Shown here: one piece after another, positions 1 to 64,000 of the stretch
How positions within the stretch are numbered: position 1 is the first letter of the stretch
Layout of the letters: the number at the start of each line of letters is the position of its first letter
NCBI GenBank assembly: GCA_021324365.1
Contig: JAJPJE010000022.1
Location: 1-64,000, forward strand
Length of the DNA stretch: 64,000 nucleotides
Direction: 5' to 3'
Source: Terriglobia bacterium
GTDB taxonomy: Bacteria > Acidobacteriota > Terriglobia > Terriglobales > Acidobacteriaceae
Notes under the pieces: generated by a model
What the model saw: the letters and a program-made list of their open reading frames with translations, nothing else
The model's database searches: none
What the model was told of the DNA's origin: nothing
Program-made: the position numbers and the translations under genes

Positions 1-177
1 ACCGTAAATGCGCCAGCGTGGGACTTCGGACGATTGCTCGGGCTCTATGTGGTGTTCTTCTTCGTGATCGCGCAGGTGATGTCCTGGGTCTTATTCAAAC
101 AGCCGCCGTCGCGCGCCGTACTGATGGGCGGCTCGCTCATAGTAAGCGGCGGATTTCTGATCGCCTTCCTGCAATAG
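1..177 (+). CDS. C-terminal fragment of a small multi-span membrane protein (DMT/SMR-like)
   Basis: An open frame enters from the left edge and stops with TAG at 175-177, leaving 58 residues of a longer protein. Two hydrophobic segments are visible. One is centred on LGLYVVFFFVIAQVMSWVLF. The second, near the end, contains MGGSLIVSGGFLIAF. A short polar Lys/Pro/Arg loop separates them. This end pattern, a last helix with Gly-Gly and a SerLeuIleVal run, resembles the final helices of drug/metabolite-transporter superfamily and small multidrug-resistance-like proteins. The family assignment is tentative because the start and most helices lie outside the window. No downstream gene is close enough to suggest an operon. 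Confidence 0.5.
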   Translation, partial: TVNAPAWDFGRLLGLYVVFFFVIAQVMSWVLFKQPPSRAVLMGGSLIVSGGFLIAFLQ

Positions 178-277
178 AACTGGCTAATTCAAAAACGTGA
201 CGCAGAATCCTTGTCGAGGCATGTTCTACGTGCTTTAATCCTGCTCTCCGCAGTTAGAACAATTTGGAGGCAAGACA

Positions 278-640
278 ATGAAGCGACTGCTGATCATATT
301 AGCTGGATGCGTGCTCGGCCTGGGAGTTGCGATTGCGCAGGACGTGAGCAAAGACGCTAAGGACGTCGGCCACGACATGGACAAGGGCGCAAAGGATGTG
401 GGCAAGGATGCCAAAAGAGACGTGCACAAGGTGGGCCACGCGACCAAGAAGCTAGCGCACAAAACCGGTGACCAAAGCAAGAAAGCTGCTGATAAGACAG
501 CTGATGCCACTAAAGACACGGCACATCATACAAAAGACGCGGCCCACAAGACTGGACATGAAACGAAGAAAGTCGTAAAGAAGGCTGGCGAGAAGATGGA
601 CGAAGGTGCGAAGAAAACAGAAGAAGAAGTTAAGAAATAG
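278..640 (+). CDS. Secreted Lys/Ala-rich LEA-like helical protein
   Basis: This gene encodes 120 residues. The start is supported by GGAGG about 9 bases upstream. Residues 1-21 form a classical signal peptide ending in AIAQ, so the mature protein should be exported. The rest is very hydrophilic and built of loose repeats such as KDAKDVG, KKAADKTADATKD and KDAAHKTGHETKK. There are no Cys or Trp residues and many Lys, Ala, Asp and His. The periodicity resembles the 11-residue repeats of group-3 LEA and apolipoprotein-like helices, which protect membranes or proteins during drying. That role is inferred from composition only. The gene is monocistronic and followed by a hairpin. Confidence 0.75.
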   Translation: MKRLLIILAGCVLGLGVAIAQDVSKDAKDVGHDMDKGAKDVGKDAKRDVHKVGHATKKLAHKTGDQSKKAADKTADATKDTAHHTKDAAHKTGHETKKVVKKAGEKMDEGAKKTEEEVKK

Positions 641-653
641 CTGCCAAATCCAG

Positions 654-700
654 GAGAGGGACGGCTATGAGCTGGTTCCCTCTCTTGCTTCGGATATTTT
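654..700 (+). terminator. Probable rho-independent terminator
   Basis: GAGAGGGA at 654-661 pairs with TCCCTCTC at 677-684 around a 15-base loop. T-rich sequence follows on the plus strand up to about 705. It sits 13 bases after the LEA-like gene and before the end of the convergent ATP-grasp gene. Confidence 0.6.
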
Positions 701-715
701 TAATTTTCGCGAAGT

Positions 716-1786
716 CTATCCGGCCACCTCTGCCCTGGCTCCCATGCCATAGCGTGCCAGCGCCATATCCACGATCTCTCCGATCAGTTGTGTGTACGTG
801 CGTCCCGACTTTTTTGCCGCCATCGCGAATTCCTGTGTGCTAGCGAGCCATGGATTCGGATTCGCTTCGATAACGTACACTTCACCTTTCTCAGTGAGGC
901 GCATGTCGATGCGGCCGTAATCGCGCAACTTGACCGCACGATACGCGGCCAAAGCGACATGCTGGACTTTCTCGATGGTCGCATCGTCCATACCTTCAAC
1001 AGGCGCGGACTTTGTTAGCTTGTAGGCTTCGGTGTCTTTTTCGAACTTTACGTCGAGGCTCGCAATCTTCGGAGTTCCCTTCGGAAGCTTCGAGAGATCC
1101 AACTCAATGAGCGGCAGCGCTTCCGTATTCTCGTAGCTTCCGAGAATGCCGCCATAGATCTCTCGACCCTCGATGTACTCTTCGATCAAGGCGGGCGAAT
1201 CGAATTCGTCCTGGATGTATTCGATTCGCTCCATCAACTCTTTCACGCTGCCAACAACGGCATCGGCGCCAATGCCGATCGAACCGTCTTCCCAGACCGG
1301 CTTTACGATCAGCGGAAACTTTATGTCATGCGCGTGATCGAGCTTGCCACGGTATGAGGTCGCGAAGTACGGCGTCTGGATTCCGTAAAAAGCGAACATT
1401 TTCTTGGCTATGGCCTTATCTTGCGCCAGGAAGTGCCCATGCGGTCCGCTGCCCGTGTAAGGCATCCCGACCAGATCCATGTAGGCGGCAACGTTCATCT
1501 CCTTCGTGTCATCGCCACCGTAAGACTCAATCAGGTTGAACACGAGATCGGCGCCGCACTTCGGCAACGCGGACAGCGATTGCATGCGACCGTCGAGTAC
1601 CTGGTAGAAAGGCTCGTATCCGAGCTTCTGTAACGCTTCGAAAATCTCTTCGCGGTCGTGCTTCTCTTTCTTTTTTTTGCGACGCTTTTTGCTGCGGCGT
1701 TTGGGTTTTTCGGGTTCCGGTTCGACGGCGGGCTGTTCTTCCTCCCAGACGTCGTACAGAACCGCGACCTTCAGTTTGTCACTCAT
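716..1786 (-). CDS. ATP-grasp ligase, D-alanine-D-alanine ligase family
   Basis: This gene encodes 356 residues, with GGAG upstream of the ATG. The protein has the ATP-grasp layout: an N-terminal Rossmann-like part, a central ATP-binding region with PLIVKPVWEDGSIGIG (about residues 165-180), and the C-terminal metal-binding motif YGRIDMR...VIEANPNPWL. The last motif closely matches Ddl-type enzymes, which join two amino acids with ATP. An unusual insertion at residues 28-45 is almost entirely Arg and Lys and replaces part of the normal N-terminal loop. The gene lies 43 bases downstream of a metallopeptidase gene on the same strand and probably shares its transcript. That context suggests a specialised peptide or amino-acid ligase rather than the housekeeping Ddl. 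The substrate is unknown. Confidence 0.85.
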   Translation of the reverse strand: MSDKLKVAVLYDVWEEEQPAVEPEPEKPKRRSKKRRKKKKEKHDREEIFEALQKLGYEPFYQVLDGRMQSLSALPKCGADLVFNLIESYGGDDTKEMNVAAYMDLVGMPYTGSGPHGHFLAQDKAIAKKMFAFYGIQTPYFATSYRGKLDHAHDIKFPLIVKPVWEDGSIGIGADAVVGSVKELMERIEYIQDEFDSPALIEEYIEGREIYGGILGSYENTEALPLIELDLSKLPKGTPKIASLDVKFEKDTEAYKLTKSAPVEGMDDATIEKVQHVALAAYRAVKLRDYGRIDMRLTEKGEVYVIEANPNPWLASTQEFAMAAKKSGRTYTQLIGEIVDMALARYGMGARAEVAG

Positions 1787-1829
1787 CTCAGGGCTCCGGC
1801 CTTACGGCCACCTGCAAGTACAATCAATC

Positions 1830-2843
1830 TCACGGCTGAACAAACTTACCTCGGGTCAGATAATTCATTGCCAGCGTTGTTGCGTACGCGGTCAACTCCG
1901 TTAGCTGATCAGCCTGCTTCGCAACATCGACTCGTAAGTCCAATTCCGCCACCTTGCTCTGGATGGACTCGACTAGCCTCTTGATCAGCGGACGCGGAAC
2001 GCCAGTCCAGTAGGTGACCTTGTCTACAAGCGCCTTGCGATGCTCACGAATCAGGTCGACGGCAGGGCGCACTCCCTTGCGCCGGCGCTTCGACGCATTA
2101 AACAGGTCGGTCAGATCCGTATTGAGCGGAAGATCGGCAATCAGCGCGCCTTCATCACCTGAGCGCTGATAAAACTCAGCAACGGTGGCATCCATCTCCT
2201 CGACGGTAATGTCGGTTCGACCTCGCTGCCTTATCGGGTCGACGTCGCCAAACTTCCGTGCGACGCGATCAACGTACTTCAGCTTGGTTATCGCATGCCA
2301 TCCCCGGTATCTTTCCCGCCAACGGGAACGGGGCGTCAGCCAGACGGCGAATGTCTCGGCGAAATCTTCATCGGGATGCTTTTGTGCATACCAGCCTGCG
2401 ATATGGCGTACATAGCTGCGCGAAAACGGTACCGGACGATACGCGTCCCGATATGGGCGACGAAACGAACCGAACAGCTCGCGCCATTCCGGTGTCTTGA
2501 ATAGCTCGTAAGCGTAATTGAACGCGTGCCCTGCCTCGTGACGCATGTACATCATGATTTCGCGCGCGTCTTCCAGGTCATTCATCTCGCGCTCGAGCTT
2601 TGCCAACTGCGGATCGGCAAGATAGAACGGAATACCAATAACCGGTTCGCCTGAGGGACAACCCCACTCGTCCGACAAGTAACAGCCCGGGCGAAACTTC
2701 TTCACCCCCTTCTTTTCCAGTTCCCGGTAGAGCTGCTGGACGAAGCGCTCCAGTGGGGATCCGTCCAGACGAAGGCCAAGCTCCCGGATTGGTTTGCTGA
2801 GCAGCTCCTGCGCTTCCGCTGCCGGTTTCTCAAAAGTCTGCAT
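1830..2843 (-). CDS. Putative zinc metallopeptidase (HExxH)
   Basis: The protein has 337 residues if it starts at the ATG at 2843. A GTG at 2900 with AAGGG upstream would add 19 residues, so the start is uncertain. The zinc motif is HEAGH in the context MMYMRHEAGHAFNYAYELF, followed about 75 residues later by DEDFAETFAVWL. That later segment probably supplies the third (Glu) ligand, as in gluzincin-like peptidases. There is no signal peptide, so a cytoplasmic location is likely. A basic RRRRKG stretch occurs in the C-terminal half. It is the first gene of a two-gene unit with the ATP-grasp ligase. The substrate is unknown, and activity is inferred from the motif only. Confidence 0.75.
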   Translation of the reverse strand: MQTFEKPAAEAQELLSKPIRELGLRLDGSPLERFVQQLYRELEKKGVKKFRPGCYLSDEWGCPSGEPVIGIPFYLADPQLAKLEREMNDLEDAREIMMYMRHEAGHAFNYAYELFKTPEWRELFGSFRRPYRDAYRPVPFSRSYVRHIAGWYAQKHPDEDFAETFAVWLTPRSRWRERYRGWHAITKLKYVDRVARKFGDVDPIRQRGRTDITVEEMDATVAEFYQRSGDEGALIADLPLNTDLTDLFNASKRRRKGVRPAVDLIREHRKALVDKVTYWTGVPRPLIKRLVESIQSKVAELDLRVDVAKQADQLTELTAYATTLAMNYLTRGKFVQP

Positions 2844-3163
2844 GTAGTGAAGAGAAAGTAACCTGCTTTCGGACTTGTCCAGTAGATCACCGCAGAACAC
2901 GTACCCTTAACCAAAGCAGCAAGGGGCGCTAGTCTTTGCACAACCATTTCTCGATGGAAATAGTGTAAGTCAAAGAAATAAAACCGTTTATTTTGCCATT
3001 TACTGGATGTTGGTCGCAGGTTGTGATTCGCTATCGGGGGAGTCATCTGGTAAGATAATGGTGCGTTACATACGAAGTGGTCTCCAGCAAGTCTCTTCTG
3101 AAGTCACCTGCCTGCAGCACCCTCCAGTATCACGCGACATCAACTAAAGGATTTTGCAACACA
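2844..3163. other. Intergenic region between divergent peptidase and csp genes
   Basis: This 320-base region holds no convincing gene. It must contain the promoters of the leftward peptidase/ligase pair and of the rightward cold-shock gene. The roughly 100 bases before the csp ATG probably include a 5' leader. I could not identify a confident -35/-10 pair. Confidence 0.4.
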
Positions 3164-3364
3164 ATGGAAAATGGAACAGTGAAGTGGTTCAACGACTCTA
3201 AAGGCTATGGATTCATCACCCGCCAGAACGGCGAGGATGTGTTCGTTCATTACTCGGCCATCCAATCCCAGGGATTCCGCAGCCTGCAAGAGGGTCAACC
3301 CGTGCAGTTCAACGTGGTAAAGGGCGCGAAAGGCTGGCAGGCCGAAAACGTTCAAGTACTCTAG
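3164..3364 (+). CDS. Cold-shock protein, CspA family
   Basis: This gene encodes 66 residues, the normal length of a single cold-shock domain protein. The sequence [18 protein letters not shown] starts the beta-barrel, with the RNP1-like motif KGYGFI and the RNP2-like motif VFVHY. Both bind single-stranded RNA or DNA through aromatic residues. The protein acts in the cytoplasm as an RNA chaperone. The upstream in-frame extension lacks family similarity, so the ATG at 3164 is preferred. The gene is monocistronic and ends at a strong terminator. Confidence 0.95.
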
Positions 3365-3381
3365 GACCTGACGATTGCCAT

Positions 3382-3414
3382 AAAGGGACGGCGTAACCGC
3401 TGTCCCTTTTTTCA
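3382..3414 (+). terminator. Rho-independent terminator of the csp gene
   Basis: A 12-base-pair stem (AAAGGGACGGCG at 3382-3393 against CGCTGTCCCTTT at 3398-3409, one G-T wobble) has a TAAC loop and is followed by a run of T. It starts 17 bases after the csp stop. Confidence 0.85.
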
Positions 3415-3561
3415 TTTTAGTAAAGAGCCGTCTAAACGCCTGTTCTTCAGCACACTTCCCTTCCAAACACCAAGGTACAGGGGCGGAGGGCCAGCACGCC
3501 TTCGTGACCTTCAAACGATTACCGCCGCGACCTAGGCTAGTGATCTGAAACGAGGTCCCCA

Positions 3562-6165
3562 ATGGTCCAGGCACCAGCTCCCCAGCCCGACCGTATGGCG
3601 GCCGCGCGCGCTTTCGCCCGCAGCCTCAATATCGTGCTGAAGCACGTGCGCCTGTATGGCGCCAACCACCGTCGAACCGAAGAACAACTCGAACAATCAT
3701 GGAGCGACTTGCAGCAGATGCTGATTGGAAGCAACGGCCTGCTGATGGGAGTCGCTGCCGGCAAACTGCTCCTCGACGGAGTTCCGATCGAAACGGGTCC
3801 AGCCGAAAAAAGCTTTGCGCAGATGCTGAACACTGCCGGCATCTCCAGCATTCACTTCTCACCGCAACTTCGGCTCGACGAGTTCCAACAACTGATTATG
3901 AGCTTTGCCGAGGCAAAGCCCGCCGGGCTGGCGCAGCATTTGAAAACCGCCCTCGGCGCAGATGCCGGAATCAAGATCAACGAGGTCAAGTTCGTCGCGC
4001 ATGACAGTGGCAATCCGACGACGGTTGCAGCCGAACTTGCAGCGGCAACCTTGGGCGGTGTACCCGACCACATGACCGAGTGGCTGACAGATCCGAAAAA
4101 GCTTCTGCAGTTGATCTCTGCCGCGGAAGGCGCTCACAGCGCAACGCAGGTAGGCCAAGTTGTGGCGGCACACGAAGCTGAGGTGAAGGCGCCGATTCAG
4201 GAAGAAGACGTGCTCGGGGTCATTCGCTTCCTTTCCACTTGCGGCAATAGCGACAATGGCCAGTCAGCATTAGAGAAGCTAACATCCGAGGCGCAGCAGA
4301 TTCCGGCCGGAGGCTATTCGGCGCTCTATCAGGCGCTGTTCGCGGCTGCCAGCAATGCCTTCGACGGGCAGCAGAAGATGCCTGATCTGCTCGCGTTGGC
4401 GGAACACCTCGCTATCCGTTTTGCCGTCGAAAGCTATGAGCGCGGAGATGTGAAGTACAACGTCATCCATCACTCGCTCGAGCGGATGACGAAGGAGCTG
4501 GATGGGTTGCGTCGCATTCTTCGCCATCAGGAAGACAAAATGGCGAAGGCAGGTGTGGCTGCCGAATCGCACTCCGACATCCTCGACAAGCAGTTCTGGG
4601 CTACGGTGCCCGATTGGGCCAAGCGCAATGTCCTGTTGTCGGAAGATTCGTGGTGTGTTCCGCCTCGCAATATCCGGAATTACATCGAGCAGTTGATTGG
4701 CCGTCGCGACACGGTCACTTCCAACAAGATTCTTCGAAACTATCTTCGCGGACTGGAGCACACCGACACCGAAGCGCGCCGCAAAGCCGCCATTGGCCTG
4801 ACTGAAATGGCCGATCTCTTCGCGCGCGGCGAACCGGGATTGTTGCAATCAGCGATCCTCGCCGCAGGGCGCCAGTTGAGCCGCGAGACCGATAACGAGT
4901 TGCGCACCCTAGTCAGCGCAACCTTCGTTCGTCTCGGCCAGGAGGCTCTGAATACTCGCGACTATATTTCGGTTGAGCAATCGATGGCCAGCCTGCAACG
5001 AATCGAAACACAACTGCCGAACGTTGCGAAGGACATTCGTCCACGCGTTACGGTGAACAATCGCCTCCGGGAGTTCGTAGCCGAGGCCACTCGTAACTCC
5101 GTGGTTCCCCAGGGATTGGCTGGCGTACTCCGTCGCACGCCCAAGGCGGCGGCCGAGGAACTGGCGCTACAATTCTCAAAATCTGTGACACGCGACGAAT
5201 GCGCGCGCTTCGTGAATGTACTCATGCAGCTTGGCAATGACGCAATCGCACACTTGCGTGACATGTTCCTGAAAGGCAGTCCGCAGGAATCGCAGCAGGC
5301 AATTGCATTACTAAGCCGCGTGGATATGCCGCTGCTGCTGACGGAACTTCCTCGCCGGCTCGGCATGTGGAATCGCCAGCAACAGGACAATGCTGTCCGT
5401 TTGATCGCGATGGCTGGATCAGAAGCGCGAGGCGAGTTGCTGATGGGCATGCTTGACTATCTGGATCCGCTGATCCTCCCCGTGGCCCTCGATGAAGTTG
5501 GTTTCAGCGGCGAAAACCTGCCCGCCCTGAAGCTAACAGAAATGGCTTCCGGCGGAGGCAAAGCGACGTCCGTTCCATATCTCCGTATCAAGGCGATTGA
5601 AGCTCTAGCACGCCTGCGAATGAGATCCGCCGAGCCACTCGTATCGGAGATTGTGGCAGCACGCAAATTTCTTTCGTGGACATACCCGCGAGAGCTGCGA
5701 GTCGCCGCCGCGCAGGCTTTGGAAGCACTCAACCCGGTCCGCGCCAGCCAAATCATTCCGAGTTGCGGACTCTCTTCTCAAGAGCTGACGATTCGTCCGC
5801 TCGACGCCACGGCAAAGACATGGGTTCGCCAACGGCGTTACCCGCGCGTGCAGCCGGAAACTGCCTTGAAGGCCATTGCCGTGAGCGCCAAAGGCAAGAC
5901 TGCAATGGCATTGTCAGCACTGAGTCTCGGTGGCGGGCTTGCCGTAAAACAGAATCGCTCGCCTTTGGGCGCCGATGCTGTTCTGGAAATGCAGGTCGGG
6001 CTGCGCACGTTGCGCAGTCATGTGATCTTTCATGACGTAGTGGGCGGAGTCAGCTTTGAAATTGCCGACATCTCACTTGACGAGCGCTCGCGGCTTCGCA
6101 AGCTCATCAGCAGCCAGATTGCGCAGAGCAACACGGTGCAGGCCCGCGCAGCCGCGATGGCGTAA
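3562..6165 (+). CDS. Large helical-repeat protein with C-terminal PilZ-like domain
   Basis: This gene encodes 867 residues. There is no signal peptide and no membrane segment. Most of the protein (about residues 1-740) is Leu/Ala-rich and helical, with spaced elements such as ARRKAAIGLTEMADLF and RIKAIEALARLRMRSAEPLV that resemble HEAT-type repeats. The C-terminal part (about 750-860) carries RRYPR near residue 757 and LSLGGG near 786. These match the RxxxR and (D/N)xSxxG motifs by which PilZ domains bind cyclic di-GMP, although Asp/Asn is replaced by Ala. It is therefore a candidate c-di-GMP effector with a protein-interaction scaffold, but binding is an inference. The gene stands alone, with GAGG before the start. 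Confidence 0.7.
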   Translation: MVQAPAPQPDRMAAARAFARSLNIVLKHVRLYGANHRRTEEQLEQSWSDLQQMLIGSNGLLMGVAAGKLLLDGVPIETGPAEKSFAQMLNTAGISSIHFSPQLRLDEFQQLIMSFAEAKPAGLAQHLKTALGADAGIKINEVKFVAHDSGNPTTVAAELAAATLGGVPDHMTEWLTDPKKLLQLISAAEGAHSATQVGQVVAAHEAEVKAPIQEEDVLGVIRFLSTCGNSDNGQSALEKLTSEAQQIPAGGYSALYQALFAAASNAFDGQQKMPDLLALAEHLAIRFAVESYERGDVKYNVIHHSLERMTKELDGLRRILRHQEDKMAKAGVAAESHSDILDKQFWATVPDWAKRNVLLSEDSWCVPPRNIRNYIEQLIGRRDTVTSNKILRNYLRGLEHTDTEARRKAAIGLTEMADLFARGEPGLLQSAILAAGRQLSRETDNELRTLVSATFVRLGQEALNTRDYISVEQSMASLQRIETQLPNVAKDIRPRVTVNNRLREFVAEATRNSVVPQGLAGVLRRTPKAAAEELALQFSKSVTRDECARFVNVLMQLGNDAIAHLRDMFLKGSPQESQQAIALLSRVDMPLLLTELPRRLGMWNRQQQDNAVRLIAMAGSEARGELLMGMLDYLDPLILPVALDEVGFSGENLPALKLTEMASGGGKATSVPYLRIKAIEALARLRMRSAEPLVSEIVAARKFLSWTYPRELRVAAAQALEALNPVRASQIIPSCGLSSQELTIRPLDATAKTWVRQRRYPRVQPETALKAIAVSAKGKTAMALSALSLGGGLAVKQNRSPLGADAVLEMQVGLRTLRSHVIFHDVVGGVSFEIADISLDERSRLRKLISSQIAQSNTVQARAAAMA

Positions 6166-6188
6166 CCACATAGGTAAACCTAGCCGCC

Positions 6189-6725
6189 CTACTTTGAACC
6201 AACCGGAATCATCGCGTGCTCGTACGGGGTACCGACCCACATCATGTAGGGCTTATTCGGATCTGCGTCCGGCGTCTCCGGGTAACCCAGCTTCTTGCTA
6301 TCCGGGCCGAAAAGCATGATATGTGGACCGGTGACAATCCAATGATTGTCCGCAGTTTTCTTTGTGGCAGTCGGATCGGTGTTACTCGCACCCTCATCAC
6401 CGGCCAGCATATAGGAAATTCCAAGTTTGTCCGGTGGCGGCTGGTGATTCATCATGGCATAGATAAATTCCATGCTGTTGGCGTCATTGCACATTCTGTC
6501 GGTGCCCATCACGAGGCATGTGAAACCATTTTTGCCTTCGCGCAGAGTCCGCATCTTGCCATTAGCTTCCATCCGTATAATTCCGGCGTCTTTTGCGATG
6601 GCTACCGGAGCAGCCGATAACGCCTGCTTTGTATACTCAGCATCGGAAATCTGTTTTGCTTGCTGTGCTGCCAGATTGGCAAAGATCCCTGCCATCGCTA
6701 ATGCGAATACAACAGCTTTCTTCAT
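6189..6725 (-). CDS. Secreted protein of unknown function
   Basis: The protein has 178 residues from the ATG at 6725, which has GGAGAG 6 bases upstream. Residues 1-20 (MKKAVVFALAMAGIFANLAA) are a signal peptide. The mature part contains two Cys (FTCLVMG and DRMCNDAN) that could form a disulfide. Its C-terminal half is rich in Pro, Gly and Asp and includes HIMLFGPDSKKLGYPETPDADP. I recognise no catalytic motif. It looks like a conserved periplasmic hypothetical protein and is transcribed alone. Confidence 0.75.
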   Translation of the reverse strand: MKKAVVFALAMAGIFANLAAQQAKQISDAEYTKQALSAAPVAIAKDAGIIRMEANGKMRTLREGKNGFTCLVMGTDRMCNDANSMEFIYAMMNHQPPPDKLGISYMLAGDEGASNTDPTATKKTADNHWIVTGPHIMLFGPDSKKLGYPETPDADPNKPYMMWVGTPYEHAMIPVGSK

Positions 6726-6886
6726 CGTTTCTCTCCTTCGAGACGACATTCTTTGGAAAACGGTTGGCCGACAGCAGAAACAGGAAAAGTCGGCACCTCG
6801 AGACACACACCCCAATTGCGCGCAATGATAGTCGGGTCGTGCAGACTCGAAAAGAGGAAACTGAATTAAAGATCAAGAGGTAGGGC

Positions 6887-7897
6887 TCAATAGCCTTTCC
6901 GCTTGTCGACTACCCCTAACAGAGGCTTGCCTACCATAAACCTGCGCAGATTCTCGCTGAAGAACTCGAATTGGCGATCCCAGATTTTGTCGGTCATGCC
7001 GGCCACATGCGGCGTGATGATGACGTTGTCGAGCCCCCAAAGCGGAGAATCCGGCGGCAACGGTTCGGTGTCGAAAACGTCGAGTGCGGCGCCGCCGATC
7101 GCCCGATTGCGAAGTGCGTTGATTAGAGCCAGTTCGTCCACCAGCGCGCCGCGCCCGACGTTAATCAGCCAGGCATCCGGTTTCATCTGTGCCAGTCGTT
7201 CCGCATTGATTAGCTTTTGCGTGCGCGGCGTAGTAGGCGCCGCGAGCACCACGAAATCTGCTTCGTTCAACATTTGCGGCAACTGAGAGGTGCCGTAGAC
7301 CTGGTTGTGAGAAATCTCCGGCGAGCCGGGCAGAAGCCAATCGACCCCGCGCTCTGGATGTTCCCTGACAGCGATGACGCGCATTCCAATCGCGGATGAC
7401 ATCCGCGCCACATCGCGGCCAATGGCTCCCACACCAATCAACCCCAGAGTAGCTCCATCCACCTCGCGGGGCCGCGGACGTTCTGCCCACAACTCCTCCT
7501 GTCCCCAGAACCGGCGCTGTTGATACCGAACGTCGACGTCGAGGCGACGGGCAGCCGCGAAAATCAGCGCCAGTACATGTTGTGCGACGCAATGCCCGTG
7601 TACTTCACTGGCACTCGTCACAACAATGTCGCTGTTGATCAACTCCGGGAACAATAGCTGGTGGACGGCCGCCGCCGTCGAATAAATCCATTTCAGCTTC
7701 TTGGCTGCGCGAATCTGTTCCGGACGGAAGGACGCACCCGCAAGCACATCCGCATCGGAGATGTATTTCTCGATGTCCTCAAAATTGGGACGGTACACGA
7801 ACTCGACAGCGGGAAAGTCGTTGCGCAGTCTATGGATGAACGACTCGGGAGCGTTCCAGAGCGAGAAGCGGTATTGAGTGACGATAACGACCTTCAT
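6887..7897 (-). CDS. D-2-hydroxyacid dehydrogenase (NAD-dependent)
   Basis: The protein has 336 residues from the ATG at 7897. A longer frame exists, but its extra residues are encoded by a short DNA repeat and are not protein-like. The NAD-binding fingerprint is GLIGVGAIGRDVARM. The catalytic set of the family is present: Arg in LINVGRGALVDE, Glu in ALDVFDTEPLP and His in IITPHVAG. The enzyme should reduce 2-keto acids or oxidise D-2-hydroxy acids in the cytoplasm. The exact substrate (lactate, glycerate, glyoxylate or other) cannot be read from the sequence. Neighbouring genes do not clarify its pathway. Confidence 0.88.
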   Translation of the reverse strand: MKVVIVTQYRFSLWNAPESFIHRLRNDFPAVEFVYRPNFEDIEKYISDADVLAGASFRPEQIRAAKKLKWIYSTAAAVHQLLFPELINSDIVVTSASEVHGHCVAQHVLALIFAAARRLDVDVRYQQRRFWGQEELWAERPRPREVDGATLGLIGVGAIGRDVARMSSAIGMRVIAVREHPERGVDWLLPGSPEISHNQVYGTSQLPQMLNEADFVVLAAPTTPRTQKLINAERLAQMKPDAWLINVGRGALVDELALINALRNRAIGGAALDVFDTEPLPPDSPLWGLDNVIITPHVAGMTDKIWDRQFEFFSENLRRFMVGKPLLGVVDKRKGY

Positions 7898-7900
7898 AAA

Positions 7901-7927
7901 AGTCAGATCGGGCCAAGTCAGATCGGG
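7901..7927 (+). repeat. Short repeat, copy 1 (AGTCAGATCGGG twice)
   Basis: AGTCAGATCGGG occurs at 7901-7912 and again at 7916-7927, followed by TGAAGGCA. The same unit appears in inverted orientation at 8352-8378. The repeat lies immediately upstream of the dehydrogenase start codon. Confidence 0.7.
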
Positions 7928-8351
7928 TGAAGGCAAAAGTAAGAAATCAAACAACCATCAGCTATTCGATTTTGCCGTCTTTCTGGAGGCAGCGAAAATA
8001 GCCACGAGTTCGTTAGCCTCAGAAATTGAGCCCTACAGTCGCCCAGGAAACAATGTCATTGTCCGCGAGACATTCCAACCAGAAAACCGACTCATCTGCT
8101 TCTTCGAGAACGACCCCGATTTTGGCAACGAATTCTGCCTAGGATCGGGACCTTCCTGCGGCCCGGTAATTCGCGGCGACAGCTGTACCTGATCTCAAAA
8201 GTTGACGACCGATGACATCTGGTTCACGTGTCCTCGGAAGGGCTTGCGAAAGTCGAATAATTCAATAACAGAACTGCTTTGTCCGCTCTCGCAAGTCCTG
8301 TGGCCGAGTTATTTTTTCTTTCACAATACTTCTTTCTGACTTCGCAGTTTC

Positions 8352-8378
8352 CCCGATCTGACCTGGCGCGATCTGCCT
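8352..8378 (-). repeat. Short repeat, copy 2 (inverted)
   Basis: Read on the minus strand this is GGCAGATCGCGCCAGGTCAG followed by ATCGGGG. It differs from the 7901-7927 copy at about four positions out of 27. A further AGATCGGGTGAAGGCA overlaps the stop codon of gpmI. Confidence 0.65.
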
Positions 8379-9989
8379 TCACCCGATCTTACTAACTCTC
8401 AGATCGTGGCCCGACATCTCTTTGGGTTGTGGAACTCCGAGGATTCCAAGCACAGTCGGCGAAATATCCTGCAGCGCACCGTCCTTCCGCAAACTGAACT
8501 TGTTGCCATCCTCGGAAACAACGATGAACGGTACGGGGTTCGTCGTGTGATATGTGTGCGGGCCGCCGGTTACGGGGTCGACCATCATTTCGGCATTGCC
8601 GTGGTCGGCGGTGATCAGCATGGCGCCGCCTCGCTGTTTGACCGCCTGATAAATCCGGCCCAGGCAGGCATCTACGGTTTCGACCGCCTTGATTGTTGGT
8701 TCCAGTTTGCCCGAGTGCCCCACCATGTCCGCGTTCGCAAAGTTAACCACAATCACGTCGAAGGCGTTGTCGCCAACCGCCTTTACGACGTTGTCTGCAA
8801 TACCTTCGGCGCTCATCTCCGGCTTCAGGTCGTAGGTCGCAACTTTCGGAGACTGCACGAGGATGCGATCTTCGCCCGGAAACGGCTTCTCCACGCCTCC
8901 ATTGAAGAAGTAGGTCACGTGCGCATACTTCTCGGTCTCGGCTACGCGCAGGTTCCGCATCTGAACGTTTCCCATGACGTTTGCGAGGATGTTGTCCAGC
9001 GATTCCGGCGGGATCACATATGGCAGCGTGAACTTCGGATCGTACTGCGTCATACATACATATTTCAGATTACCGGGCACTCGGTTACGCGGAATGGCTG
9101 CATCGAGTCCTTCGGCGTCGGGAAGATCGCGACCTGCATCCGCGGTTACGCCACTATTTCGGCAAAGCGCTCGGGTAATTTCGCGAACACGGTCGGCGCG
9201 GAAATTGAAGCAGATGCAGGAATCGTCATCGCGAATGGTTGCCAGCGGCTCGCTCTTGTTGTCGGTGCAGACGAACGGGACGATGAACTCATCGGTCACT
9301 CCTTTGTTATAGGAATCCCTGATTCCCTGCGCCGGGTCGATGAAACGCGCCGCTCCGCCGTTTGCCGTCACCATTACATCGAAAGCTTTGGCAATGCGAT
9401 CCCATCTCTTGTCGCGGTCCATGGCGTAGTAACGTCCGGAGACGGTTGCAATCTTCCCTACACCATATTCCCGGATCTTGTGCTGCAACTGGTCGACGTA
9501 ACCCACCCCACTATTGGGAGGAGTATCGCGGCCATCCATAAAGCAATGCAGAAACACGCGCTCGAGGCCCTGCTGTTTGGCCATTCTCAGCAATGCATAG
9601 ATATGTGCTTGTTGGGAGTGCACACCCCCGTCGGAGACCAGTCCGAACAAATGCAGACGCCGCCCTCCGGTGCGAGCATTCTTCATCGCATCGATGAGCA
9701 CCTTGTTTTCAAAGAGCTGGCCATTCTCGATGGCCATATCTATGCGCACAATGTCCATGTAAACGACGCGTCCGGCGCCGATATTCAGGTGCCCGACCTC
9801 GCTGTTGCCCATCTGGCCATCGGGCAGTCCTACATAGCGACCGCTGGTGTAAATCAACGTATTCGGATACTGGCTCAGTAGTTTGTCGTAGGTTGGTTTC
9901 CGCGCGAGCGCAATGGCGTTGTTTTCGGTTTTAGGGTTATACCCCCAGCCATCAAGAATGATCAGAACAAGCGGTTTTGGTTTTGCCAT
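8379..9989 (-). CDS. gpmI: 2,3-bisphosphoglycerate-independent phosphoglycerate mutase
   Basis: This gene encodes 536 residues, close to the usual 510-540. The strong ribosome site AGGAAGAGGG precedes the ATG. The enzyme interconverts 3- and 2-phosphoglycerate in glycolysis and gluconeogenesis using two Mn ions. Family motifs are present: [10 protein letters not shown] at the start, [14 protein letters not shown] with the phospho-acceptor Ser at residue 63, the insertion-domain motif [25 protein letters not shown], and the metal site [12 protein letters not shown]. It is apparently monocistronic. Confidence 0.97.
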
Positions 9990-10113
9990 TCCCTCTTCCT
10001 ATGAAATGTGAACCAAGAATTCTAAATGATGAGTGTTGCGAATCCGGGCTTTTGGCAAAGAAGGATGTAATAGTCCGGAGGAACGAGTCGTCTACACTTA
10101 AAGGGTGTTGTAG

Positions 10114-11100
10114 ATGTCAGCCATGCGGAAATCACTGAGCATCTTTTGCATTTTGGCCGCCTCTGTCGTACAAGCGCAGGACGCACAGCTTGGTACGTCG
10201 AAGCCAGACACAGTTCCCATTAAGCTAAACACAGCAGTGACTCCCAGCGCTGTCGAGATCATCGACCGTTCACTAAGTAAATACCGTGACAACCTCACCG
10301 TTCAACGTAATTACCTGTTTCGCCAGCGCGAGGTCAGTCGGCAATTGGACAAAGATGGCAACGTGAAAAAGACAGAAATTCGGACCTATGAAGTCTCCAT
10401 GCCATGTGGCATCGCTGATGATTGGTATGAAAAGCTGGTAGCCAAAGAAGATAAGCCTCTCAGCGAGAGCGATCAGAAGAAGCAGAATGAAAAACTCGAT
10501 AAGTATTGCGCGGAGCAGAAGAAGCATCATGAGGAGTATCAACGCGAACTGGACAAATGGAAGCAGAAGCATGCCAACGACGGTCAGCAGCCTCCATTAA
10601 GCAAGGACGAACGCGATGAGCGCGAAATCGCGGACGGCATAAAGAAGGTTTACGACTTCCACCTAGAGGGTGAAGACCAGATAGATGGGCGTGAAGTTTA
10701 TGTCATTTCAGCCGAACCTCGTCCTGCCTATAAGCCGGACAAGCGCTGGGAGCACCTGCTGGCGAAGATGCGCGGCAAACTGTGGATCGATGCCGCAGAC
10801 TTTCAGATCGTAAAAGCAGAAGCCGATCTGTTCGACGACTTCCACGTTGGCCTGTTCCTGTTCAAGCTGAACAAAGGAGCGCATTTCGAATTCGAGCAGA
10901 CACGCATCAATCAGGAAACATGGCTACCAAGCCGCGAGTTTCTGAAGGGTAGCGGTAAAGTGGCCTTCTTTACTGGACGATTCCAGCAAAACACCACGTA
11001 CAGCGATTATCAGAAGTTTCGGACAGATACCAAAATTACCGGGATTGTAAGCGATACGGTCAACACCGATGCATCGCACCAGGCAGGTCGACAGCACTAG
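10114..11100 (+). CDS. Secreted protein with lipoprotein-sorting-like C-terminal domain
   Basis: This gene encodes 328 residues. Residues 4-21 (MRKSLSIFCILAASVVQA) form a signal peptide, and the ATG at 10123 is an alternative start. A charged Lys/Glu/Gln-rich stretch at about 125-165 is probably helical. The C-terminal third contains GKLWIDAADFQIVKAEADL, WLPSREFLKGSG and TTYSDYQKF. This strand-rich order recalls LolA/LolB-type lipid-carrier folds and outer-membrane lipoprotein-sorting proteins. The same pattern recurs at the end of the TPR protein encoded at 50059-52002. A periplasmic location is likely. The function is unknown. Confidence 0.75.
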   Translation: MSAMRKSLSIFCILAASVVQAQDAQLGTSKPDTVPIKLNTAVTPSAVEIIDRSLSKYRDNLTVQRNYLFRQREVSRQLDKDGNVKKTEIRTYEVSMPCGIADDWYEKLVAKEDKPLSESDQKKQNEKLDKYCAEQKKHHEEYQRELDKWKQKHANDGQQPPLSKDERDEREIADGIKKVYDFHLEGEDQIDGREVYVISAEPRPAYKPDKRWEHLLAKMRGKLWIDAADFQIVKAEADLFDDFHVGLFLFKLNKGAHFEFEQTRINQETWLPSREFLKGSGKVAFFTGRFQQNTTYSDYQKFRTDTKITGIVSDTVNTDASHQAGRQH

Positions 11101-11211
11101 AGGAAGCACTCCTTACCCATCCGCGTGTGACAGAGAAAGGCGCTGCCCGACATTGTTTCCTTTGGTGCGGTCGCTTTGTTCAAGCCTTGGCGACCTGTAA
11201 TATCTTCTTCG

Positions 11212-12675
11212 ATGCCTAGACACACGTCAAAAGAGAAACGGACTATCACGAACGGACCACGCATTGCCATTGCAATCATGGCAGCCGGCAAAGGAACGCG
11301 GCTGAAGTCCAAACATCCCAAGGTGCTGCATGAAATTGGCGGCAAGCCGCTGCTGCGCTGGGTGATCGAGACCGCAGCAAAGATTGTTCCCGCGCAAGAT
11401 GTTTACGCGATCATCGGATTCGAAGCCAATCGTGTTCGCCAGGCAATGGCCGACACGGGATGCAGCTTCATCGTGCAGGAGCAGCAACACGGTACCGGAC
11501 ACGCCATCATGGTCGGGGAGCCCGCTCTGTCGAAGTACGATCACATCCTCGTCCTCTCTGGCGATACGCCGCTGATCCGGCAGGAAGTGATTGAGCGGCT
11601 GCGCGATTTTCACCTGGCACAGAAGTCGGCGATGACGCTGCTCACAGCCGAACCAGAAAATCCGCATGGCTACGGCCGCATTCTTCGCCGCAAAACCCGT
11701 GGCAAAAGCATGAATGAAGTGCTCGCGATTGTAGAACAAAAATCGCTGAGGCCCGGGCAGGAAAAAATCCCGGAAATTAACGTTGGCATTTACGGTTTCG
11801 CAACGAAGCCGCTGTTTACGAATATTCGCAAACTTCGGACCGCCAATGCACATGGCGAGTACTACCTCACCGACATGGCGGAACTGCTTGTGAAAGCTAA
11901 GGAGCGCGTACTGGCCCTGAAAGAAGGCGCGGTCGCCGAAACTCTGGGGATCAATACGCGTGCGGAACTGGCACGACTCGATGCCCGTGTGCGCGCAGCC
12001 AAAGTCGCGGAGCTGCTGGATGCGGGGGTCACAATCTATCGCCCCGAAACGTGCGTCATTGATTCCGATGTAATTATCGAAGCCGACACCATTGTCGATC
12101 CTTTCGTTCAGGTGCTTGGGCGCTCCCGAATCGGCGCCGATTGCCGCATTCAGTCGGGAACGATCATTGTTAATTGCGTTATTGGAGCAGGCACAATCGT
12201 GCAGCCTTACTGCGTGCTGGAGGATTCGCGCGTAGACGAAAATGTCAGACTCGGTCCGTTCTCGCACCTGCGGCCGGGCAACGAGGTTTCTGAGGGAGCC
12301 CACGTGGGCAACTTCGTCGAACTGAAGAAGACGAAGCTGGGCCGCGGGTCTAAAGCCAATCACCTGACGTACCTGGGCGATTCGGTGATCGGTGAAAGAG
12401 TGAACATTGGAGCTGGCACTATCACGTGCAATTACGATGGTGTCCACAAGCATCAGACGGTGATCGAGGATGGTGTATTCGTGGGCAGCGATTCGACGCT
12501 GGTGGCTCCGGTGAAGCTCGGCAAGGGTTCCTATGTTGGCGCGGCTTCGTGCATAACTGACGATGTTCCGGAAGACGCATTGGCTCTTGGCCGAGGACGT
12601 CAGATCAACAAGCTGGAGTGGGCCCGCATCAAGCGCGACGCCATCGCAGCGGCGAAAGAAGCCTCTAAGAAGTGA
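11212..12675 (+). CDS. glmU: Bifunctional UDP-N-acetylglucosamine pyrophosphorylase / glucosamine-1-phosphate acetyltransferase
   Basis: The protein has 487 residues from the ATG at 11212. A TTG 36 bases upstream is a less likely start. The N-terminal uridylyltransferase domain has the nucleotide signature IMAAGKGTRLKSKHPKVLHEI, the uridine-binding QQHGTGHA and LSGDTPL. The C-terminal half is a left-handed beta-helix with hexapeptide repeats and the acetyltransferase motifs GPFSHLRPG, VELKKTKLGRGSKANHLTYLGD and NIGAGTITCNYDG. It makes UDP-GlcNAc for peptidoglycan and lipopolysaccharide. The gene is followed after 15 bases by a small gene on the same strand. Confidence 0.97.
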   Translation: MPRHTSKEKRTITNGPRIAIAIMAAGKGTRLKSKHPKVLHEIGGKPLLRWVIETAAKIVPAQDVYAIIGFEANRVRQAMADTGCSFIVQEQQHGTGHAIMVGEPALSKYDHILVLSGDTPLIRQEVIERLRDFHLAQKSAMTLLTAEPENPHGYGRILRRKTRGKSMNEVLAIVEQKSLRPGQEKIPEINVGIYGFATKPLFTNIRKLRTANAHGEYYLTDMAELLVKAKERVLALKEGAVAETLGINTRAELARLDARVRAAKVAELLDAGVTIYRPETCVIDSDVIIEADTIVDPFVQVLGRSRIGADCRIQSGTIIVNCVIGAGTIVQPYCVLEDSRVDENVRLGPFSHLRPGNEVSEGAHVGNFVELKKTKLGRGSKANHLTYLGDSVIGERVNIGAGTITCNYDGVHKHQTVIEDGVFVGSDSTLVAPVKLGKGSYVGAASCITDDVPEDALALGRGRQINKLEWARIKRDAIAAAKEASKK

Positions 12676-12690
12676 CATCGGACTGCTCAT

Positions 12691-13242
12691 ATGGACGTTG
12701 CCAACGACGAGTGGCTGAAACTCCGCGATCCTGAAATTTCGCGCGCCAGCTTCGGCCTATACCGGTTAGTTCCAACCAGTAGCTGGACCGTAGCCGAGTT
12801 CGTCTTCGAGGATGAGCAGAGCAATCGGCTAGGATCTTATGTTTCCCGAACCCGCGTGCGCGCTGACGTTGAGCTGCATGGCAGAAGGTATGAAATGTAC
12901 ATCCAGCGGTCAGGCGCATTCGCTTCCAAATGGGGCGGCAAGGTAGGCGCGAGTTCTGAGTCTGCCATCGTCATTCGTACGCGTGAGGCGATTGTGAGCG
13001 AATTGTTCCCGGTGCGCAAGTTCCCTAGCTGGAGCTACTCGTTCACTTCCGAAGGTAAGCGGTACGAAGTGTCTGGCGGTGGCTGGCTGCCAACGAAACC
13101 GCACCGTGTCAGCCGTGGCACGGAATTAGTGGGTATCTACCAGCGCGAGAGTCTGGGTTCGCAAAAGGTGCTGCTTGCACTTCGGCGCGATCTGCCTGAC
13201 ACCGCTTTGCTTCCGATCGTGGTTGCTGCGCTTGTGCAGTGA
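12691..13242 (+). CDS. Protein of unknown function, probably co-transcribed with glmU
   Basis: This gene encodes 183 residues, beginning 15 bases after the glmU stop. There is no signal peptide. The sequence is rich in beta-type residues with alternating charged and hydrophobic positions (ELHGRRYEMYIQRSG, WSYSFTSEGKRYEVSGGGW). This suggests a beta-barrel or sandwich, possibly of the LURP-one/tubby-like type, but I do not recognise a family with confidence. The final 15 residues are hydrophobic (TALLPIVVAALVQ) and may be a membrane-associated helix. Its position suggests an envelope-related role, but only by association. Confidence 0.6.
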   Translation: MDVANDEWLKLRDPEISRASFGLYRLVPTSSWTVAEFVFEDEQSNRLGSYVSRTRVRADVELHGRRYEMYIQRSGAFASKWGGKVGASSESAIVIRTREAIVSELFPVRKFPSWSYSFTSEGKRYEVSGGGWLPTKPHRVSRGTELVGIYQRESLGSQKVLLALRRDLPDTALLPIVVAALVQ

Positions 13243-13299
13243 TACTGCTGTAGCGAGTTTCGGTCCCGCTTGAACGAACGGCGATGCATCTAAGCGTTC

Positions 13300-13611
13300 A
13301 TGCGCCGATTTGCTATGCACCAGACGCCGAACATTCCGGGAACAAGTCCGGTAACAGACAACCCGAACCCGGGAGGAAGTCAGGGCTCCGATCCTGAGGG
13401 TCCGAGCACAGACCCAACTCCCGGTCCTGAGCCCGATCCTGACCCGGACCCTAACCCGAACCCGATACCCGGCACGACCGTAGCCACTCCAGCAACGCTG
13501 GATTACGGCGGGGTTCATCCGACGGGCGGAACCGCTGCGAACAGGGACAAGATCAACCCCAAAGCACCTACGAGCGGGACGGAAAATCGGAGCCGCGGAA
13601 ATGGCCGATGA
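13300..13611 (+). CDS. Small Pro/Asp/Gly-rich hypothetical protein
   Basis: This gene encodes 103 residues with no recognised domain. The centre is a repetitive proline tract (PGPEPDPDPDPNPNPIPG, about residues 42-59) of the kind seen in flexible linkers. The rest is rich in Gly, Thr, Asn and Ser and predicted to be disordered. Alternative ATGs at codon 1 and codon 6 are both plausible. The stop overlaps the next start by 11 bases, consistent with translational coupling. It is the first of three successive open frames that end at a hairpin at 14085-14105. Confidence 0.45.
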   Translation: MRRFAMHQTPNIPGTSPVTDNPNPGGSQGSDPEGPSTDPTPGPEPDPDPDPNPNPIPGTTVATPATLDYGGVHPTGGTAANRDKINPKAPTSGTENRSRGNGR

Positions 13612-13909
13612 GAAGACTGCTGGACGAAGAACTCTGCTGGGCACCGAGGAACAGAGGGCGGAGCCGTCCGTGAAAGGGCGATTCGCGTCGGAAATGCCGC
13701 ACGGCATCGTTGATGTGGCAGACGCTGGCGGAAACGCGCCCATTGACGCCAACTCGTTCGGTCCCAACGCCCAAAAGCCATTGCGTCGCCAGACCGACGA
13801 AGGCGAGACCCGTTTCAGTGATGTAGCAGGAAATGGTTCTGCCGGACCTATTGGCAGTATTCACAATTTTGCCGGCGGCGGAAATATGAAGACCAGCGCG
13901 CGCAAATGA
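13601..13909 (+). CDS. Small disordered hypothetical protein, probably truncated by a frameshift
   Basis: This gene encodes 102 residues. GGAG lies 8 bases before the ATG, and the start overlaps the stop of the preceding gene. The composition is polar with many Gly, Asn, Asp and Arg (HGIVDVADAGGNAPIDANSF, QTDEGETRFSDVAGNGSAGP). No domain was recognised. The stop at 13907-13909 is followed at once by a well-biased open frame in the +1 register that runs to 14084. The true gene may therefore be about 160 codons long. Confidence 0.45.
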   Translation: MADEKTAGRRTLLGTEEQRAEPSVKGRFASEMPHGIVDVADAGGNAPIDANSFGPNAQKPLRRQTDEGETRFSDVAGNGSAGPIGSIHNFAGGGNMKTSARK

Positions 13910-14084
13910 ATCCGACACCCGCGACTTGAACGCGGACCTTATCCCCGAGCCAACCGCCGCCGAGGTTGGAGGAACGCGTGGCAATCAGTCCGATGCGGAA
14001 GCGTGCGACCTGGCCGGAGACCGGTTGGCACAGAAGTCGCCCGAACGGATACAAGATCCGGTACGCGAGCGCAAAGCGAGTTAA
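13890..14084 (+). other. Open frame without start codon, likely frameshifted continuation of the preceding gene
   Basis: In the frame that is +1 relative to the 13601 gene, codons are open from 13890 to the TAA at 14082-14084. They encode residues such as NESDTRDLNADLIPEPTAAE and later GDRLAQKSPERIQDPVRERK. There is no ATG or GTG, only a TTG at 13926 without a ribosome site. The composition matches the preceding polar proteins, and a hairpin starts on the base after the stop codon. I infer a one-base indel near 13890-13907, either a sequencing error or a real mutation. Confidence 0.5.
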
Positions 14085-14105
14085 GCGTGCGAATTGCTCG
14101 CACGC
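14085..14105. terminator. Hairpin between convergent genes
   Basis: GCGTGCGA (14085-14092) pairs perfectly with TCGCACGC (14098-14105) around the loop ATTGC. It begins directly after the TAA at 14084 and ends 5 bases before the stop of the leftward DUF885 gene. There is no T-run, so it may work as a bidirectional or rho-assisted stop. Confidence 0.55.
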
Positions 14106-14110
14106 TCATG

Positions 14111-15940
14111 TCAATGCGGCATGATGATGCCGCGCAGCAACATAATCGGCAGAGGACCTTCATCGAGCGCCTTGTTGTGAAATTCGGCTAGCTGAAAATT
14201 CGGTCCCATTTTTGCTTGATAGTCCTTGCGCAATTGCAACCAGTCATTCAGCCCAACGAAATAGGTGGGGAGTTGAACCGAGCTGAGCTTCGCGCGGCGC
14301 AACTTCCCTTCTGCTTCGGCTTGAGTCTGGAAGGCTTGCTTGGTCATCAGGTCCATGGCTTGCTGGTCGGTCATGTTCATGGTTTGCATGCGGACGTCGA
14401 GAATTGTGTTCGATAGCACTCGCAGCCGAATCTTACGCATAACCATGCGAAACTTGGGATCGTTGTTCAGAAAGCCCTCGTCCATCATGACTTGCGCAAT
14501 GTATTCAGCCCATCCCTCGATATAGGCGCCGTTGCCGAATAGTGCTCTAAGGAGCCGGCGAGTTTCGGGCTGGACATTGTCGGCATGCTCAAACTGAATG
14601 TAGTGTCCCGGCAGTGCTTCGTGAATGGTGAGCCATTTCAGCGCGTAGTTGTTGTATTCGCGAAGCTTGGATTCGGCCATCTTGTCGGAAACGCTCTTAT
14701 CGATGGGCGTCACCCAGTACTGCGCTTCTGCGGTTGGTTCCAGCGGCGGCGGGTTGTGAAAACCGGCAACCGAATAGATTCCGCGGAGGAATAACGGCGT
14801 CGCCACAACTTTGAGATTGTCGCGGTCGCTTAAGCCCACAATGTTCTTCTCGCGGATGAACTGTGTGATTCCGGCCAGATCGCCTTTGATATGGTCCATC
14901 AATTGATCGCGCTGCACATGATCATCAGAGATCTTCGCCAGGACCTCGCTGATGATTAGATTCTGCCGCTCAGTTGCAGGCAGGTCGTTGTGCTCGGTGT
15001 GATCCGGATACATCTGCTTATGCATGGGCTCGGCCAAGGTAAGCATTTCTGCCCGAACTGCGGTCATCTGCTGCTCGGCTTTCTGCAGAATCTCTTCCGG
15101 AGTAACCGGTGTCTCCATAACCAGTTTGAACTTTGCGTCGTAGAACTCTTTTCCCAGCCTCCAGGTACGGTTGGTCGGGCGTTTCGCGAGATCATTCTGC
15201 AGCCATTCAGAAAACTCCTTCAGCGCCTGGACTGCCGGGGGAGCAACCAGTTGGTATTGCTTTTCCAGAGCCGATCCAGCGGGTATTTGCTCCTTGACCG
15301 TGTGTTCGATCAGGTCGATATTGCCCTCGTTCTCATCCACTGCTGTGCTGGTGTAAATCGGATCTGTATCGACCAACACCTGCTTCGCCTGCTGCAGCGC
15401 ACGCGGTATTTCGCCAATGCGGGCAAGCACATGGCCCATGCGAACATCCGCGACGGCGTAGTTCTGGCTCATGGGCAGAAATAGTGCATTTCCGATGAAC
15501 TCGACATACATAGTGGGATTGTGCCTGTAGCTCTGAATGCGATCGAGTTCGAGCAAGTTATACGCAATCTGGTCATCAATGAGCTGCCAGTCAGCATTGT
15601 CTTCTTTATTCAGAGAGGCCCGATTGAACTGACGAAAACGCTTCTGCCACTGGGTGTAGAAGTTCCGCTGCGCCTCCACTCCTTTCGGACCGAGGTCGTC
15701 GAGCAGCGCGTCCAGTTCGATGGTCTTCCCGGTTTTCGGATCGGTGTACTTGTGAAAGCCGGCCTGAGATGCATTTACGGGTGAGAGGACCAGCGACGCC
15801 TTCATGAACTGGTCCGCAGCTTTTGAGAAATCTGGATTACTGCCGATCGCCTGATTCGATTCTTTCGACACTTTCCTGGCCTGTAATGCTGAGGTTAAGA
15901 ATAGAAGACAAACGCAGATGACCACTGATCGAAGCTTCAT
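14111..15940 (-). CDS. DUF885 family secreted peptidase-like protein
   Basis: The protein has 609 residues from the second of two adjacent ATGs. GGAGG lies 7 bases before that ATG and 4 bases before the first (15943). A signal peptide (MKLRSVVICVCLLFLTSALQA) directs export. The family hallmark HEALPGHYIQFEHADN is present, an HExxxGH-type motif probably binding zinc, with the downstream GAYIEGWAEYIAQVMMDEG that contains a further Glu. DUF885 proteins are usually about 580-610 residues, so this copy appears complete. It probably hydrolyses peptides in the periplasm. The substrate is unknown. It is transcribed alone, because a terminator lies just upstream of its promoter region. Confidence 0.88.
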   Translation of the reverse strand: MKLRSVVICVCLLFLTSALQARKVSKESNQAIGSNPDFSKAADQFMKASLVLSPVNASQAGFHKYTDPKTGKTIELDALLDDLGPKGVEAQRNFYTQWQKRFRQFNRASLNKEDNADWQLIDDQIAYNLLELDRIQSYRHNPTMYVEFIGNALFLPMSQNYAVADVRMGHVLARIGEIPRALQQAKQVLVDTDPIYTSTAVDENEGNIDLIEHTVKEQIPAGSALEKQYQLVAPPAVQALKEFSEWLQNDLAKRPTNRTWRLGKEFYDAKFKLVMETPVTPEEILQKAEQQMTAVRAEMLTLAEPMHKQMYPDHTEHNDLPATERQNLIISEVLAKISDDHVQRDQLMDHIKGDLAGITQFIREKNIVGLSDRDNLKVVATPLFLRGIYSVAGFHNPPPLEPTAEAQYWVTPIDKSVSDKMAESKLREYNNYALKWLTIHEALPGHYIQFEHADNVQPETRRLLRALFGNGAYIEGWAEYIAQVMMDEGFLNNDPKFRMVMRKIRLRVLSNTILDVRMQTMNMTDQQAMDLMTKQAFQTQAEAEGKLRRAKLSSVQLPTYFVGLNDWLQLRKDYQAKMGPNFQLAEFHNKALDEGPLPIMLLRGIIMPH

Positions 15941-16004
15941 CATGCCGCCTCCGGACAGCAGAGTATACGCGTCGGCTGAAATCCAGTCACGATTGAGGCG
16001 TGCC

Positions 16005-16031
16005 AAAAAAAAAGCCCCTCGCATGAGGGGC
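16005..16031 (-). terminator. Rho-independent terminator of the sigma-factor gene
   Basis: On the minus strand GCCCCTC pairs with GAGGGGC around the loop ATGC and is followed by nine T. It lies 18 bases after the stop of the leftward sigma-factor gene. It should keep that transcript from entering the DUF885 gene. Confidence 0.85.
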
Positions 16032-16048
16032 CATTCAGGAGAGAGGAG

Positions 16049-16582
16049 CTACGAACTAAGCCTGGAGGCTGCTACTGCCTGACGGATCGCGATTCGTGCC
16101 TGGTGCAATCCAAAAACCGATTCCGATTCAGTAATACCGAGTGTTCGCGCAATGCGCTCGTGCGAGTAGCGTTCTACATCGTGCAGGAGAAAGACAAGTT
16201 TTTCAGTGAGCGGAAGTCCCACGACGGCTCGTTCCAAAGCTACTCTCTTCACGTTCTCGCGGGCAGATGCACGGGTCTGGAAGACTTGGTTATTATTCAG
16301 GGTAAGATTTCCGATCGGGCTCGATTCTCTGAGAACCGAGATGAGCTCGGCATCGATCGCATCGGCACTGGCCTCGCGCCTACTGGCGAAAGCTCTGCAA
16401 AAAACCCGGCCGCATATCTCTTCGGCGGTCATCTCATTGTCAGTGGCGTAAAAAGCCAGATTGTAGATCCTGTGACGATGTGTTTCGTAGATCGACCGGA
16501 AGTCTCTTCGTTCCTGGACGACGATTGCTGGTACCTCACTAATGAAGCCGGAAAACTTTCCATCTAGAACATTGATCGCCAT
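16049..16582 (-). CDS. ECF-type RNA polymerase sigma factor
   Basis: This gene encodes 177 residues, typical for a minimal two-domain sigma-70 family protein. Region 2 is visible as FRSIYETHRHRIYNLAFYAT followed by a helix containing EEICGRVFCRAF. Region 4 is a helix-turn-helix: LPLTEKLVFLLHDVERYSHE followed by RIARTLGITESESVFGLHQA. The region 2 surface is less acidic than in classic members. No anti-sigma gene is adjacent, so its control is unknown. The gene ends at a strong terminator and is monocistronic. Confidence 0.8.
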   Translation of the reverse strand: MAINVLDGKFSGFISEVPAIVVQERRDFRSIYETHRHRIYNLAFYATDNEMTAEEICGRVFCRAFASRREASADAIDAELISVLRESSPIGNLTLNNNQVFQTRASARENVKRVALERAVVGLPLTEKLVFLLHDVERYSHERIARTLGITESESVFGLHQARIAIRQAVAASRLSS

Positions 16583-16990
16583 TCATCCCTCAGCACTTAC
16601 ATGCTTTTTGATTTTTCGTCGCTTCCGGAACTCATGCGTGACGTTCCACAGTTATGGGAAGCATTTGCTCAGCCATTTCTGAGTAGGCGATTTTGAAAAC
16701 CCAAATGGCCTTCATTAGCTGCGGAATGTAGCTGGATTTCTCACAAGGAAAACTGCGGAACATTACTGGAAAATACAGCTTTTCTTGCGGCTTGCGATCC
16801 ATGGCAGGCCAAACTGCATCATAGGTAGGCAACAGAACCTGCCAGGTGGCATGTGCTCGACAGGTATTTAAGATCTGGGCTAGACAGCTTGGAAGCTCTT
16901 GATCTACCCAAGAAAATGAGTTATCTGATGCTTAGAGTTGGTATCAAGGTACCACTTTTGGGAAGCAAACTCCGCCAGCCAAAGGACGAC
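16583..16990. other. 408-base intergenic region upstream of the sigma-factor gene
   Basis: I see no supported gene here. A 66-codon minus-strand frame at 16632-16832 lacks a ribosome site and family resemblance. The region lies between the end of the histidine kinase and the start of the sigma-factor gene, so it should hold the sigma-factor promoter. TGGTATCAAGGTACCA at 16939-16954 is a near-palindrome without a T-run. Confidence 0.4.
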
Positions 16991-19900
16991 TTATAGCGCC
17001 GCTACCGTCGATCTTCCCTTCTGCATGGCATTTCTGGCGACTGCAATCAGGTCTGAGACCTCGAAGGGCTTCATGATTGTCGCAACCCCATTTTCTTCCA
17101 CAAACGTGCGGACTTCGGGATCGGCGATGTCAGACAGAGTGAGCACAACTCGCTTCTCCAGGCCCGGTTGATGGTTTGCTACCCAGCGGAATATATCGAC
17201 TCCGCTACATTCGCCTGGAATCCAGCTATCGACCAAGATTGCGTCGAACTTATCGCGCTGCAACAGAGCTAATGCATCTTCGCCAGAAGTTGCCGTGGTA
17301 ACCTCCGCACCGGCACCGGCGAGGACGTCGCGTTCGAAGTCAAGAATCGCCTCTTCATCCTCAACAATGAGAATCCGACCCTGCAATGGGACAACCCGGT
17401 GTCCCCCTGCATCGCGGAGCTTAACACCTTCCTCCGCCACAGCAATTGGCAGAAGAACGCGGATGACGGCGCCTCCGGCGGGGTGATTGTGCGCGCGAAT
17501 ATCGCCACCATGCTCCTTCACGATTCCATAACAGATGCTCAACCCCAGACCGGTACCTTTTCCCAGGCTCTTGGTGGTATAGAACGGGTCAAAAATGCGG
17601 TTGAGTTCGCGAATGCCCGGACCAGTGTCGTGAAACTCGGCCGAGACGTAGCCTCCATCCGTCCAGATGCGGACGTAGAGGACTCCGCTCCTGGCGGTTT
17701 CCAGCATGGCGTCGACGGCATTGTTGATGACGTTCAGGAACACTTGCTCGATCTGGTGGGGATCGGCGACGACAGGCGGCAAGCTGTCAGGAAACTCGCG
17801 TTCCACACGAATATTGTGCAGAGACATGTCGTAGTCGCGTAGAGCGAGGGTGTCCTCAACGACTCGCCGCAGATCGCAAGGCATTTTGGCAGCTTTGCGC
17901 TGCCGGGCAAACGACAGCAGATTCTGAACGACGCGGTGCGTGCGTTGTGCCTGCTTGAAGAGCTTACCGACATAATCGCGCGCGCGATCGCTCAGTTGAT
18001 CCGATTCAAGTAATTGCGCATAGCCGAGAATTGCTGTCAGCGGATTGTTCAACTCGTGTGCAACGCCGGAGATGAGTTGACCTACGGCCGACATCTTCTC
18101 GCTTTGAAGCAGTTGCTCTTGAGTACGGCGTAAATCTTCGTACGCGCGCATCGTCTCATCGTAGAGTCGAACTTTCTCAAGACTGTTCGCCAGTTGGCGG
18201 CCTATAGTGATCATCAATTTCTGATCAAGGGCGCTGAAGCGATTCTCCGATCGGCTGCTAATGCCGATAATGCCAGTCAACTTTTCGTTGGTCCACATCA
18301 GTACGAGAATCCACTGCTTCAACCCTTCGGCGCGTAACCGCGCGCTCCACTCTGCATCAATGAATCCGGCATGTTCCTGTGTGACCAGCTCCACCCTCTC
18401 TTGCTCGAGGTGGCGCAAGAGCTCCTCTGGAAACTGGAATTCGCGTGCATCCAGCATAGCCGTCCGCTGTCCATAATTCGCAACCCTCTTCAGAAGCCGC
18501 GATTCCTTTTCGAACAGGTAGACACCGGCGGTATCGGCATGGAACAGGTCGATCATCTGCCTCATTGCGCTGTTGGTGATTTCGTCCATGTCGAATGACT
18601 GGTTTGCCAGCATTGCAATGGTGTTCAAGGCCTCCAGTTCGCGGTTCCGGCGGCGAATCTCGTCCTCGATCTTCTTTTTTTCGGTGATGTCGAGCAGTAC
18701 GCCATTGAAGCGTTCAATTGCGCCGTTCTTGTCGCGATGGCCGTAACTGTTTTCGAGCACGGTAAGAAAGGAACCGTCGCGGCGCCTCAATTCGAATTCG
18801 AAGTTCTTCACGAATCCATTGGCTTCCATCTCTTCCAGGAACAAACGCCGCTCCAGCGGATCTTGATAGAACTCCTGTGCCTTGGCATCGCGCAATACCT
18901 CTTCGCGCGACTCGTATCCCAGAATCTTGACGAACGCGTCGTTGCAGTCGAGGATCCGGCCCTGCGGAGTCGAAACAAAAACGCCTTCTCTCACCTGTTC
19001 GAAAAGGTTTCGATATCTCTCTTCCGCCGCCCTCCGTTCGCCGACGTCACGAATGATGTGAATGGTGGCAATGCTTCGCTCCCCTTCTTCGCTGTAGGTA
19101 GAGGTAGAAACCACAGAATACCCTTCGATCAGCGGGTCCGGAGCTTCGACGCCCGAGCGATGCGACTCGCAGTAGGGACAATCCTTCCAAGTCGCGTCTG
19201 GTTTTCGGAGCACCTCCGAGCTTTTCGCGCCTACCAGTTTTGGCCCCTCCGGTTCGAGGCCCAGGCGAACGAGCAACGCGCGGTTCACGTGACGAATGCG
19301 AAACTCATCGTCATGAACCAATATCGGCTCCGGCATCGCGTCGAAGGTTGTCGCCCAACGCTGTTGCGAGGCGAGAATCTGCTGCATCAGGCGAATGTTC
19401 TCAATAGCAATTCCCAACTGCTTGGCGGCAGAATCGAGAAACCGAACCTCTTCCGGTTGATAGACCCGTCGCTTCGCCATCGCCAGGGAAAGGGTGCCGA
19501 TCACAGAGGCTTTCCCTTTTACCGGAATAAGGAAGATGTGATCCAGTTCATCGCGGATGAGTGACTGGCGCACCGTCTCCACCGAATTTGCGCGGCTGAT
19601 CAACAGGGGGCGGCGCAGCCTGATTAGCTTCGCGCCATGACCATCGCGGGTATCGGAGTCGCTGTGATCACGAACGAATTCGTCCGAGACACCTACGTAC
19701 TGCTTCAACCTGAGAATGTCGCCTTCGAGCAATCGAAACCAGGCTGCTTTGGCCCCAAGCAATTCCTGCAATTCGATGATCACTGCCGTCGCCATGGATC
19801 CATAATCCTGTGCATTAGCGACAGCATCGGTGATGCGATTCAGGACTGCCAATCGCCGCGCTTTTTCCCGCGAATCCTCGAGAACTACGAACAGCAGGCT

Positions 19901-20485
19901 GAGCCCGAGAAGCGTTTGGACGACAACGTCCGCTGCTTGTAATGGGTGTCCCTGGGTGATCGGCGAGTCCATGTGAATCATGAACATCATCACAGCCATG
20001 ACCCAGGCACCAATCTCGTGCCGCCCGAAGCTATATCTCACCAGTAGCACACCCGCGGAAAAGCTAATCACGCGATACAAAATCTGGACTGAAAGCATCA
20101 GGCCGTAGCTATTGGGCGAAAGCGAGTATTGAATGATGATGATTTCGCAGGTGAGACCTGCAATCAGGACGGAAGGTATCAGCAGGCGAATTCTTCGGAG
20201 GTACAGGAAAATTGCGCCGGAAAACAGTGTAACCGCGACAATAAACGCAATCTGCGAAACCGCGGTAGCCGTTAAAGAACCAGGACCGATGGCAAAAGTG
20301 TCATTACTCACTTCGTAAATGACAAACGATGCCCAGCCGAATATCCACCACAACAGATACCGTTCCCGGAAAGTCCGAAAAATGAGCACACCACCGCCTA
20401 CAAGAACAAGAATGCTGGCAAGGTCGGCAAGCAGGTCCACTTCAGGGACGTACATCCATCCGGAGATAGGGGGCACCAGTGCCAT
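16991..20485 (-). CDS. Membrane-bound hybrid histidine kinase (7TM-GAF-PAS-PAS-GAF-HK-REC)
   Basis: This gene encodes 1164 residues. About seven hydrophobic helices occupy residues 10-205. They are followed by a GAF-like domain (about 215-370), two PAS-like domains (about 375-485 and 490-610, the second in the style FEQVREGVFVSTPQGRILDC) and a second GAF-like domain (about 620-780). The kinase core has the phospho-acceptor His810 in GVAHELNNPL, the N box in VFLNVINNAVDAM, and the G boxes DTGPGI and GKGTGLGLSICYGIVKEHGG. The C-terminal receiver has LIVEDEE and Asp1086. It probably senses a membrane or small-molecule signal and passes phosphate through its own receiver. It is divergent from an HD-GYP regulator 98 bases away, a likely partner. 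Confidence 0.93.
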   Translation of the reverse strand: MALVPPISGWMYVPEVDLLADLASILVLVGGGVLIFRTFRERYLLWWIFGWASFVIYEVSNDTFAIGPGSLTATAVSQIAFIVAVTLFSGAIFLYLRRIRLLIPSVLIAGLTCEIIIIQYSLSPNSYGLMLSVQILYRVISFSAGVLLVRYSFGRHEIGAWVMAVMMFMIHMDSPITQGHPLQAADVVVQTLLGLSLLFVVLEDSREKARRLAVLNRITDAVANAQDYGSMATAVIIELQELLGAKAAWFRLLEGDILRLKQYVGVSDEFVRDHSDSDTRDGHGAKLIRLRRPLLISRANSVETVRQSLIRDELDHIFLIPVKGKASVIGTLSLAMAKRRVYQPEEVRFLDSAAKQLGIAIENIRLMQQILASQQRWATTFDAMPEPILVHDDEFRIRHVNRALLVRLGLEPEGPKLVGAKSSEVLRKPDATWKDCPYCESHRSGVEAPDPLIEGYSVVSTSTYSEEGERSIATIHIIRDVGERRAAEERYRNLFEQVREGVFVSTPQGRILDCNDAFVKILGYESREEVLRDAKAQEFYQDPLERRLFLEEMEANGFVKNFEFELRRRDGSFLTVLENSYGHRDKNGAIERFNGVLLDITEKKKIEDEIRRRNRELEALNTIAMLANQSFDMDEITNSAMRQMIDLFHADTAGVYLFEKESRLLKRVANYGQRTAMLDAREFQFPEELLRHLEQERVELVTQEHAGFIDAEWSARLRAEGLKQWILVLMWTNEKLTGIIGISSRSENRFSALDQKLMITIGRQLANSLEKVRLYDETMRAYEDLRRTQEQLLQSEKMSAVGQLISGVAHELNNPLTAILGYAQLLESDQLSDRARDYVGKLFKQAQRTHRVVQNLLSFARQRKAAKMPCDLRRVVEDTLALRDYDMSLHNIRVEREFPDSLPPVVADPHQIEQVFLNVINNAVDAMLETARSGVLYVRIWTDGGYVSAEFHDTGPGIRELNRIFDPFYTTKSLGKGTGLGLSICYGIVKEHGGDIRAHNHPAGGAVIRVLLPIAVAEEGVKLRDAGGHRVVPLQGRILIVEDEEAILDFERDVLAGAGAEVTTATSGEDALALLQRDKFDAILVDSWIPGECSGVDIFRWVANHQPGLEKRVVLTLSDIADPEVRTFVEENGVATIMKPFEVSDLIAVARNAMQKGRSTVAAL

Positions 20486-20583
20486 TCTTCAGGGATGATG
20501 AGTCATTGTTGTATACCACGAGAAATTACTTTGGTGTTACGTTTCGCCAACCCTACCCGTGTCTTTAAAGGAACTGCGATACA

Positions 20584-21699
20584 ATGCGCAGCATGCAATC
20601 AGATCGGATTTTGATCGTCGATGACGAAGAGGCGATCCGCGAGATTGTCGCTTCGATGCTGACGATGGCCGGATATGACTGTAAACAAGCCGGTTCCGGC
20701 CTTGAGGCGCTCGCCATTCTCGACTCTGGAGAAGAGTTCGAACTCATGCTCTCCGACCTGATGATGGCAGAACTCGATGGCATTGGGCTGCTGGAAAAGA
20801 CGAAGGAACGCTACCCTGAAATGCCGGTCGTAATGGTGACCGCCGTTCACGACATCTCCGTTGCCTTGGCCGCGATCCGTAACGGAGCCTACGATTACCT
20901 GCTTAAGCCGTTCGAACGAGAGCAGTTGCTGGCCACGGTGCGCCGGGCGCTGGAAAATCGACGGCTGCGCATGGAAAACCGGGCGTACCAGACAAATCTC
21001 GAGGCTTTGGTCCAGGCTAGAACCGAACAGTTGCGGCAGGCCATGTCGGACCTGGAACGTTCCTACGACATCACTCTGGAGGCGCTAGGCGACGCACTCG
21101 ACTTAAAAGATGCCGAGACCGAGGGCCACTCCAAGCGCGTAACCGCGTTCACCATCGCGATAGCTCGAGCCATGGGTCTCAGCTCAGACCGTATCCGTGT
21201 CATTGCCCGTGGTGCCTTTCTGCATGACATTGGCAAAATGGCAATTCCAGATGCGATCCTCCGCAAACCGGGTGCGCTTACTCCTGAAGAAGTGGCTATC
21301 ATGCGCGAGCACTGCTGGCACGGGTACCAGATCCTGAGGAAGATCCCGTTTCTAACGGAAGCGGCCGAAATTGTTTATGCACACCAGGAACGGTGGGATG
21401 GAACCGGGTATCCACGTGGTTTAAAGGGAGATGAAATCCCACTGGGCTCCCGTATGTTTTCGATTGCGGACACGATCGACGCCATTATGTCAGACCGCCC
21501 GTATCGGCCAGCGCAGCCGTTCTCCGCTGCGCGCGACGAGATCTCTCGCTGGTCCGGACGCCAGTTTGACCCTGAAGTCGTTAAAGTGTTCTTAGGAATG
21601 CCGGAATCCATCTGGCAGGATCTGAGGAAAGAGATCAACACTCAGATTTACCGCTTCACGGCCGATGCGTCGAGAACCGGCAAACTAATCCCCGTCTGA
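20584..21699 (+). CDS. Response regulator with HD-GYP cyclic-di-GMP phosphodiesterase domain
   Basis: This gene encodes 371 residues. The receiver domain (about 1-125) has ILIVDDEE, the phospho-acceptor Asp58 and the conserved Lys in LLKPFE. A coiled linker (about 130-165) leads to an HD-GYP domain with H214-D215 in FLHDIGKMAIPD, REHCWHGYQIL, and the signature AHQERWDGTGYPRGLKG. HD-GYP enzymes open cyclic di-GMP in the cytoplasm using a bi- or trinuclear metal centre. All visible ligands are present, so it is probably active and switched by phosphorylation. AAAGGA lies 11-12 bases before the ATG. It is divergent from the hybrid kinase gene. Confidence 0.95.
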   Translation: MRSMQSDRILIVDDEEAIREIVASMLTMAGYDCKQAGSGLEALAILDSGEEFELMLSDLMMAELDGIGLLEKTKERYPEMPVVMVTAVHDISVALAAIRNGAYDYLLKPFEREQLLATVRRALENRRLRMENRAYQTNLEALVQARTEQLRQAMSDLERSYDITLEALGDALDLKDAETEGHSKRVTAFTIAIARAMGLSSDRIRVIARGAFLHDIGKMAIPDAILRKPGALTPEEVAIMREHCWHGYQILRKIPFLTEAAEIVYAHQERWDGTGYPRGLKGDEIPLGSRMFSIADTIDAIMSDRPYRPAQPFSAARDEISRWSGRQFDPEVVKVFLGMPESIWQDLRKEINTQIYRFTADASRTGKLIPV

Positions 21700-21742
21700 G
21701 CCCCGAAGGGCTGGGCAACGTCGGGCTTCAGCATCCATTCAT

Positions 21743-21964
21743 TTACTGTGCGGTTTCCAGCGAATCCGCCACGCGATTCAGAGCGGCCTGAATGCGATCA
21801 AGTTCGCGCTGTGCAGCTTCATTCCAAGCCAAGAGCTGATCGGGAGTTCGCGGCAGTTGTTGACCGATCCAGCGCAGCCAGCGACGGCCATTCTCACTCA
21901 TCAGGAAAACACCTAGTCCTCCGAGTCCCAATAACGCCGCCGGAATGTACCATTTACCTCGCAT
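21743..21964 (-). CDS. Small single-span membrane protein
   Basis: This gene encodes 73 residues, with AAGAGGA upstream of the ATG. Residues 4-22 (KWYIPAALLGLGGLGVFLM) form one membrane helix. The remaining part is an amphipathic helix with WLRWIGQQLP and LDRIQAALNRVADSLETAQ. No domain was recognised. It may anchor to the inner membrane with a short coiled tail. It is convergent with the HD-GYP gene and not obviously in an operon. Confidence 0.7.
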   Translation of the reverse strand: MRGKWYIPAALLGLGGLGVFLMSENGRRWLRWIGQQLPRTPDQLLAWNEAAQRELDRIQAALNRVADSLETAQ

Positions 21965-22177
21965 AGTTCCTCTTTTGCCCTACGTAACAACTTTGCGGGC
22001 CTTGTGGTGTTCTCATTCTTGCACGCCTGCTAGGAATTGGAAGCAATAGAGGGCCTGGAAAGTTACTCATGAGTTCTAACCCAAAAGGTTCTCCGAATCG
22101 GGAAGGGACTCTGCCGGGCTAAGAGGGCTGTAAATCCAGCCGCTTTCGTCGACTTCCGCTGTTGAGGTGCGTTTCCC

Positions 22178-22819
22178 ATGAACGTTCTGCGCTATGGCTT
22201 GATTCCCGCTTTGCTGATCGCCACTTTGCCTGTTTTCGGCTCTGACCTTAGTACCCGCGATTCAAATGCGGCCGGTCCTAACTGGATTCCGCAGGGCACG
22301 CGCTTCGTCATCCGGTTACAAAATAGGGTCGACAGCAAAAACGGACGGGGCAAGCACTTCAAGGCGAAACTCGCCGAGGACCTGAGTGCGCCGAACGGAG
22401 CCATGATTCCTAGAGGTGCCGAAATCAAAGGCCACATCAGCGAAGCAACTCGCGGTTTGCACGGCAAGCTTCTGCTCAGCTTCGACGAGATCCAGACACC
22501 TCACGGTTGGATGCCTCTGGCAGCAACTGTGACCGACGTGCCTGGTGAGCACGGCGTAAAGACCGACAGCCAGGAAGGCGAAATCCAGAGACAGGGTACG
22601 GATAAAACTCGGGTGATCAAAGATGCCGCAATTGGCGCTGGAACCGGCGCAGCAGCAGGCGCGATCTTTGGTGGCGGTAAGGGCGCCGGTATCGGAGCTG
22701 GAGCAGGAGCGGGCCTGGGCGCCGCCACGGGTATCCTGAGGAATGGCGATCTGCGCCTCGACAAGGGCCAGCAGTTGGAGGTCAGCCTGGATCGCGCGCT
22801 GGAAGTGCCTTCACACTGA
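22178..22819 (+). CDS. Secreted glycine-zipper protein
   Basis: This gene encodes 213 residues. A signal peptide covers residues 1-22 (ending PVFGSD). The region from 35 to 120 is beta-rich, with IPQGTRFVIRLQNRVDSKNG and IPRGAEIKGHISEA. It resembles the small beta-barrel of TrbI/VirB10-like or similar envelope proteins. Residues 150-190 are a glycine zipper (AAIGAGTGAAAGAIFGGGKG), likely to insert into or pack against the outer membrane. It then ends with a short beta segment. The function is unknown. An envelope-stress or structural role is a guess. It is apparently monocistronic. Confidence 0.8.
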   Translation: MNVLRYGLIPALLIATLPVFGSDLSTRDSNAAGPNWIPQGTRFVIRLQNRVDSKNGRGKHFKAKLAEDLSAPNGAMIPRGAEIKGHISEATRGLHGKLLLSFDEIQTPHGWMPLAATVTDVPGEHGVKTDSQEGEIQRQGTDKTRVIKDAAIGAGTGAAAGAIFGGGKGAGIGAGAGAGLGAATGILRNGDLRLDKGQQLEVSLDRALEVPSH

Positions 22820-22846
22820 TCTGATGTTCGCTCATGTATGACGCTG

Positions 22847-22870
22847 GACCCGCTCACGTTGGAGCGGGTC
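22847..22870. terminator. Hairpin between convergent genes
   Basis: GACCCGCTC (22847-22855) pairs perfectly with GAGCGGGTC (22862-22870) around the loop ACGTTG. It lies between the ends of the glycine-zipper gene and the leftward rhodanese gene and overlaps the latter's stop. No T-run follows. Confidence 0.6.
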
Positions 22871-23240
22871 ATCCCTTCGTCAGCTCATAACCCTTCTCAC
22901 GCCACTCGCGAATGCCACCGTCCATCGAGATCACGTTGGTGTAACCCATCTTCTGCAGATTGTCGGCAGCAAGGGCTGAACGAAATCCGCCACCGCAATA
23001 CAGAATCAGTGGCGTGCCGGGATCGGGAACGGCCTTTTCGATATCCCGTTCAATGATGCCCTTCCCGAGATGAATCGCTTTGGGCAGGTGATCCTTGGCA
23101 TATTCACTCTCTTCACGTACGTCCACCAGAACGAATCTCTCGCCACGATCGAGCTTCTTTTTGACTTCGTCGACTGTTGTCTCGCGCACCCGCTTCTTCG
23201 CATCGTTCACAATATTCAGAAATCTCTCGGAATGGTGCAT
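22869..23240 (-). CDS. Rhodanese-like sulfurtransferase domain protein
   Basis: The protein has 123 residues from the ATG at 23240, which has GAGAGG upstream. It is a single-domain rhodanese with the conserved FVLVDVREESEYAKDHLPKA and the active-site Cys82 in LILYCGGGFRSALAA, followed by NVISMDGGIREW. Such proteins carry a sulfane sulfur on the Cys. The loop after Cys (CGGGFRS) is of the CxxGxR type typical of single-domain rhodaneses. It is the last gene of the glp/ABC operon, 14 bases after the glycerol facilitator. A role there is not obvious. Confidence 0.9.
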   Translation of the reverse strand: MHHSERFLNIVNDAKKRVRETTVDEVKKKLDRGERFVLVDVREESEYAKDHLPKAIHLGKGIIERDIEKAVPDPGTPLILYCGGGFRSALAADNLQKMGYTNVISMDGGIREWREKGYELTKG

Positions 23241-23254
23241 GACAATCCTCTCCC

Positions 23255-23983
23255 CTAGAAATGCACAAATCGAATAAACAATCCTGCCAGAATTCCGCCC
23301 ACCAAGGGACCGATGACTGGAATTGCCGCGTAATTCCAATCTGAATTGCCTTTGCCAGCAATCGGTAAGAAGGAATGCGCCAGCCGCGGACCGAGGTCCC
23401 TCGCTGGATTGATGGCATAACCGGTGGTGCCTCCCAGAGATAATCCAATTCCCCACACCAGACTAGAGACCAGATAAGGGCCGAGCCCGGCCGCGGGTCC
23501 TTCCGATGCAACCGCTTTTGAAAAGATTGCGCCAACAACAAGCACCAGTGCAAAGGTCCCTATGATCTCACTTAACAGGTTGGCGGCCATGCTCCGAATG
23601 GCTGGCGCGGTGCAAAAGCAGGCTCGCTTTAACTCCGCGTTCTCGGTTTCTTTCCAGTGTGGGAAGAAGTGTAGCCAGACCAGTGTCGCTCCAACCAAAG
23701 CCCCGGCAAGCTCAGCGACGAAGTAGCTCGGGAATTTCGCAAAATTGCCGGAGGTTACCGCCATGCCAACCGTGACCGCCGGGTTCAGATAAGCATCCGT
23801 GCTGCCGCAGGCGATCGCGGTAAACACACCAGCCATGACCGCAAAAGCCCATCCACTGGTGATCACGATCCAGCCGGCGCCCTCCGCTTTCGACTTCTTC
23901 AGCAGCACATTAGCAACAACACCATTGCCCAGGAGAATGAGAACGAGCGTACCCATGAACTCACCAAAAATTGGCGATCGCAT
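23255..23983 (-). CDS. glpF: Glycerol uptake facilitator, aquaporin (MIP) family
   Basis: This gene encodes 242 residues with six hydrophobic helices and the two half-helix motifs. NPAVT lies at residues 67-71 and NPARDLGPR in the second half. The Asp after NPAR is typical of aquaglyceroporins as opposed to water-only channels. It lets glycerol diffuse across the inner membrane. The start has GGAGG upstream. It lies 40 bases after glpK and 14 bases before the rhodanese gene, all on one strand, so it should be expressed with glycerol catabolism. Confidence 0.92.
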   Translation of the reverse strand: MRSPIFGEFMGTLVLILLGNGVVANVLLKKSKAEGAGWIVITSGWAFAVMAGVFTAIACGSTDAYLNPAVTVGMAVTSGNFAKFPSYFVAELAGALVGATLVWLHFFPHWKETENAELKRACFCTAPAIRSMAANLLSEIIGTFALVLVVGAIFSKAVASEGPAAGLGPYLVSSLVWGIGLSLGGTTGYAINPARDLGPRLAHSFLPIAGKGNSDWNYAAIPVIGPLVGGILAGLFIRFVHF

Positions 23984-24023
23984 CCCGTTGCCCTCCTACG
24001 ATGTCGCTAATAATCAAACACGG

Positions 24024-25523
24024 CTAGTCAAGCCAGTCGAATGAGCGCTCAACCGCTTTCTTCCAGAGGCGATACTTCTCGTTGCGCGGACCGTCAGGCA
24101 TCTGGGGTCGCCATGTCCGGTCTACCACCCACTGCGACCGTAATTCTTCTGTGTTCTTGAAGAAACCGGTCGCAAGGCCCGCGGCATACGCTGCGCCAAG
24201 AGCTGTTGTCTCCTTCACCCTGGGCCGAACCACTTCGCGATTCAGAATGTCGGCCTGGAATTGCATCAGAAGATCGTTCTCCACCATGCCGCCATCGGCT
24301 CGGAGAAGTTGAATCGGAATGCCTGAATCGTTCTCCATCGCTTCCACAACTTCACGAGTCTGAAAGGCGGTGGCTTCCAGAATAGCGCGCGCGAAATGTG
24401 CCTTGTTCGCGTAGCGGGTCAGGCCCGTAATTACGCCACGTGCACTACTCTTCCAGTATGGAGCGAACAGTCCCGAGAATGCCGGGACGATGTATACTCC
24501 GCCGTTGTCATCGACCGTGCGTGCGAGGGCTTCGATGTCGGCGCTGTTTCGGATGAGCCCGAAGTTGTCGCGTACCCATTGCACAAGAGCGCCCGTGATG
24601 GCAACGCTTCCCTCGATAGCATAGACCAGCTCTTCCTGGCCAAACTTGTATCCAACTGTAGTGATCAGGCCGCACTTTGACTGCACCAGGCGCTGGCCGG
24701 TATTCATCAGCAGGAAGCAACCCGTGCCGTATGTGTTCTTCGCTTCTCCTGGCGTGAAGCACGCCTGGCCAACTAGCGCCGCCTGCTGATCGCCAAGAAT
24801 CCCTCCGATCGGAACTCCGGCGATCAATTCGGGCTTCGCTGAACCATACACTTCGCTGCTGGAGCAAATTGTTGGCAGAACCGAAGCCGGAATGTTGAAC
24901 GTTTGTAGAAGTTCCGCATCCCAAGCGAGCCTTTGGAGATTCATCAGTTGCGTGCGACTGGCATTGGTGACATCGGTGATGTGAATTCCAGCATTGGAGC
25001 CGCCCGTCAGATGCCATACGAGGAAGGAATCGACTGTGCCGAACAGCAGATCGCCGTTCCCGGCTCTTGCGTGTGCGTCCGGGATATTGTCGAGAATCCA
25101 TTGCAGCTTGAGGGCGCTGAAATATGTAGCCAAAGGGAGGCCGGTCCTGGCGCGAAAGCGATCACCGCCCCCTTCCCTGCTCAAACGTTCGACTTCGCCG
25201 GCTACGCGCGTGTCCTGCCAGACGAGAGCATTGCAAATCGCCTGGCCGCTCTTGCGGTCCCACACGATTGTCGTCTCGCGTTGATTGGTAATTCCGACCG
25301 CCGCCAGATCCGCCGGCCTAATCGCGGCTTGCTGCATGGCCTCGCCGATTACCTGTTGCGTGCGAAACCATATTTCTTGCGGATCGTGCTCCACCCAGCC
25401 GGGCTGCGGGTAGATCTGCTCATGTTCTTTCTGCGCCTGCGCGACGATCCTTCCGGACCGGTCGAAGATGATGAACCGAGTGCTGGTCGTCCCCTGGTCG
25501 ATCGCTCCGATGTAATCCGCCAT
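24024..25523 (-). CDS. glpK: Glycerol kinase
   Basis: This gene encodes 499 residues, the standard length. The N-terminal [16 protein letters not shown] is the phosphate-binding loop of the FGGY kinase fold. [33 protein letters not shown]-like residues ([20 protein letters not shown]) and [19 protein letters not shown] are family signatures. The enzyme phosphorylates glycerol with ATP to glycerol 3-phosphate in the cytoplasm, the substrate of the upstream glpD. The ATG begins one base after the glpD stop, so the two genes are translationally coupled. Confidence 0.97.
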
Positions 25524-25524
25524 G

Positions 25525-27162
25525 CTAGTTTCCGAGGCCTGCAGTTGCTCTCATCCGCTGTAGTTTGTCGAGATATTCCGCAATCGCCAGTTCGCGCTGG
25601 TCATCCGTCCACGACAATTCGTCGGCAAGGTAATGCGCAGCGAATGGAGCAGCCTTGGCTGCCATGTCCCAACTGTAAAACTGCAATCCGATGCGGCGGG
25701 CCAGTATATCCTCAATGGTCATCGCCATGTCATGCCGAATGGCATGCACGATCTCAGCTTCAATCGCGGGGAACCCCTCGACGATGGGCTTGACGAACTC
25801 GCGATTCGAAGCCGCCAACTCGAGCATGGCGGTGGCGTTCGTTCCATATTTCGCGCTCATATGGCGCGCGGTTTCTGTGGTAACGCCGTACTTCTGTACA
25901 AGGGTCTCGAAAAATGTCGCGCTGTAATTCGCGCTGCCGTCCAGAGGATACGTTCGGGTCGGGCATGCGGTGATCGGCTGCTGGAGGCGTCTCTGAACCG
26001 CATTGATGGTGTCTTCCGACATGGCGCGGTACGTCGTCCATTTCCCGCCGAGAATGCTGATGAGGCCACTGTTCTCGTCTACCTCGACCCGGTGATCGCG
26101 ACTGAGGCTTTTCGTCTCGCGCGAGGCGTCACCGATCAGCGGCCTGATTCCGGCGAAAGCAGCGACGATTTGCTTGCAGGCTAGCGGACGTTGCAGGAAA
26201 CCATTGACATGCCGCAGCAGGTATTCGACGTCTTCCCGCGAGACGAATACTTCACCGGCCTCGGTTAGCGGTTCGTCTGTCGTGCCCACAAGCAAGCGGC
26301 CCATCCAGGGAATGGCGAAGATGACACGGCCATCACTGGTTTTTGGGATCAGCAGCGCGTCGCGTGCTTCAAACCCTTGCAGCGGGAAGAGTATGTGCGC
26401 ACCCCTACTGAGCTTCAGGAGCGGCATTGCATTCGGCTCGACCAGTCGGCGAACCGCGTCGCCTGCGGGGCCGGTGGCATTCACGAAAGCACGGGCCTGA
26501 CTTTCAAAGCTTCGCCCGGAAATTTCATCTCGGAGCAGCGCTGCCTGTAATTTCCCGGCTGCATTCTTCTCGAATCCAACCACCCGCGCATAATTCAGAG
26601 CTATTCCGCCGATGGCGATAAACGTTCGCACAAGAGCCAGATTGAATGCCGCATCGTCGAATTGACCGTCGCCATACGACACTGCACCGACCAGTCCCTC
26701 CGAAGTGAGCACGGGCAAACGTGACAACACCTGCCCGCGACTCAGGCTGCGGCTCGGCAAAAGATTGGCATTTCCGGCGAGAACGTCATAAGCCTTGACC
26801 CCAGCACCGAAGTACATCTTTTGCCAATGGCTATAGCACGGGATAAGGAACTCCATCGTGCCCGCAAGAAATGGTGCATTACGCAACATGTATCCGCGTT
26901 CGTAAAGGGCGCGCTTCACGACGCCGATTTGTCCAAAATCGAAATGGGCCACCGCTTCGCGAAGATAGCGGATGCCACCGTGAATCAGCTTTGTGGAAGC
27001 GCTGGAGGTGGCCGAAGCAAAATCGTTGGCTTCTACGAGAACGGTTCTCAGGCCGCGCAACTGCGCATCGAGAGCGCATCCTGCTCCCGTGGCGCCGCCG
27101 CCGATCACGCACAAGTCGAAGTGCTCTGCGGCGGCAGCAAGCGCATCGGAACGTCGCATCAT
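25525..27162 (-). CDS. glpD: Aerobic glycerol-3-phosphate dehydrogenase
   Basis: This gene encodes 545 residues, close to the usual 500-560. Two adjacent ATGs are possible (27162 or 27159). The FAD-binding motif is [22 protein letters not shown], followed by [16 protein letters not shown], which is diagnostic of the GlpD/GlpO family. Later motifs include [22 protein letters not shown] and [18 protein letters not shown]. It oxidises glycerol 3-phosphate to dihydroxyacetone phosphate at the inner membrane and feeds electrons to quinone. It lies 16 bases after the ABC substrate-binding protein gene and is coupled to glpK. Confidence 0.96.
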
Positions 27163-27178
27163 GCGCGGCGCCTTATTC

Positions 27179-28069
27179 TCATTGCAACAGTCCTTTGCTC
27201 TTCAGAAACTCTCGGGCGACAACCGGAGTGTCGCGGCGCTCGCCGTCGACCGCATAATTCATCTTCCGCATTTCATCTTCGCTGATCTTTCCCGCTAAGT
27301 CATCGAGCGCCGTCTTGAGCAGGGGGAATCGTCGGATTGTATCTTGCCTCACGATCGGCACGGCATCGTAGGGTGGGAAGTAGTGCCGATCGTCCTGCAG
27401 GACAACCAGATTCAGCGCCTGGATTAGTCCATCGGTGCTATTCCCGACAATGAGATCGACCTGATGATCTTTGATCGCGCGATACAGGAGGCCGAGGTCC
27501 ATCGCCTTGGGCGGCTGAGCAAAGTGCAGGTTGTAAACACGAGCCAGTCCGGCATATCCGTCGGGACGTTCCATAAACTCGTATCCGAATGCGGCCCTCC
27601 ATTGCGGCGAGTATTTGCCGGCTTCGGAAAGCGTATGAATGTGCAATCTGCGCGCATCCTCACCTCGAATGATTACCGCAAAAGTGTTATTGAATCCGAG
27701 TGACGGCATAACATCCAGTTTGAAGCGTTGAGCGTACTCGCTTTTGACTCGCTGAAACACGTTCGCTTCGTTGCCACTCGGCTTTTCCTCAAGGATCGCT
27801 GTCAATGCCGTCCCCGTGTATTCCGGATAGACATCAGCTCTTCCGGCCAGGAGTGCCTGATGGCATACGTAGGTGCCGGCAAGGTAGAAACGCCGCTCCA
27901 CCGGCACCTTGGTCCGGTACTCGATGTATTGGGCGAGAATCTCGCCCAGGATTGCCTGTTCAGTGAAATTCTTGGAAGCGACTACGATGCGGTCGTGATG
28001 CTGCGGCATGCAACTGGAGCACACGATCAGGGCGCAAACTATTGGCGCAGCAAGTTTCTTGAAAATCAT
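27179..28069 (-). CDS. Substrate-binding lipoprotein of an osmoprotectant-type ABC importer
   Basis: The protein has 296 residues from the ATG at 28069, whose ATGA overlaps the stop of the permease gene. The leader MIFKKLAAPIVCALIVCSSC has a lipobox-like Cys, so it is probably an outer-leaflet lipoprotein of the inner membrane. The mature part begins IVVASKNFTEQAILGEILAQ and has YPEYTGTALTAIL, DVMPSLGFNNTFAVIIR and LIVGNSTDGLIQALNLVVLQ, all typical of the OpuAC/OpuC/ProX-like family. That family binds glycine betaine, choline or carnitine. The ligand here is not proved. The gene is 16 bases upstream of glpD. Confidence 0.88.
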   Translation of the reverse strand: MIFKKLAAPIVCALIVCSSCMPQHHDRIVVASKNFTEQAILGEILAQYIEYRTKVPVERRFYLAGTYVCHQALLAGRADVYPEYTGTALTAILEEKPSGNEANVFQRVKSEYAQRFKLDVMPSLGFNNTFAVIIRGEDARRLHIHTLSEAGKYSPQWRAAFGYEFMERPDGYAGLARVYNLHFAQPPKAMDLGLLYRAIKDHQVDLIVGNSTDGLIQALNLVVLQDDRHYFPPYDAVPIVRQDTIRRFPLLKTALDDLAGKISEDEMRKMNYAVDGERRDTPVVAREFLKSKGLLQ

Positions 28070-28698
28070 ACGTGTGGCGGAGTCAGGCCCGCCTCCACCC
28101 ATCCCAGGCTGAGATCGCTGCCCAGAGCCAGCAATGCGGCCGGAAGCGCGCCCGCAAGAATCAATTGATTATTGACCATTGCCAAGCCACGAAAAATAAA
28201 CTCCCCAAGCCCTCCCGCTCCGATTGCCGCAGCGATCGTCGCAACCCCGATAGAAATAACAGTGGCCGTTCGCACACCCGCCATGATGAAGCTTGCCGCC
28301 AGCGGCAACTCAACCTGGAACAGCAGCTGCCCGTTCGTAAGGCCCATGCCCTCGGCCGCCTCACGCACCGCCGGATCCACTCCCATGATTCCCGTATACG
28401 TATTCCGCACGATGGGAAGAAGCGAATAGAGTGCCAATGTGACAATGGCAATTCGCTCCGCTCTTGCGCCCAGCCAGGGTGCTGGTAAGAGAAAGCCGAA
28501 AAGGGCAAGGCTGGGGATGGTCTGAATGATGTTTGCGCTGCCGAGAATGGCCGTGCGCAGACGCGGCTTTCGAGTCATGAGTATGCCAAGCGGAATACCG
28601 ACCGCAACCGCAATGAGAATCGAGATTCCTACCAGCCATATGTGCTCGAGCGTTGCTTCGCCAATCTCCCGCTGATGAAACAGAATGTAGTGGAGCAT
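28066..28698 (-). CDS. Permease of the osmoprotectant-type ABC importer
   Basis: The protein has 210 residues from the ATG at 28698. A TTG at 28719 would extend it and overlap the ATPase gene. About five to six membrane helices are present. The coupling EAA loop is seen as AVREAAEGMGLTNGQLLFQVELPLAASFIMAGVR, and LGIL...RKPRLRT precedes it. Such permeases pair with OpuC-type binding proteins. Only one permease gene is present, whereas many OpuC systems have two, so a homodimer is likely. It is coupled to the binding-protein gene. Confidence 0.9.
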   Translation of the reverse strand: MLHYILFHQREIGEATLEHIWLVGISILIAVAVGIPLGILMTRKPRLRTAILGSANIIQTIPSLALFGFLLPAPWLGARAERIAIVTLALYSLLPIVRNTYTGIMGVDPAVREAAEGMGLTNGQLLFQVELPLAASFIMAGVRTATVISIGVATIAAAIGAGGLGEFIFRGLAMVNNQLILAGALPAALLALGSDLSLGWVEAGLTPPHV

Positions 28699-28712
28699 TT
28701 TCGCATTTCCTC

Positions 28713-29498
28713 TCAGCAACCGCCGAATGCTTCGATATAGGCCCTCACCGCCGGATCGTCACTTACCTTGAATTGCTCCGGGGTGTAGGAGCCAATCAGT
28801 GTTCCGCTTTCCATCAGCCCAATCCTGCTTCCCAACAGCAGTGCTTCGCGGATGTCATGCGTGACCAGCACGATGGTTTTCTGCAGTCGATCGCGTAGCC
28901 GAAGAAACTGCTGCTGCAACTCGTTACGGCTCAGCGGATCGAGTGCGCCAAAAGGCTCGTCCATGAGCAAGATTGGTGGATCGGACGCGAGCGCCCGCGC
29001 CACGCCCACCCGCTGCCGCTGCCCTCCCGATAACTGATACGGATAGCGTTTGCCGAACTGTGCAGGATCGAGGTCAACTAACCTGAGCATCTCGTCCGTT
29101 CGCTCGCGAATCTCAGACCTGCTTCGCTTCTCGAGACGCAAGACTACACCCACATTTTTTGAGATCGTATGGTGTGGAAACAATCCCGCTTCCTGGATCA
29201 CATATCCAACCCGCCTGCGCAACTGGATGAGGTCCCATTGTGTCGTGGGCTTGCCCTCCACCAGGACTTCGCCTGCGTCCTGTTGAAGTAATCGATTGAT
29301 CAGCTTTAGGGATGTCGTTTTCCCCGATCCACTGCGCCCGAGCAGAACCAACGTCTCGCCGCCCTGAATTGCGAGATCCATGTCCTGGAGAACTTTCTGG
29401 CCATTCGGTGCGCGATAGCTGACGCGGCGGAACTCGACCACGTTGCCTGCGGGTGAAGACTCGCCGTCATGGGACGAGTTGTCAGTCATGCTTTGCAT
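28713..29498 (-). CDS. ATP-binding subunit of the osmoprotectant-type ABC importer
   Basis: This gene encodes 261 residues. The Walker A motif is GRSGSGKTT, the Q loop is in YVIQEAGLFPHHTI, the signature is YQLSGGQRQR, and Walker B is ILLMDEPFGALD with the H loop in VTHDIREAL. These match the OpuCA/ProV subfamily, although no C-terminal CBS domains are present. It energises import by ATP hydrolysis at the cytoplasmic face. It is the first gene of a seven-gene minus-strand run that continues through permease, binding protein, glpD, glpK, glpF and the rhodanese. Confidence 0.93.
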   Translation of the reverse strand: MQSMTDNSSHDGESSPAGNVVEFRRVSYRAPNGQKVLQDMDLAIQGGETLVLLGRSGSGKTTSLKLINRLLQQDAGEVLVEGKPTTQWDLIQLRRRVGYVIQEAGLFPHHTISKNVGVVLRLEKRSRSEIRERTDEMLRLVDLDPAQFGKRYPYQLSGGQRQRVGVARALASDPPILLMDEPFGALDPLSRNELQQQFLRLRDRLQKTIVLVTHDIREALLLGSRIGLMESGTLIGSYTPEQFKVSDDPAVRAYIEAFGGC

Positions 29499-29782
29499 GA
29501 ACGCTCTCTATTGGACACGCGCTAGCGGACAACGATACAAACTGGCGTGGTCCACTGTACATAGTGCGTCACCGAATTATGCAAATGATGGCTCGCATCG
29601 GTTTTTTGGCGTGAATTGGGCGTGTACACAGGTATGATTAGGACTACAAAGAAATTGCCAGCGGCCCATCTGCTGAGCCCATTCCGCGGCCGACAGGGAA
29701 CCTGATCGACAATCCGGGTTGTTTCCTAGCATTGAGCCGGACAGCCATTCCCTATCGAAGCGCACTTGGAAACACTGAGATC

Positions 29783-30991
29783 ATGGTCACATTGCAAGAG
29801 GTGAAAGCGGCACGGGAACGGATTCAGGATTCCGTCTTCATCTCACCCTGCTCGCATTCAGAAACATTTTCGCAGCTTACCGGCAACAAGGTTTTTCTTA
29901 AACTCGAAAATACGCAGATGACCGGCTCCTACAAGGAGCGTGGCGCACTGAATAAGATCCTGACGCTTACTCCGGAAGAGCGCTCACGAGGGTTGATCGC
30001 GGCTTCAGCAGGCAATCACGCGCAAGCAGTTTCGTATCACGCGACTAAGCGCCACATTTGTGCGCAGATCTGCATGCCTTTAGCTACGCCACTGAACAAG
30101 GTAATGGCAACGCGTCGCTTTGGAGCCGAGGTCGTCCTATACGGCGCGAATTACGACGAGGCTTGCGACGAGGCTATGCGCCTGTGTTCGAAGCAGGGAC
30201 TCACTTTCATCCATCCCTTTGATGACGACGCGGTAATCGCGGGACAAGGAACCGTTGCCCTGGAGCTGCTGGAACAGTTGCCCGAGGTGGAAGTGGTAGT
30301 CACGCCCATTGGAGGGGGTGGATTAATCAGCGGAGTGGCTTGCGCGCTGAAAGAGACGAATTCCAAAATCCGCATTATCGGCGTCCAGACCTCGCGTTTG
30401 CCATCGATGAAAGCGGCGATCGATTCTGGTGAGCAGGTCGTACTACCCGTAGCCTCGACACTGGCGGATGGCATCGCCGTGCGGCGCGCCGGCGACAATA
30501 CAGTTCCCATGGTGCGCAAGTACGTGGATGAAATCGTCACCGTCGAAGAAGAGGAAATAGCCAGCGCAATTCTTCTTTTGCTGGAGCGCGAAAAGACGCT
30601 GGCCGAGGGCGCGGGCGCGGTAGCCGCCGCTGCCCTGGCGCATCAAAAGATTGCGTATAAGGGCAAAAAGATTGTTGCCATTGTTTCGGGCGGGAATATT
30701 GATGTTTCCATTCTCTCTCGCATCATCGACCGTGGATTGGCGAAAGATGGACGCCGCATCCGCCTGCGCATTCACCTGCCCGACTATCCGGGAGCGCTGC
30801 ACCGACTGACCGGAGTGCTGGCCGAGCATCGAGCGAACATCGTTGAAACCTCCTATGACCGTACTTATTTCGGGGTAAACCTCGGCGACACGGCGATCGA
30901 CCTCACCATGGAAACGCGCGGCTCAGAACATGTAGAGGAGCTGCTGGCTGCTCTTGAAGCGGAAAAGTATGTGCTGGAGAGGATTCAGTAA
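29783..30991 (+). CDS. Threonine dehydratase with ACT domain
   Basis: The protein has 402 residues from the ATG at 29783, the usual length of the catabolic/biosynthetic ACT-bearing type. A TTG further upstream was rejected. The PLP-binding Lys51 lies in TGSYKERGALNKI, and the Gly-rich phosphate loop is PIGGGGLISG. A C-terminal ACT-like domain (about 325-402) begins at RIRLRIHLPDYPGALHRL. The enzyme converts threonine (and probably serine) to 2-ketobutyrate, the entry to isoleucine synthesis or to catabolism. The ACT domain suggests allosteric control. Isolated gene, divergent from the ABC importer operon. Confidence 0.93.
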   Translation: MVTLQEVKAARERIQDSVFISPCSHSETFSQLTGNKVFLKLENTQMTGSYKERGALNKILTLTPEERSRGLIAASAGNHAQAVSYHATKRHICAQICMPLATPLNKVMATRRFGAEVVLYGANYDEACDEAMRLCSKQGLTFIHPFDDDAVIAGQGTVALELLEQLPEVEVVVTPIGGGGLISGVACALKETNSKIRIIGVQTSRLPSMKAAIDSGEQVVLPVASTLADGIAVRRAGDNTVPMVRKYVDEIVTVEEEEIASAILLLLEREKTLAEGAGAVAAAALAHQKIAYKGKKIVAIVSGGNIDVSILSRIIDRGLAKDGRRIRLRIHLPDYPGALHRLTGVLAEHRANIVETSYDRTYFGVNLGDTAIDLTMETRGSEHVEELLAALEAEKYVLERIQ

Positions 30992-31043
30992 GCGATAAGT
31001 CCGGCGTCTCGGCGCGGGCTTTCAGAACCGCGATCCCTTTTGA

Positions 31044-32330
31044 TTAGCTAAATAACGTGCCTTGGGAGCGCGCGTGTTGGCGACGTGGCCTGGGCTTCTG
31101 AAAGAGCTCTACCCGATTTCGGCCGCGATCTTTCGCCTGGTATAGCGCCTTGTCTGCGGCCTGTAAAACCTGGTGGACCGAAGTAGCTTCGGAGTGTGGC
31201 TCTGCGACGCCGATGCTGATGGTGACGTTCGTATCCGTACGGCGCTGGAATCGAAGGATCTTTCGTTGTGGCGAACGGCGCTCCGGACGTTCTCGAACGC
31301 TGCGTTCCGGCCCGCGCACAACAAAGTTCGATTCGGCAACCATCCGCCGGAGACGCTCGGCTTCCATGATTGCCTCTTCCGCACGGATGCCCGGATACAC
31401 CAACACAAACTCTTCGCCGCCGAAACGGAAAGCTCGCCCATTGGCGCCGGCATCCTTCAACTTGGAGGCCACCATGCGAAGCACCTGATCGCCAACGTCG
31501 TGACCGAATGTGTCGTTGAATCTCTTGAAGTGATCGATGTCAACGATAGCGAGGGAATACTGTCCCGACATCCCGGGGATCATCTGATTGAAGGCGCGTC
31601 GCCCCGGCAACTTGGTCAGTTCGTCCTGGTAGGAAATCTGATAGGACGTTTCCACGACTGCGATGGCCAGGAAGACACCGGCGAGTATGCAATACGAGGT
31701 GGCTCTTCCCGGGCTGTTGTTCACGATTGCGGCAAATACGGCCCACAGTGACCAGAACAACGAGTTGTCTTCCGGCGACTCGGTAACCCACCAGCGCGCA
31801 CCGATAGCTCCAGCCGCGATGATGAATAACGCGATGCTGATCTCCGGCATGCGCGTCGTAAACCGGTGGACGGTAGGGCTCTCCATCCAGGTAAAGATGG
31901 ACGGTCCGGGGCGACAGGCCACCGCGATGATTGCTGCCTGTGCAACCAGCAAGCCGCTCCACCAGGCGAAGGCAGCGCGGTCAAAAGTGGGATTATCCAC
32001 CAATAGGAGGAGAGCAAAATTCAGCGGAATAATGAGCGAGAGACAGCGGGCCAGGTCTCTCGAAAATGCGGTAGCACCGGCCGGCGTGCCCCATCCCAGC
32101 AGAACCTGTTCCGCAACTACCACAAGGATAGCGGCTAGCAGCACTCGATAGAGATGAAAACGGAGCGCCAGCGCCATGGCAGCTACCAGGAGAAAAATCG
32201 AAAAGAAGCGCAGTGTCGAGGTCGCAACTACCGGCAGCAGCCGCGTTTGCAGCAGGAGGAGCGCTACGAAAAACAGGCCCCCGCTTGGTACGAACAGATG
32301 AAAGAGTACTGACCTAATACGGCGGTTCAA
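31044..32330 (-). CDS. Membrane GGDEF diguanylate cyclase
   Basis: The protein has 428 residues from a TTG start with AGGTAAGGT just upstream. Six to eight hydrophobic helices fill residues 8-210. The GGDEF domain (about 240-405) starts at DELTKLPGRRAFNQMI and has the catalytic RFGGEEFVLVYPG. No RxxD inhibitory site is visible just before it. A basic insertion (about residues 345-375, containing RSVRERPERRSPQRK) separates the second half. The product is cyclic di-GMP. The window also holds an HD-GYP phosphodiesterase and a PilZ-like protein. The gene is monocistronic. Confidence 0.93.
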   Translation of the reverse strand: MNRRIRSVLFHLFVPSGGLFFVALLLLQTRLLPVVATSTLRFFSIFLLVAAMALALRFHLYRVLLAAILVVVAEQVLLGWGTPAGATAFSRDLARCLSLIIPLNFALLLLVDNPTFDRAAFAWWSGLLVAQAAIIAVACRPGPSIFTWMESPTVHRFTTRMPEISIALFIIAAGAIGARWWVTESPEDNSLFWSLWAVFAAIVNNSPGRATSYCILAGVFLAIAVVETSYQISYQDELTKLPGRRAFNQMIPGMSGQYSLAIVDIDHFKRFNDTFGHDVGDQVLRMVASKLKDAGANGRAFRFGGEEFVLVYPGIRAEEAIMEAERLRRMVAESNFVVRGPERSVRERPERRSPQRKILRFQRRTDTNVTISIGVAEPHSEATSVHQVLQAADKALYQAKDRGRNRVELFQKPRPRRQHARSQGTLFS

Positions 32331-32494
32331 ACCTTACCTGATTGCTCCAGGATGGGGATTCTCCTGGCCAGTTCCCAACATAGTCCCTCTCATTCGCTTC
32401 CAAAAGTGCCTCTTGGGATACGAAGATGCCACCAGACGTACATCACGGGGAGTGAACTAAGGAGACCGTCACATAAGGCAAAAAAGCATCGCGT

Positions 32495-35400
32495 TTAGGA
32501 CTCGCTCATCACCAGTTCGCCGCCGGTCTCGAAGAGGCTCTCCACCTGGTACTTCGCTTCGGTAGCCGCCCGGATGCGAACTTCAATCTGCTTTTCGAGG
32601 GCAGCGATTCGCTTCGCGTCAGGTTTGGGCCGTTGCCCGAGCCGCACGAGAGCCGGCAAGGCCATCCACCACAGGAATTGCTCAAAAAGTTCCTTGTTGA
32701 AGTAGCGAATTCCTTCGTACGAATGCACGCCGATCAACCACGCAATGTCGGGATCGTGCAGCCAACTGAAGGGCGCTTGGGTAATTTTCGGCTTCTCTCC
32801 TGGAGCCCACGCCCGATGCGCTAAAAGTCCGCGAATGCGCGCAGCAGCGCGCCAGCGATCATCTCCTTCGATCCCCAAGGAATTGAACAGCTGTGCCATC
32901 GGCTCACGGAGACGCAAGGCGTCGAGCAACTGTGCCGCTGCGCGGTCGGGATCAGCCGGATCGAGGTAAGAGCCTAAGGCGTACATGGCGGCCCAGGCGA
33001 TAACCGTATCCCAGATCGCTGCCGTTTTTTCGCCTTCAGTATTGAACGGCAGTACCTTGTTCGCTTCCGCTAGCAGCTCTTCCGGAAATTGCTTCGCAAA
33101 TTGTGGGATCTGCAAAGCGCCGTCGATCTGATCTCCGAACAACTTTAAACATGTCTCAACATCGCCTTTCCATTTTGGAGCGGGCGATAGACCCGTAATC
33201 TCGCCATGATCGGCTTCGACGAAATGGCGCACCTGCTCCAGGAAAGCCCGGACGCGATCCTTCATTTGCGGCAACAGATCCGACTCAGGCTTGGCAGTTG
33301 CCTGTATTTCAGCGTGCTTGGCCAAAGAGTCCGCGATCGCTGGCTCCAGCACCCATCGCAAAGAATCGTGGACCGGCTTCAACTGCAGCGCTCGCATGGC
33401 ATCGGCGAGGCTCGAAACTCCCCGACCGCCGAGCGAATCGCACAGCATCCCCCACGGATGATTCAAGTCTTCCTGCAGATTCCGCCAATCCAAGAAGACA
33501 TGACATTTATAGGCACCGAGTTCCAAGCGCATTCCCTTCTCGGCGAGGTCGCGGGCGCGATAGAGATATTCCAGGCCCGTGACGGAGTCGCGGGCTGCGA
33601 TGAAGTTCGCTGCATCCCACGAAGCGCCCAGGGCGTCACCGACTGTCCGCTGACGAAGGTGCTTGTTGCCGTCGGGCCGCTTTTCCGCGTAAGCACACGA
33701 AACGCGAATCCAGCCACGCGTGTCGCCGTAACGATTGTTGTAGACGACCAGCGCCCGCTCATCGCCGAGTTGGTTGGAGTACGCGAACACGTCTTCGTTT
33801 ACCTGGCCTGATTCGGTATAGAAGTCGAAAAGCAGGAAGTCGCGCACTTCCGCAAAGAGCGCCCGCCGATGCAGCAATGGTGTTATCTCGCGCTCATGAC
33901 GCGCAACCAGCCACGAGTCCGGTTGTTCGTCGTGATATGCGCGGCGGTATTCCATTCCGTAGCGCTCGGTAAATCCCTCGATCTGCCCATGGCCGAACAT
34001 CGGAAGACCCGGCAGCGTTGACATCAATGTGCAAACGCCAAAATACTTGTCGCCTTTTCCGAACTGATCCACTGCTGTGCGTTCGTCCGGATTGTTCATG
34101 AAGTTGACGTAGCGCTTGAGGATCTCGGGGTCGAACTCGATGGTGTTCTTAATAACGCTGCGATAGTTCTGATTTTCCTCGTCGCGCAGCATATTCATGA
34201 AGGCGCTGTTGTAAACACGATGCATGCCGAGGGTACGGACGAAGTAGCCTTCGAGCAGCCAGAATGCCTCGGCAAGGAGAAGCGTGCCTGGGACTTCGGC
34301 AGCAACCCGATCGACGACTTCGCGCCAGAACTCCTGTGGCATGGCGCGATCGAATTCCGGCTTTGTTAATCCATGTTCGGCACGCGACGGAATCGCGCCG
34401 CCCGTACCCGGTACCGGATACCACAAGCGCTGGTAATGCTGCTTGGTCAGCGTCATCGCGGCGTCAAAGCGAATCACCGGCGACAGCCGCGCGACATGCA
34501 GAATGTTCTGGATGACCGCCTCACGCACTTCAGGCTTCAGGTAGTTCAACTGAGCTGTGTCGTTCCAGGGAAAACTGGTTCCGTCGTTTCCGTGATAAAT
34601 AAAACGAGTGTCTCCAGTCCAACGGTCCACTCTGCGAAACACCACGGCAGCATCGGTACGATCGTAGTAGTGATCTTCGATTTTGATCTCGACTCGCCCA
34701 TCGCTGGAAACATCCGGGCCGTCGAAGCGATAAGAAGGAAAGGGACTGTACGGCAACTGAATGAACCAGTCGGAGTGCTCGATCACCCAGCGCGAATCGA
34801 TCCCCATATGATTTGGCACCATGTCACTACCCATGCGAATGCCACGCAGCATGGCGCGGTCACGCAAATTGAGGAACGCACCCTCGCCGCCAAGATCGTG
34901 CGCGACAACATAGTCATCCAGCGAATACGCTGATGCCGCGGCCTCTGGATTTCCGGTCAACTGCTTGATGCGCTGCGATGCGCGGCTTCTCTCCCACAAG
35001 CCAATGAGCCAAAGCGCGTTGAAGCCGCGGCGGGCCATCAGGTCCAATTCTTCATCCGGAACCTGGCTCAGGCTGTGAATGTGCCGGCGGTATTTCTTCG
35101 ATAGTTGATCGAGCCAGACGTAAACACTTTTGGCGATCATTACCGTGCGCGGCATCCATTCGGTATCGGCACTGAAGCGCTCGTACTCAGGCTCGCGCGC
35201 AATGAAGTGCGGAATGGCCGCCGCACTGGAATCACCCTGTAAGCCGCCCAAGGCTCCAAGAGCCTGATGCGGATGGAACCGCATCCAGATTGCGATTTCT
35301 TCTTCCTTAAAGATGTCCAGAGCAACCATTATTCGCCGTAGAAAGTCGCCCAGCAGCGCCGTCCACTTCTCGCGCATAAAAGCGAGCTGGCCTTCCAGGG

Positions 35401-36091
35401 AATCCGGAGAAGCCAGCGCAGGTGCCCGCAACACCGCTACCAGGTTTTGATTGTCGGGACCGAAGCGCGGACGCGTTTCGAAGTAGCTGTGCAGTGCCGA
35501 TGTAATGCTTTTATAGTTCGTCTTTTCCGTCAGCGAGAGATCATCAAACAGTTCTCGATATTGTCGAAAAGCGGGATTCTCATTCGCCAGCCATAGCATC
35601 ATGAGCTCTTCGAGCGCAACCGCACGATGTGACATGCCGCCGGTGGACTTTGCGAGCCAGTCGCCGGATGTTTGCTCACCCCGGTAAACGACAATCGGTG
35701 GAAACTGCGTTGTGAACGCGAGTAAGGTTTTGTTCAGACCTTCGGCGCCCAACTGCGATTCGAACCATGTGACGGCATCCTCCATGGCTCGCGGGTCACG
35801 CTGCTGCCGGTAGAGCGCGACAAGAGCATGCAGTGCTTCATCGATGAGTCCCATGGCATTGAGCGCGCCGGGACGAACCGCCAACTCCGGGTGCTTCTGT
35901 ACATCGCGCAAGCGGTTCATCTTTTCTGCAAAGCGGCGGCTGGCTGCGGGGTTCGCAAAAAAGACATTGCCGTTCCACGAGAAGATTTCTTCCTCGAACT
36001 GATATTGGTCGCGAACCAGGCGGGAGACGTGAAACTCGAACTTGGGAAGGTGGGTCATCATTTTGAGCGCACTCGGTTCATGATTCGACAT
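32495..36091 (-). CDS. Large GH13-type alpha-amylase family protein with extra N- and C-terminal regions
   Basis: This gene encodes 1198 residues with no signal peptide. A GH13 (beta/alpha)8-like core spans about residues 340-800. Conserved region I is RMGSDMVPNHMGID, and region II is PVIRFDAAM with the nucleophile Asp543. Region III is LLLAEAFW with the general acid Glu608. Region IV is MNNPDERTA with Asp669, where the His usual before that Asp is Pro. A helical N-terminal part (1-330) and a long C-terminal part (about 830-1198) have no recognised domain. The protein probably acts on an intracellular glucan or oligosaccharide, but specificity is unknown. It is apparently monocistronic. Confidence 0.85.
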   Translation of the reverse strand: MSNHEPSALKMMTHLPKFEFHVSRLVRDQYQFEEEIFSWNGNVFFANPAASRRFAEKMNRLRDVQKHPELAVRPGALNAMGLIDEALHALVALYRQQRDPRAMEDAVTWFESQLGAEGLNKTLLAFTTQFPPIVVYRGEQTSGDWLAKSTGGMSHRAVALEELMMLWLANENPAFRQYRELFDDLSLTEKTNYKSITSALHSYFETRPRFGPDNQNLVAVLRAPALASPDSLEGQLAFMREKWTALLGDFLRRIMVALDIFKEEEIAIWMRFHPHQALGALGGLQGDSSAAAIPHFIAREPEYERFSADTEWMPRTVMIAKSVYVWLDQLSKKYRRHIHSLSQVPDEELDLMARRGFNALWLIGLWERSRASQRIKQLTGNPEAAASAYSLDDYVVAHDLGGEGAFLNLRDRAMLRGIRMGSDMVPNHMGIDSRWVIEHSDWFIQLPYSPFPSYRFDGPDVSSDGRVEIKIEDHYYDRTDAAVVFRRVDRWTGDTRFIYHGNDGTSFPWNDTAQLNYLKPEVREAVIQNILHVARLSPVIRFDAAMTLTKQHYQRLWYPVPGTGGAIPSRAEHGLTKPEFDRAMPQEFWREVVDRVAAEVPGTLLLAEAFWLLEGYFVRTLGMHRVYNSAFMNMLRDEENQNYRSVIKNTIEFDPEILKRYVNFMNNPDERTAVDQFGKGDKYFGVCTLMSTLPGLPMFGHGQIEGFTERYGMEYRRAYHDEQPDSWLVARHEREITPLLHRRALFAEVRDFLLFDFYTESGQVNEDVFAYSNQLGDERALVVYNNRYGDTRGWIRVSCAYAEKRPDGNKHLRQRTVGDALGASWDAANFIAARDSVTGLEYLYRARDLAEKGMRLELGAYKCHVFLDWRNLQEDLNHPWGMLCDSLGGRGVSSLADAMRALQLKPVHDSLRWVLEPAIADSLAKHAEIQATAKPESDLLPQMKDRVRAFLEQVRHFVEADHGEITGLSPAPKWKGDVETCLKLFGDQIDGALQIPQFAKQFPEELLAEANKVLPFNTEGEKTAAIWDTVIAWAAMYALGSYLDPADPDRAAAQLLDALRLREPMAQLFNSLGIEGDDRWRAAARIRGLLAHRAWAPGEKPKITQAPFSWLHDPDIAWLIGVHSYEGIRYFNKELFEQFLWWMALPALVRLGQRPKPDAKRIAALEKQIEVRIRAATEAKYQVESLFETGGELVMSES

Positions 36092-36216
36092 CGAGTGACT
36101 TCAATGCGTTAAGAACGATAACAGAAGAACTGGTTGAAGCAAGCCCGCAATACAGAATCGATTTGCATGCAGGGAAAAAAGTGAGAAGCCTTTTGCCGGC
36201 GAGCGAGTTGCTCAGA

Positions 36217-37845
36217 TCAATGAAACTTCAACATTTCGCGCGCCGCATTGTGCCCGGGCGTGCCCATCACGCCGCCGCCGGGATGAGTGCCGGATCCGCA
36301 AATGAACAGGCCGCGAATAGGAGTACGATATCGAGCCCATCCGGAAACCGGGCGGAGCATGAACATCTGGTCCACGCTCATCTCTCCATGAAATATGTTG
36401 CCACCAGTCAGCCCGAACTCTCGTTCCAGGTCCAGCGGAGTAAGCGTCTGCACGTGCTCAAGTCCCTTCGAGAACCCTGGAGCATACTCGTCAATAATTT
36501 CCAGCACGCGTTTTGTGAACGGCTCGCGCAACTCGTCCCACGTCCCCTGTCGCAGCCGATAGGGAGCATACTGAATAAAGATGCCGATAATATGCTTGTC
36601 AGCCGGTGCGAGCGTGGGGTCATACTGGGTAGGAGAAGTCAACTCCAGGAGAGGCGATTGCGACGGTCTGCCATATTTCGCATCGTCCCAGGCTCTTTCG
36701 ACATAATCAGTGTCCGGGCAAATGTGCATCGTCGCTCGATGCTGCGGCCCTTGATTTCCTGGCAGCGCACGGAAATTCGGCAGTGCGGATACTGCCAAAT
36801 TGATCTTGATGGAAGTTCCTTCGCAGCGGTACTTGTGGATCAAATCGAGAAAGTCTGCATCCAGATGCCGCCGGTCAATCAGGTTAAGGAAAGTTCGCTT
36901 GGGATCGAGATTGCTGGCAATCAGCGGCGCATCGAATTCTTCGCCATTGCGCAAAACCACTCCACGCGCCCGGCCGTTTTCGATCTTGATCGATTGCACC
37001 TCAGCATCGGTTCGGATCTCCGCGCCCGCTGCTTTCGCCGAGGCGGCAATGGCATCTGAGATCGCTCCCATGCCGCCGCGAACAAAACCCCACAATCCGC
37101 GGTGTCCGTCCACTCCGCCCATGCAATGATGAAGCAGAATGTAAGCCGTACCCGGAGACCTGGGGCCGCCATTCGCGCCTATGACTCCGTCGGTGGCGAG
37201 GGTAACCTTGATTTGTTCATTTTCGAACCAATCGTCCAGAAAATCGGCTGCACTCTGGGTAAAAATTTTTACCAGACCGACAATCTCTTTTGCGCTCAGG
37301 CCGCGCGTCTTGCCCAGCAGCTTCAGATATTCGGGAAGATCGAAGACTCCTTTCGGGGGAAAGACAGGTGGCGTGACATGCAGAATGGATTCGACCACCA
37401 TGGAAAGTCGCTCCAGGTGCTCTTCATAGGCGGGGTAGGTTTCGGCGTCACGGCGGGAGAATTTCGCAATCTCACCTAGAGTCTTGTTGCGGTCCTGCCA
37501 CAGAAATAGATAGCGGCCGTCGGGAAAAGGAGAAAAGAAGGCAGGATCTTTGGCGTCCACCCGATAGCCGTATCGCTCCAGTTCCAGATCCGAAACGACC
37601 TTGGGAGAAAGCAAGCTGGACTGGTAGGATGCTACGGAGACCCGGTACCCAGGCCAGACTTCCTCAGTGACGCAGGCGCCTCCCGGTTGATAGCGTCGCT
37701 CCAGCACCAGCACGCGCTTCCCGGCTTTGGCCAGGTAAGCTGCTGTCACCAGACCGTTGTGGCCGCCGCCGACAACTATGACATCGTATCGGGAGACTTT
37801 CCTGGAAAGGGCCGCTGCTCCCCTCCCTTGCGCAGACGTGCTCAT
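36217..37845 (-). CDS. FAD-dependent oxidoreductase, PYROXD2/CrtI-like
   Basis: This gene encodes 542 residues. An N-terminal dinucleotide-binding motif is present (YDVIVVGGGHNGLVTAAYLA), with the following LERRYQPGGACVTEEVWPGY. The C-terminal FAD motif is GLFICGSGTHPGGGVMGTPGHNAA. This order and the closing signature resemble animal PYROXD2 and bacterial phytoene-desaturase-like oxidoreductases. There are no carotenoid genes nearby. The ATG overlaps the stop of the upstream Rieske oxygenase by four bases (ATGA), so the two proteins are probably made together. The substrate is unknown. Confidence 0.88.
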   Translation of the reverse strand: MSTSAQGRGAAALSRKVSRYDVIVVGGGHNGLVTAAYLAKAGKRVLVLERRYQPGGACVTEEVWPGYRVSVASYQSSLLSPKVVSDLELERYGYRVDAKDPAFFSPFPDGRYLFLWQDRNKTLGEIAKFSRRDAETYPAYEEHLERLSMVVESILHVTPPVFPPKGVFDLPEYLKLLGKTRGLSAKEIVGLVKIFTQSAADFLDDWFENEQIKVTLATDGVIGANGGPRSPGTAYILLHHCMGGVDGHRGLWGFVRGGMGAISDAIAASAKAAGAEIRTDAEVQSIKIENGRARGVVLRNGEEFDAPLIASNLDPKRTFLNLIDRRHLDADFLDLIHKYRCEGTSIKINLAVSALPNFRALPGNQGPQHRATMHICPDTDYVERAWDDAKYGRPSQSPLLELTSPTQYDPTLAPADKHIIGIFIQYAPYRLRQGTWDELREPFTKRVLEIIDEYAPGFSKGLEHVQTLTPLDLEREFGLTGGNIFHGEMSVDQMFMLRPVSGWARYRTPIRGLFICGSGTHPGGGVMGTPGHNAAREMLKFH

Positions 37846-38975
37846 TGGGAATCCACTCCCCTGGTGCGTGCGGCTGAATCCATGGCGTCTTTCAAATCCC
37901 GAGCCAACAATCGATGAAACAGGTGCTCACCGGCTTCCCTTCGCACCGAAAGCCTGCCTGCCTGATAAGCGCGCGAATGTAACCCGCGCTGCACTGCCTC
38001 ACAGATGTTCAGGTCTTCCCTTTGAATCCCGTCGCTGACTGCAACACTCGCTGTATTCTGGTCGTGTTTTTCGGGTGAGACATCGGCAAAGTAGAAGTCA
38101 AAAACTACCTTGGTTGCATTAACACCGACCGGAATAACCAGATTGGTATCCATCACACCCTGATAGATGTTGATCATAAAATTCGGATAAATCCAATAGT
38201 AGTACGCGCGCTCGCCTGTCCGCGAAGCTGCGACTTGTGCGTCTGCTTGCGACGAAGTGATGGGACTTGTTTGCAGGCAGAAATGCTCACCGTTCTCGAT
38301 CGTGTACTCGGCATAGTCAAGAACGCTGTTTAGCCCCTTGTGCAGATAGGGGATGTGGTAGCCGCCATCAAGATAGTTGTCGACGAATACCTTCCAGTTG
38401 CAGTTGAGTGTGTAGGTGCGGGAATCGAAAAACTTCAGAGCGTCAATGCCGAGCGGTGCAACCAGCTGCTTTACGTTTCCTAGAAACTCGTTCAGGCGCT
38501 GTCCGGGCCCACCGATGCAAACAAAGACAAACTGTTCCCAGGTATCGACTGCGACCTGAACCAGCCCATTTGCAGCGCGATCGAAGTTGCAGACGCCAGC
38601 AAAGTCCGGGGTGCCCTTGAGGCTACCGTCGAGACCGTAACTCCATCCATGATAAGGGCAGCGGAACAGCTGAACGGACCCACATGGCTCCTGGACAACT
38701 GCTGCAGCATGATGACGACAAACATTAAAGAAGGCGTTTAACTTATTGTCGAAGCCGCGAACGACCACGATCGGCTCTCCGCCGACTTGGGTCGCCAAGT
38801 ATTGGCCGGGCTGCGCTACCTGGTCGGTCCTGCCCACCATTTGCCAGTTTTGGCCGAAGACGATGCACCGCTCGATTTCCGCCAGGTATGGGTCTGTATA
38901 CCATGGGGCAGGAATGGTAGACGCCTCTGCTAGCGGGCGCTGATCGTCGTACAAGTTCAGGAGACGTTCGATCAC
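37842..38975 (-). CDS. Rieske non-haem iron oxygenase, choline monooxygenase-like
   Basis: This gene encodes 377 residues. The Rieske [2Fe-2S] motif uses C86, H88, C106 and H109 (CRHH and CPYHGWSYG). The mononuclear-iron site is DNYLDGGYHIPYLH with H207 and H212. The sequence YPNFMINIYQGVMDTNLVIP further on closely resembles plant choline monooxygenase. It could oxidise a quaternary amine such as choline, but other ring- or amine-oxygenases share the fold. A partner reductase is not adjacent. Instead the PYROXD2-like gene follows with a four-base overlap. Confidence 0.85.
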   Translation of the reverse strand: MIERLLNLYDDQRPLAEASTIPAPWYTDPYLAEIERCIVFGQNWQMVGRTDQVAQPGQYLATQVGGEPIVVVRGFDNKLNAFFNVCRHHAAAVVQEPCGSVQLFRCPYHGWSYGLDGSLKGTPDFAGVCNFDRAANGLVQVAVDTWEQFVFVCIGGPGQRLNEFLGNVKQLVAPLGIDALKFFDSRTYTLNCNWKVFVDNYLDGGYHIPYLHKGLNSVLDYAEYTIENGEHFCLQTSPITSSQADAQVAASRTGERAYYYWIYPNFMINIYQGVMDTNLVIPVGVNATKVVFDFYFADVSPEKHDQNTASVAVSDGIQREDLNICEAVQRGLHSRAYQAGRLSVRREAGEHLFHRLLARDLKDAMDSAARTRGVDSQ

Positions 38976-39124
38976 AAGATTTGTCCTGCCAATGGTTCGT
39001 TATTCAAGGTCAGCGTCCAACAACAGGACGCGACCTGGGCACCGAGCGAAGCTGAGGCCGGGGTTAAAGCTCGGCGGGAAGTGTAAACGAAGGTGAGCAT
39101 CGATGTCTTGCAGCGCAAATGAAA

Positions 39125-39148
39125 GCCCCCGCTGAAGGCAGCGGGGGC
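39125..39148 (-). terminator. Terminator hairpin downstream of gltD
   Basis: On the minus strand GCCCCCGCT pairs with AGCGGGGGC around a six-base loop. TTTCATTTG follows. It lies 26 bases past the gltD stop and probably ends the gltBD transcript before the Rieske gene. Confidence 0.65.
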
Positions 39149-39174
39149 CACAGGGTCAATCGAAGCAGTTTTCG

Positions 39175-40635
39175 CTACAGCGACACTCTTTCGCCTCTCC
39201 TCACAGCCGCAAAGGTGGGCTGGATATGGGCGGTCTTAAGGTAAGAGTCGACGCTCGCGGCGGCCTTGCGACCTTCGGCAATCGCCCAGACAACAAGAGA
39301 CTGTCCACGCCGCATGTCGCCCGCCGCAAAAACACCCGGAACCGAAGTCGCGTATTGATCGTCGGTCGCGACGTTTCCGCGAGGATCGAGGACGACACCG
39401 AGTTGTTCGATCATGCCGTTGCGTACCGGGCCAGAAAAGCCCATTGCCAGCAGGACGAGATCCGCGTCCATGGTGAACTCGGTGCCTGCAATCGTTTCGA
39501 ACTTTGGCGGTGGACCGACGCGAATCCCATGCAACTGCTTCACATTGCCGTGCTCGTCACCGGTGAACTTCTGGGTGGCAACGCTCCATTCCCGAACACC
39601 ACCCTCTTCATGGGAACTTTCGACGCGAAGCTGCATCGGCCACAAAGGCCATGGCGTTTGGGGAGCACGATCCTGTGGCGGCATCGGCATGATTTCGAAC
39701 TGATGAACGGACAGCGCTTTCTGGCGATGGCTGGTACCGAGGCAGTCAGCGCCTGTGTCGCCTCCACCGATAATTACGACTCTCTTACCGGTCGCGAGAA
39801 TGGCACCTGCATCAGGAACGATATCGCCTTCATTACGACGATTTTGCTGCGGCAGGAATTCCATTGCGAAGTGAATGCCTTTTAGTTCGCGTCCGGGTAC
39901 CGGCAAATCCCGCGGCTGTTCGGCGCCCCCCGCGAGCAGGATTGCGTCGTACTCATGCTGCAGATCCTGCACTGGCAGCGTTTTTCCGACATGCGCTTTG
40001 GTAACGAAGCGAATACCTTCCGCTGCCAACTGCTCCAGACGGCGATCCAGAACTCTCTTCTCCAGCTTGAAGTTCGGGATACCGTAGCGAAGCAGGCCTC
40101 CGATTCTGTCAGCCTTCTCGTACACGGTAACCCAATGCCCAGCGCGGTTGAGTTGCTGCGCGGCAGCTAATCCTGCCGGACCGGAGCCGACAATCGCAAC
40201 CTTTTTCCCGGTACGAAACTTCGGCGGTTCGGGCTTAATCCAGCCTTCGTCAAAGCCGCGATCAACAATGTTCTTTTCGATGTTCTTGATCGTCACCGGT
40301 GGAGCATTGATCCCCAGCACGCACGCGGCTTCACAGGGCGCCGGGCAAATTCGTCCAGTGAAATCGGGAAAGTTATTCGTCGAATGCAGACGCCGGACCG
40401 CGTCCTTCCAGCGGCCCTGGTAGACAAGGTCATTCCAGTCCGGAATGATGTTGTTCACCGGACATCCGTTATGGCAGAAGGGCACGCCGCAATCCATACA
40501 GCGCGCGCCCTGCGCCTTCAATTTATCCTCCGGGAACTCCTGATAGATCTCAAACCAGTCATTGATGCGCTGCGCAACCGGACGGCGCTGAGGCAGTTCG
40601 CGATCGAATTCCATGAAACCGGTTGGCTTACCCAT
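39175..40635 (-). CDS. gltD: Glutamate synthase (NADPH) small subunit
   Basis: The protein has 486 residues from the ATG at 40635, which overlaps the gltB stop by 8 bases. The N-terminal Cys cluster ([17 protein letters not shown], and [14 protein letters not shown]) binds the [4Fe-4S] clusters. An FAD-binding motif ([17 protein letters not shown]) and an NAD(P) motif ([21 protein letters not shown]) follow. A closing FAD motif ([22 protein letters not shown]) is also visible. It passes electrons from NADPH to the large subunit. Stop 26 bases before a hairpin. Confidence 0.97.
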
Positions 40636-43600
40636 GCTGCACCTGCCCAACTGCCATCGCCATGGGGACAGCCTCGCCCGGAATGTAAGCGCGTTCAGCG
40701 CGGCTTACGCCGAGCACGCGCTTGTACTCGTGCGGGAAGATCTTGATGAAACGTGGAAGCATGTCGTCCCAATTCTCCAGGATCCACTTAGCCCGCGGAC
40801 TATTGGTGAACTCGTAATGTCGCTGTACGAGATTGTGAATAACATCCGCGTCCTTCGTTTCGATAATCGGCTCCAAATCAACCGACGCCAGATTACAGCG
40901 CTTTTCCGTAAAGTCGCCCTTCTCGTCGAAGACGTACGCGATACCTCCGCTCATACCGGCAGCGAAATTTCGCCCGCAAGCGCCCAGTACCAACACCAGG
41001 CCGTTAGTCATGTATTCGCAGCCGTGATCGCCAACGCCCTCGACTACGGCAGTCGCGCCGGAGTTGCGAACCGCAAAACGCTCGCCCGCCACTCCGTTGA
41101 AGAATGCCTCGCCGCTGGTAGCGCCGTAAAGGACGACGTTTCCGATGAGGATGTTCTCTTCCGGCTTGAAGGTGGAACCCTTGGGCGGATAGACAATGAT
41201 GCGTCCGCCTGAAAGGCCCTTGCCGACGTAGTCGTTGGCGTCGCCTTCGAGCGTGAGCGTGATTCCCTTCGCCAGGAATGCGCCAAAGCTCTGCCCTGCC
41301 GATCCGTCGAACTTGAAGCGAATGGTTTCGTCGGGCAGCCCTTGCGATCCGTACCGTCGTGCCACTTCCCCGCTGAGCATTGCGCCTACGGTGCGGTGGA
41401 CGTTGCGGATCGGGAAGCTGGCTTCGACCGGCGTGCGGTACTCGAGCGCGCCCTTCGCAGTCTTGGTCAGCTCGTGATCGAGCGCCTGTTCCAGACCATG
41501 GTCCTGTTTCGTAACGCAATGCCGCGCCACACGGGCCGGCAACACGGGGCTGTAGAGGATCGCCGAGAAATCCAGACCGCTGGCCTTCCAATGCTCCGCG
41601 GCGGCTTGTGCATCCAGCATTTCCACGCGTCCGACCATTTCGTCGAACTTGCGGAAGCCCATCTGCGCCATGTACTCGCGTACCTGCTCGGCAATAAAGA
41701 AGAAGAAATTAATCACGTGCTCCGGTTGACCACGGAAGCGCTTACGCAACTCTGGATCCTGGGTCGCAATGCCTACCGGACAGGTATTCAGGTGGCACTT
41801 GCGCATCATGATGCAGCCCATGGCGATTAACGGCGTAGTCGCGAAGCCGAATTCTTCTGCACCCAGCAGAGCAGCGATGACAACATCACGCCCTGTTTGC
41901 AGTTTGCCGTCTGTCTGCACGCGAATGCGGCTGCGCAAATCATTGAGCAGCAGGACCTGCTGCGTTTCGGCGAGCCCAAGCTCCCAGGGAATGCCGGCGT
42001 GCTTAATCGAACTGAGAGGAGAAGCACCCGTGCCGCCGCTATCGCCGCTGATCAGCACAACGTCGGCATGCGCCTTCGAGACGCCAGCGGCGACCGTACC
42101 CACGCCAACTTCAGCCACGAGCTTCACAGCAATCCGCGCCTGCGGATTGACGTTTTTCAGGTCGTAAATCAGCTGGGCCAGATCCTCGATCGAGTAGATG
42201 TCATGGTGCGGTGGCGGTGAAATCAATCCCACGCCGGGGATGGAGTGCCGCAGTCGCGCAATGACTTCGTCCACTTTGTGTCCGGGCAACTGACCGCCTT
42301 CGCCCGGCTTGGCGCCCTGCGCCATTTTGATCTGCAATTCATCGGCATTAATCAGATAGTTCGTGGTCACGCCGAAGCGCGCCGATGCAACCTGCTTCAC
42401 CGCACTGCGACGCAAATCGCCATTCGGGTCGGGTTTGAAGCGCTGCTCATCCTCGCCACCTTCGCCGGTGTTCGATTTGCCACCAATGCGGTTCATGGCA
42501 ATGGCCAGCGTTTCGTGTGCCTCCTTGCTGATGGAGCCAAACGACATTGCACCGGTGGTGAAGCGCTTCACGATTTCCTTCGCCGGCTCAACCTCCTCAA
42601 TCGAGATTGGCTTGTCGGACTTCTTGATCTTCATCAGCCCGCGAAGGGTACAGAGGTTCCGGTTCTGGTTGTCGATGAGGTCCGTGTATTCCTTGAAAGT
42701 CTTCGGATTACTCTGACGTACTGCATGCTGCAGCTTACTGATCGTATCGGGGTTGAGCAGGTGATATTCGCCGTCCTTGCGGTAATGGTAGGTCCCACCA
42801 ACCGCGAGGTCAGTTTCGTAATCTGTCTTGCTGCGATACGCATGCTCGTGACGCAGCTGTGCTTCGCGTGCCAGCACTCCCAGGCTCACGCCCTCGATTC
42901 GTGAAGTTGTCCCGACGAAGTATGCATCCACAAGATCCTTGTTCAGGCCGATGGCTTCGAACACCTGGGCGCCGCGATAGCTTTGCAGCGTCGAAATGCC
43001 CATCTTCGAGAAGGTCTTCAGTAAGCCTTTATTAATGGCCTTGATGAAATTCTTGACCGCTTTCTCCGGGTTAATGCCATTCGGCAGATATCCCCGCCAC
43101 GCGCGTTCTTCCAGGGTCTCAATCGCCAGATAAGGATTGATCGCACTTGCGCCATAGCCGATCAGCAGCGCGAAATGCATGACTTCACGCGGCTCGCCTG
43201 ATTCGATAATCAGCGCCACCTGGGTACGGGTTTCTTCACGTACCAGCAAATTGTGTACGGCCGCCAAGGCGAGCAAGCTCGGAATCGGAGCATACTGCTT
43301 GTCGACGCCACGGTCGGACAGAATGAGCAACGTGTAGCCCGACTTCACTGCCAGCGACGCTCTTTGGCACAATTCCTCGAGAGCGCGCTTCAGTCCCGCT
43401 TCTCCCTCCTGTGCACGGAAAAGCGCAGGCAGTGTGGTCGCCAGCAGATCGCCAGTGGAAACACGGCGCAGTTTCTCCAGATCGCGATTCGTAAGAATCG
43501 GCTGCGGCAGCTTCAGGGTGTGACAGTTCTCCGGCGTTTCTTCCAGAATGTTGCGCTCGGTTCCGATGTAGCTGATGAGCGACATCACCATCTCTTCGCG

Positions 43601-45217
43601 GATGGGATCGATCGGCGGATTCGTGACCTGCGCAAACAACTGCTTGAAGTAGTTGAAGAGCAACTGCGGGCGATCTGAAAGGCAAGCGAGAGGCGTGTCG
43701 GTACCCATCGAGCCGATTGGCTCTTCACCATTCTTCGCCATCGGCTCAAGGATCATCTTCAGATCCTCTTCCGTGTACCCGAACGCGCGCTGCCGGCTAA
43801 GGATGGTGTGCTGATCGGATCCGTGCACACGGTTCGGCTCCGGCAGTTGATCCATCGTGATCTGATTTTCCGAAAGCCACCGCGCGTACGGCTGCCGTGA
43901 CGACAGTCGCTGCTTGATTTCCTTATCCGAAATGATTCGACGTTCGACCGTATCGACCAGGAACATCTTGCCCGGCTGAAGACGCCCCTTTCGCTTCACC
44001 TGCTCGGCAGGGATGTCCAGCACGCCGGCCTCGGAAGCCGCGACCACCACGTCATCGTGCGTAATCACGTAGCGGCCTGGACGGAGGCCGTTGCGATCGA
44101 GTGTAGCGCCGATCACGCGACCGTCGGTGAACGCAATTGCCGCCGGGCCATCCCACGGTTCCATCAGCGATGCGTGATACTCGTAAAACGCACGCTTCAC
44201 CGGTTTCATATGCGGATTCCCTGCCCAAGCTTCGGGAATCAGCATGGCCATCACATGTGGCAGAGTACGTCCCGACTGCACCAGCAACTCGACCGCATTG
44301 TCAAAGCTGGCGGAATCGCTGCCGCCCGGCGTAACGATCGGAAACAGCTTCTGGATATCTTCGGCGAACAAAGGCGACGAAAGAATCGACTGCCGCGCAT
44401 TCATCCAGTTCACGTTGCCCCGAACCGTGTTGATCTCGCCGTTATGGGCGATGTAGCGGTAGGGGTGGGCGAGCTTCCAGCTCGGGAACGTATTGGTCGA
44501 AAATCGCTGGTGTACCAGGCAAAGCGCGCTGGTGGCATCCGGATCGGAGAGATCGCCATAGAAATTACAAATCTGGGGAGCGAGCAACAGACCTTTGTAG
44601 ATGATGGTACGACAGGAAAGCGAAGGAAGATAAAACATCTCCTTGTCTTCCACATCTGACTCGGCTGCCTCGTTCTCAGTTCGCTTGCGGACGATGTACA
44701 GTTTGCGCTCGAATTCGTCCTCGCCCATTTCTTCCGGACAGGCAATGAAGATCTGCTCAATGTAGGGTTGGGATCGCCTGGCCTCGCGCCCGATGGCGTC
44801 ACCGTTCACAGGGGTGTCGCGCCAGCCAAGAACTTTCAAGCCCTCTTCAGCTGCGATGCGCTCCAGCATTCCTTCACATTGAAGGCGCTGGTGCTTTTCC
44901 ACCGGCAGGAACACCATCCCAACGGCGTATTTTCCGGGCTCAGGTAAGGTAATGCCCAGGACGGCGCATTCGCGCGCAAAGAATTTATGCGGGATCTGGA
45001 TGAGCACACCGGCGCCATCGCCCGTCTCCGGATCGCAACCGCAGGCACCGCGATGGGTGAGGTTGATCAAAACCTCGATGCCCTTGCGGATGATGTCGTG
45101 GCTCTTCTCTCCGCGGACACTGGCCACGAATCCCATGCCGCAAGCATCGTGCTCATTGCGTGGGTCGTACAGTCCCTGCGCGGGAGGTAATCCCGAATAC
45201 GATTTGGGCCTTGGCAT
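40628..45217 (-). CDS. gltB: Glutamate synthase large subunit
   Basis: This gene encodes 1529 residues, the standard length. The N-terminal glutaminase domain has the nucleophile Cys26 (ACGMGF) exposed after propeptide removal. The central and FMN-binding regions show [20 protein letters not shown] and [19 protein letters not shown]. The [3Fe-4S] Cys cluster is [20 protein letters not shown]. The C-terminal beta-helix is rich in Gly ([12 protein letters not shown]). It transfers the amide nitrogen of glutamine to 2-oxoglutarate to form two glutamates. The gene is the first of a gltBD unit. Its promoter must lie in 45218-45541. Confidence 0.97.
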
Positions 45218-45541
45218 CCTTGCTCTCTTTTCCCCAAGCTTTAAGGTCCAGTGCGACAGATCCAGTTTCCCAAATGCCGGTTAAGGCGAGATCAACGCGA
45301 GCGCGGCAAAAATCTCGCGCGGAACCGCACAGAAAGGGACACTTCGACCAGCGCACTAGTACCTATTAAGTACTGTGGAATCAATGATAAGTACAATCAA
45401 GAATTTTGATTTCCCGCATCGTGATTTTGGAGCCACTCCGAGGAGTGGGCCAAACGCCCAGGACGTCCAGAAAATAGGGTATATTGGCCCCGGCCCGGCG
45501 GCCGTGTTAGGCTCTTCCCGGTTCAATTCCCTATTCCCTTC
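45218..45541. other. Intergenic region between divergent gltB and RNB ribonuclease genes
   Basis: This 324-base region contains no gene. It has AAGTAC twice about 20 bases apart (near 45370 and 45390) and a small hairpin CCACTC CGAG GAGTGG at 45433-45448. I found no confident promoter pair, although TATATT at 45480 could be a weak -10. A T-loop-like GGTTCAATTCC near 45520 is not part of a tRNA. Confidence 0.4.
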
Positions 45542-47008
45542 ATGCACAACGTCGCTCCCCAGGTTGATCTCCAATCGGCAGCTCGGCAGATCATGGAGGA
45601 GCACGGTTTCCAGCCAGATTTCACACCAGCAGTCGAACAGCAACTTTCGGAAATCCTGAACGGCGCCGGCGCGGACTCTCCTTTGCCTGGGCTGCGCGAT
45701 CTCCGTTCCCTCTTGTGGTCCTCGATCGACAATGATAGTTCGCGCGATCTGGACCAAATCGAAGTGGCCGAACGGCTTCCAGACGGGAAAATTAAGGTGC
45801 TGGTGGGCGTTGCCGATGTCGACTGCGTCGTGCCGGAGGGCTGCCCCATCGACCAGCATGCTGCAGTCGAAGGAACGACGGTCTACACGGGCGTAAAGAA
45901 CTTTTCCATGCTGCCGGAAGAGCTTTCCACCGGCCTGACTTCCCTGCTCGAAAACGAAGATCGGCGGGCTCTTATTATCGAATTCGTGGTCGCTCGGGAT
46001 GGCAGCTTGGCGCAGAGCGACGTTTATGCCGCGCTCGTCCGCAATCGCGCACAACTGACTTATAGCGCCATCGGCCGATGGTTGGAGGGTTCGGGTGAAG
46101 CACCGGCGAAGGTCAATAGTTCGCCCGATCTCCAGGCACAGTTGCGGCTTCAGGATGAATGTGCTCAGACGTTGAAGAAGGCACGCGAGGCACGTGGAGC
46201 GCTGAATATCGACACCATCGAAGTCCGTCCCTTGCTGGTTAACGAAAAAATAGCCGATTTGGTGCAGGATCAGAAGAATCGCGCTACGGAACTGATCGAG
46301 GATTTCATGATCGCCGCAAACGAGGCCGTGGCCCAGAAGCTGGAAACGGTCTCTTCCATTCGCCGCGTGGTCAAAACCCCGGAACGCTGGGATCGTATTG
46401 TCGCACTTGCTGCGGCGCACGGCGAAAAGCTGCCTCCGACGCCCGATGCCAAAGCCCTGAATCAGGCATTACTGAGGAGTAAAGCTGCTGACCCGGATCA
46501 CTTTCCTGACCTTTCATTGACGGTGATCAAGTTACTCGGCCCGGGTGAATACGTGCTCGAGCGTCCCGGCGATCCCGAGCAGGGGCACTTCGGCCTCGCC
46601 GTTCAGGACTACACACACTCGACCGCACCGAATCGCCGCTACGCAGACCTGGTGACGCAACGGTTACTCAAGGCAATGCTGAGCAAAGAAACACCGCCAT
46701 ATTCTGACGCGCAACTTGCCGACATCGCCAGCGTTTGCACACAGAGAGAAGATGCTGCACGCAAGGTCGAGCGCGAAATGCGCAAACGCATCGCTGCGGT
46801 CGCAATGAGCGACAGAATCGGACAAACCTTCGACGCTATCGTGACTGGTGTCAACGAGCACGGAACATTTGTGCGTGTCTTAAAACCGCATGTGGAAGGA
46901 ATGTTGGCGCAGGGCCAGCACGGTCTGGATGTGGGGGACCGGCTTCGCGCAAAGCTGATCCGCACCGACGTACATCGCGGTTACATTGATTTTGCGCGAG
47001 TGGATTAG
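45542..47008 (+). CDS. RNB-domain ribonuclease (RNase II/R family) with S1 domain
   Basis: This gene encodes 488 residues, much shorter than RNase R, because the N-terminal cold-shock domains are missing. The RNB metal site is SIDNDSSRDLDQIE at residues 61-74. Asp63, Asp69 and Asp71 correspond to the conserved acidic residues of RNase II. The fourth Asp is replaced by Gln72. YTHSTAPNRRYADLVTQR is the RNB signature. A C-terminal S1 domain (about 425-488) starts at FDAIVTGVNEHGTFVRV. It probably trims RNA 3' ends processively. Transcribed divergently from gltB. Confidence 0.9.
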   Translation: MHNVAPQVDLQSAARQIMEEHGFQPDFTPAVEQQLSEILNGAGADSPLPGLRDLRSLLWSSIDNDSSRDLDQIEVAERLPDGKIKVLVGVADVDCVVPEGCPIDQHAAVEGTTVYTGVKNFSMLPEELSTGLTSLLENEDRRALIIEFVVARDGSLAQSDVYAALVRNRAQLTYSAIGRWLEGSGEAPAKVNSSPDLQAQLRLQDECAQTLKKAREARGALNIDTIEVRPLLVNEKIADLVQDQKNRATELIEDFMIAANEAVAQKLETVSSIRRVVKTPERWDRIVALAAAHGEKLPPTPDAKALNQALLRSKAADPDHFPDLSLTVIKLLGPGEYVLERPGDPEQGHFGLAVQDYTHSTAPNRRYADLVTQRLLKAMLSKETPPYSDAQLADIASVCTQREDAARKVEREMRKRIAAVAMSDRIGQTFDAIVTGVNEHGTFVRVLKPHVEGMLAQGQHGLDVGDRLRAKLIRTDVHRGYIDFARVD

Positions 47009-47079
47009 CAAGCACGGAAGCAGCACACTCGGGATACAATGCCCGGTTCTTACCGAGCGCACGAATTCGGGAGGAGTCT

Positions 47080-48225
47080 TTGCTGATCGGAATCGTCAAG
47101 GAAAGCAACACCGGTGAAACTCGAGTCGCTTTGCTGCCCGACGCAGTCAAGGGTTTGAAAGCACAAGGCGTCGAGGTCGCAATTGAAAACAACTGCGGAC
47201 TAAATGCCGGTGCGTCGAATGATGACTATGCGCGTGCCGGCGGAACCGTCGCCAGCGACCGCGGTTGGCTGTTCGCCAATGCTGACATAATCCCAGTCGT
47301 GAACTGCCCGCCTGCCGAGGATTTGCGACGTCTGAAACAGGGTTCCATTCTGTCCGGTTTCCTGCGGCCGCTCGACGATCCCGCGGCTTTGCGTCCGGCC
47401 ATCGATCGTGGCGCAACTTTATTCTCGATGGAACTGATCCCGCGCATCACGCGCGCTCAGGCGATGGACACGCTATCGTCAATGGCCACCGTTGCAGGCT
47501 ATAAGGCCGTTGTTATTGCGGCGGATCATCTTCCGCGCATGTTTCCGCTGCTAATGACTGCCGCCGGGACCGTGCCTCCGGCGAAAGTGTTTGTCATCGG
47601 CGCAGGCGTCGCGGGACTGCAAGCGATCGCCACGGCACGGAGGCTTGGCGCCCTGGTCAGCGCTTATGACGTCCGCGCCGCGGCGGGCGAGCAAGTTAAA
47701 TCGCTCGGTGCGACTTTTGTCGAGGTCGACCTTGGTGGAATTCAAACTGAAGACAAGGGCGGTTATGCGAAAGAACTCAGCGAAGAGGCGCTTAATCGCG
47801 GCCGCGATCTGATTGCGCACACCGCGAAGACGAGCGACGTAATCATTACGACCGCGCAGGTTCCCGGACGCCGTGCTCCACTGCTGGTGCGCCGCGATGC
47901 AGTAGAGGGAATGCGGCGCGGATCGATCATTCTAGATTTAGCAGCACCCGGGGGCGGCAATTGCGAACTGACGCGCCCGGGGGAGACCATTGACCACAAT
48001 GGAGTCACTATTTTCGGTCCGCTGAATTTGCCCGCAACCATTCCCGTTCATGCCAGCCAGCTCTATTCCAAGAACATGACCAACTTTCTGAACCTGCTGG
48101 TGAAGAAGGGCGTGCTGACGGTGGACATGAATGACGAAATCATCAAGGGCTCATGTGTGGCACATAACGGTAACGTGGTAAACGAGCGAGTCGCGGCCGT
48201 ACTCCAGGCTGCCAGCGCACGTTAA
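47080..48225 (+). CDS. pntAA: NAD(P) transhydrogenase subunit alpha, part 1
   Basis: The protein has 381 residues from a TTG start with GGGAGGAG just upstream. The sequence begins LIGIVKESNTGETRVALLPD, and the NAD-binding Rossmann motif is VFVIGAGVAGLQAIATARRLGA. The mobile loop DVRAAAGEQVKSLGATFVEV and LVRRDAVEGMRRGSIILDLA also match the dI domain. In this split form, dI is separate from the membrane part. It is the first gene of a three-gene unit and hydride-transfers between NADH and NADP. A 30-base gap separates it from pntAB. Confidence 0.95.
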   Translation: MLIGIVKESNTGETRVALLPDAVKGLKAQGVEVAIENNCGLNAGASNDDYARAGGTVASDRGWLFANADIIPVVNCPPAEDLRRLKQGSILSGFLRPLDDPAALRPAIDRGATLFSMELIPRITRAQAMDTLSSMATVAGYKAVVIAADHLPRMFPLLMTAAGTVPPAKVFVIGAGVAGLQAIATARRLGALVSAYDVRAAAGEQVKSLGATFVEVDLGGIQTEDKGGYAKELSEEALNRGRDLIAHTAKTSDVIITTAQVPGRRAPLLVRRDAVEGMRRGSIILDLAAPGGGNCELTRPGETIDHNGVTIFGPLNLPATIPVHASQLYSKNMTNFLNLLVKKGVLTVDMNDEIIKGSCVAHNGNVVNERVAAVLQAASAR

Positions 48226-48255
48226 GAAAAGCAGTTCAAAACGCAAGGAGCAGGA

Positions 48256-48552
48256 ATGCCGCCGGATTTTATTTCCAACGTTTACGTGTTCATTCTCGCC
48301 GGGTTTTGCGGGTTCGAACTCATCAAGCGTGTCTCGCCGCTGCTGCACACGCCGCTGATGTCGCTGACCAACGCGCTCGATGCCATCGTGGTGGTTGCCG
48401 CGATCATCATCTCCGGCCGGCATGAGACTCCGTTGACCACGGTACTGGGCGCCATCGCAATCGCCGCATCCTTCAGCAACATGGTTGGCGGCTTCTTCAT
48501 CACCGATCGCATGCTGCGCATGTTCAAGACCGGCAAGGCGAAGAAATCATGA
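48256..48552 (+). CDS. pntAB: NAD(P) transhydrogenase subunit alpha, part 2
   Basis: This gene encodes 98 residues and three membrane helices. The sequence shows the typical FISNVYVFILAGFCGFELIK followed by RVSPLLHTPLMSLTNALDAI and the third helix around AASFSNMVGGFFITDRMLRMF. It is the first part of the proton channel (dII). AGGAG precedes the ATG. Its TGA overlaps the pntB ATG in ATGA, so translation is coupled. Confidence 0.95.
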   Translation: MPPDFISNVYVFILAGFCGFELIKRVSPLLHTPLMSLTNALDAIVVVAAIIISGRHETPLTTVLGAIAIAASFSNMVGGFFITDRMLRMFKTGKAKKS

Positions 48553-49937
48553 ACCTCGCGGCCATTCAGCAGTATCTCGATTTCGCTTACGTTGCAGCCA
48601 TCGTTCTTTTTATTCTTTCGCTCAAATGGCTGAGCTCTCCGAGAACAGCACGCTGGGGGGTTATTGCGGGCGAGATCGGTGCGGCGCTCGCGGTCGGCGC
48701 GACGCTGTTTAATCCCGAGTTGGTTCAGTATAAGTGGATCGTCATCACTCTGATCATTGGCGCGGCCGTCGGTATTCCGCTTGGCATGGTGAAGATGACC
48801 GCGGTTCCGCAGCGGACCGCGCTGAGCCATTCCTTCGGCGCGGCATCGGCGGCGATGATCGGAATCGCCGAATATTACGCCGGAGCTCCGCACGTGACCC
48901 GCTTTCAGATGGGGGAGATCGGGCTCGAGGTCATCATCGGTTCCCTCACTTTCACCGGGAGCTTGATCGCCGCGGGCAAGCTGCAGGAGATTCTGCCGCA
49001 GCGGCCGATTGTTTATCGCGGTCAAAACATCGTCAGCTTGACTGTGCTCGGTTCGGCGCTCTTGCTCGCTATCTTAATGGTCATCAATCCTGCGCAGATG
49101 TGGCTGTTTCCAGTGATGGTGATCGTCGCGTTGATCTTCGGAATCCTGCTGGTCACGCCCATTGGTGGCGCCGACATGCCGACGGTTATTTCACTGTTGA
49201 ACTCGTACGCCGGATTCTCTGCCGCTCTGTTGGGATTCGTCCTGAACAGCAAAGTCCTGATTGTTGCGGGTGCGCTTGATGGCTCCTCCGGCTTCATTCT
49301 TTCCGTCATCATGTGCAAGGCCATGAACCGGTCATTCACCAACGTTCTGTTCGGAGCGTTCGGCCAGGTTACCGCGTCGACCAAGGCAGCGAAGGAAGAA
49401 CGGCCCGTGCGCAGCGCCTCGCCCGAGGATGCCGCCGGGATTCTGGGAACTGCGGGTAAAGTTGTCATCGTTCCTGGATATGGGATGGCGGTGGCCCAGG
49501 CACAGCACAAAGTTCGTGAGCTTTACGATGTGCTCACCAAGCGCGGCGTCGATGTGCAGTTCGCCATTCATCCCGTCGCGGGACGCATGCCCGGACATAT
49601 GAACGTGCTCCTCGCCGAAGCCGACGTGCCCTACGATCACCTGAAAGAGATGGATGAGATCAATGGCGACTTCGCGCAAACGGATGTGGCGCTGATTATC
49701 GGCGCCAATGATGTCACGAATCCGGCAGCCAAGACTGACAAATCAAGCCCCATTTACGGTATGCCAGTGCTCGACGTTGAGAAGGCGCACACCACGATGG
49801 TGATCAAGCGCAGCATGAATCCGGGCTTTGCAGGCATCGATAACCCGCTGTATTACATGGACAACACTCTCATGTTGTTTGGCGATGCGAAGGCATTCGT
49901 CACGAATATTGTGAAAGAACTTTCGAATCACGACTGA
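48549..49937 (+). CDS. pntB: NAD(P) transhydrogenase subunit beta
   Basis: This gene encodes 462 residues, the standard length. The N-terminal half holds about nine membrane helices with His in SHSFGAASAAMIG, part of the proton path. The C-terminal dIII NADP-binding domain has VVIVPGYGMAVAQAQHKVREL, HPVAGRMPGHMNVLLAEADVPYD and GANDVTNPAAKTD. With the two alpha parts it couples hydride transfer from NADH to NADP+ to proton entry and so supplies NADPH. This NADPH could feed the glutamate synthase encoded nearby. Confidence 0.96.
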   Translation: MNLAAIQQYLDFAYVAAIVLFILSLKWLSSPRTARWGVIAGEIGAALAVGATLFNPELVQYKWIVITLIIGAAVGIPLGMVKMTAVPQRTALSHSFGAASAAMIGIAEYYAGAPHVTRFQMGEIGLEVIIGSLTFTGSLIAAGKLQEILPQRPIVYRGQNIVSLTVLGSALLLAILMVINPAQMWLFPVMVIVALIFGILLVTPIGGADMPTVISLLNSYAGFSAALLGFVLNSKVLIVAGALDGSSGFILSVIMCKAMNRSFTNVLFGAFGQVTASTKAAKEERPVRSASPEDAAGILGTAGKVVIVPGYGMAVAQAQHKVRELYDVLTKRGVDVQFAIHPVAGRMPGHMNVLLAEADVPYDHLKEMDEINGDFAQTDVALIIGANDVTNPAAKTDKSSPIYGMPVLDVEKAHTTMVIKRSMNPGFAGIDNPLYYMDNTLMLFGDAKAFVTNIVKELSNHD

Positions 49938-50058
49938 TGGTTGGCCGTTCTCGGGCCGCTCGCCGCAGAAGAACATCTCGCATGCGTCGGCATCGAGCAT
50001 TACGCTTGCTCGCGTGTATTCGACAAGGACTCCGTCTCGATCTCCCGATTGATTGAGC

Positions 50059-52002
50059 TTAGTTCTGGTCCTTCTTCGTTGACGGGATAAGTTCGGAGGT
50101 CGGCACCCCGGGCGGAAGCTTGTGATTTTCCGTTACGTCCACGTCAAAAAGCATGTAGTCGTTGAAGCTGTATTGCCGGTAGTAGTGGTGTTTGCGAAAG
50201 TCAAAGTAGATCTCGACGTTTTTCGGCAACCAGAGCATGGTGTTTTTCTTTGCAAACGGAACGGGACCGTATTCCACGATTTGATGCTCGCTGAGCAGTT
50301 GAATCTCGTGCAAAGGAGTGGCCATATCGGCCTCAATGCGCATGATTTGAAAAGTGTCGGAGGAGATCCATGCTCTGCCTTTCAAGTCGACACGGTAGGT
50401 ATTGCCGGCGACTTTGTAGGTTTGCATGTGATTCGGGCGGTCGTGACGCTGGCGGAAGTGTACCAGCCAGGCCGGCTGTCCACTCCAGTTACCTTGCCCC
50501 TCGCAATCGAAATCAAAGTCGCCCTTCATTTCCGGATGAAACAGAAGCGCCAGCATCACGAAACCGGTGCTTGCGATGCCGTCGGGATCCCCCGTCTGGT
50601 GGCCTATGTCGTTGCGATATTCGTCGATCATCACAGCTCCCCGCTGAGATGAAATTGCCGCAACATAGTCGTACTTTCTTATCTCCGAGCGGGTTGAGAG
50701 CCCGCTGTCATCGAGCGACTTGTGGAACAGGTCCTCTTTCGCGGAGAAGCGCGTTACATCCTCAACCAACTCCTGTACGCGCTGCCCCGCTCCTGCGAGT
50801 ACCTGGGCGGTGGGACAAGCTACTCCGGGTTCGATGGTCGGCTTGGCATCATCGATATCAGGAGGTCGCCAAGTCTGCATTGAGAGAGCGACCTCGGGAA
50901 CAGCCATCAGGGGATCAGCAGGTGGCCGTGCAATCTGTGAAGCGGGCGCGGATGCATGCTCGTTTTTTTCTGCCAAGGTGATCAATGCGCGAACTTGATC
51001 GACCAGGTTTGCTGGAGGAGACTGCTTTAAGAATGCATGAAGTGCTTGAACTCCTTCTTTGATCTGCCCGAGCGCAAGCAGCGCTTGTCCAAGAGTAAGT
51101 TGAGCGGCCCCAGAAGCACTTTTTCCGTATCTTGCGCTCTTAGCAACTGCAATCTTAGCTTCGTCACGAGCCTTGCTGTACTCCTTCTCCTGAAGATATG
51201 AATTGGCCAACAGGTTATGTGGAAGCCAGTTTTCCGAATCGACGAGAATCGCTTGTTCGAGGGCCGATTGCGCCGCAGGGTAGTTGTGTTGCTCGAGGTT
51301 CGTTCTGCCCAGCAGAGTCAGAGTTTGGGCAGAGTGAGGGCTAAGACTGGCGGCCGTGCGCAGGTAGTTACCAGCTTGTTTGTAGTCTCCTTCTTCAAAG
51401 CAAAGATATCCGAAAAGAAAATTCAAGTCCGCATTGGAAGGCGCGAGCTTATAGGCTGCTTCCAAATGCTTGCGCGCGTCGGGTAGTTCACTGGACCTCA
51501 AGCGCGATAAAGCCCGATTCGCTTCCTTTTTCGCTTTCTTCGACAGCAGGCCAGATGCTTCATTGAGAGTGATCGCTGCAGGATCGCGCTGAATCACAAT
51601 CTCGACATCTTGCTTTTGGGCCTTCATGACGCTGATTTCCTGGCGCGCCGTCAGATATCCCACTGCCGTAACTGCAACGGAGTACTTCCCGAGTTCTGTA
51701 TTGACGAACGCAGCGTCCTGGTGCTCAGGGACTATGAGGTACCCTCCGATATGATTGCCCAAGTTCGTTAGATCCACCCGAACCGAGCGGTCGAGCTTAA
51801 CAGGCTTCTCCTCGGCGAAAACGTGAACGACGATCACTGCGGTGCCGGGCGCAGTGTTGTAAGTGGTGCTCGCCTCGATCTGCTGCATTCCCCTCATCGA
51901 ATTCATGTCCTGTATTCCCTGCGGCACCCCCTGCGCAAATGACGGAAGGGTGAGAAGAGAAACGAACAGGATGACGGAGAATGCCGGAGGTGAGCGTTTC
52001 AC
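50059..52002 (-). CDS. Secreted TPR protein with lipoprotein-sorting-like C-terminal domain
   Basis: This gene encodes 647 residues. A signal peptide ends at LPSFAQ (about residue 24). A beta-rich domain follows (about 55-140, VIVVHVFAEEKPVKLDRSVRV). It resembles carboxypeptidase-regulatory-like repeats. Residues 155-340 are tetratricopeptide repeats (for example APSNADLNFLFGYLCFEEGD, HSAQTLTLLGRTNLEQHNYP). The C-terminal part (about 410-640) has KGRAWISSDTFQIMRIEADM and WLPKNVEIYFDF, which recur in the protein at 10114-11100. It probably acts in the periplasm as a scaffold or carrier. Exact role unknown. Confidence 0.8.
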   Translation of the reverse strand: MKRSPPAFSVILFVSLLTLPSFAQGVPQGIQDMNSMRGMQQIEASTTYNTAPGTAVIVVHVFAEEKPVKLDRSVRVDLTNLGNHIGGYLIVPEHQDAAFVNTELGKYSVAVTAVGYLTARQEISVMKAQKQDVEIVIQRDPAAITLNEASGLLSKKAKKEANRALSRLRSSELPDARKHLEAAYKLAPSNADLNFLFGYLCFEEGDYKQAGNYLRTAASLSPHSAQTLTLLGRTNLEQHNYPAAQSALEQAILVDSENWLPHNLLANSYLQEKEYSKARDEAKIAVAKSARYGKSASGAAQLTLGQALLALGQIKEGVQALHAFLKQSPPANLVDQVRALITLAEKNEHASAPASQIARPPADPLMAVPEVALSMQTWRPPDIDDAKPTIEPGVACPTAQVLAGAGQRVQELVEDVTRFSAKEDLFHKSLDDSGLSTRSEIRKYDYVAAISSQRGAVMIDEYRNDIGHQTGDPDGIASTGFVMLALLFHPEMKGDFDFDCEGQGNWSGQPAWLVHFRQRHDRPNHMQTYKVAGNTYRVDLKGRAWISSDTFQIMRIEADMATPLHEIQLLSEHQIVEYGPVPFAKKNTMLWLPKNVEIYFDFRKHHYYRQYSFNDYMLFDVDVTENHKLPPGVPTSELIPSTKKDQN

Positions 52003-52099
52003 AGTGAGACAGACCCAGATGGCGGAAGGAAGTATATCATCGCAACCGAACCGAGCATGGCGTCCTCGCCTGCGCAGGCGATGGTGATGAAACTGTCTC

Positions 52100-52594
52100 T
52101 CACAACACTAGCTGCCAGTAGGCGACATCAACCCACCTGCTGTGCTTGAAGCCTACTTGCCGAAATGTTGCCACCTGCTCGAAACCCAGCTTCTCATGTA
52201 AAGCCACACTCGCCTGATTCGGAAGAGCCGCTCCGCCGATGGCGACGTGTATCCCTCGCGCTCGCAAGAGCGATAGAAGCTCCGAGTAGAGCCGCTTTCC
52301 AATGCCTCGCCCTTCATGCCCGTGCTCGAGATAAATGGTGGTTTCGACAGAGTAGCGATATGCACTCCGTGCCTTCCATTTGTTGGCATAGGCATAGCCG
52401 ACGAGCGCACTTTCAACTTCCGCTACCAGCCACGGCAAGGATGCATTTTGAACGTCCGCAATCCGTGCCGCTATAGTCTGTGCCGAAACTGGCTCTTCCT
52501 CGAAGGTGATAACGGTGTTGTGGACGTAGTAGTTATAGATGCGAGCAATGACTTCGGCATCTGTTGCCTCGGCCGATCTCACGCGAATATCCAT
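52100..52594 (-). CDS. GNAT N-acetyltransferase, phosphinothricin-acetyltransferase-like
   Basis: This gene encodes 164 residues, the family length. The acetyl-CoA site is seen in ETTIYLEHGHEGRGIGKRLYS, with the R/QxxGxG/A-type EGRGIGKRL. YNYYVHNTVITFEEEPVSAQ near the N-terminus and ASVALHEKLGFEQVATFRQVGFKHSRWVD at the end are typical of the PAT/MddA subfamily. These enzymes acetylate phosphinothricin or methionine derivatives or have broader amine specificity. The native substrate is not clear. Monocistronic. Confidence 0.9.
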   Translation of the reverse strand: MDIRVRSAEATDAEVIARIYNYYVHNTVITFEEEPVSAQTIAARIADVQNASLPWLVAEVESALVGYAYANKWKARSAYRYSVETTIYLEHGHEGRGIGKRLYSELLSLLRARGIHVAIGGAALPNQASVALHEKLGFEQVATFRQVGFKHSRWVDVAYWQLVL

Positions 52595-52872
52595 TGATGT
52601 ATTCGTTTCTCACTCCCGATAACCTGAATATACCGGAGCAGCGCGGGTGTGCCAGCCGGCATTTGAGAGACTGCCAACGACTTCCCCACTCAATCCAAGG
52701 TGGCTTGAATCGGCCAACCCGACTAGCGCGATTGGTCCTTGAATTCGAAGGTCAGGCAAAAGAAGGCGAACTTGGGCCACCAACTCTTTAAAAGAAGAAC
52801 GCGAGCCTCTGGGCACCAACCTGACAAGGGTACAAAAACGAGCTAAGTTATACTCACTCTAGGACCGATCGG

Positions 52873-53604
52873 ATGCTCCGAACGCGACAGAACGGCATAC
52901 CCGCGTACAAGCGAATTCAAGCTGTCATACTCAAACGCATTGAAAGCGGTCAGCTCAAGCCCGGAGATGAAGTCAGCTCCGAGCGCGAGTTGGCGCGTAT
53001 TCACAAAGTCAGCTTGATGACAGCCCGCCACGCGCTCGCGGAACTCGAAAAGGAGGGCCTTGTCGAGCGCCGTCGCGGAGCCGGCACCTTCGTTGCTCCT
53101 CCCAAGATTCATTTCAACAAATTGATGAGCTACACCGAGCTGATGGCGGGACGCAGTTTGCCCGCACGCTCGAAGGTACTCTCGTTGCAAGTGATCGACG
53201 ACGAGCAGGAGATCGCGGCCCGCCTCGCGCTTGCCAATGGCGGGCGACTGTTGCGTCTAGAACGCGTTCGTCAGGGCGCCGATGAGCCGTTCGCGCTGGA
53301 GACCTGCTACATGTCCGCCGAGACCTTCGAGGGGTTGAACCGCAACGCCCTGGAACGAGGGTCGCTGTTCATGATCGTGGAGAATGAGTTCGGCGTTGAA
53401 CTTGCGTATGCTGATGAAGAGATCGACGCGACCGCCGCCGATTCGAGACTGGCGAAGCTGTTTTCGATTGAGAAAGGGGCGCCGCTCCTGCGCGTTCGAC
53501 AAGTCATCTATTCCGGCAAGGGCACACCGATCATCTACATGCTGGGTCTCTATCGCTCCGATCGCCACAATCTGACTATTCGCCGCTACCGGCGAAAAAA
53601 CTAG
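52873..53604 (+). CDS. GntR-family regulator, HutC subfamily
   Basis: This gene encodes 243 residues. The N-terminal winged helix-turn-helix covers residues 8-75: PAYKRIQAVILKRIESGQLK, then SSERELARIHKVSLMTARHA and EGLVERRRGAGTFVA. The C-terminal effector domain (about 95-235) is of the UTRA type, with RLLRLERVRQGADEPFALET near its start. It should bind a small metabolite and control transcription. It lies 301 bases upstream of the efflux operon on the same strand and is a possible but unproved regulator of it. Confidence 0.93.
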   Translation: MLRTRQNGIPAYKRIQAVILKRIESGQLKPGDEVSSERELARIHKVSLMTARHALAELEKEGLVERRRGAGTFVAPPKIHFNKLMSYTELMAGRSLPARSKVLSLQVIDDEQEIAARLALANGGRLLRLERVRQGADEPFALETCYMSAETFEGLNRNALERGSLFMIVENEFGVELAYADEEIDATAADSRLAKLFSIEKGAPLLRVRQVIYSGKGTPIIYMLGLYRSDRHNLTIRRYRRKN

Positions 53605-53613
53605 CACTCTTAG

Positions 53614-53625
53614 AGAAACGTTTCT
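53614..53625. promoter_or_regulatory. 12-base perfect palindrome AGAAACGTTTCT
   Basis: AGAAACGTTTCT at 53614-53625 is a perfect palindrome 9 bases after the GntR stop. Its core AACGTT resembles operators bound by LacI/PurR-type proteins. No such regulator is in the window. Confidence 0.35.
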
Positions 53626-53768
53626 TTACGCGGGATCGATGGATCCGGGGCAGCGACTGCTTCATCTAATCTCCAATACGGGCACCAGCAGATACCCGCG
53701 GAACAGTAACCCTCGACTGTAAAGTTGTGTAAAGGTTTGCGTCGCCGAAGTCGAGTTGCGCTCTAATA

Positions 53769-53784
53769 GTAAGTGAATGCTTAC
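53769..53784. promoter_or_regulatory. Putative operator 1 of the efflux operon
   Basis: GTAAGTGAATGCTTAC has the arms GTAAG and CTTAC separated by six bases. Arms and spacing are like those of TetR-family operators of efflux pumps. It is centred about 129 bases before the RND gene. Confidence 0.6.
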
Positions 53785-53802
53785 AATTTGCCCCGCGGAA
53801 TA

Positions 53803-53818
53803 GTAAGTGAATGCTTAC
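53803..53818. promoter_or_regulatory. Putative operator 2 of the efflux operon
   Basis: This is an identical palindrome to operator 1, exactly 34 bases downstream. It ends 3 bases before a possible -35 box. Confidence 0.6.
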
Positions 53819-53821
53819 AAT

Positions 53822-53850
53822 TTGCCCCGCGGATCGGTGCGGCGTAGCTA
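53822..53850 (+). promoter_or_regulatory. Possible promoter of the RND efflux operon
   Basis: TTGCCC (53822-53827) and TAGCTA (53845-53850) are 17 bases apart, partial matches to -35 and -10. They lie 56 bases before the RND start and next to operator 2. The assignment is by spacing only. Confidence 0.35.
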
Positions 53851-53905
53851 TCATGTTCCGGCTCTTCGACGTGACCGGCGCTGTTTAAAGGGATCATAGT
53901 TTCAA

Positions 53906-56900
53906 ATGTGGATCGTTCGAGTCGCCCTCAAGCGACCTTACACCTTTGTCGTGTTAGCTATCCTGCTCCTCATCCTGGGGCCGATCGTAATTCTTCGCAC
54001 GCCTACCGATATCTTTCCGGATATCAACATTCCCGTCGTAAGCATTATCTGGAATTACAGCGGGATGAACGCCCAGGACATGTCGGATCGAATCGTAACG
54101 CTGACAGAGCGTTCCCTGACCACCACCGTTAACGACATTGAACACACTGAGTCGCAGTCGTTGAATGGCATCGCAGTCGTCAAGGTCTTCTTTCAGCCCA
54201 ACGTGAATCTGGCGACCGCCATTGCGCAAATCACTGCAATCTCGCAGACACAACTCCGCCAGTTACCACCAGGCACCACGCCGCCCCTCGTTATCACTTA
54301 CAGCGCCTCCAGCGTTCCGATTCTGCAGCTGGGTTTTTCTGGACGCGGCCTTACGGAAGCACAACTGAACGATCTCGCTTTGAACTCCGTGCGCCTGCGC
54401 CTGGTCACAGTTCCCGGTGCCGCGATGCCCTATCCGTACGGCGGCAAGCAACGTCAGGTCCAGGTGGACCTGAACACAGCCGCGCTTCAGGAAAAGGGAC
54501 TCACACCAGTTGATGTCGTAAACGCGATCAGCGCCCAAAACCTGATCCTCCCAGCAGGCACGTCGAAGATAGGCCCCATCGAATACAACGTCGATCTCAA
54601 CGGCAGTCCCAAGACCGTACAGGAGCTAAACGATCTTCCGGTCAAAACGGTAAATGGCGCCGTTGTTTACATACGCGATGTTGCGTATGTTCGCGATGGG
54701 TCTCCGCCACAGACAAATATCGTCCGCGTCGACGGACAGCGTTCAGCCCTGCTCACCATTATGAAGATGGGCGGCGCCTCCACGCTGGACATTATTTCGA
54801 GCGTAAAGGCAACGCTGCATAAGAGTATGGGGGCGTTTCCGCAGAATCTGAAGATCACGCAACTCGCGGATCAGTCGATCTTTGTTCGAGCATCGATTCA
54901 AGGCGTGGTTCGCGAAGCCGTGATTGCTGCCTGTCTTACCGGGATCATGATCCTGGTGTTCCTGGGCAGTTGGCGCAGTACTCTCATCATCGCGGTTTCG
55001 ATTCCGCTGTCGATTCTCACCTCGATCATCGTGTTGAGTGCTCTGGGGCAGACGATCAACATCATGACCCTTGGGGGTATGGCGCTTGCGGTTGGAATTC
55101 TCGTCGATGATGCAACCGTTGAAATCGAAAATATCAATCGCAACCTTGAAGCCGGTAACAAGGACATTGAAGATGCGATCCTGACGGGTGCGTCGCAGAT
55201 CGCGGTTCCCGCATTCGTATCCACCCTCTGCATCTGCATCGTGTTCGTGCCAATGTTCTTCCTGACGGGCGTCGCGAGGTATCTGTTCGTGCCGCTCGCC
55301 GAAGCTGTTGTTTTTGCCATGCTCGCATCCTACTTACTTTCGCGAACGCTGGTTCCGACCATGGCGAAGTATTTGCTCAAGGTTCATCACGACAATCATC
55401 GCGAGCTGAAAGCAAACAGCCGCAATCCGTTCTTCCGCATTCAGGCTGCCTTCGAAAATCAGTTCGAGCGTCTGCGTGAGGGTTATCACCGAACGCTCGA
55501 TACGTGCCTCCACCATCGCTCGATTTTCGTAGTGGCATTCCTAGCCTTTTGCCTGCTCTCGTTCTTATTGCTGCCCTGGCTCGGACAAGATTTCTTCCCA
55601 TCCGTAGACAGCGGTCAATTCCGGCTCCACGTCCGGGGCCGGACCGGAACGCGAATTGAGGAAACCGCCAAGCTTTGTGATCTGGTGGAGAACAGCATCC
55701 GGCAGGAGATTCCACCGACGGAGATCGACAGCATTATCGACAACATCGGTCTTCCTTACAGCGGAATCAACTTGTCTTACAGCACTTCTGCGCCAATTGG
55801 ACCCGCCGACGCTGATATCCTGGTGAGCCTTACGCAGAAACATCACTCGACGGAAGACTACATCCACGATCTCCGAATCCGGCTGGCGGATGAATTTCCG
55901 GGCGTAACGTTCTCGTTCCTGCCGGCGGACATGGTCAGCCAAATCTTAAATTTTGGATTGCCATCGCCAATTGATATCCAGGTTGTCGGTCGCAATCAGG
56001 AAGCCAACCGCCGCTTTGCTGACCATCTTCTCCAGGAATTGAAATACGTGCCCGGAGCCGTAGATCTCCGCATGCAGCAGGCATTCGATCAGCCCTACCT
56101 GCATCTGATGGTGGACCGCACGCGGGCCGAAGGCGCCGGATTCACTCAGCGTGACGTCGCCAGTAACTTGCTGGTTTCGCTAAGTGGCAGTTTCCAGACC
56201 TCGCCGACTTTCTGGTTGGATCCAAAAAACGGCATCAGCTATTCGATCACGACCCAGACTCCTCAGTACCGGGTTGAGTCGCTGCAGGACCTGGCGAATA
56301 TTCCTGTATCAGGAGGGATTGGAACCAAGCCGCAGATCCTCGGTACTCTGGCAAGCATTAACCGCGGCGAGGGTCCGGCCGTCGTATCGCATCGCGATGC
56401 AGCCCCCGTGATCGACATCTATGGTTCCGTGCAGGGCCGTGACCTTGGTGGTGTTGCATCGGACATGACGCGCATCATTAACGCGAACCGGCAATACCTG
56501 CCCCGTGGTTCCGATCTTGTAGTTCGTGGACAGATTGAGACCATGATTTCTTCGTTCTCAGGCCTGCTGTACGGCCTGCTGTTCTCGATTGTGCTGATTT
56601 ATTTCCTGATCGTGGTGAACTTTCAATCGTGGCTGGACCCGTTCATCATCATTTCAGCCTTGCCGGCGGCGCTTGCCGGTATCGTGTGGTTCCTTTTTAT
56701 CAGCCACACCACCGTAAGCGTTCCGGCGCTTACTGGATCCATCATGTGTATGGGAGTGGCCACGGCAAACAGCATCCTGGTGGTGAGTTTTGCCAAGGAG
56801 CAACTGTCCGAAGGTGCGAGCGCAATCGACGCCGCCCTGAAAGCCGGATTCACCCGTTTTCGCCCGGTTTTGATGACCGCGCTCGCGATGATCATCGGCA

Positions 56901-57076
56901 TGCTTCCCATGGCGGTGGGAATGGGTGAGGGCGGCGAGCAAAATGCTCCGTTAGGACGCGCGGTAATCGGTGGCCTCTTGTTCGCCACTGTTTCAACCCT
57001 GTTTTTTGTTCCTGTTTTGTTCGCTCTATTTCATGGCTGGCGTAAGAAGCGCAGCGAAGAAGCCTATATTCAATGA
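53906..57076 (+). CDS. RND efflux transporter, inner-membrane subunit (AcrB-like)
   Basis: This gene encodes 1056 residues, the standard length for an RND pump with 12 membrane helices and two large periplasmic loops. The first helix follows MWIVRVALKRPYTFVVLAIL. Helix 4 carries the proton-relay Asp pair in LAVGILVDDATVEIENIN. VFVPMFFLTGVARYLFVPLA and SGLLYGLLFSIVLIYFLIVV mark later helices. It exports small hydrophobic compounds using the proton gradient, probably together with the periplasmic and outer-membrane proteins encoded downstream. It overlaps the adaptor gene by four bases. Substrates unknown. Confidence 0.95.
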   Translation: MWIVRVALKRPYTFVVLAILLLILGPIVILRTPTDIFPDINIPVVSIIWNYSGMNAQDMSDRIVTLTERSLTTTVNDIEHTESQSLNGIAVVKVFFQPNVNLATAIAQITAISQTQLRQLPPGTTPPLVITYSASSVPILQLGFSGRGLTEAQLNDLALNSVRLRLVTVPGAAMPYPYGGKQRQVQVDLNTAALQEKGLTPVDVVNAISAQNLILPAGTSKIGPIEYNVDLNGSPKTVQELNDLPVKTVNGAVVYIRDVAYVRDGSPPQTNIVRVDGQRSALLTIMKMGGASTLDIISSVKATLHKSMGAFPQNLKITQLADQSIFVRASIQGVVREAVIAACLTGIMILVFLGSWRSTLIIAVSIPLSILTSIIVLSALGQTINIMTLGGMALAVGILVDDATVEIENINRNLEAGNKDIEDAILTGASQIAVPAFVSTLCICIVFVPMFFLTGVARYLFVPLAEAVVFAMLASYLLSRTLVPTMAKYLLKVHHDNHRELKANSRNPFFRIQAAFENQFERLREGYHRTLDTCLHHRSIFVVAFLAFCLLSFLLLPWLGQDFFPSVDSGQFRLHVRGRTGTRIEETAKLCDLVENSIRQEIPPTEIDSIIDNIGLPYSGINLSYSTSAPIGPADADILVSLTQKHHSTEDYIHDLRIRLADEFPGVTFSFLPADMVSQILNFGLPSPIDIQVVGRNQEANRRFADHLLQELKYVPGAVDLRMQQAFDQPYLHLMVDRTRAEGAGFTQRDVASNLLVSLSGSFQTSPTFWLDPKNGISYSITTQTPQYRVESLQDLANIPVSGGIGTKPQILGTLASINRGEGPAVVSHRDAAPVIDIYGSVQGRDLGGVASDMTRIINANRQYLPRGSDLVVRGQIETMISSFSGLLYGLLFSIVLIYFLIVVNFQSWLDPFIIISALPAALAGIVWFLFISHTTVSVPALTGSIMCMGVATANSILVVSFAKEQLSEGASAIDAALKAGFTRFRPVLMTALAMIIGMLPMAVGMGEGGEQNAPLGRAVIGGLLFATVSTLFFVPVLFALFHGWRKKRSEEAYIQ

Positions 57077-58323
57077 CCGAATGCCGTCTTTCTACAACTG
57101 AATTGGAAGCACCTATGACGTACCAAGAACGAAACCGGACCGACCTGGTCGATCCTGTGGTTGCGCAAAACAAGAAGCCGAATCGTAATCGCCAGATTTT
57201 TTATCTTGTGCTTTTCCTGGTGATCGTGGCGGCTATCGTGATTGCCGGAATTGTTCCTCGCCAGCGTGCGCGCGCTGCGCTTCGTCAGGAAACTGACCAG
57301 TTAGCCGTGCCGACTGTTTTCGTCGTTCATCCCAAGCGCGCCTCCGCATCGCAGGAAATTGTTCTGCCGGCAAACGTGCAGGCCTACATCGACGCACCGA
57401 TCTACGCGCGCACGAATGGTTATCTGAAGCAGTGGTATGCCGACATCGGCGCCCGAGTGAAAGCCGGTCAGTTGCTAGCAACCATTGACACGCCTGAAGT
57501 CGATCAGCAACTACGGCAGGCGCGGGCCGATCTGGCCACCGCCGAGGCGAATCTGCAGTTGGCAAAGATTACCGCGGACCGCTATGCCGGACTTCTGAAA
57601 ACTGACTCTGTCTCCAAGCAGGACGCGGATAACGCCGCAGGAGACTATGCCGCGAAGCAGGCAACCGTGAAGTCTGCCGAAGCTAATGTCCAGCGCCTCA
57701 CGGAACTGCAATCATTCCAGAAAATCTACGCGCCATTCGACGGCGTGATTACTGCTCGTAACACCGATATCGGTCAACTCATCGATTCGGGCAGCAGCGG
57801 TGGCCCCGGCCGAGAGTTGTTTCATATTGCCTCGATCAAGAAGTTGCGCGTCTACGTGAATGTTCCCCAGGATTACTCTCGCACCGCAAAACCCGGACTG
57901 ACAGCTGATCTCACGTTCCCTGATCTTCCGGGCAAGAAAATCGAAGGCAAGCTTATCAATACGGCCGATGCCATCGATCCTGCGTCGCGTACGTTGCTGG
58001 TACAGTTCGAAGTAGACAATTCCGACGGAGTTTTAAAGCCAGGAGCCTATGCTGAACTTCATCTCAAGCTGCCGGCGGGCGCGTCGAGCTACATCGTTCC
58101 GGCAACATCCCTGATGTTTCGGTCTGAAGGCTTGCGCCTTGCAACTGTAAATAATGGCAAGGCGGATTTGCTGCCGGTCACAGTTGGTCGCGACTTCGGC
58201 CCGGAGGTTGAGATCGTCGCGGGTCTCACCGGCAGTGAAGAAATCATTGTGAATCCACTCGATTCGTTGTTACAAGGACAGCAGGTGCGCGTCGGCCAGC
58301 GTCCACCGGAGAACGCGCAGTGA
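57073..58323 (+). CDS. RND efflux periplasmic adaptor subunit (MFP/HlyD-like)
   Basis: The protein has 416 residues from the ATG in an ATGA overlap with the pump gene. An ATG at 57115 with GGAAG upstream is also plausible. A membrane anchor (YLVLFLVIVAAIVIAGIV) lies near residues 45-62. The lipoyl-like segment IYARTNGYLKQWYADIGARV, an alpha-hairpin (VDQQLRQARADLATAEANLQ) and beta-barrel domains follow, as in MdtA/AcrA-type adaptors. It joins the pump to the outer-membrane channel. GTGA overlap with the next gene. Confidence 0.93.
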   Translation: MTECRLSTTELEAPMTYQERNRTDLVDPVVAQNKKPNRNRQIFYLVLFLVIVAAIVIAGIVPRQRARAALRQETDQLAVPTVFVVHPKRASASQEIVLPANVQAYIDAPIYARTNGYLKQWYADIGARVKAGQLLATIDTPEVDQQLRQARADLATAEANLQLAKITADRYAGLLKTDSVSKQDADNAAGDYAAKQATVKSAEANVQRLTELQSFQKIYAPFDGVITARNTDIGQLIDSGSSGGPGRELFHIASIKKLRVYVNVPQDYSRTAKPGLTADLTFPDLPGKKIEGKLINTADAIDPASRTLLVQFEVDNSDGVLKPGAYAELHLKLPAGASSYIVPATSLMFRSEGLRLATVNNGKADLLPVTVGRDFGPEVEIVAGLTGSEEIIVNPLDSLLQGQQVRVGQRPPENAQ

Positions 58324-59804
58324 AGATCGTGCAAGAGTTGAAAGCTGGGAGTCTTACCGGCACGGCCACAGTTGCAGCGCTTTTGACCGTCGTTCTGGCC
58401 TCCTGCACGGTCGGGCCCAAGTACAAGACGCCGCCGGTCGTCACGCCGCCGGAATATAAGGAGAGCGGCCCGTGGCGGACCGCGCAGCCGAGCGATCAGA
58501 TCGCAAAAGGCAAATGGTGGGAGATATACCGTGATCCGCAGCTGAATTCGCTGGAAGAACAAATCAGCATCTCTAACCAAACCTTGAAAGCGGCACAGGC
58601 GCAGTATGCGCAAGCCCGGGCGCTGGTTCGCTACTATCGCTCGAACTTCTTTCCGACTGTGACGACGAATCCGAGCTTCAGCCGTAACCGTCTGTCGAAT
58701 CATCGCCCGTTAGGCGCAACCCTCGCCGGTACGACATACAACGATTTCATTCTGCCGATGGATGTGTCGTACGAAGCAGATCTCTGGGGACGTGTCCGGC
58801 GAACCGTGGAACAGAGTCGCGAAAACGCTCAAATGAGCGCGGCCGATCTGGAAAATATCAGTCTGAGCCTGCATGCCGAGCTCGCAACCGACTACTTCCT
58901 GATGCGTGAGCTAGACGCGGAGCAGCAACTGCTCAACTCCACGGTGATTGCTTATCAGAAGGCGCTCGAGTTGACTCAGAATCGATACCAGGGAGGTGTG
59001 GCATCGGCGGTTGATGTTGCGCAGGCACAGGCGCAGTTGGAATCTACCCGGGCGCTTGCGATCGACGATCAACTGGCGCGCGCTCAGTACGAACATGCGA
59101 TTGCCGTGCTGATCGGCAAAGCGCCGGTATCATTCAGTCTCGCGGCGTCGCCGCTCAGTACCCCTCCACCGATGATCCCGCCCGGGCTTCCGTCGGATTT
59201 GCTTGAACGACGTCCAGATATTGCTGCCTTCGAGCGCCAGGTTGCAGCGGCCAACGCGGGCATCGGGATTGCAAAAGCAGCCTACTACCCGATTCTGAAC
59301 CTCTCCGCGAACGGAGGTTTCGAAAGCGCTGCGGGAGGCGTTCTGTTGAATGGAAGCAGCGCTTTCTGGGCTGTCGGTGCATCTGCGCTCGAAACAGTGT
59401 TCGACGCCGGCCGGCGGCGCGCCTTGAATCAACAAGCAATGTCCGTATACGACCAGACTGTCGCCAATTACCGGCAAACTGTTCTCAGCGCCTTTCAGGA
59501 AGTCGAGGACAACCTGGCTGCACAACGGATTCTCGACCAGGAAGCCCAAACTCAACAGGCAGCGGTGCAGGCAGCCGAGCAGTCGCTCACTCTGTCGAAC
59601 AATCGTTACCGGGGCGGAGTCACCACTTACCTTGAAGTGATCACGGCGCAAAGCACTGCGCTTGCTGATGAGCGTACCGAAGTTCAGATCCTTGGCCGAC
59701 GCATGGCCACCAGCGTACAACTGATTAAGGCTCTTGGCGGGGGCTGGGATGTAAAGGATCTTCCCACGATGCAAGCGGTCGGCGCAACCGGGGCCGGGCA
59801 CTGA
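58320..59804 (+). CDS. Outer-membrane efflux lipoprotein (TolC/OprM-like)
   Basis: The protein has 494 residues from a GTG overlapping the adaptor stop. The leader ends in VVLASC, a lipobox. The sequence GKWWEIYRDPQLNSLEEQI and two repeats around NLALAQ-like helices (for example VDVAQAQAQLESTRALAIDD) match the NodT/OprM family. PSDLLERRPDIAAFERQVAA is the internal conserved segment. It forms the outer-membrane exit duct of the RND pump. It is the last gene of the efflux operon. Confidence 0.95.
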   Translation: MKIVQELKAGSLTGTATVAALLTVVLASCTVGPKYKTPPVVTPPEYKESGPWRTAQPSDQIAKGKWWEIYRDPQLNSLEEQISISNQTLKAAQAQYAQARALVRYYRSNFFPTVTTNPSFSRNRLSNHRPLGATLAGTTYNDFILPMDVSYEADLWGRVRRTVEQSRENAQMSAADLENISLSLHAELATDYFLMRELDAEQQLLNSTVIAYQKALELTQNRYQGGVASAVDVAQAQAQLESTRALAIDDQLARAQYEHAIAVLIGKAPVSFSLAASPLSTPPPMIPPGLPSDLLERRPDIAAFERQVAAANAGIGIAKAAYYPILNLSANGGFESAAGGVLLNGSSAFWAVGASALETVFDAGRRRALNQQAMSVYDQTVANYRQTVLSAFQEVEDNLAAQRILDQEAQTQQAAVQAAEQSLTLSNNRYRGGVTTYLEVITAQSTALADERTEVQILGRRMATSVQLIKALGGGWDVKDLPTMQAVGATGAGH

Positions 59805-59838
59805 TGTTCCAGCAGCTTTGAGTTGTGACATTTTGAAA

Positions 59839-59860
59839 CGAGTTCGTTCTCACGAACTCG
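59839..59860 (+). terminator. Hairpin after the efflux operon
   Basis: CGAGTTCG (59839-59846) pairs with CGAACTCG (59853-59860) around TTCTCA. It begins 34 bases after the efflux lipoprotein stop. The following T content is weak, so the assignment is moderate. Confidence 0.5.
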
Positions 59861-60000
59861 CCGTCTGCCTCTTTGACCTTGTTCGTGCCTCCTTCATAGT
59901 TGCACAGCAAAAGCACACCGGGACAACACGGGTACAACGATTTCCATCCGACAAAGCACACGGAAGCCAATTCCAGGCATAGATGTTTTGAGGAGTAGGT

Positions 60001-61428
60001 ATGCGCTCATCTTTGCGCGGTTTCTTCGTGCTCTGCACTTCCACTTGCGTGATCATCTTCTTCAGTCTGCTTGTCGGTTGCGGCGGAACGACTTCATCGA
60101 GCTCCAGCAATGGCGGCAGCAATCCGGCGGCGGGACCAACGAGCGGCAGCGGCCCAGGTGGTTCAGGCTCCAGCGGATCAGGTACGTCTGGAGGTTCTGG
60201 ATCCGGCGCCACCGGTTCGGGCGGCACCGGCTCTGGATCATCCGGATCCGGAAGCGGTTCGGGGACGAGCGGAATGGGCTCTGGAAGCAGTGGCTCTGGT
60301 TCGTCAGGATCGGGTTCGGGCGGCTCTGGCAGCACAGGCTCTGGAAGCGGATCTGGATCGGGAAGCGGCTCGGGTTCCAGCAGTCTGGTTTCATTCGTCT
60401 ATACAGCAGGTCCGAATGCCATTGCGGCATATGGCGTTCACGCAGATGGCTCGCTAGCCGCGGTACCGAACTCGCCCTACACCGCGAGCACGAATAATTA
60501 CCTTGTCACGAATGGCGCTTATCTGTACACCCTCGATTCGACAGGAATGACGATCGAGATTTACGCGCTGAATAAGTCAGACGGCTCGCTCAAATCGGCA
60601 GGAACAACGAGTGCAACTACGGGCGATCCAGTTTCAAGTGCAAACGCCATCTCGCTTTCGATGGACCACACCGGAAATTCGCTTTATGCGGGCACCAACG
60701 ATGGCGTCGGTGATAACGGCTTCAACTTCTTCCAAGCCGGCAATAGTGGTTCTCTCACGCAAAAACAATACGCGGGCTCGCAAGAAGAATACGGCGGCCC
60801 TCTTGCACTCGCTGCAAACAATAAGTATCTGTACGGTGATAGCTGCTACAAAGCTGTTTGGTATTTCTACGGCCTGCAGCGCGCATCGGACGGAACCCTG
60901 ACCAATCTCGATATCGGCTCGCAGAACGGACCTCCGGTAGTTGGCCGCAACAACTACAACGGTTATTGCCCCTACTCTATTGCAGCCTCGGCGAAGAACT
61001 TTCTCGTACTTGCTTACGCGTCCATCGGGTCGGCACAACCGTACCAACTGGAGACGTTCACGATTAATGCGGACGGAACATTGACCGCCATCGCAACTTC
61101 GCAGATCACAACTGCATCAGCCACGGGGAACGGTGGACCGGGATCGATTGCAATCCAGTTCGATCCCACGGGCAGCTATCTTGCGGTGGCCGGCAACGGA
61201 GGCGTGCAGATCTACACCATCGATGCTGGTGGCAATCTCTCGCCAGTCGGATCGCCACAGGACCCCGGGGTGAACTTCCAGAACGTCGCCTGGGACAAAT
61301 CGAACCACGTCTTCGCTACCTCGACAAACCAGGTTTATGTCTGGAACGTCAACAAGGGACAGCTATCACCGGCAGCCGGCTCGCCATACGCTGGCGCGTC
61401 GGGGCTCACGGTACTGCCCCTGCAGTAG
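60001..61428 (+). CDS. Beta-propeller lipoprotein with long Ser/Gly tract
   Basis: This gene encodes 475 residues. The leader ends at LLVGCGGT, a lipobox, so it is probably an anchored envelope lipoprotein. Residues about 35-127 are almost only Ser and Gly and form a flexible tether. The rest (about 130-475) contains repeated strands with NGG/DGSL motifs (VHADGSLAAVPNSPYTAST, SKNFLVLAYASIG). These resemble the seven-bladed propeller of lactonase/LVIVD-type proteins. The role may be binding or hydrolysis at the surface. No catalytic residues were assigned. Monocistronic. Confidence 0.85.
   Translation: MRSSLRGFFVLCTSTCVIIFFSLLVGCGGTTSSSSSNGGSNPAAGPTSGSGPGGSGSSGSGTSGGSGSGATGSGGTGSGSSGSGSGSGTSGMGSGSSGSGSSGSGSGGSGSTGSGSGSGSGSGSGSSSLVSFVYTAGPNAIAAYGVHADGSLAAVPNSPYTASTNNYLVTNGAYLYTLDSTGMTIEIYALNKSDGSLKSAGTTSATTGDPVSSANAISLSMDHTGNSLYAGTNDGVGDNGFNFFQAGNSGSLTQKQYAGSQEEYGGPLALAANNKYLYGDSCYKAVWYFYGLQRASDGTLTNLDIGSQNGPPVVGRNNYNGYCPYSIAASAKNFLVLAYASIGSAQPYQLETFTINADGTLTAIATSQITTASATGNGGPGSIAIQFDPTGSYLAVAGNGGVQIYTIDAGGNLSPVGSPQDPGVNFQNVAWDKSNHVFATSTNQVYVWNVNKGQLSPAAGSPYAGASGLTVLPLQ
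60094..60384 (+). repeat. Low-complexity Ser/Gly codon tract
   Basis: The DNA behind the Ser/Gly tether consists of imperfect repeats of GGCTCTGG- and TCCGGA-like units. Its reverse strand is also open for a long stretch (Pro/Glu/Asp-rich), which is a by-product of the repeat. Confidence 0.7.
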
Positions 61429-61634
61429 TTTCGTAACAGGCGAGTGAAGGCAATGACCTTCGCTTGCCGCATCTCTCCGGAGTTCATCATGCCTTACCTC
61501 TTCATCCACCGGATGTCCTTGTCTCTTGTGGTCCTCATCACGCGGTAATGTGTCCCGAAACATTGTTGGTTTCTTGCCTACCGACATAGCATGACGGCAA
61601 ATAGGGCTGGTGTGTCTGTCGAAAGGAGCGCGGC

Positions 61635-62174
61635 ATGCACGCAGCATTGGACGAAAGACTGCAAGCCGGAGAACAGGCCTTCATCGACCAGGTGATCGCC
61701 GGGCGAACGGCACAACCTGGAGCACTGCTCAGCATTCTGGAAGCAGTGCAAAATCATAATCCCCACAACTATCTGCCGATGGAGTCGCTGCGCTACATCG
61801 CTGCCAAGGCAGACGTGCCGCTGTCGCAAATCTACAGCGTGGCCACGTTCTATTCCTTCTTCAACCTGCATCCGCAGGGAGACAACACAATCTGCATCTG
61901 CCGGGGGACGGCGTGCCATACACGCGGTTCGCGCAACCTGCTGCAGAGCCTGCGGCTCGACCTGGGTCTGGGCACAGAGGATGCCGAGGATACGAACGAA
62001 GCTGACAAACTGTTACTCACGACCAGCGACAACAAGTTTACGGTGCGAACTGTAGCGTGCTTCGGGCAGTGCGCACTGGCTCCTGTGGTAGAGGTGAATC
62101 ACCGGATCTGCGGCCACGTGAACGAGCGCACTCTGCAGCGCGAGATCCGCAACCTTGAACGGGAGAGTGAATGA
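61635..62174 (+). CDS. NADH dehydrogenase-type subunit E, [2Fe-2S] (NuoE-like)
   Basis: This gene encodes 179 residues, with AGGAG before the ATG. The thioredoxin-like fold has the cluster ligands C89, C94 (CICRGTACHTRG) and C142, C146 (ACFGQC), the C-x4-C and C-x3-C pattern of NuoE/HoxE. It carries electrons next to the flavin subunit. The following gene overlaps its stop (ATGA), so the two are co-translated. The partner set beyond the window is unknown, so complex I versus a hydrogenase or formate dehydrogenase module cannot be decided. Confidence 0.9.
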   Translation: MHAALDERLQAGEQAFIDQVIAGRTAQPGALLSILEAVQNHNPHNYLPMESLRYIAAKADVPLSQIYSVATFYSFFNLHPQGDNTICICRGTACHTRGSRNLLQSLRLDLGLGTEDAEDTNEADKLLLTTSDNKFTVRTVACFGQCALAPVVEVNHRICGHVNERTLQREIRNLERESE

Positions 62175-64000
62175 TGCCACGGATCCTGGATATCGGCGCG
62201 TTCAACGCTGTTCGAGAAGCGGGGATTGCCAAGCTGATGCCGACCGTGCCTCGGATCACGGTGGGGATGGGAACATGCGGCCGCGGCAATGGAGCAGAGG
62301 GTGTCTATCACGCGTTTGCTGAACTGATCGAACGCTCCGGCGATGACATTGTGGTCGCGGGTGTGGGCTGCTTTGGGTCCTGCTTTCAGGAGCCGCTCGT
62401 AACCGTGCGTCTGCCGGGTGCTCCGCTTGTAGTACTACGGAGAACCCAAGCCAACGACACGGGGCGAATTCTGCATGATGTTCGCACCGGAAAGATCACA
62501 CCCGATCTCATCTATTGCAAAATCGAAGAGTGGGACCACATTACCGGTGTTCTCAAATACGGCCACGGATACCCTGAAATTCCCCTCTGGAATGAAGTTC
62601 CCTTCTTCAAAGGGCAGAAGAAGATCGTTCTGCGCAATTGCGGTCTGGTAGATCCCGATGATATCGAGGAATACATAGGCGTCGGCGGATACCAGGCGCT
62701 TTATAGCGTGCTCATCGACGGCCATCCGGAAAAGGTGATCGAGCAGATCAAAGCCTCCAAACTGCGCGGACGAGGAGGCGCAGGTTTTCCGACCGGAAAC
62801 AAATGGGAATTCCTGGCGAAAGCGAAAGCCGACGCGAAATACATCATCTGTAATGCGGACGAGGGCGATCCGGGAGCGTACATGAACCGCAATGAGATCG
62901 AAAGTGACCCGCATTCGCTGCTCGAAGGCATGATCATCGGCGGATACGTTACCGGCGCCACTCAAGGAATCGTCTATGTGCGTGCGGAGTATCCGCTGGC
63001 AGTTCACCGGTTGTCGCGGGCGATCGATCAAGCCCGTGAATACGGAATTCTCGGCGAGAATATTCTCGGTCGCGGATTCAGCTTCAACATAAGCGTCGTC
63101 GAGGGCGCCGGCGCTTTCGTTTGCGGCGAAGAAACCGCGCTGATTGCGTCGCTCGAAGGTTTCGCCGGAAGACCGCGACCGCGTCCCCCCTTCCCAGCCC
63201 AGAAAGGCCTTTGGGGCAAACCAACGAACATCAACAATGTCGAGACCTGGTACAACATTGCCCCGATCATCACAAAGGGACCGGCATGGTTTACCGATAC
63301 GGGCAGCCCGAAGAGCGCAGGAACAAAAGTCTTCTCACTGGTGGGGAAAGTCCGCAGCACCGGACTGGTCGAAATGCCACTCGGCACACCCCTAAAGACT
63401 TTCATCTATGACATCGGCGAAGGCAGTGCGGGCGGATCTCCGATCAAAGCCGTGCAGACGGGTGGTCCTTCCGGCGGCTGCATTCCTCAAGAAATGTTCG
63501 ATACAGCGGTGGACTACGAAAGCCTGGCGCAACTCGGATCCATTATGGGCTCCGGCGGCATGGTTGTGATGGACGAAGACAACTGCATGGTCGACGTAGC
63601 ACGCTACTTCATCGAGTTCACACATTCGGAGTCGTGCGGGAAATGCGTGCCCTGCCGCGTTGGATTGAACAAGTCGCTGCGGATGCTGAACGCCGTAACA
63701 AAGGGATCTGGCACGATGCATCAACTAGACGTTTTAGATGAACTGGCACGCTATATTCGCGACTGCTCGCTGTGCGGTTTGGGCCAGACCGCTCCCAACC
63801 CTGTGCTGACCACGATGCGCCACTTCCGGAACGAGTTTGAAGATCACATCCTCGGCAGACGTTGTGCAGCAGGTGTCTGCGAAGAGCTGGCCATCTCTCC
63901 ATGCGAAAACAGTTGTCCGCTGCACATGAATATCCCGCGTTTCCTGCAACTTCAGCGAGAAGGTAGAACTGAAGACGCATTCCTTTCGGTAATTATGGAC
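62171..64000 (+). CDS. NADH-binding flavin subunit F-like protein with extra iron-sulfur domains (partial)
   Basis: The frame is open from the ATG at 62171 (a second ATG follows directly) to the window edge, 610 codons without a stop. Residues 20-100 hold a thioredoxin-like [2Fe-2S] segment (GTCGRGNGAEG and GVGCFGSCFQEP). The NuoF core follows: SKLRGRGGAGFPTGNKWEF binds NADH, and CNADEGDPGAYMNRNEIESD binds FMN. The [4Fe-4S] site is ESCGKCVPCRVG with CSLCG. A further C-terminal stretch has CENSCPLHMNIPRF, which resembles the Cys-rich start of GltD-type proteins. This architecture is typical of HydB/HndC-type subunits or of formate dehydrogenase subunits rather than of plain NuoF. The C-terminus lies outside the window. 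Confidence 0.88.
   Translation, partial: MMPRILDIGAFNAVREAGIAKLMPTVPRITVGMGTCGRGNGAEGVYHAFAELIERSGDDIVVAGVGCFGSCFQEPLVTVRLPGAPLVVLRRTQANDTGRILHDVRTGKITPDLIYCKIEEWDHITGVLKYGHGYPEIPLWNEVPFFKGQKKIVLRNCGLVDPDDIEEYIGVGGYQALYSVLIDGHPEKVIEQIKASKLRGRGGAGFPTGNKWEFLAKAKADAKYIICNADEGDPGAYMNRNEIESDPHSLLEGMIIGGYVTGATQGIVYVRAEYPLAVHRLSRAIDQAREYGILGENILGRGFSFNISVVEGAGAFVCGEETALIASLEGFAGRPRPRPPFPAQKGLWGKPTNINNVETWYNIAPIITKGPAWFTDTGSPKSAGTKVFSLVGKVRSTGLVEMPLGTPLKTFIYDIGEGSAGGSPIKAVQTGGPSGGCIPQEMFDTAVDYESLAQLGSIMGSGGMVVMDEDNCMVDVARYFIEFTHSESCGKCVPCRVGLNKSLRMLNAVTKGSGTMHQLDVLDELARYIRDCSLCGLGQTAPNPVLTTMRHFRNEFEDHILGRRCAAGVCEELAISPCENSCPLHMNIPRFLQLQREGRTEDAFLSVIMD

Follow-up and report, generated by a model that had tools for sequence, protein, structure and literature searches.

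Across the Acidobacteriota, a gene for a predicted cytosolic zincin metallopeptidase (PEP) is retained together with one for a predicted Ddl-like ATP-grasp amide ligase (LIG), forming what we predict to be a phylum-wide amide-forming and amide-cleaving unit. The conservation and linkage of the two genes, the phylogeny of the ligase outside Ddl, and the conserved ATP-grasp and HExxH sites are established; since the genes have been kept together throughout the phylum, their products probably act on one common target molecule. The reading we favour, with a probability of roughly 45%, is a self-contained cytosolic amide-ligation and amide-cleavage module in which PEP would act on the LIG product, as in RimK/RimB. 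ATP-grasp genes of the LIG kind are easily annotated as D-alanine-D-alanine ligases.

Gene layout in the source genome

Within the window, the 64,000-nucleotide stretch of Terriglobia bacterium DNA analysed here, both genes lie on the minus strand, with PEP (337 aa, positions 1830..2843; assigned from its PF15887 match and invariant site) at the 5' end of the transcriptional order and LIG (356 aa, 716..1786; assigned from its PF07478 match, tree position and residues) at the 3' end. The open reading frame coordinates place a spacer of 43 bases (1787..1829, minus strand) between them, confirming both frames of the HExxH peptidase gene and following Ddl-like gene reported by the first-pass annotation. 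Its span of 716-2900 holds at the LIG end, whilst the PEP start must be moved from the in-frame GTG at 2900 to the ATG at 2843, which is the most likely start codon because homologues begin there. No signal sequence or membrane-spanning stretch was seen in either protein (the highest 19-residue mean hydropathy values being 0.57 and 0.88), in agreement with the cytoplasmic location first suggested for the peptidase. As also described initially, no dcw genes occur near the pair. The genome's housekeeping Ddl is encoded on a separate contig (C79).

Two other genes flank the pair on the plus strand. A cold-shock domain protein (window 3146-3364; PF00313, 3e-30) is divergent from PEP-LIG, and a protein at window 278-640 carries an N-terminal hydrophobic stretch and repeats rich in Lys, His and Asp (KDVGHD, KKAADKTADATKD), similar to LEA-type stress proteins.

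Conservation and distribution of the pair

PEP and LIG were found side by side in 109 of 111 fetched Terriglobales loci (95 distinct PEP proteins; different searches returned some of the loci twice), which excludes chance adjacency and extends the pairing far beyond the source genome. The two exceptions (L012 and L042) are one identical 4,749-base contig that ends 235 bases past PEP. Among 150 genomes of the family, 52 had PEP and 50 had LIG; the two genome sets coincide except for G095 (contig end) and G052 (weak match, 8e-4). Across 347 Acidobacteriota genomes, PEP was present in 89 and LIG in 126, with LIG in every one of the 89 PEP genomes (Fisher p = 3e-53, a value that ignores kinship). 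LIG occurred with no PEP in a further 37 of these genomes, being of the pair clade in G265 and G407, and no case of PEP without LIG was observed among the 347.

For 65 of 98 PEP matches, LIG lay no more than 400 bases away, and 63 of these 65 were arranged head-to-tail; additional convergent neighbours were recovered when loci were read individually (L137, L138, L152, L206 and L207). The head-to-tail arrangement often involves a 4-base overlap, with this stop/start overlap replacing the spacer in the distant pairs L122, L131, L132, L133, L141, L144 and L148, whilst the convergent arrangement characterizes a separate clade and appears again in L200. Given this variation in gene order and orientation, the link between the genes has survived rearrangement. 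In one family, PEP stands alone with LIG elsewhere in the same genome. In 83 larger loci, PEP (77 loci) and LIG (74 loci) were the neighbours that recurred, against 12 loci for the next most frequent family, so no third operon gene recurs and the flanks differ while the pair is retained. PEP and LIG distances were correlated (r = 0.95, 37 pairs), as shared species history alone could produce.

Related loci were distributed through Terriglobales and other Acidobacteriota. Record titles for three (L090, L096 and L114) name other phyla, likely reflecting mis-labelled bins; L090 groups within Terriglobales in the tree. PF15887 was absent from all 14 control genomes and no plasmid-borne PEP was found. 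A literature search that left out the 2009 amidoligase survey of Iyer and others, the likeliest place for an earlier mention, returned no text on the pair.

Several features of individual loci were also recorded. An IMG/VR contig (L189) carries both genes, probably in the host flank of a provirus. A glutamine synthetase-like gene is encoded on the opposite strand two to three genes downstream of PEP in 8 of 83 loci (L093 and seven others). In L017, L051, L063, L070 and L076, where the PEP start codon is often GTG, a repeated GTGCTA(C/G) stretch approximately 15-20 bases ahead of the start suggests a promoter yielding a very short or absent leader.

A predicted zincin peptidase with an invariant site

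PEP matched Peptidase_Mx (PF15887) at 5e-9, with 36.4 bits against a gathering cut-off of 27, over part of the profile (positions 77-164 of 236), and three distant PEPs also passed the cut-off. Its zinc motif reads R-H102-E-A-G-H106, and the putative zinc and catalytic residues are H102, E103, H106 and E163. Both the HExGH and YAQxHPxEDFAE motifs are kept in 42 PEP homologues from across the phylum: R101, H102, E103, G105, H106, Y152, H156, E159, D160 and E163 are invariant (42/42), and F161 and A162 occur in 41 of 42.

Searches with the predicted PEP model (pLDDT 80.5) returned no significant Foldseek match, and a PDB profile search gave only two weak, unrelated matches. With VIA-align, the best structural matches to model residues 1-204 were the catalytic domain of lethal factor (Z up to 9.7, with Foldseek E-values that were not significant), PPEP proteases (Z up to 8.1, PPEP-3) and 4l7a, a putative zinc-binding metallo-peptidase of Bacteroides (Z 5.5), in alignments spanning about 150-160 residues at 10-15% sequence identity. 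The modelled likeness to lethal factor and PPEP appears to concern the fold only, comprising a zincin core, HExxH and a glutamate approximately 60 residues further on. Unlike those proteins, PEP has neither a secretion signal nor toxin domains, and where lethal factor and PPEP have a tyrosine, PEP has H156, seven residues ahead of E163. An apparent PEP fusion in G162 (a 1588-aa frame, L197) was rejected, as its N-terminal 1,200 residues have no Pfam match and look like a GC-rich shadow frame.

A ligase outside the housekeeping Ddl clade

LIG matched PF07478 at 3e-28 and scored 121.4 bits against the curated Ddl model TIGR01205, about half the cut-off of 245.65. A tree that included 31 Ddl sequences (DdlA and DdlB of E. 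coli and 29 from the phylum) set LIG and related ligases apart from Ddl as a clade with 100/100 support and a long inner branch, and a second tree with more loci recovered the same separation. Neither clustering within housekeeping Ddl nor confinement of the pair to this genome, the two outcomes named beforehand as counting against the initial proposal, was observed.

Alignment to DdlB, whose residue roles in ATP/Mg and D-Ala binding are taken to be those of the family, indicated that the ATP/Mg residues are kept in the window LIG: K124, K162, E202, E209 and K247 correspond to DdlB K97, K144, E180, E187 and K215, and R292, D294, E307 and N309 to R255, D257, E270 and N272, with S151 and G153 likewise retained. 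Seven other DdlB residues (E15, H63, Y210, Y216, G276, S281 and L282) are lost, with E15 replaced by E17 in an unrelated loop, H63 by E87, Y216 by F248, G276 by W313 and S281 by Q318. The D-Ala-binding residues E15, H63, Y216, G276 and S281 are retained across the Ddl set, except for gaps in one row. The S281/L282 stretch aligns without gaps to Q318-E319 in the window LIG, and this site is acidic (x-E or E-D) in both main pair clades. One convergent LIG clade has no acidic pair here and has K144 changed to H, so LIGs need not all share one reaction. The predicted LIG model was poor (pLDDT 55) and was left out of the fold search; inferences about the pocket thus rest on the alignment. On tree and residues together, the identity of LIG as a housekeeping Ddl is ruled out at sequence level.

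The first-pass annotation had also drawn attention to an Arg/Lys block. This segment exists, at LIG residues 27-42. It belongs to a linker (approximately residues 13-44; 1655..1750, minus strand) that is first E/P-rich and then K/R-rich and lies in the beta1-alpha1 loop joining strand 1 to helix 1, a position taken in Ddl by the GGxSxExxVS substrate loop. All 88 Terriglobales LIGs measured had a stretch of this composition, 21-42 residues long, at the same position, with a median of 10 K/R in the 21 residues ahead of DREE. The modelling then proposed gave pLDDT below 50 at residues 15-41, in a model of low confidence overall, and the block was not present in several more distant PEP-LIG clades. 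Being variable in length, predicted at low confidence and missing from distant pairs, it does not have the importance first given to it: the basic block is a lineage trait rather than a mark of the PEP-LIG system, and perhaps serves as a nucleic-acid or protein contact.

Relatives in KamA cassettes

Some Acidobacteriota encode two tandem LIG-like genes with a GNAT and a lysine-2,3-aminomutase-like KamA (L145:4768-8415, L157:5933-9612 and L202; the first two were identified with Pfam and NCBIfam, and L202 solely from the order and length of its genes). Outside the pairs, these ligases rank among the closest relatives of LIG, and differ from the pair in lacking an adjacent PEP, their partners being the aminomutase and acetyltransferase. 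On a Thioflavicoccus plasmid (L118), one related ligase adjoins KamA. The cassettes may make an acetylated beta-amino-acid peptide and, as the nearest relatives with readable chemistry, hint that the wider LIG family deals with unusual amino acids. The NGR234 symbiotic plasmid (L116:7890-10972) has a related ATP-grasp gene with a CapA family gene after it.

Mechanism and alternative explanations

The pairing of a bond-forming enzyme with a likely bond-cleaving one, as originally proposed, is supported. We infer the catalysis, the shared substrate, the direction of action and the acceptor type. LIG would use ATP to activate a carboxylate as an acyl-phosphate, which would then be joined to an amine. 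As LIG has acidic residues where Ddl binds the D-Ala2 carboxylate, the alignment weakly suggests an acceptor that is cationic or amine-bearing instead of a free alpha-amino acid, for example a polyamine, the side chain of lysine or a position inside a peptide. PEP would then remove or trim the added group, as an eraser to the LIG writer, or otherwise process the product; that PEP was never found without LIG, and LIG sometimes without PEP, points to the LIG product as the substrate of PEP. Against this proposal, the neighbours name no substrate, with no recurrent third gene in the 83 loci and no conserved small precursor ORF, and in one family the two genes are unlinked. In its most specific form, the module would be an undescribed reversible protein- or metabolite-tagging system, with a Ddl-derived writer, a zincin eraser of lethal-factor/PPEP fold and a lysine-like or internal amine as acceptor. 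We regard this version as somewhat unlikely; if the pair is a true writer/eraser, its reversible modification would be a new one, in a soil phylum that is abundant and little studied.

The order of action could instead be reversed, with PEP cleaving a protein or peptide so as to bare an end or free a fragment that LIG then extends or caps, making the pair a maturation system. PEP is indeed the first gene, often translationally coupled to LIG, and its modelled fold matches sequence-specific endopeptidases; pair-clade LIG nevertheless persists without PEP in two genomes while the converse was not seen, and no linked precursor gene was found, leaving this an unlikely explanation. It is doubtful, too, that the product of LIG is a small peptide or amino-acid amide serving as a store, osmolyte or redox compound, with PEP as its dedicated hydrolase in the manner of cyanophycin synthetase and cyanophycinase. 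Some ATP-grasp ligases make dipeptides, and the KamA-GNAT-LIG-LIG cassettes of related LIGs resemble small-molecule synthesis, but known zincins of the lethal-factor/PPEP fold cleave proteins or longer peptides, acidic residues stand where a free second amino acid would have its carboxylate bound, and neither a transporter nor a biosynthetic partner is linked to the pair. The Ddl-family domain of LIG could also denote an extra D-Ala-D-Ala ligase for peptidoglycan, with PEP as a cell-wall peptidase. That role is highly improbable for a ligase that falls outside the Ddl clade (100/100) with its D-Ala-binding residues replaced, in a genome with a true Ddl elsewhere, when both proteins appear cytosolic and wall genes are not linked.

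Two further candidates were rejected. Neither protein matched a PADLOC anti-phage defence model at E-values up to 0.01, and no small ORF recurred beside the pair as expected of a graspetide RiPP or other precursor-linked cluster, the only matches being gene ends and intergenic overlaps.

Comparison with known systems

LIG and Ddl share the ATP-grasp fold family and the ATP/Mg catalytic residues, and differ in forming separate clades and in the replacement in LIG of the residues that bind D-Ala1 and D-Ala2. For the pair as a whole, the nearest working analogy is RimK/RimB, in which a co-transcribed, cytosolic ATP-grasp glutamate ligase and retropepsin-like protease oppose one another, RimB trimming the residues that RimK added to the ribosomal protein RpsF (PMC12239564). 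PEP-LIG resembles this system as a gene pair for a cytosolic ATP-grasp ligase and a peptidase, whereas its ligase is of Ddl rather than RimK type, its peptidase is an HExxH zincin rather than an aspartic protease, and it has no third Rim gene. The module would operate in the fashion of RimK/RimB, using an unrelated peptidase.

Follow-up and report, generated by a model that had tools for sequence, protein, structure and literature searches.

The window analysed here, a stretch of 64,000 nucleotides from a Terriglobia bacterium, carries on its minus strand at positions 32495..36091 a gene with an ATG start for a GH13 protein of 1198 residues. Searching genome contigs with tblastn yielded at least 583 candidate stretches encoding a relative of this protein, and 80 loci were kept; a chance open reading frame is therefore ruled out, and the gene described in an earlier sequence-only reading of this DNA is real. 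Most relatives start a few residues ahead of a conserved E-F-H, so that Met11 or Met12 may be the true start. No 19-residue stretch of the protein exceeded 1.6 on the Kyte-Doolittle scale, with a maximum of 0.30 over the first 60 start positions; hydropathy, the sole support on this point, favours the predicted absence of a signal peptide, as had been proposed before. Rfam and tRNA scans of the 64-kb window found nothing. The immediate neighbours in the window are non-alpha-glucan genes, the two genes upstream being named by eye as Rieske oxygenase-like and FAD-oxidoreductase-like. An operon with these two was rejected, as no other locus of the ORF database contains a counterpart of either; more generally, no neighbour cluster occurred in more than 9 loci.

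Pfam recognised PF00128 at residues 348-709 (26 bits; curated cut-off 22) together with a sub-threshold match to Malt_amylase_C, and in eight relatives scanned PF00128 alone passed the cut-off. No NCBIfam model came near its cut-off, the best being NF041321, the haloarchaeal alpha-amylase MalA, which would correspond to GH13_49 (38 of 875 bits, E 6.8e-10). Against solved structures, the single sequence reached a best E of 0.026, and a profile of 68 relatives matched the alpha-amylase 3dhu_A at E 3e-8. AlphaFold2 modelled the whole protein with a mean pLDDT of 85.8 and a pTM of 0.70, in the order helical domain (to about residue 280), linker, barrel with beta-sandwich (to about 873) and helical C-terminal domain. 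The GH13 part (33467..35182, minus strand) comprises the barrel (about 310-750) and the C-terminal beta-sandwich (about 753-873) that usually follows the barrel in GH13. Its model residues 309-869 matched 3dhu_A with Z 29.0, followed by GlgE structures (3zss, Z 25.8) and by others from Z 24.5 down. Both flanks lacked any Pfam match at E up to 1. The sequence-only reading had likewise found no family there; its flank sizes of about 330 and 370 residues, in contrast, shrink to about 300 before and 320 after the GH13 part in the model, as the latter is larger than that reading had it.

The N-terminal domain (residues 14-288; 35228..36052, minus strand) is predicted to be all-helical and, modelled alone, reached a mean pLDDT of 92.7 and a pTM of 0.89. 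It is joined to the barrel through a low-confidence linker (pLDDT below 50 at residues 276-303 of the whole model), the end of which lies at 35183..35227 on the minus strand. Searches for solved relatives of this domain gave a best Foldseek E of 0.74, a best VIA Z of 3.3 and, by sequence, a best E of 0.4. The modelled fold is thus possibly new, as such poor matches do not prove novelty. An ExxH motif at residues 85-88 of this domain is a candidate metal site. The C-terminal helical domain (residues 876-1198; 32498..33466, minus strand) was delimited on the whole-protein model, and the only hits of its sequence profile were helical proteins, either designed or unrelated (best E 0.0095). When each flanking domain was searched for with its own profile, both profiles hit the same 21 of 199 genomes, and all hits fell inside the long gene, which in one genome (G055) spans two contigs. 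The three-part architecture is therefore obligate in this 199-genome sample.

All four GH13 catalytic residues, Arg, Asp, Glu and Asp of regions II, II, III and IV, are present in the long family. As described before, the nucleophile Asp543 (region II, IRFDAAM; 34463..34465), the acid/base Glu608 (region III, LLLAEAFW; 34268..34270) and Asp669 are in place on the minus strand, and the region IV His position is occupied by Pro668 within NNPDE at residues 666-670 (34082..34096). In an alignment of 68 full-length long-family proteins, Arg541, Phe542, Asp543, Glu608, Asn667, Pro668, Asp669 and Glu670 were invariant (68/68), as were Gly702-Gln703, the GQ that ends region VII. NPDE was read in region IV at all 80 kept loci, from many phyla (74 main ORFs by one pattern, three by a second look and three by six-frame reading), and at 39 of 42 loci of a further set, in which L013 opens with SNPDER and L012 and L014 are fragments. 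The near-universal NPDE and the invariant catalytic residues indicate that the Pro change is old and fixed and that the active site is strongly constrained. On the sequence evidence, the long-family protein is neither a one-genome oddity nor a dead enzyme.

Among near relatives of the window's genome, 12 of 41 had a match to the protein. Of 297 genomes of the phylum 57 had one, consisting of the long gene in 37, a short relative only in 19 and a weak match in one. By record title, long-family proteins occur in Acidobacteriaceae, Anaerolineae, KSB1, Eisenbacteria, Spirochaetales, Planctomycetes and Deltaproteobacteria bins; the family thus extends over Acidobacteriota, Chloroflexota and other lineages, is highly conserved, and has no fitting curated family model. 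The cultivated relatives Terriglobus albidus, Edaphobacter lichenicola and Granulicella rosea carry the gene. A narrow literature search returned no title or abstract plainly on this family, so that a publication may exist elsewhere.

The closest relatives of the long family are GH13 proteins of about 500 residues with an ordinary ENHDE in region IV. They include a 514-residue open frame in the window's own genome (L015), the nearest other GH13 there, the loci L163-L181 and the Rhizobium protein WP_112908427.1 ('alpha-amylase family glycosyl hydrolase'), and are 25-29% identical to the long family over the aligned core. From 21 loci 19 short proteins were aligned, L178 being truncated and L182 not a true relative; in all 19, region IV reads ENHDE and region II reads RCDMAM. 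Short and long proteins have in common a DxVPNH-type region I and the GQ closing region VII, whereas IRFDAAM and NNPDE of the long family correspond to GxRCDMAM and ENHDE in the short proteins, which also lack both helical domains. In a first tree of 49 rows including TreY and GlgX, the long clade was supported at 100/100, but its position was unclear (split 65/22) because the TreY and GlgX branches were very long. In a second tree of 40 rows, from which TreY, GlgX and the L070 and L089 neighbours were removed and in which long and GlgE rows were reduced, long and short rows fell on one side of a branch with support 99/97. The short group itself was weak (53/15), so that the long family might branch off from within this group or next to it. 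Taken with the absence of a close NCBIfam model and the two obligate extra domains, the 100/100 clade gives good support to the new GH13 subfamily that had been raised as a possibility.

Of 87 loci (85 distinct), 17 had flanking ORFs that matched reference alpha-glucan enzymes, 25 ORFs in all; at the other 70, none of the flanking ORFs tested gave a match. From the density in the window's own genome, about 2.5 such genes would be expected in the 0.93 Mb of flanks; this control is rough, as it draws on one genome, leaves out GH77 and uses some reference sequences taken from the flanks themselves. Five of the 17 loci, of Anaerolineaceae type, have one arrangement in common, a GH57 gene on the opposite strand, and are therefore not independent. 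Six loci have an alpha-glucan gene nearby in the same orientation as the long gene: L116 (long gene, GlgE, TreS, TreZ and GH57, all on one strand), L111 (GlgP-like, GH57, GH57, long), L080 (GlgA, long, GH57), L078 (long, unknown, GlgA, unknown, MalQ), L113 (MalQ, long) and L143 (long, GlgA). L092 has GlgX on the opposite strand; NCBIfam confirmed this GlgX and the TreZ of L116. The window's own genome (95% complete) contains genes for GlgA, GlgP and GH57 and TreS-, TreY- and TreZ-like genes, the latter identified by eye or by how closely they resemble neighbour genes in sequence identity. None of its five PF00128 matches looks like GlgX or GlgB, in a search that did not extend to GH77.

We consider the protein to be an active retaining enzyme of the cytosol that works on alpha-glucans and represents a GH13 subfamily of its own, as yet uncharacterised, with a probability of roughly 0.7. 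From what is known of GH13 enzymes, Asp543 would attack the anomeric carbon, Glu608 would act as acid/base and Asp669 would steady the transition state, giving a retaining double displacement on alpha-1,4-glucan inside the cell. In ordinary GH13 enzymes the side chain of the region IV His helps to keep the sugar in place for cleavage, and Pro668 would take this contact away; GlgE offers a precedent for an active glycosyltransferase lacking the His side chain. The two helical domains are obligate parts of the enzyme, perhaps serving glycogen binding, oligomerisation or assembly, or as a lid. Gene neighbours suggest a role in glycogen, maltodextrin or trehalose metabolism, and we slightly favour glucosyl or maltosyl transfer between alpha-1,4-glucan chains over plain hydrolysis. 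In PMC11046441, glycogen and trehalose are linked through GlgP, TreX/GlgX, TreY-TreZ and MalQ, and our guess is that the 1198-residue enzyme takes part in this traffic. A bolder version, which we hold doubtful as a whole, is that of a phylum-crossing subfamily that independently lost the region IV His, carries a previously unseen, obligate helical N-terminal fold and performs a chain-reshaping transfer replacing GlgX/MalQ between GlgA/GlgP and TreY/TreZ, in bacteria, such as this one, without a recognised GH13-type GlgX or GlgB. Although few enzyme families have been studied as thoroughly as GH13, this long group, with a fixed change beside a catalytic Asp and two domains of no known family, is apparently unstudied and widespread in bacteria. 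It may fill a gap in the glycogen-trehalose metabolism of common soil bacteria, and since canonical short relatives are at hand, one of them in the same genome, the role of the region IV His can be tested directly.

Other functions have to be weighed against this reading. The large helical flanks and the altered region IV would suit a glycogen-binding regulator or scaffold without catalytic activity, a role that the sequence-only reading had also considered. It was rejected, as was a pseudoenzyme in general, because no catalytic residue has been lost: their invariance in 68/68 copies would be unexpected in a pseudoenzyme, and we regard such a role as very unlikely. Action on a different alpha-glucoside, such as trehalose-like or glucosylated small molecules, would make the glycogen-type neighbours, found at only 17 of 87 loci, incidental. 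The short relatives also adjoin a 'glucosidase' gene at both plasmid loci viewed (2/2), for which no match was found near L015 in the window's own genome, in the 64-kb window or in the 80 kept loci. Against this substrate range stands the excess of alpha-glucan genes over background (25 observed against about 2.5), and we judge it rather unlikely. Plain breakdown of stored glycogen, with the protein acting as a cytosolic alpha-amylase or alpha-glucosidase, is a real, if minority, possibility: the best fold match and the weak best NCBIfam match are both alpha-amylases, but hydrolases and transferases alike are found among the structural relatives.

The amylases in question differ from the long family in several respects. 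The GH13 part aligned with 3dhu, an L. plantarum amylase, over 395 residues (rmsd 3.2, 18% identity over the structural alignment), and with 4gkl, AmyB of T. neapolitana, at Z 24.2 and 14% identity over the structural alignment. MalA is the best NCBIfam match, but at 38 bits against 875, and its ENHD and the Cys before the nucleophile are missing from the 1198-residue protein. From PMC11239784, we infer that 3dhu and 4gkl are of GH13_48 type. The same source gives as marks a Cys before the nucleophile in GH13_48/49 (81% of members), a Glu in region IV in GH13_49/38 and a GQ closing region VII in GH13 38/48/49. By these three marks, the short group resembles the GH13 38/48/49 set. The long family has the GQ (Gly702-Gln703) in common with that set, but the other marks given there were not found in it: Phe542 stands in place of the Cys in 68/68 copies, and where GH13_48/49 close region IV with NHD, the long family reads NPD at 80/80 loci.

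A GlgE-like maltosyltransferase or phosphorylase acting on a sugar 1-phosphate, with the Pro as a mark of phosphate-donor chemistry, is the alternative closest to the region IV change, and we consider it improbable. The sequence-only reading had named a close, characterised subfamily with Pro at this position as the finding that would speak against its own proposal. GlgE (GH13_3) does have Pro before the third Asp, region IV reading NTPDI in 7/7 sequences (six same-phylum loci and the GlgE beside the long gene at L116), from which all GlgE motifs compared here were read in the present analysis; it is, however, not a close match. In the fold comparison GlgE ranks second (3zss: rmsd 3.4 over 426 residues), but its N_S domain, PF11896, had no match in the 1198-residue protein at E up to 1. 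In the 40-row tree, grouping the long rows with GlgE was rejected (p-AU 0.023). Together with the differing motifs of the other regions, these results exclude the protein from GlgE. In a sample of 20 genomes from the window's family, 8 of the 12 that carry the long gene also have GlgE, against 1 of the 8 that lack it (one-sided p 0.025, uncorrected for phylogeny); outside this family there was no co-occurrence (1/9 against 16/170, p 0.60), and the window's own genome had no match to PF11896. The long gene adjoins GlgE at L116, but as this is a true GlgE, the long gene is no substitute for it there.

Between the NTPD of GlgE and the NNPD of the long family, Pro and Asp are common and the Thr before Pro is replaced by Asn. 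In region I, GlgE reads AFQC without Asn-His, whereas the long family keeps Asn-His in VPNH; after the nucleophile, GlgE has Asn (RVDNPHT) and the long family Ala (RFDAAM). Since GlgE has Pro there too, the Pro alone is less special than first thought. It is more notable how widely the family is spread and how well it is conserved, that searches with its N-terminal domain turned up no solved relative, and that glycogen genes accompany the long gene at some loci. Because the other motifs of GlgE differ, the region IV Pro looks to have been acquired independently by the long family and by GlgE, as a case of convergence.

In the alignment of 68 full-length proteins of the long GH13 family, the predicted all-helical N-terminal domain (residues 14-288 of the protein encoded at 32495-36091 of the window) carries eight invariant polar residues, His21, Arg27, Arg52, Glu85, His88, Glu161, Glu162 and Asn172, with Glu85 and His88 forming an ExxH motif. 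These residues may point to a binding site and not just to packing.

The long GH13 genes of two Rhodanobacteraceae metagenome-assembled genomes (L123 and L142) were placed in the tree beside the Edaphobacter copy, apart from their named phylum. This placement could reflect either gene transfer or mis-binned contigs. In another locus carrying a long GH13 gene (L078), an ORF of 498 aa (L078:11532-13025) starts 4 bases past this gene and precedes GlgA; Pfam and NCBIfam searches with this ORF returned no match.

Elsewhere in the window, genes named by eye include a GlpF-like channel, a glycerol kinase-like and a glycerol-3-phosphate dehydrogenase-like gene, grouped with a rhodanese-like gene (23255-27162), and Rieske oxygenase-like and FAD-oxidoreductase-like genes (36217-38975), which share a 4-base overlap and appear to be coupled in translation.

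In both plasmids viewed, from Rhizobium (L183) and Caballeronia (L184), a short GH13 relative directly follows a large 'glucosidase' gene, which suggests a two-gene unit.
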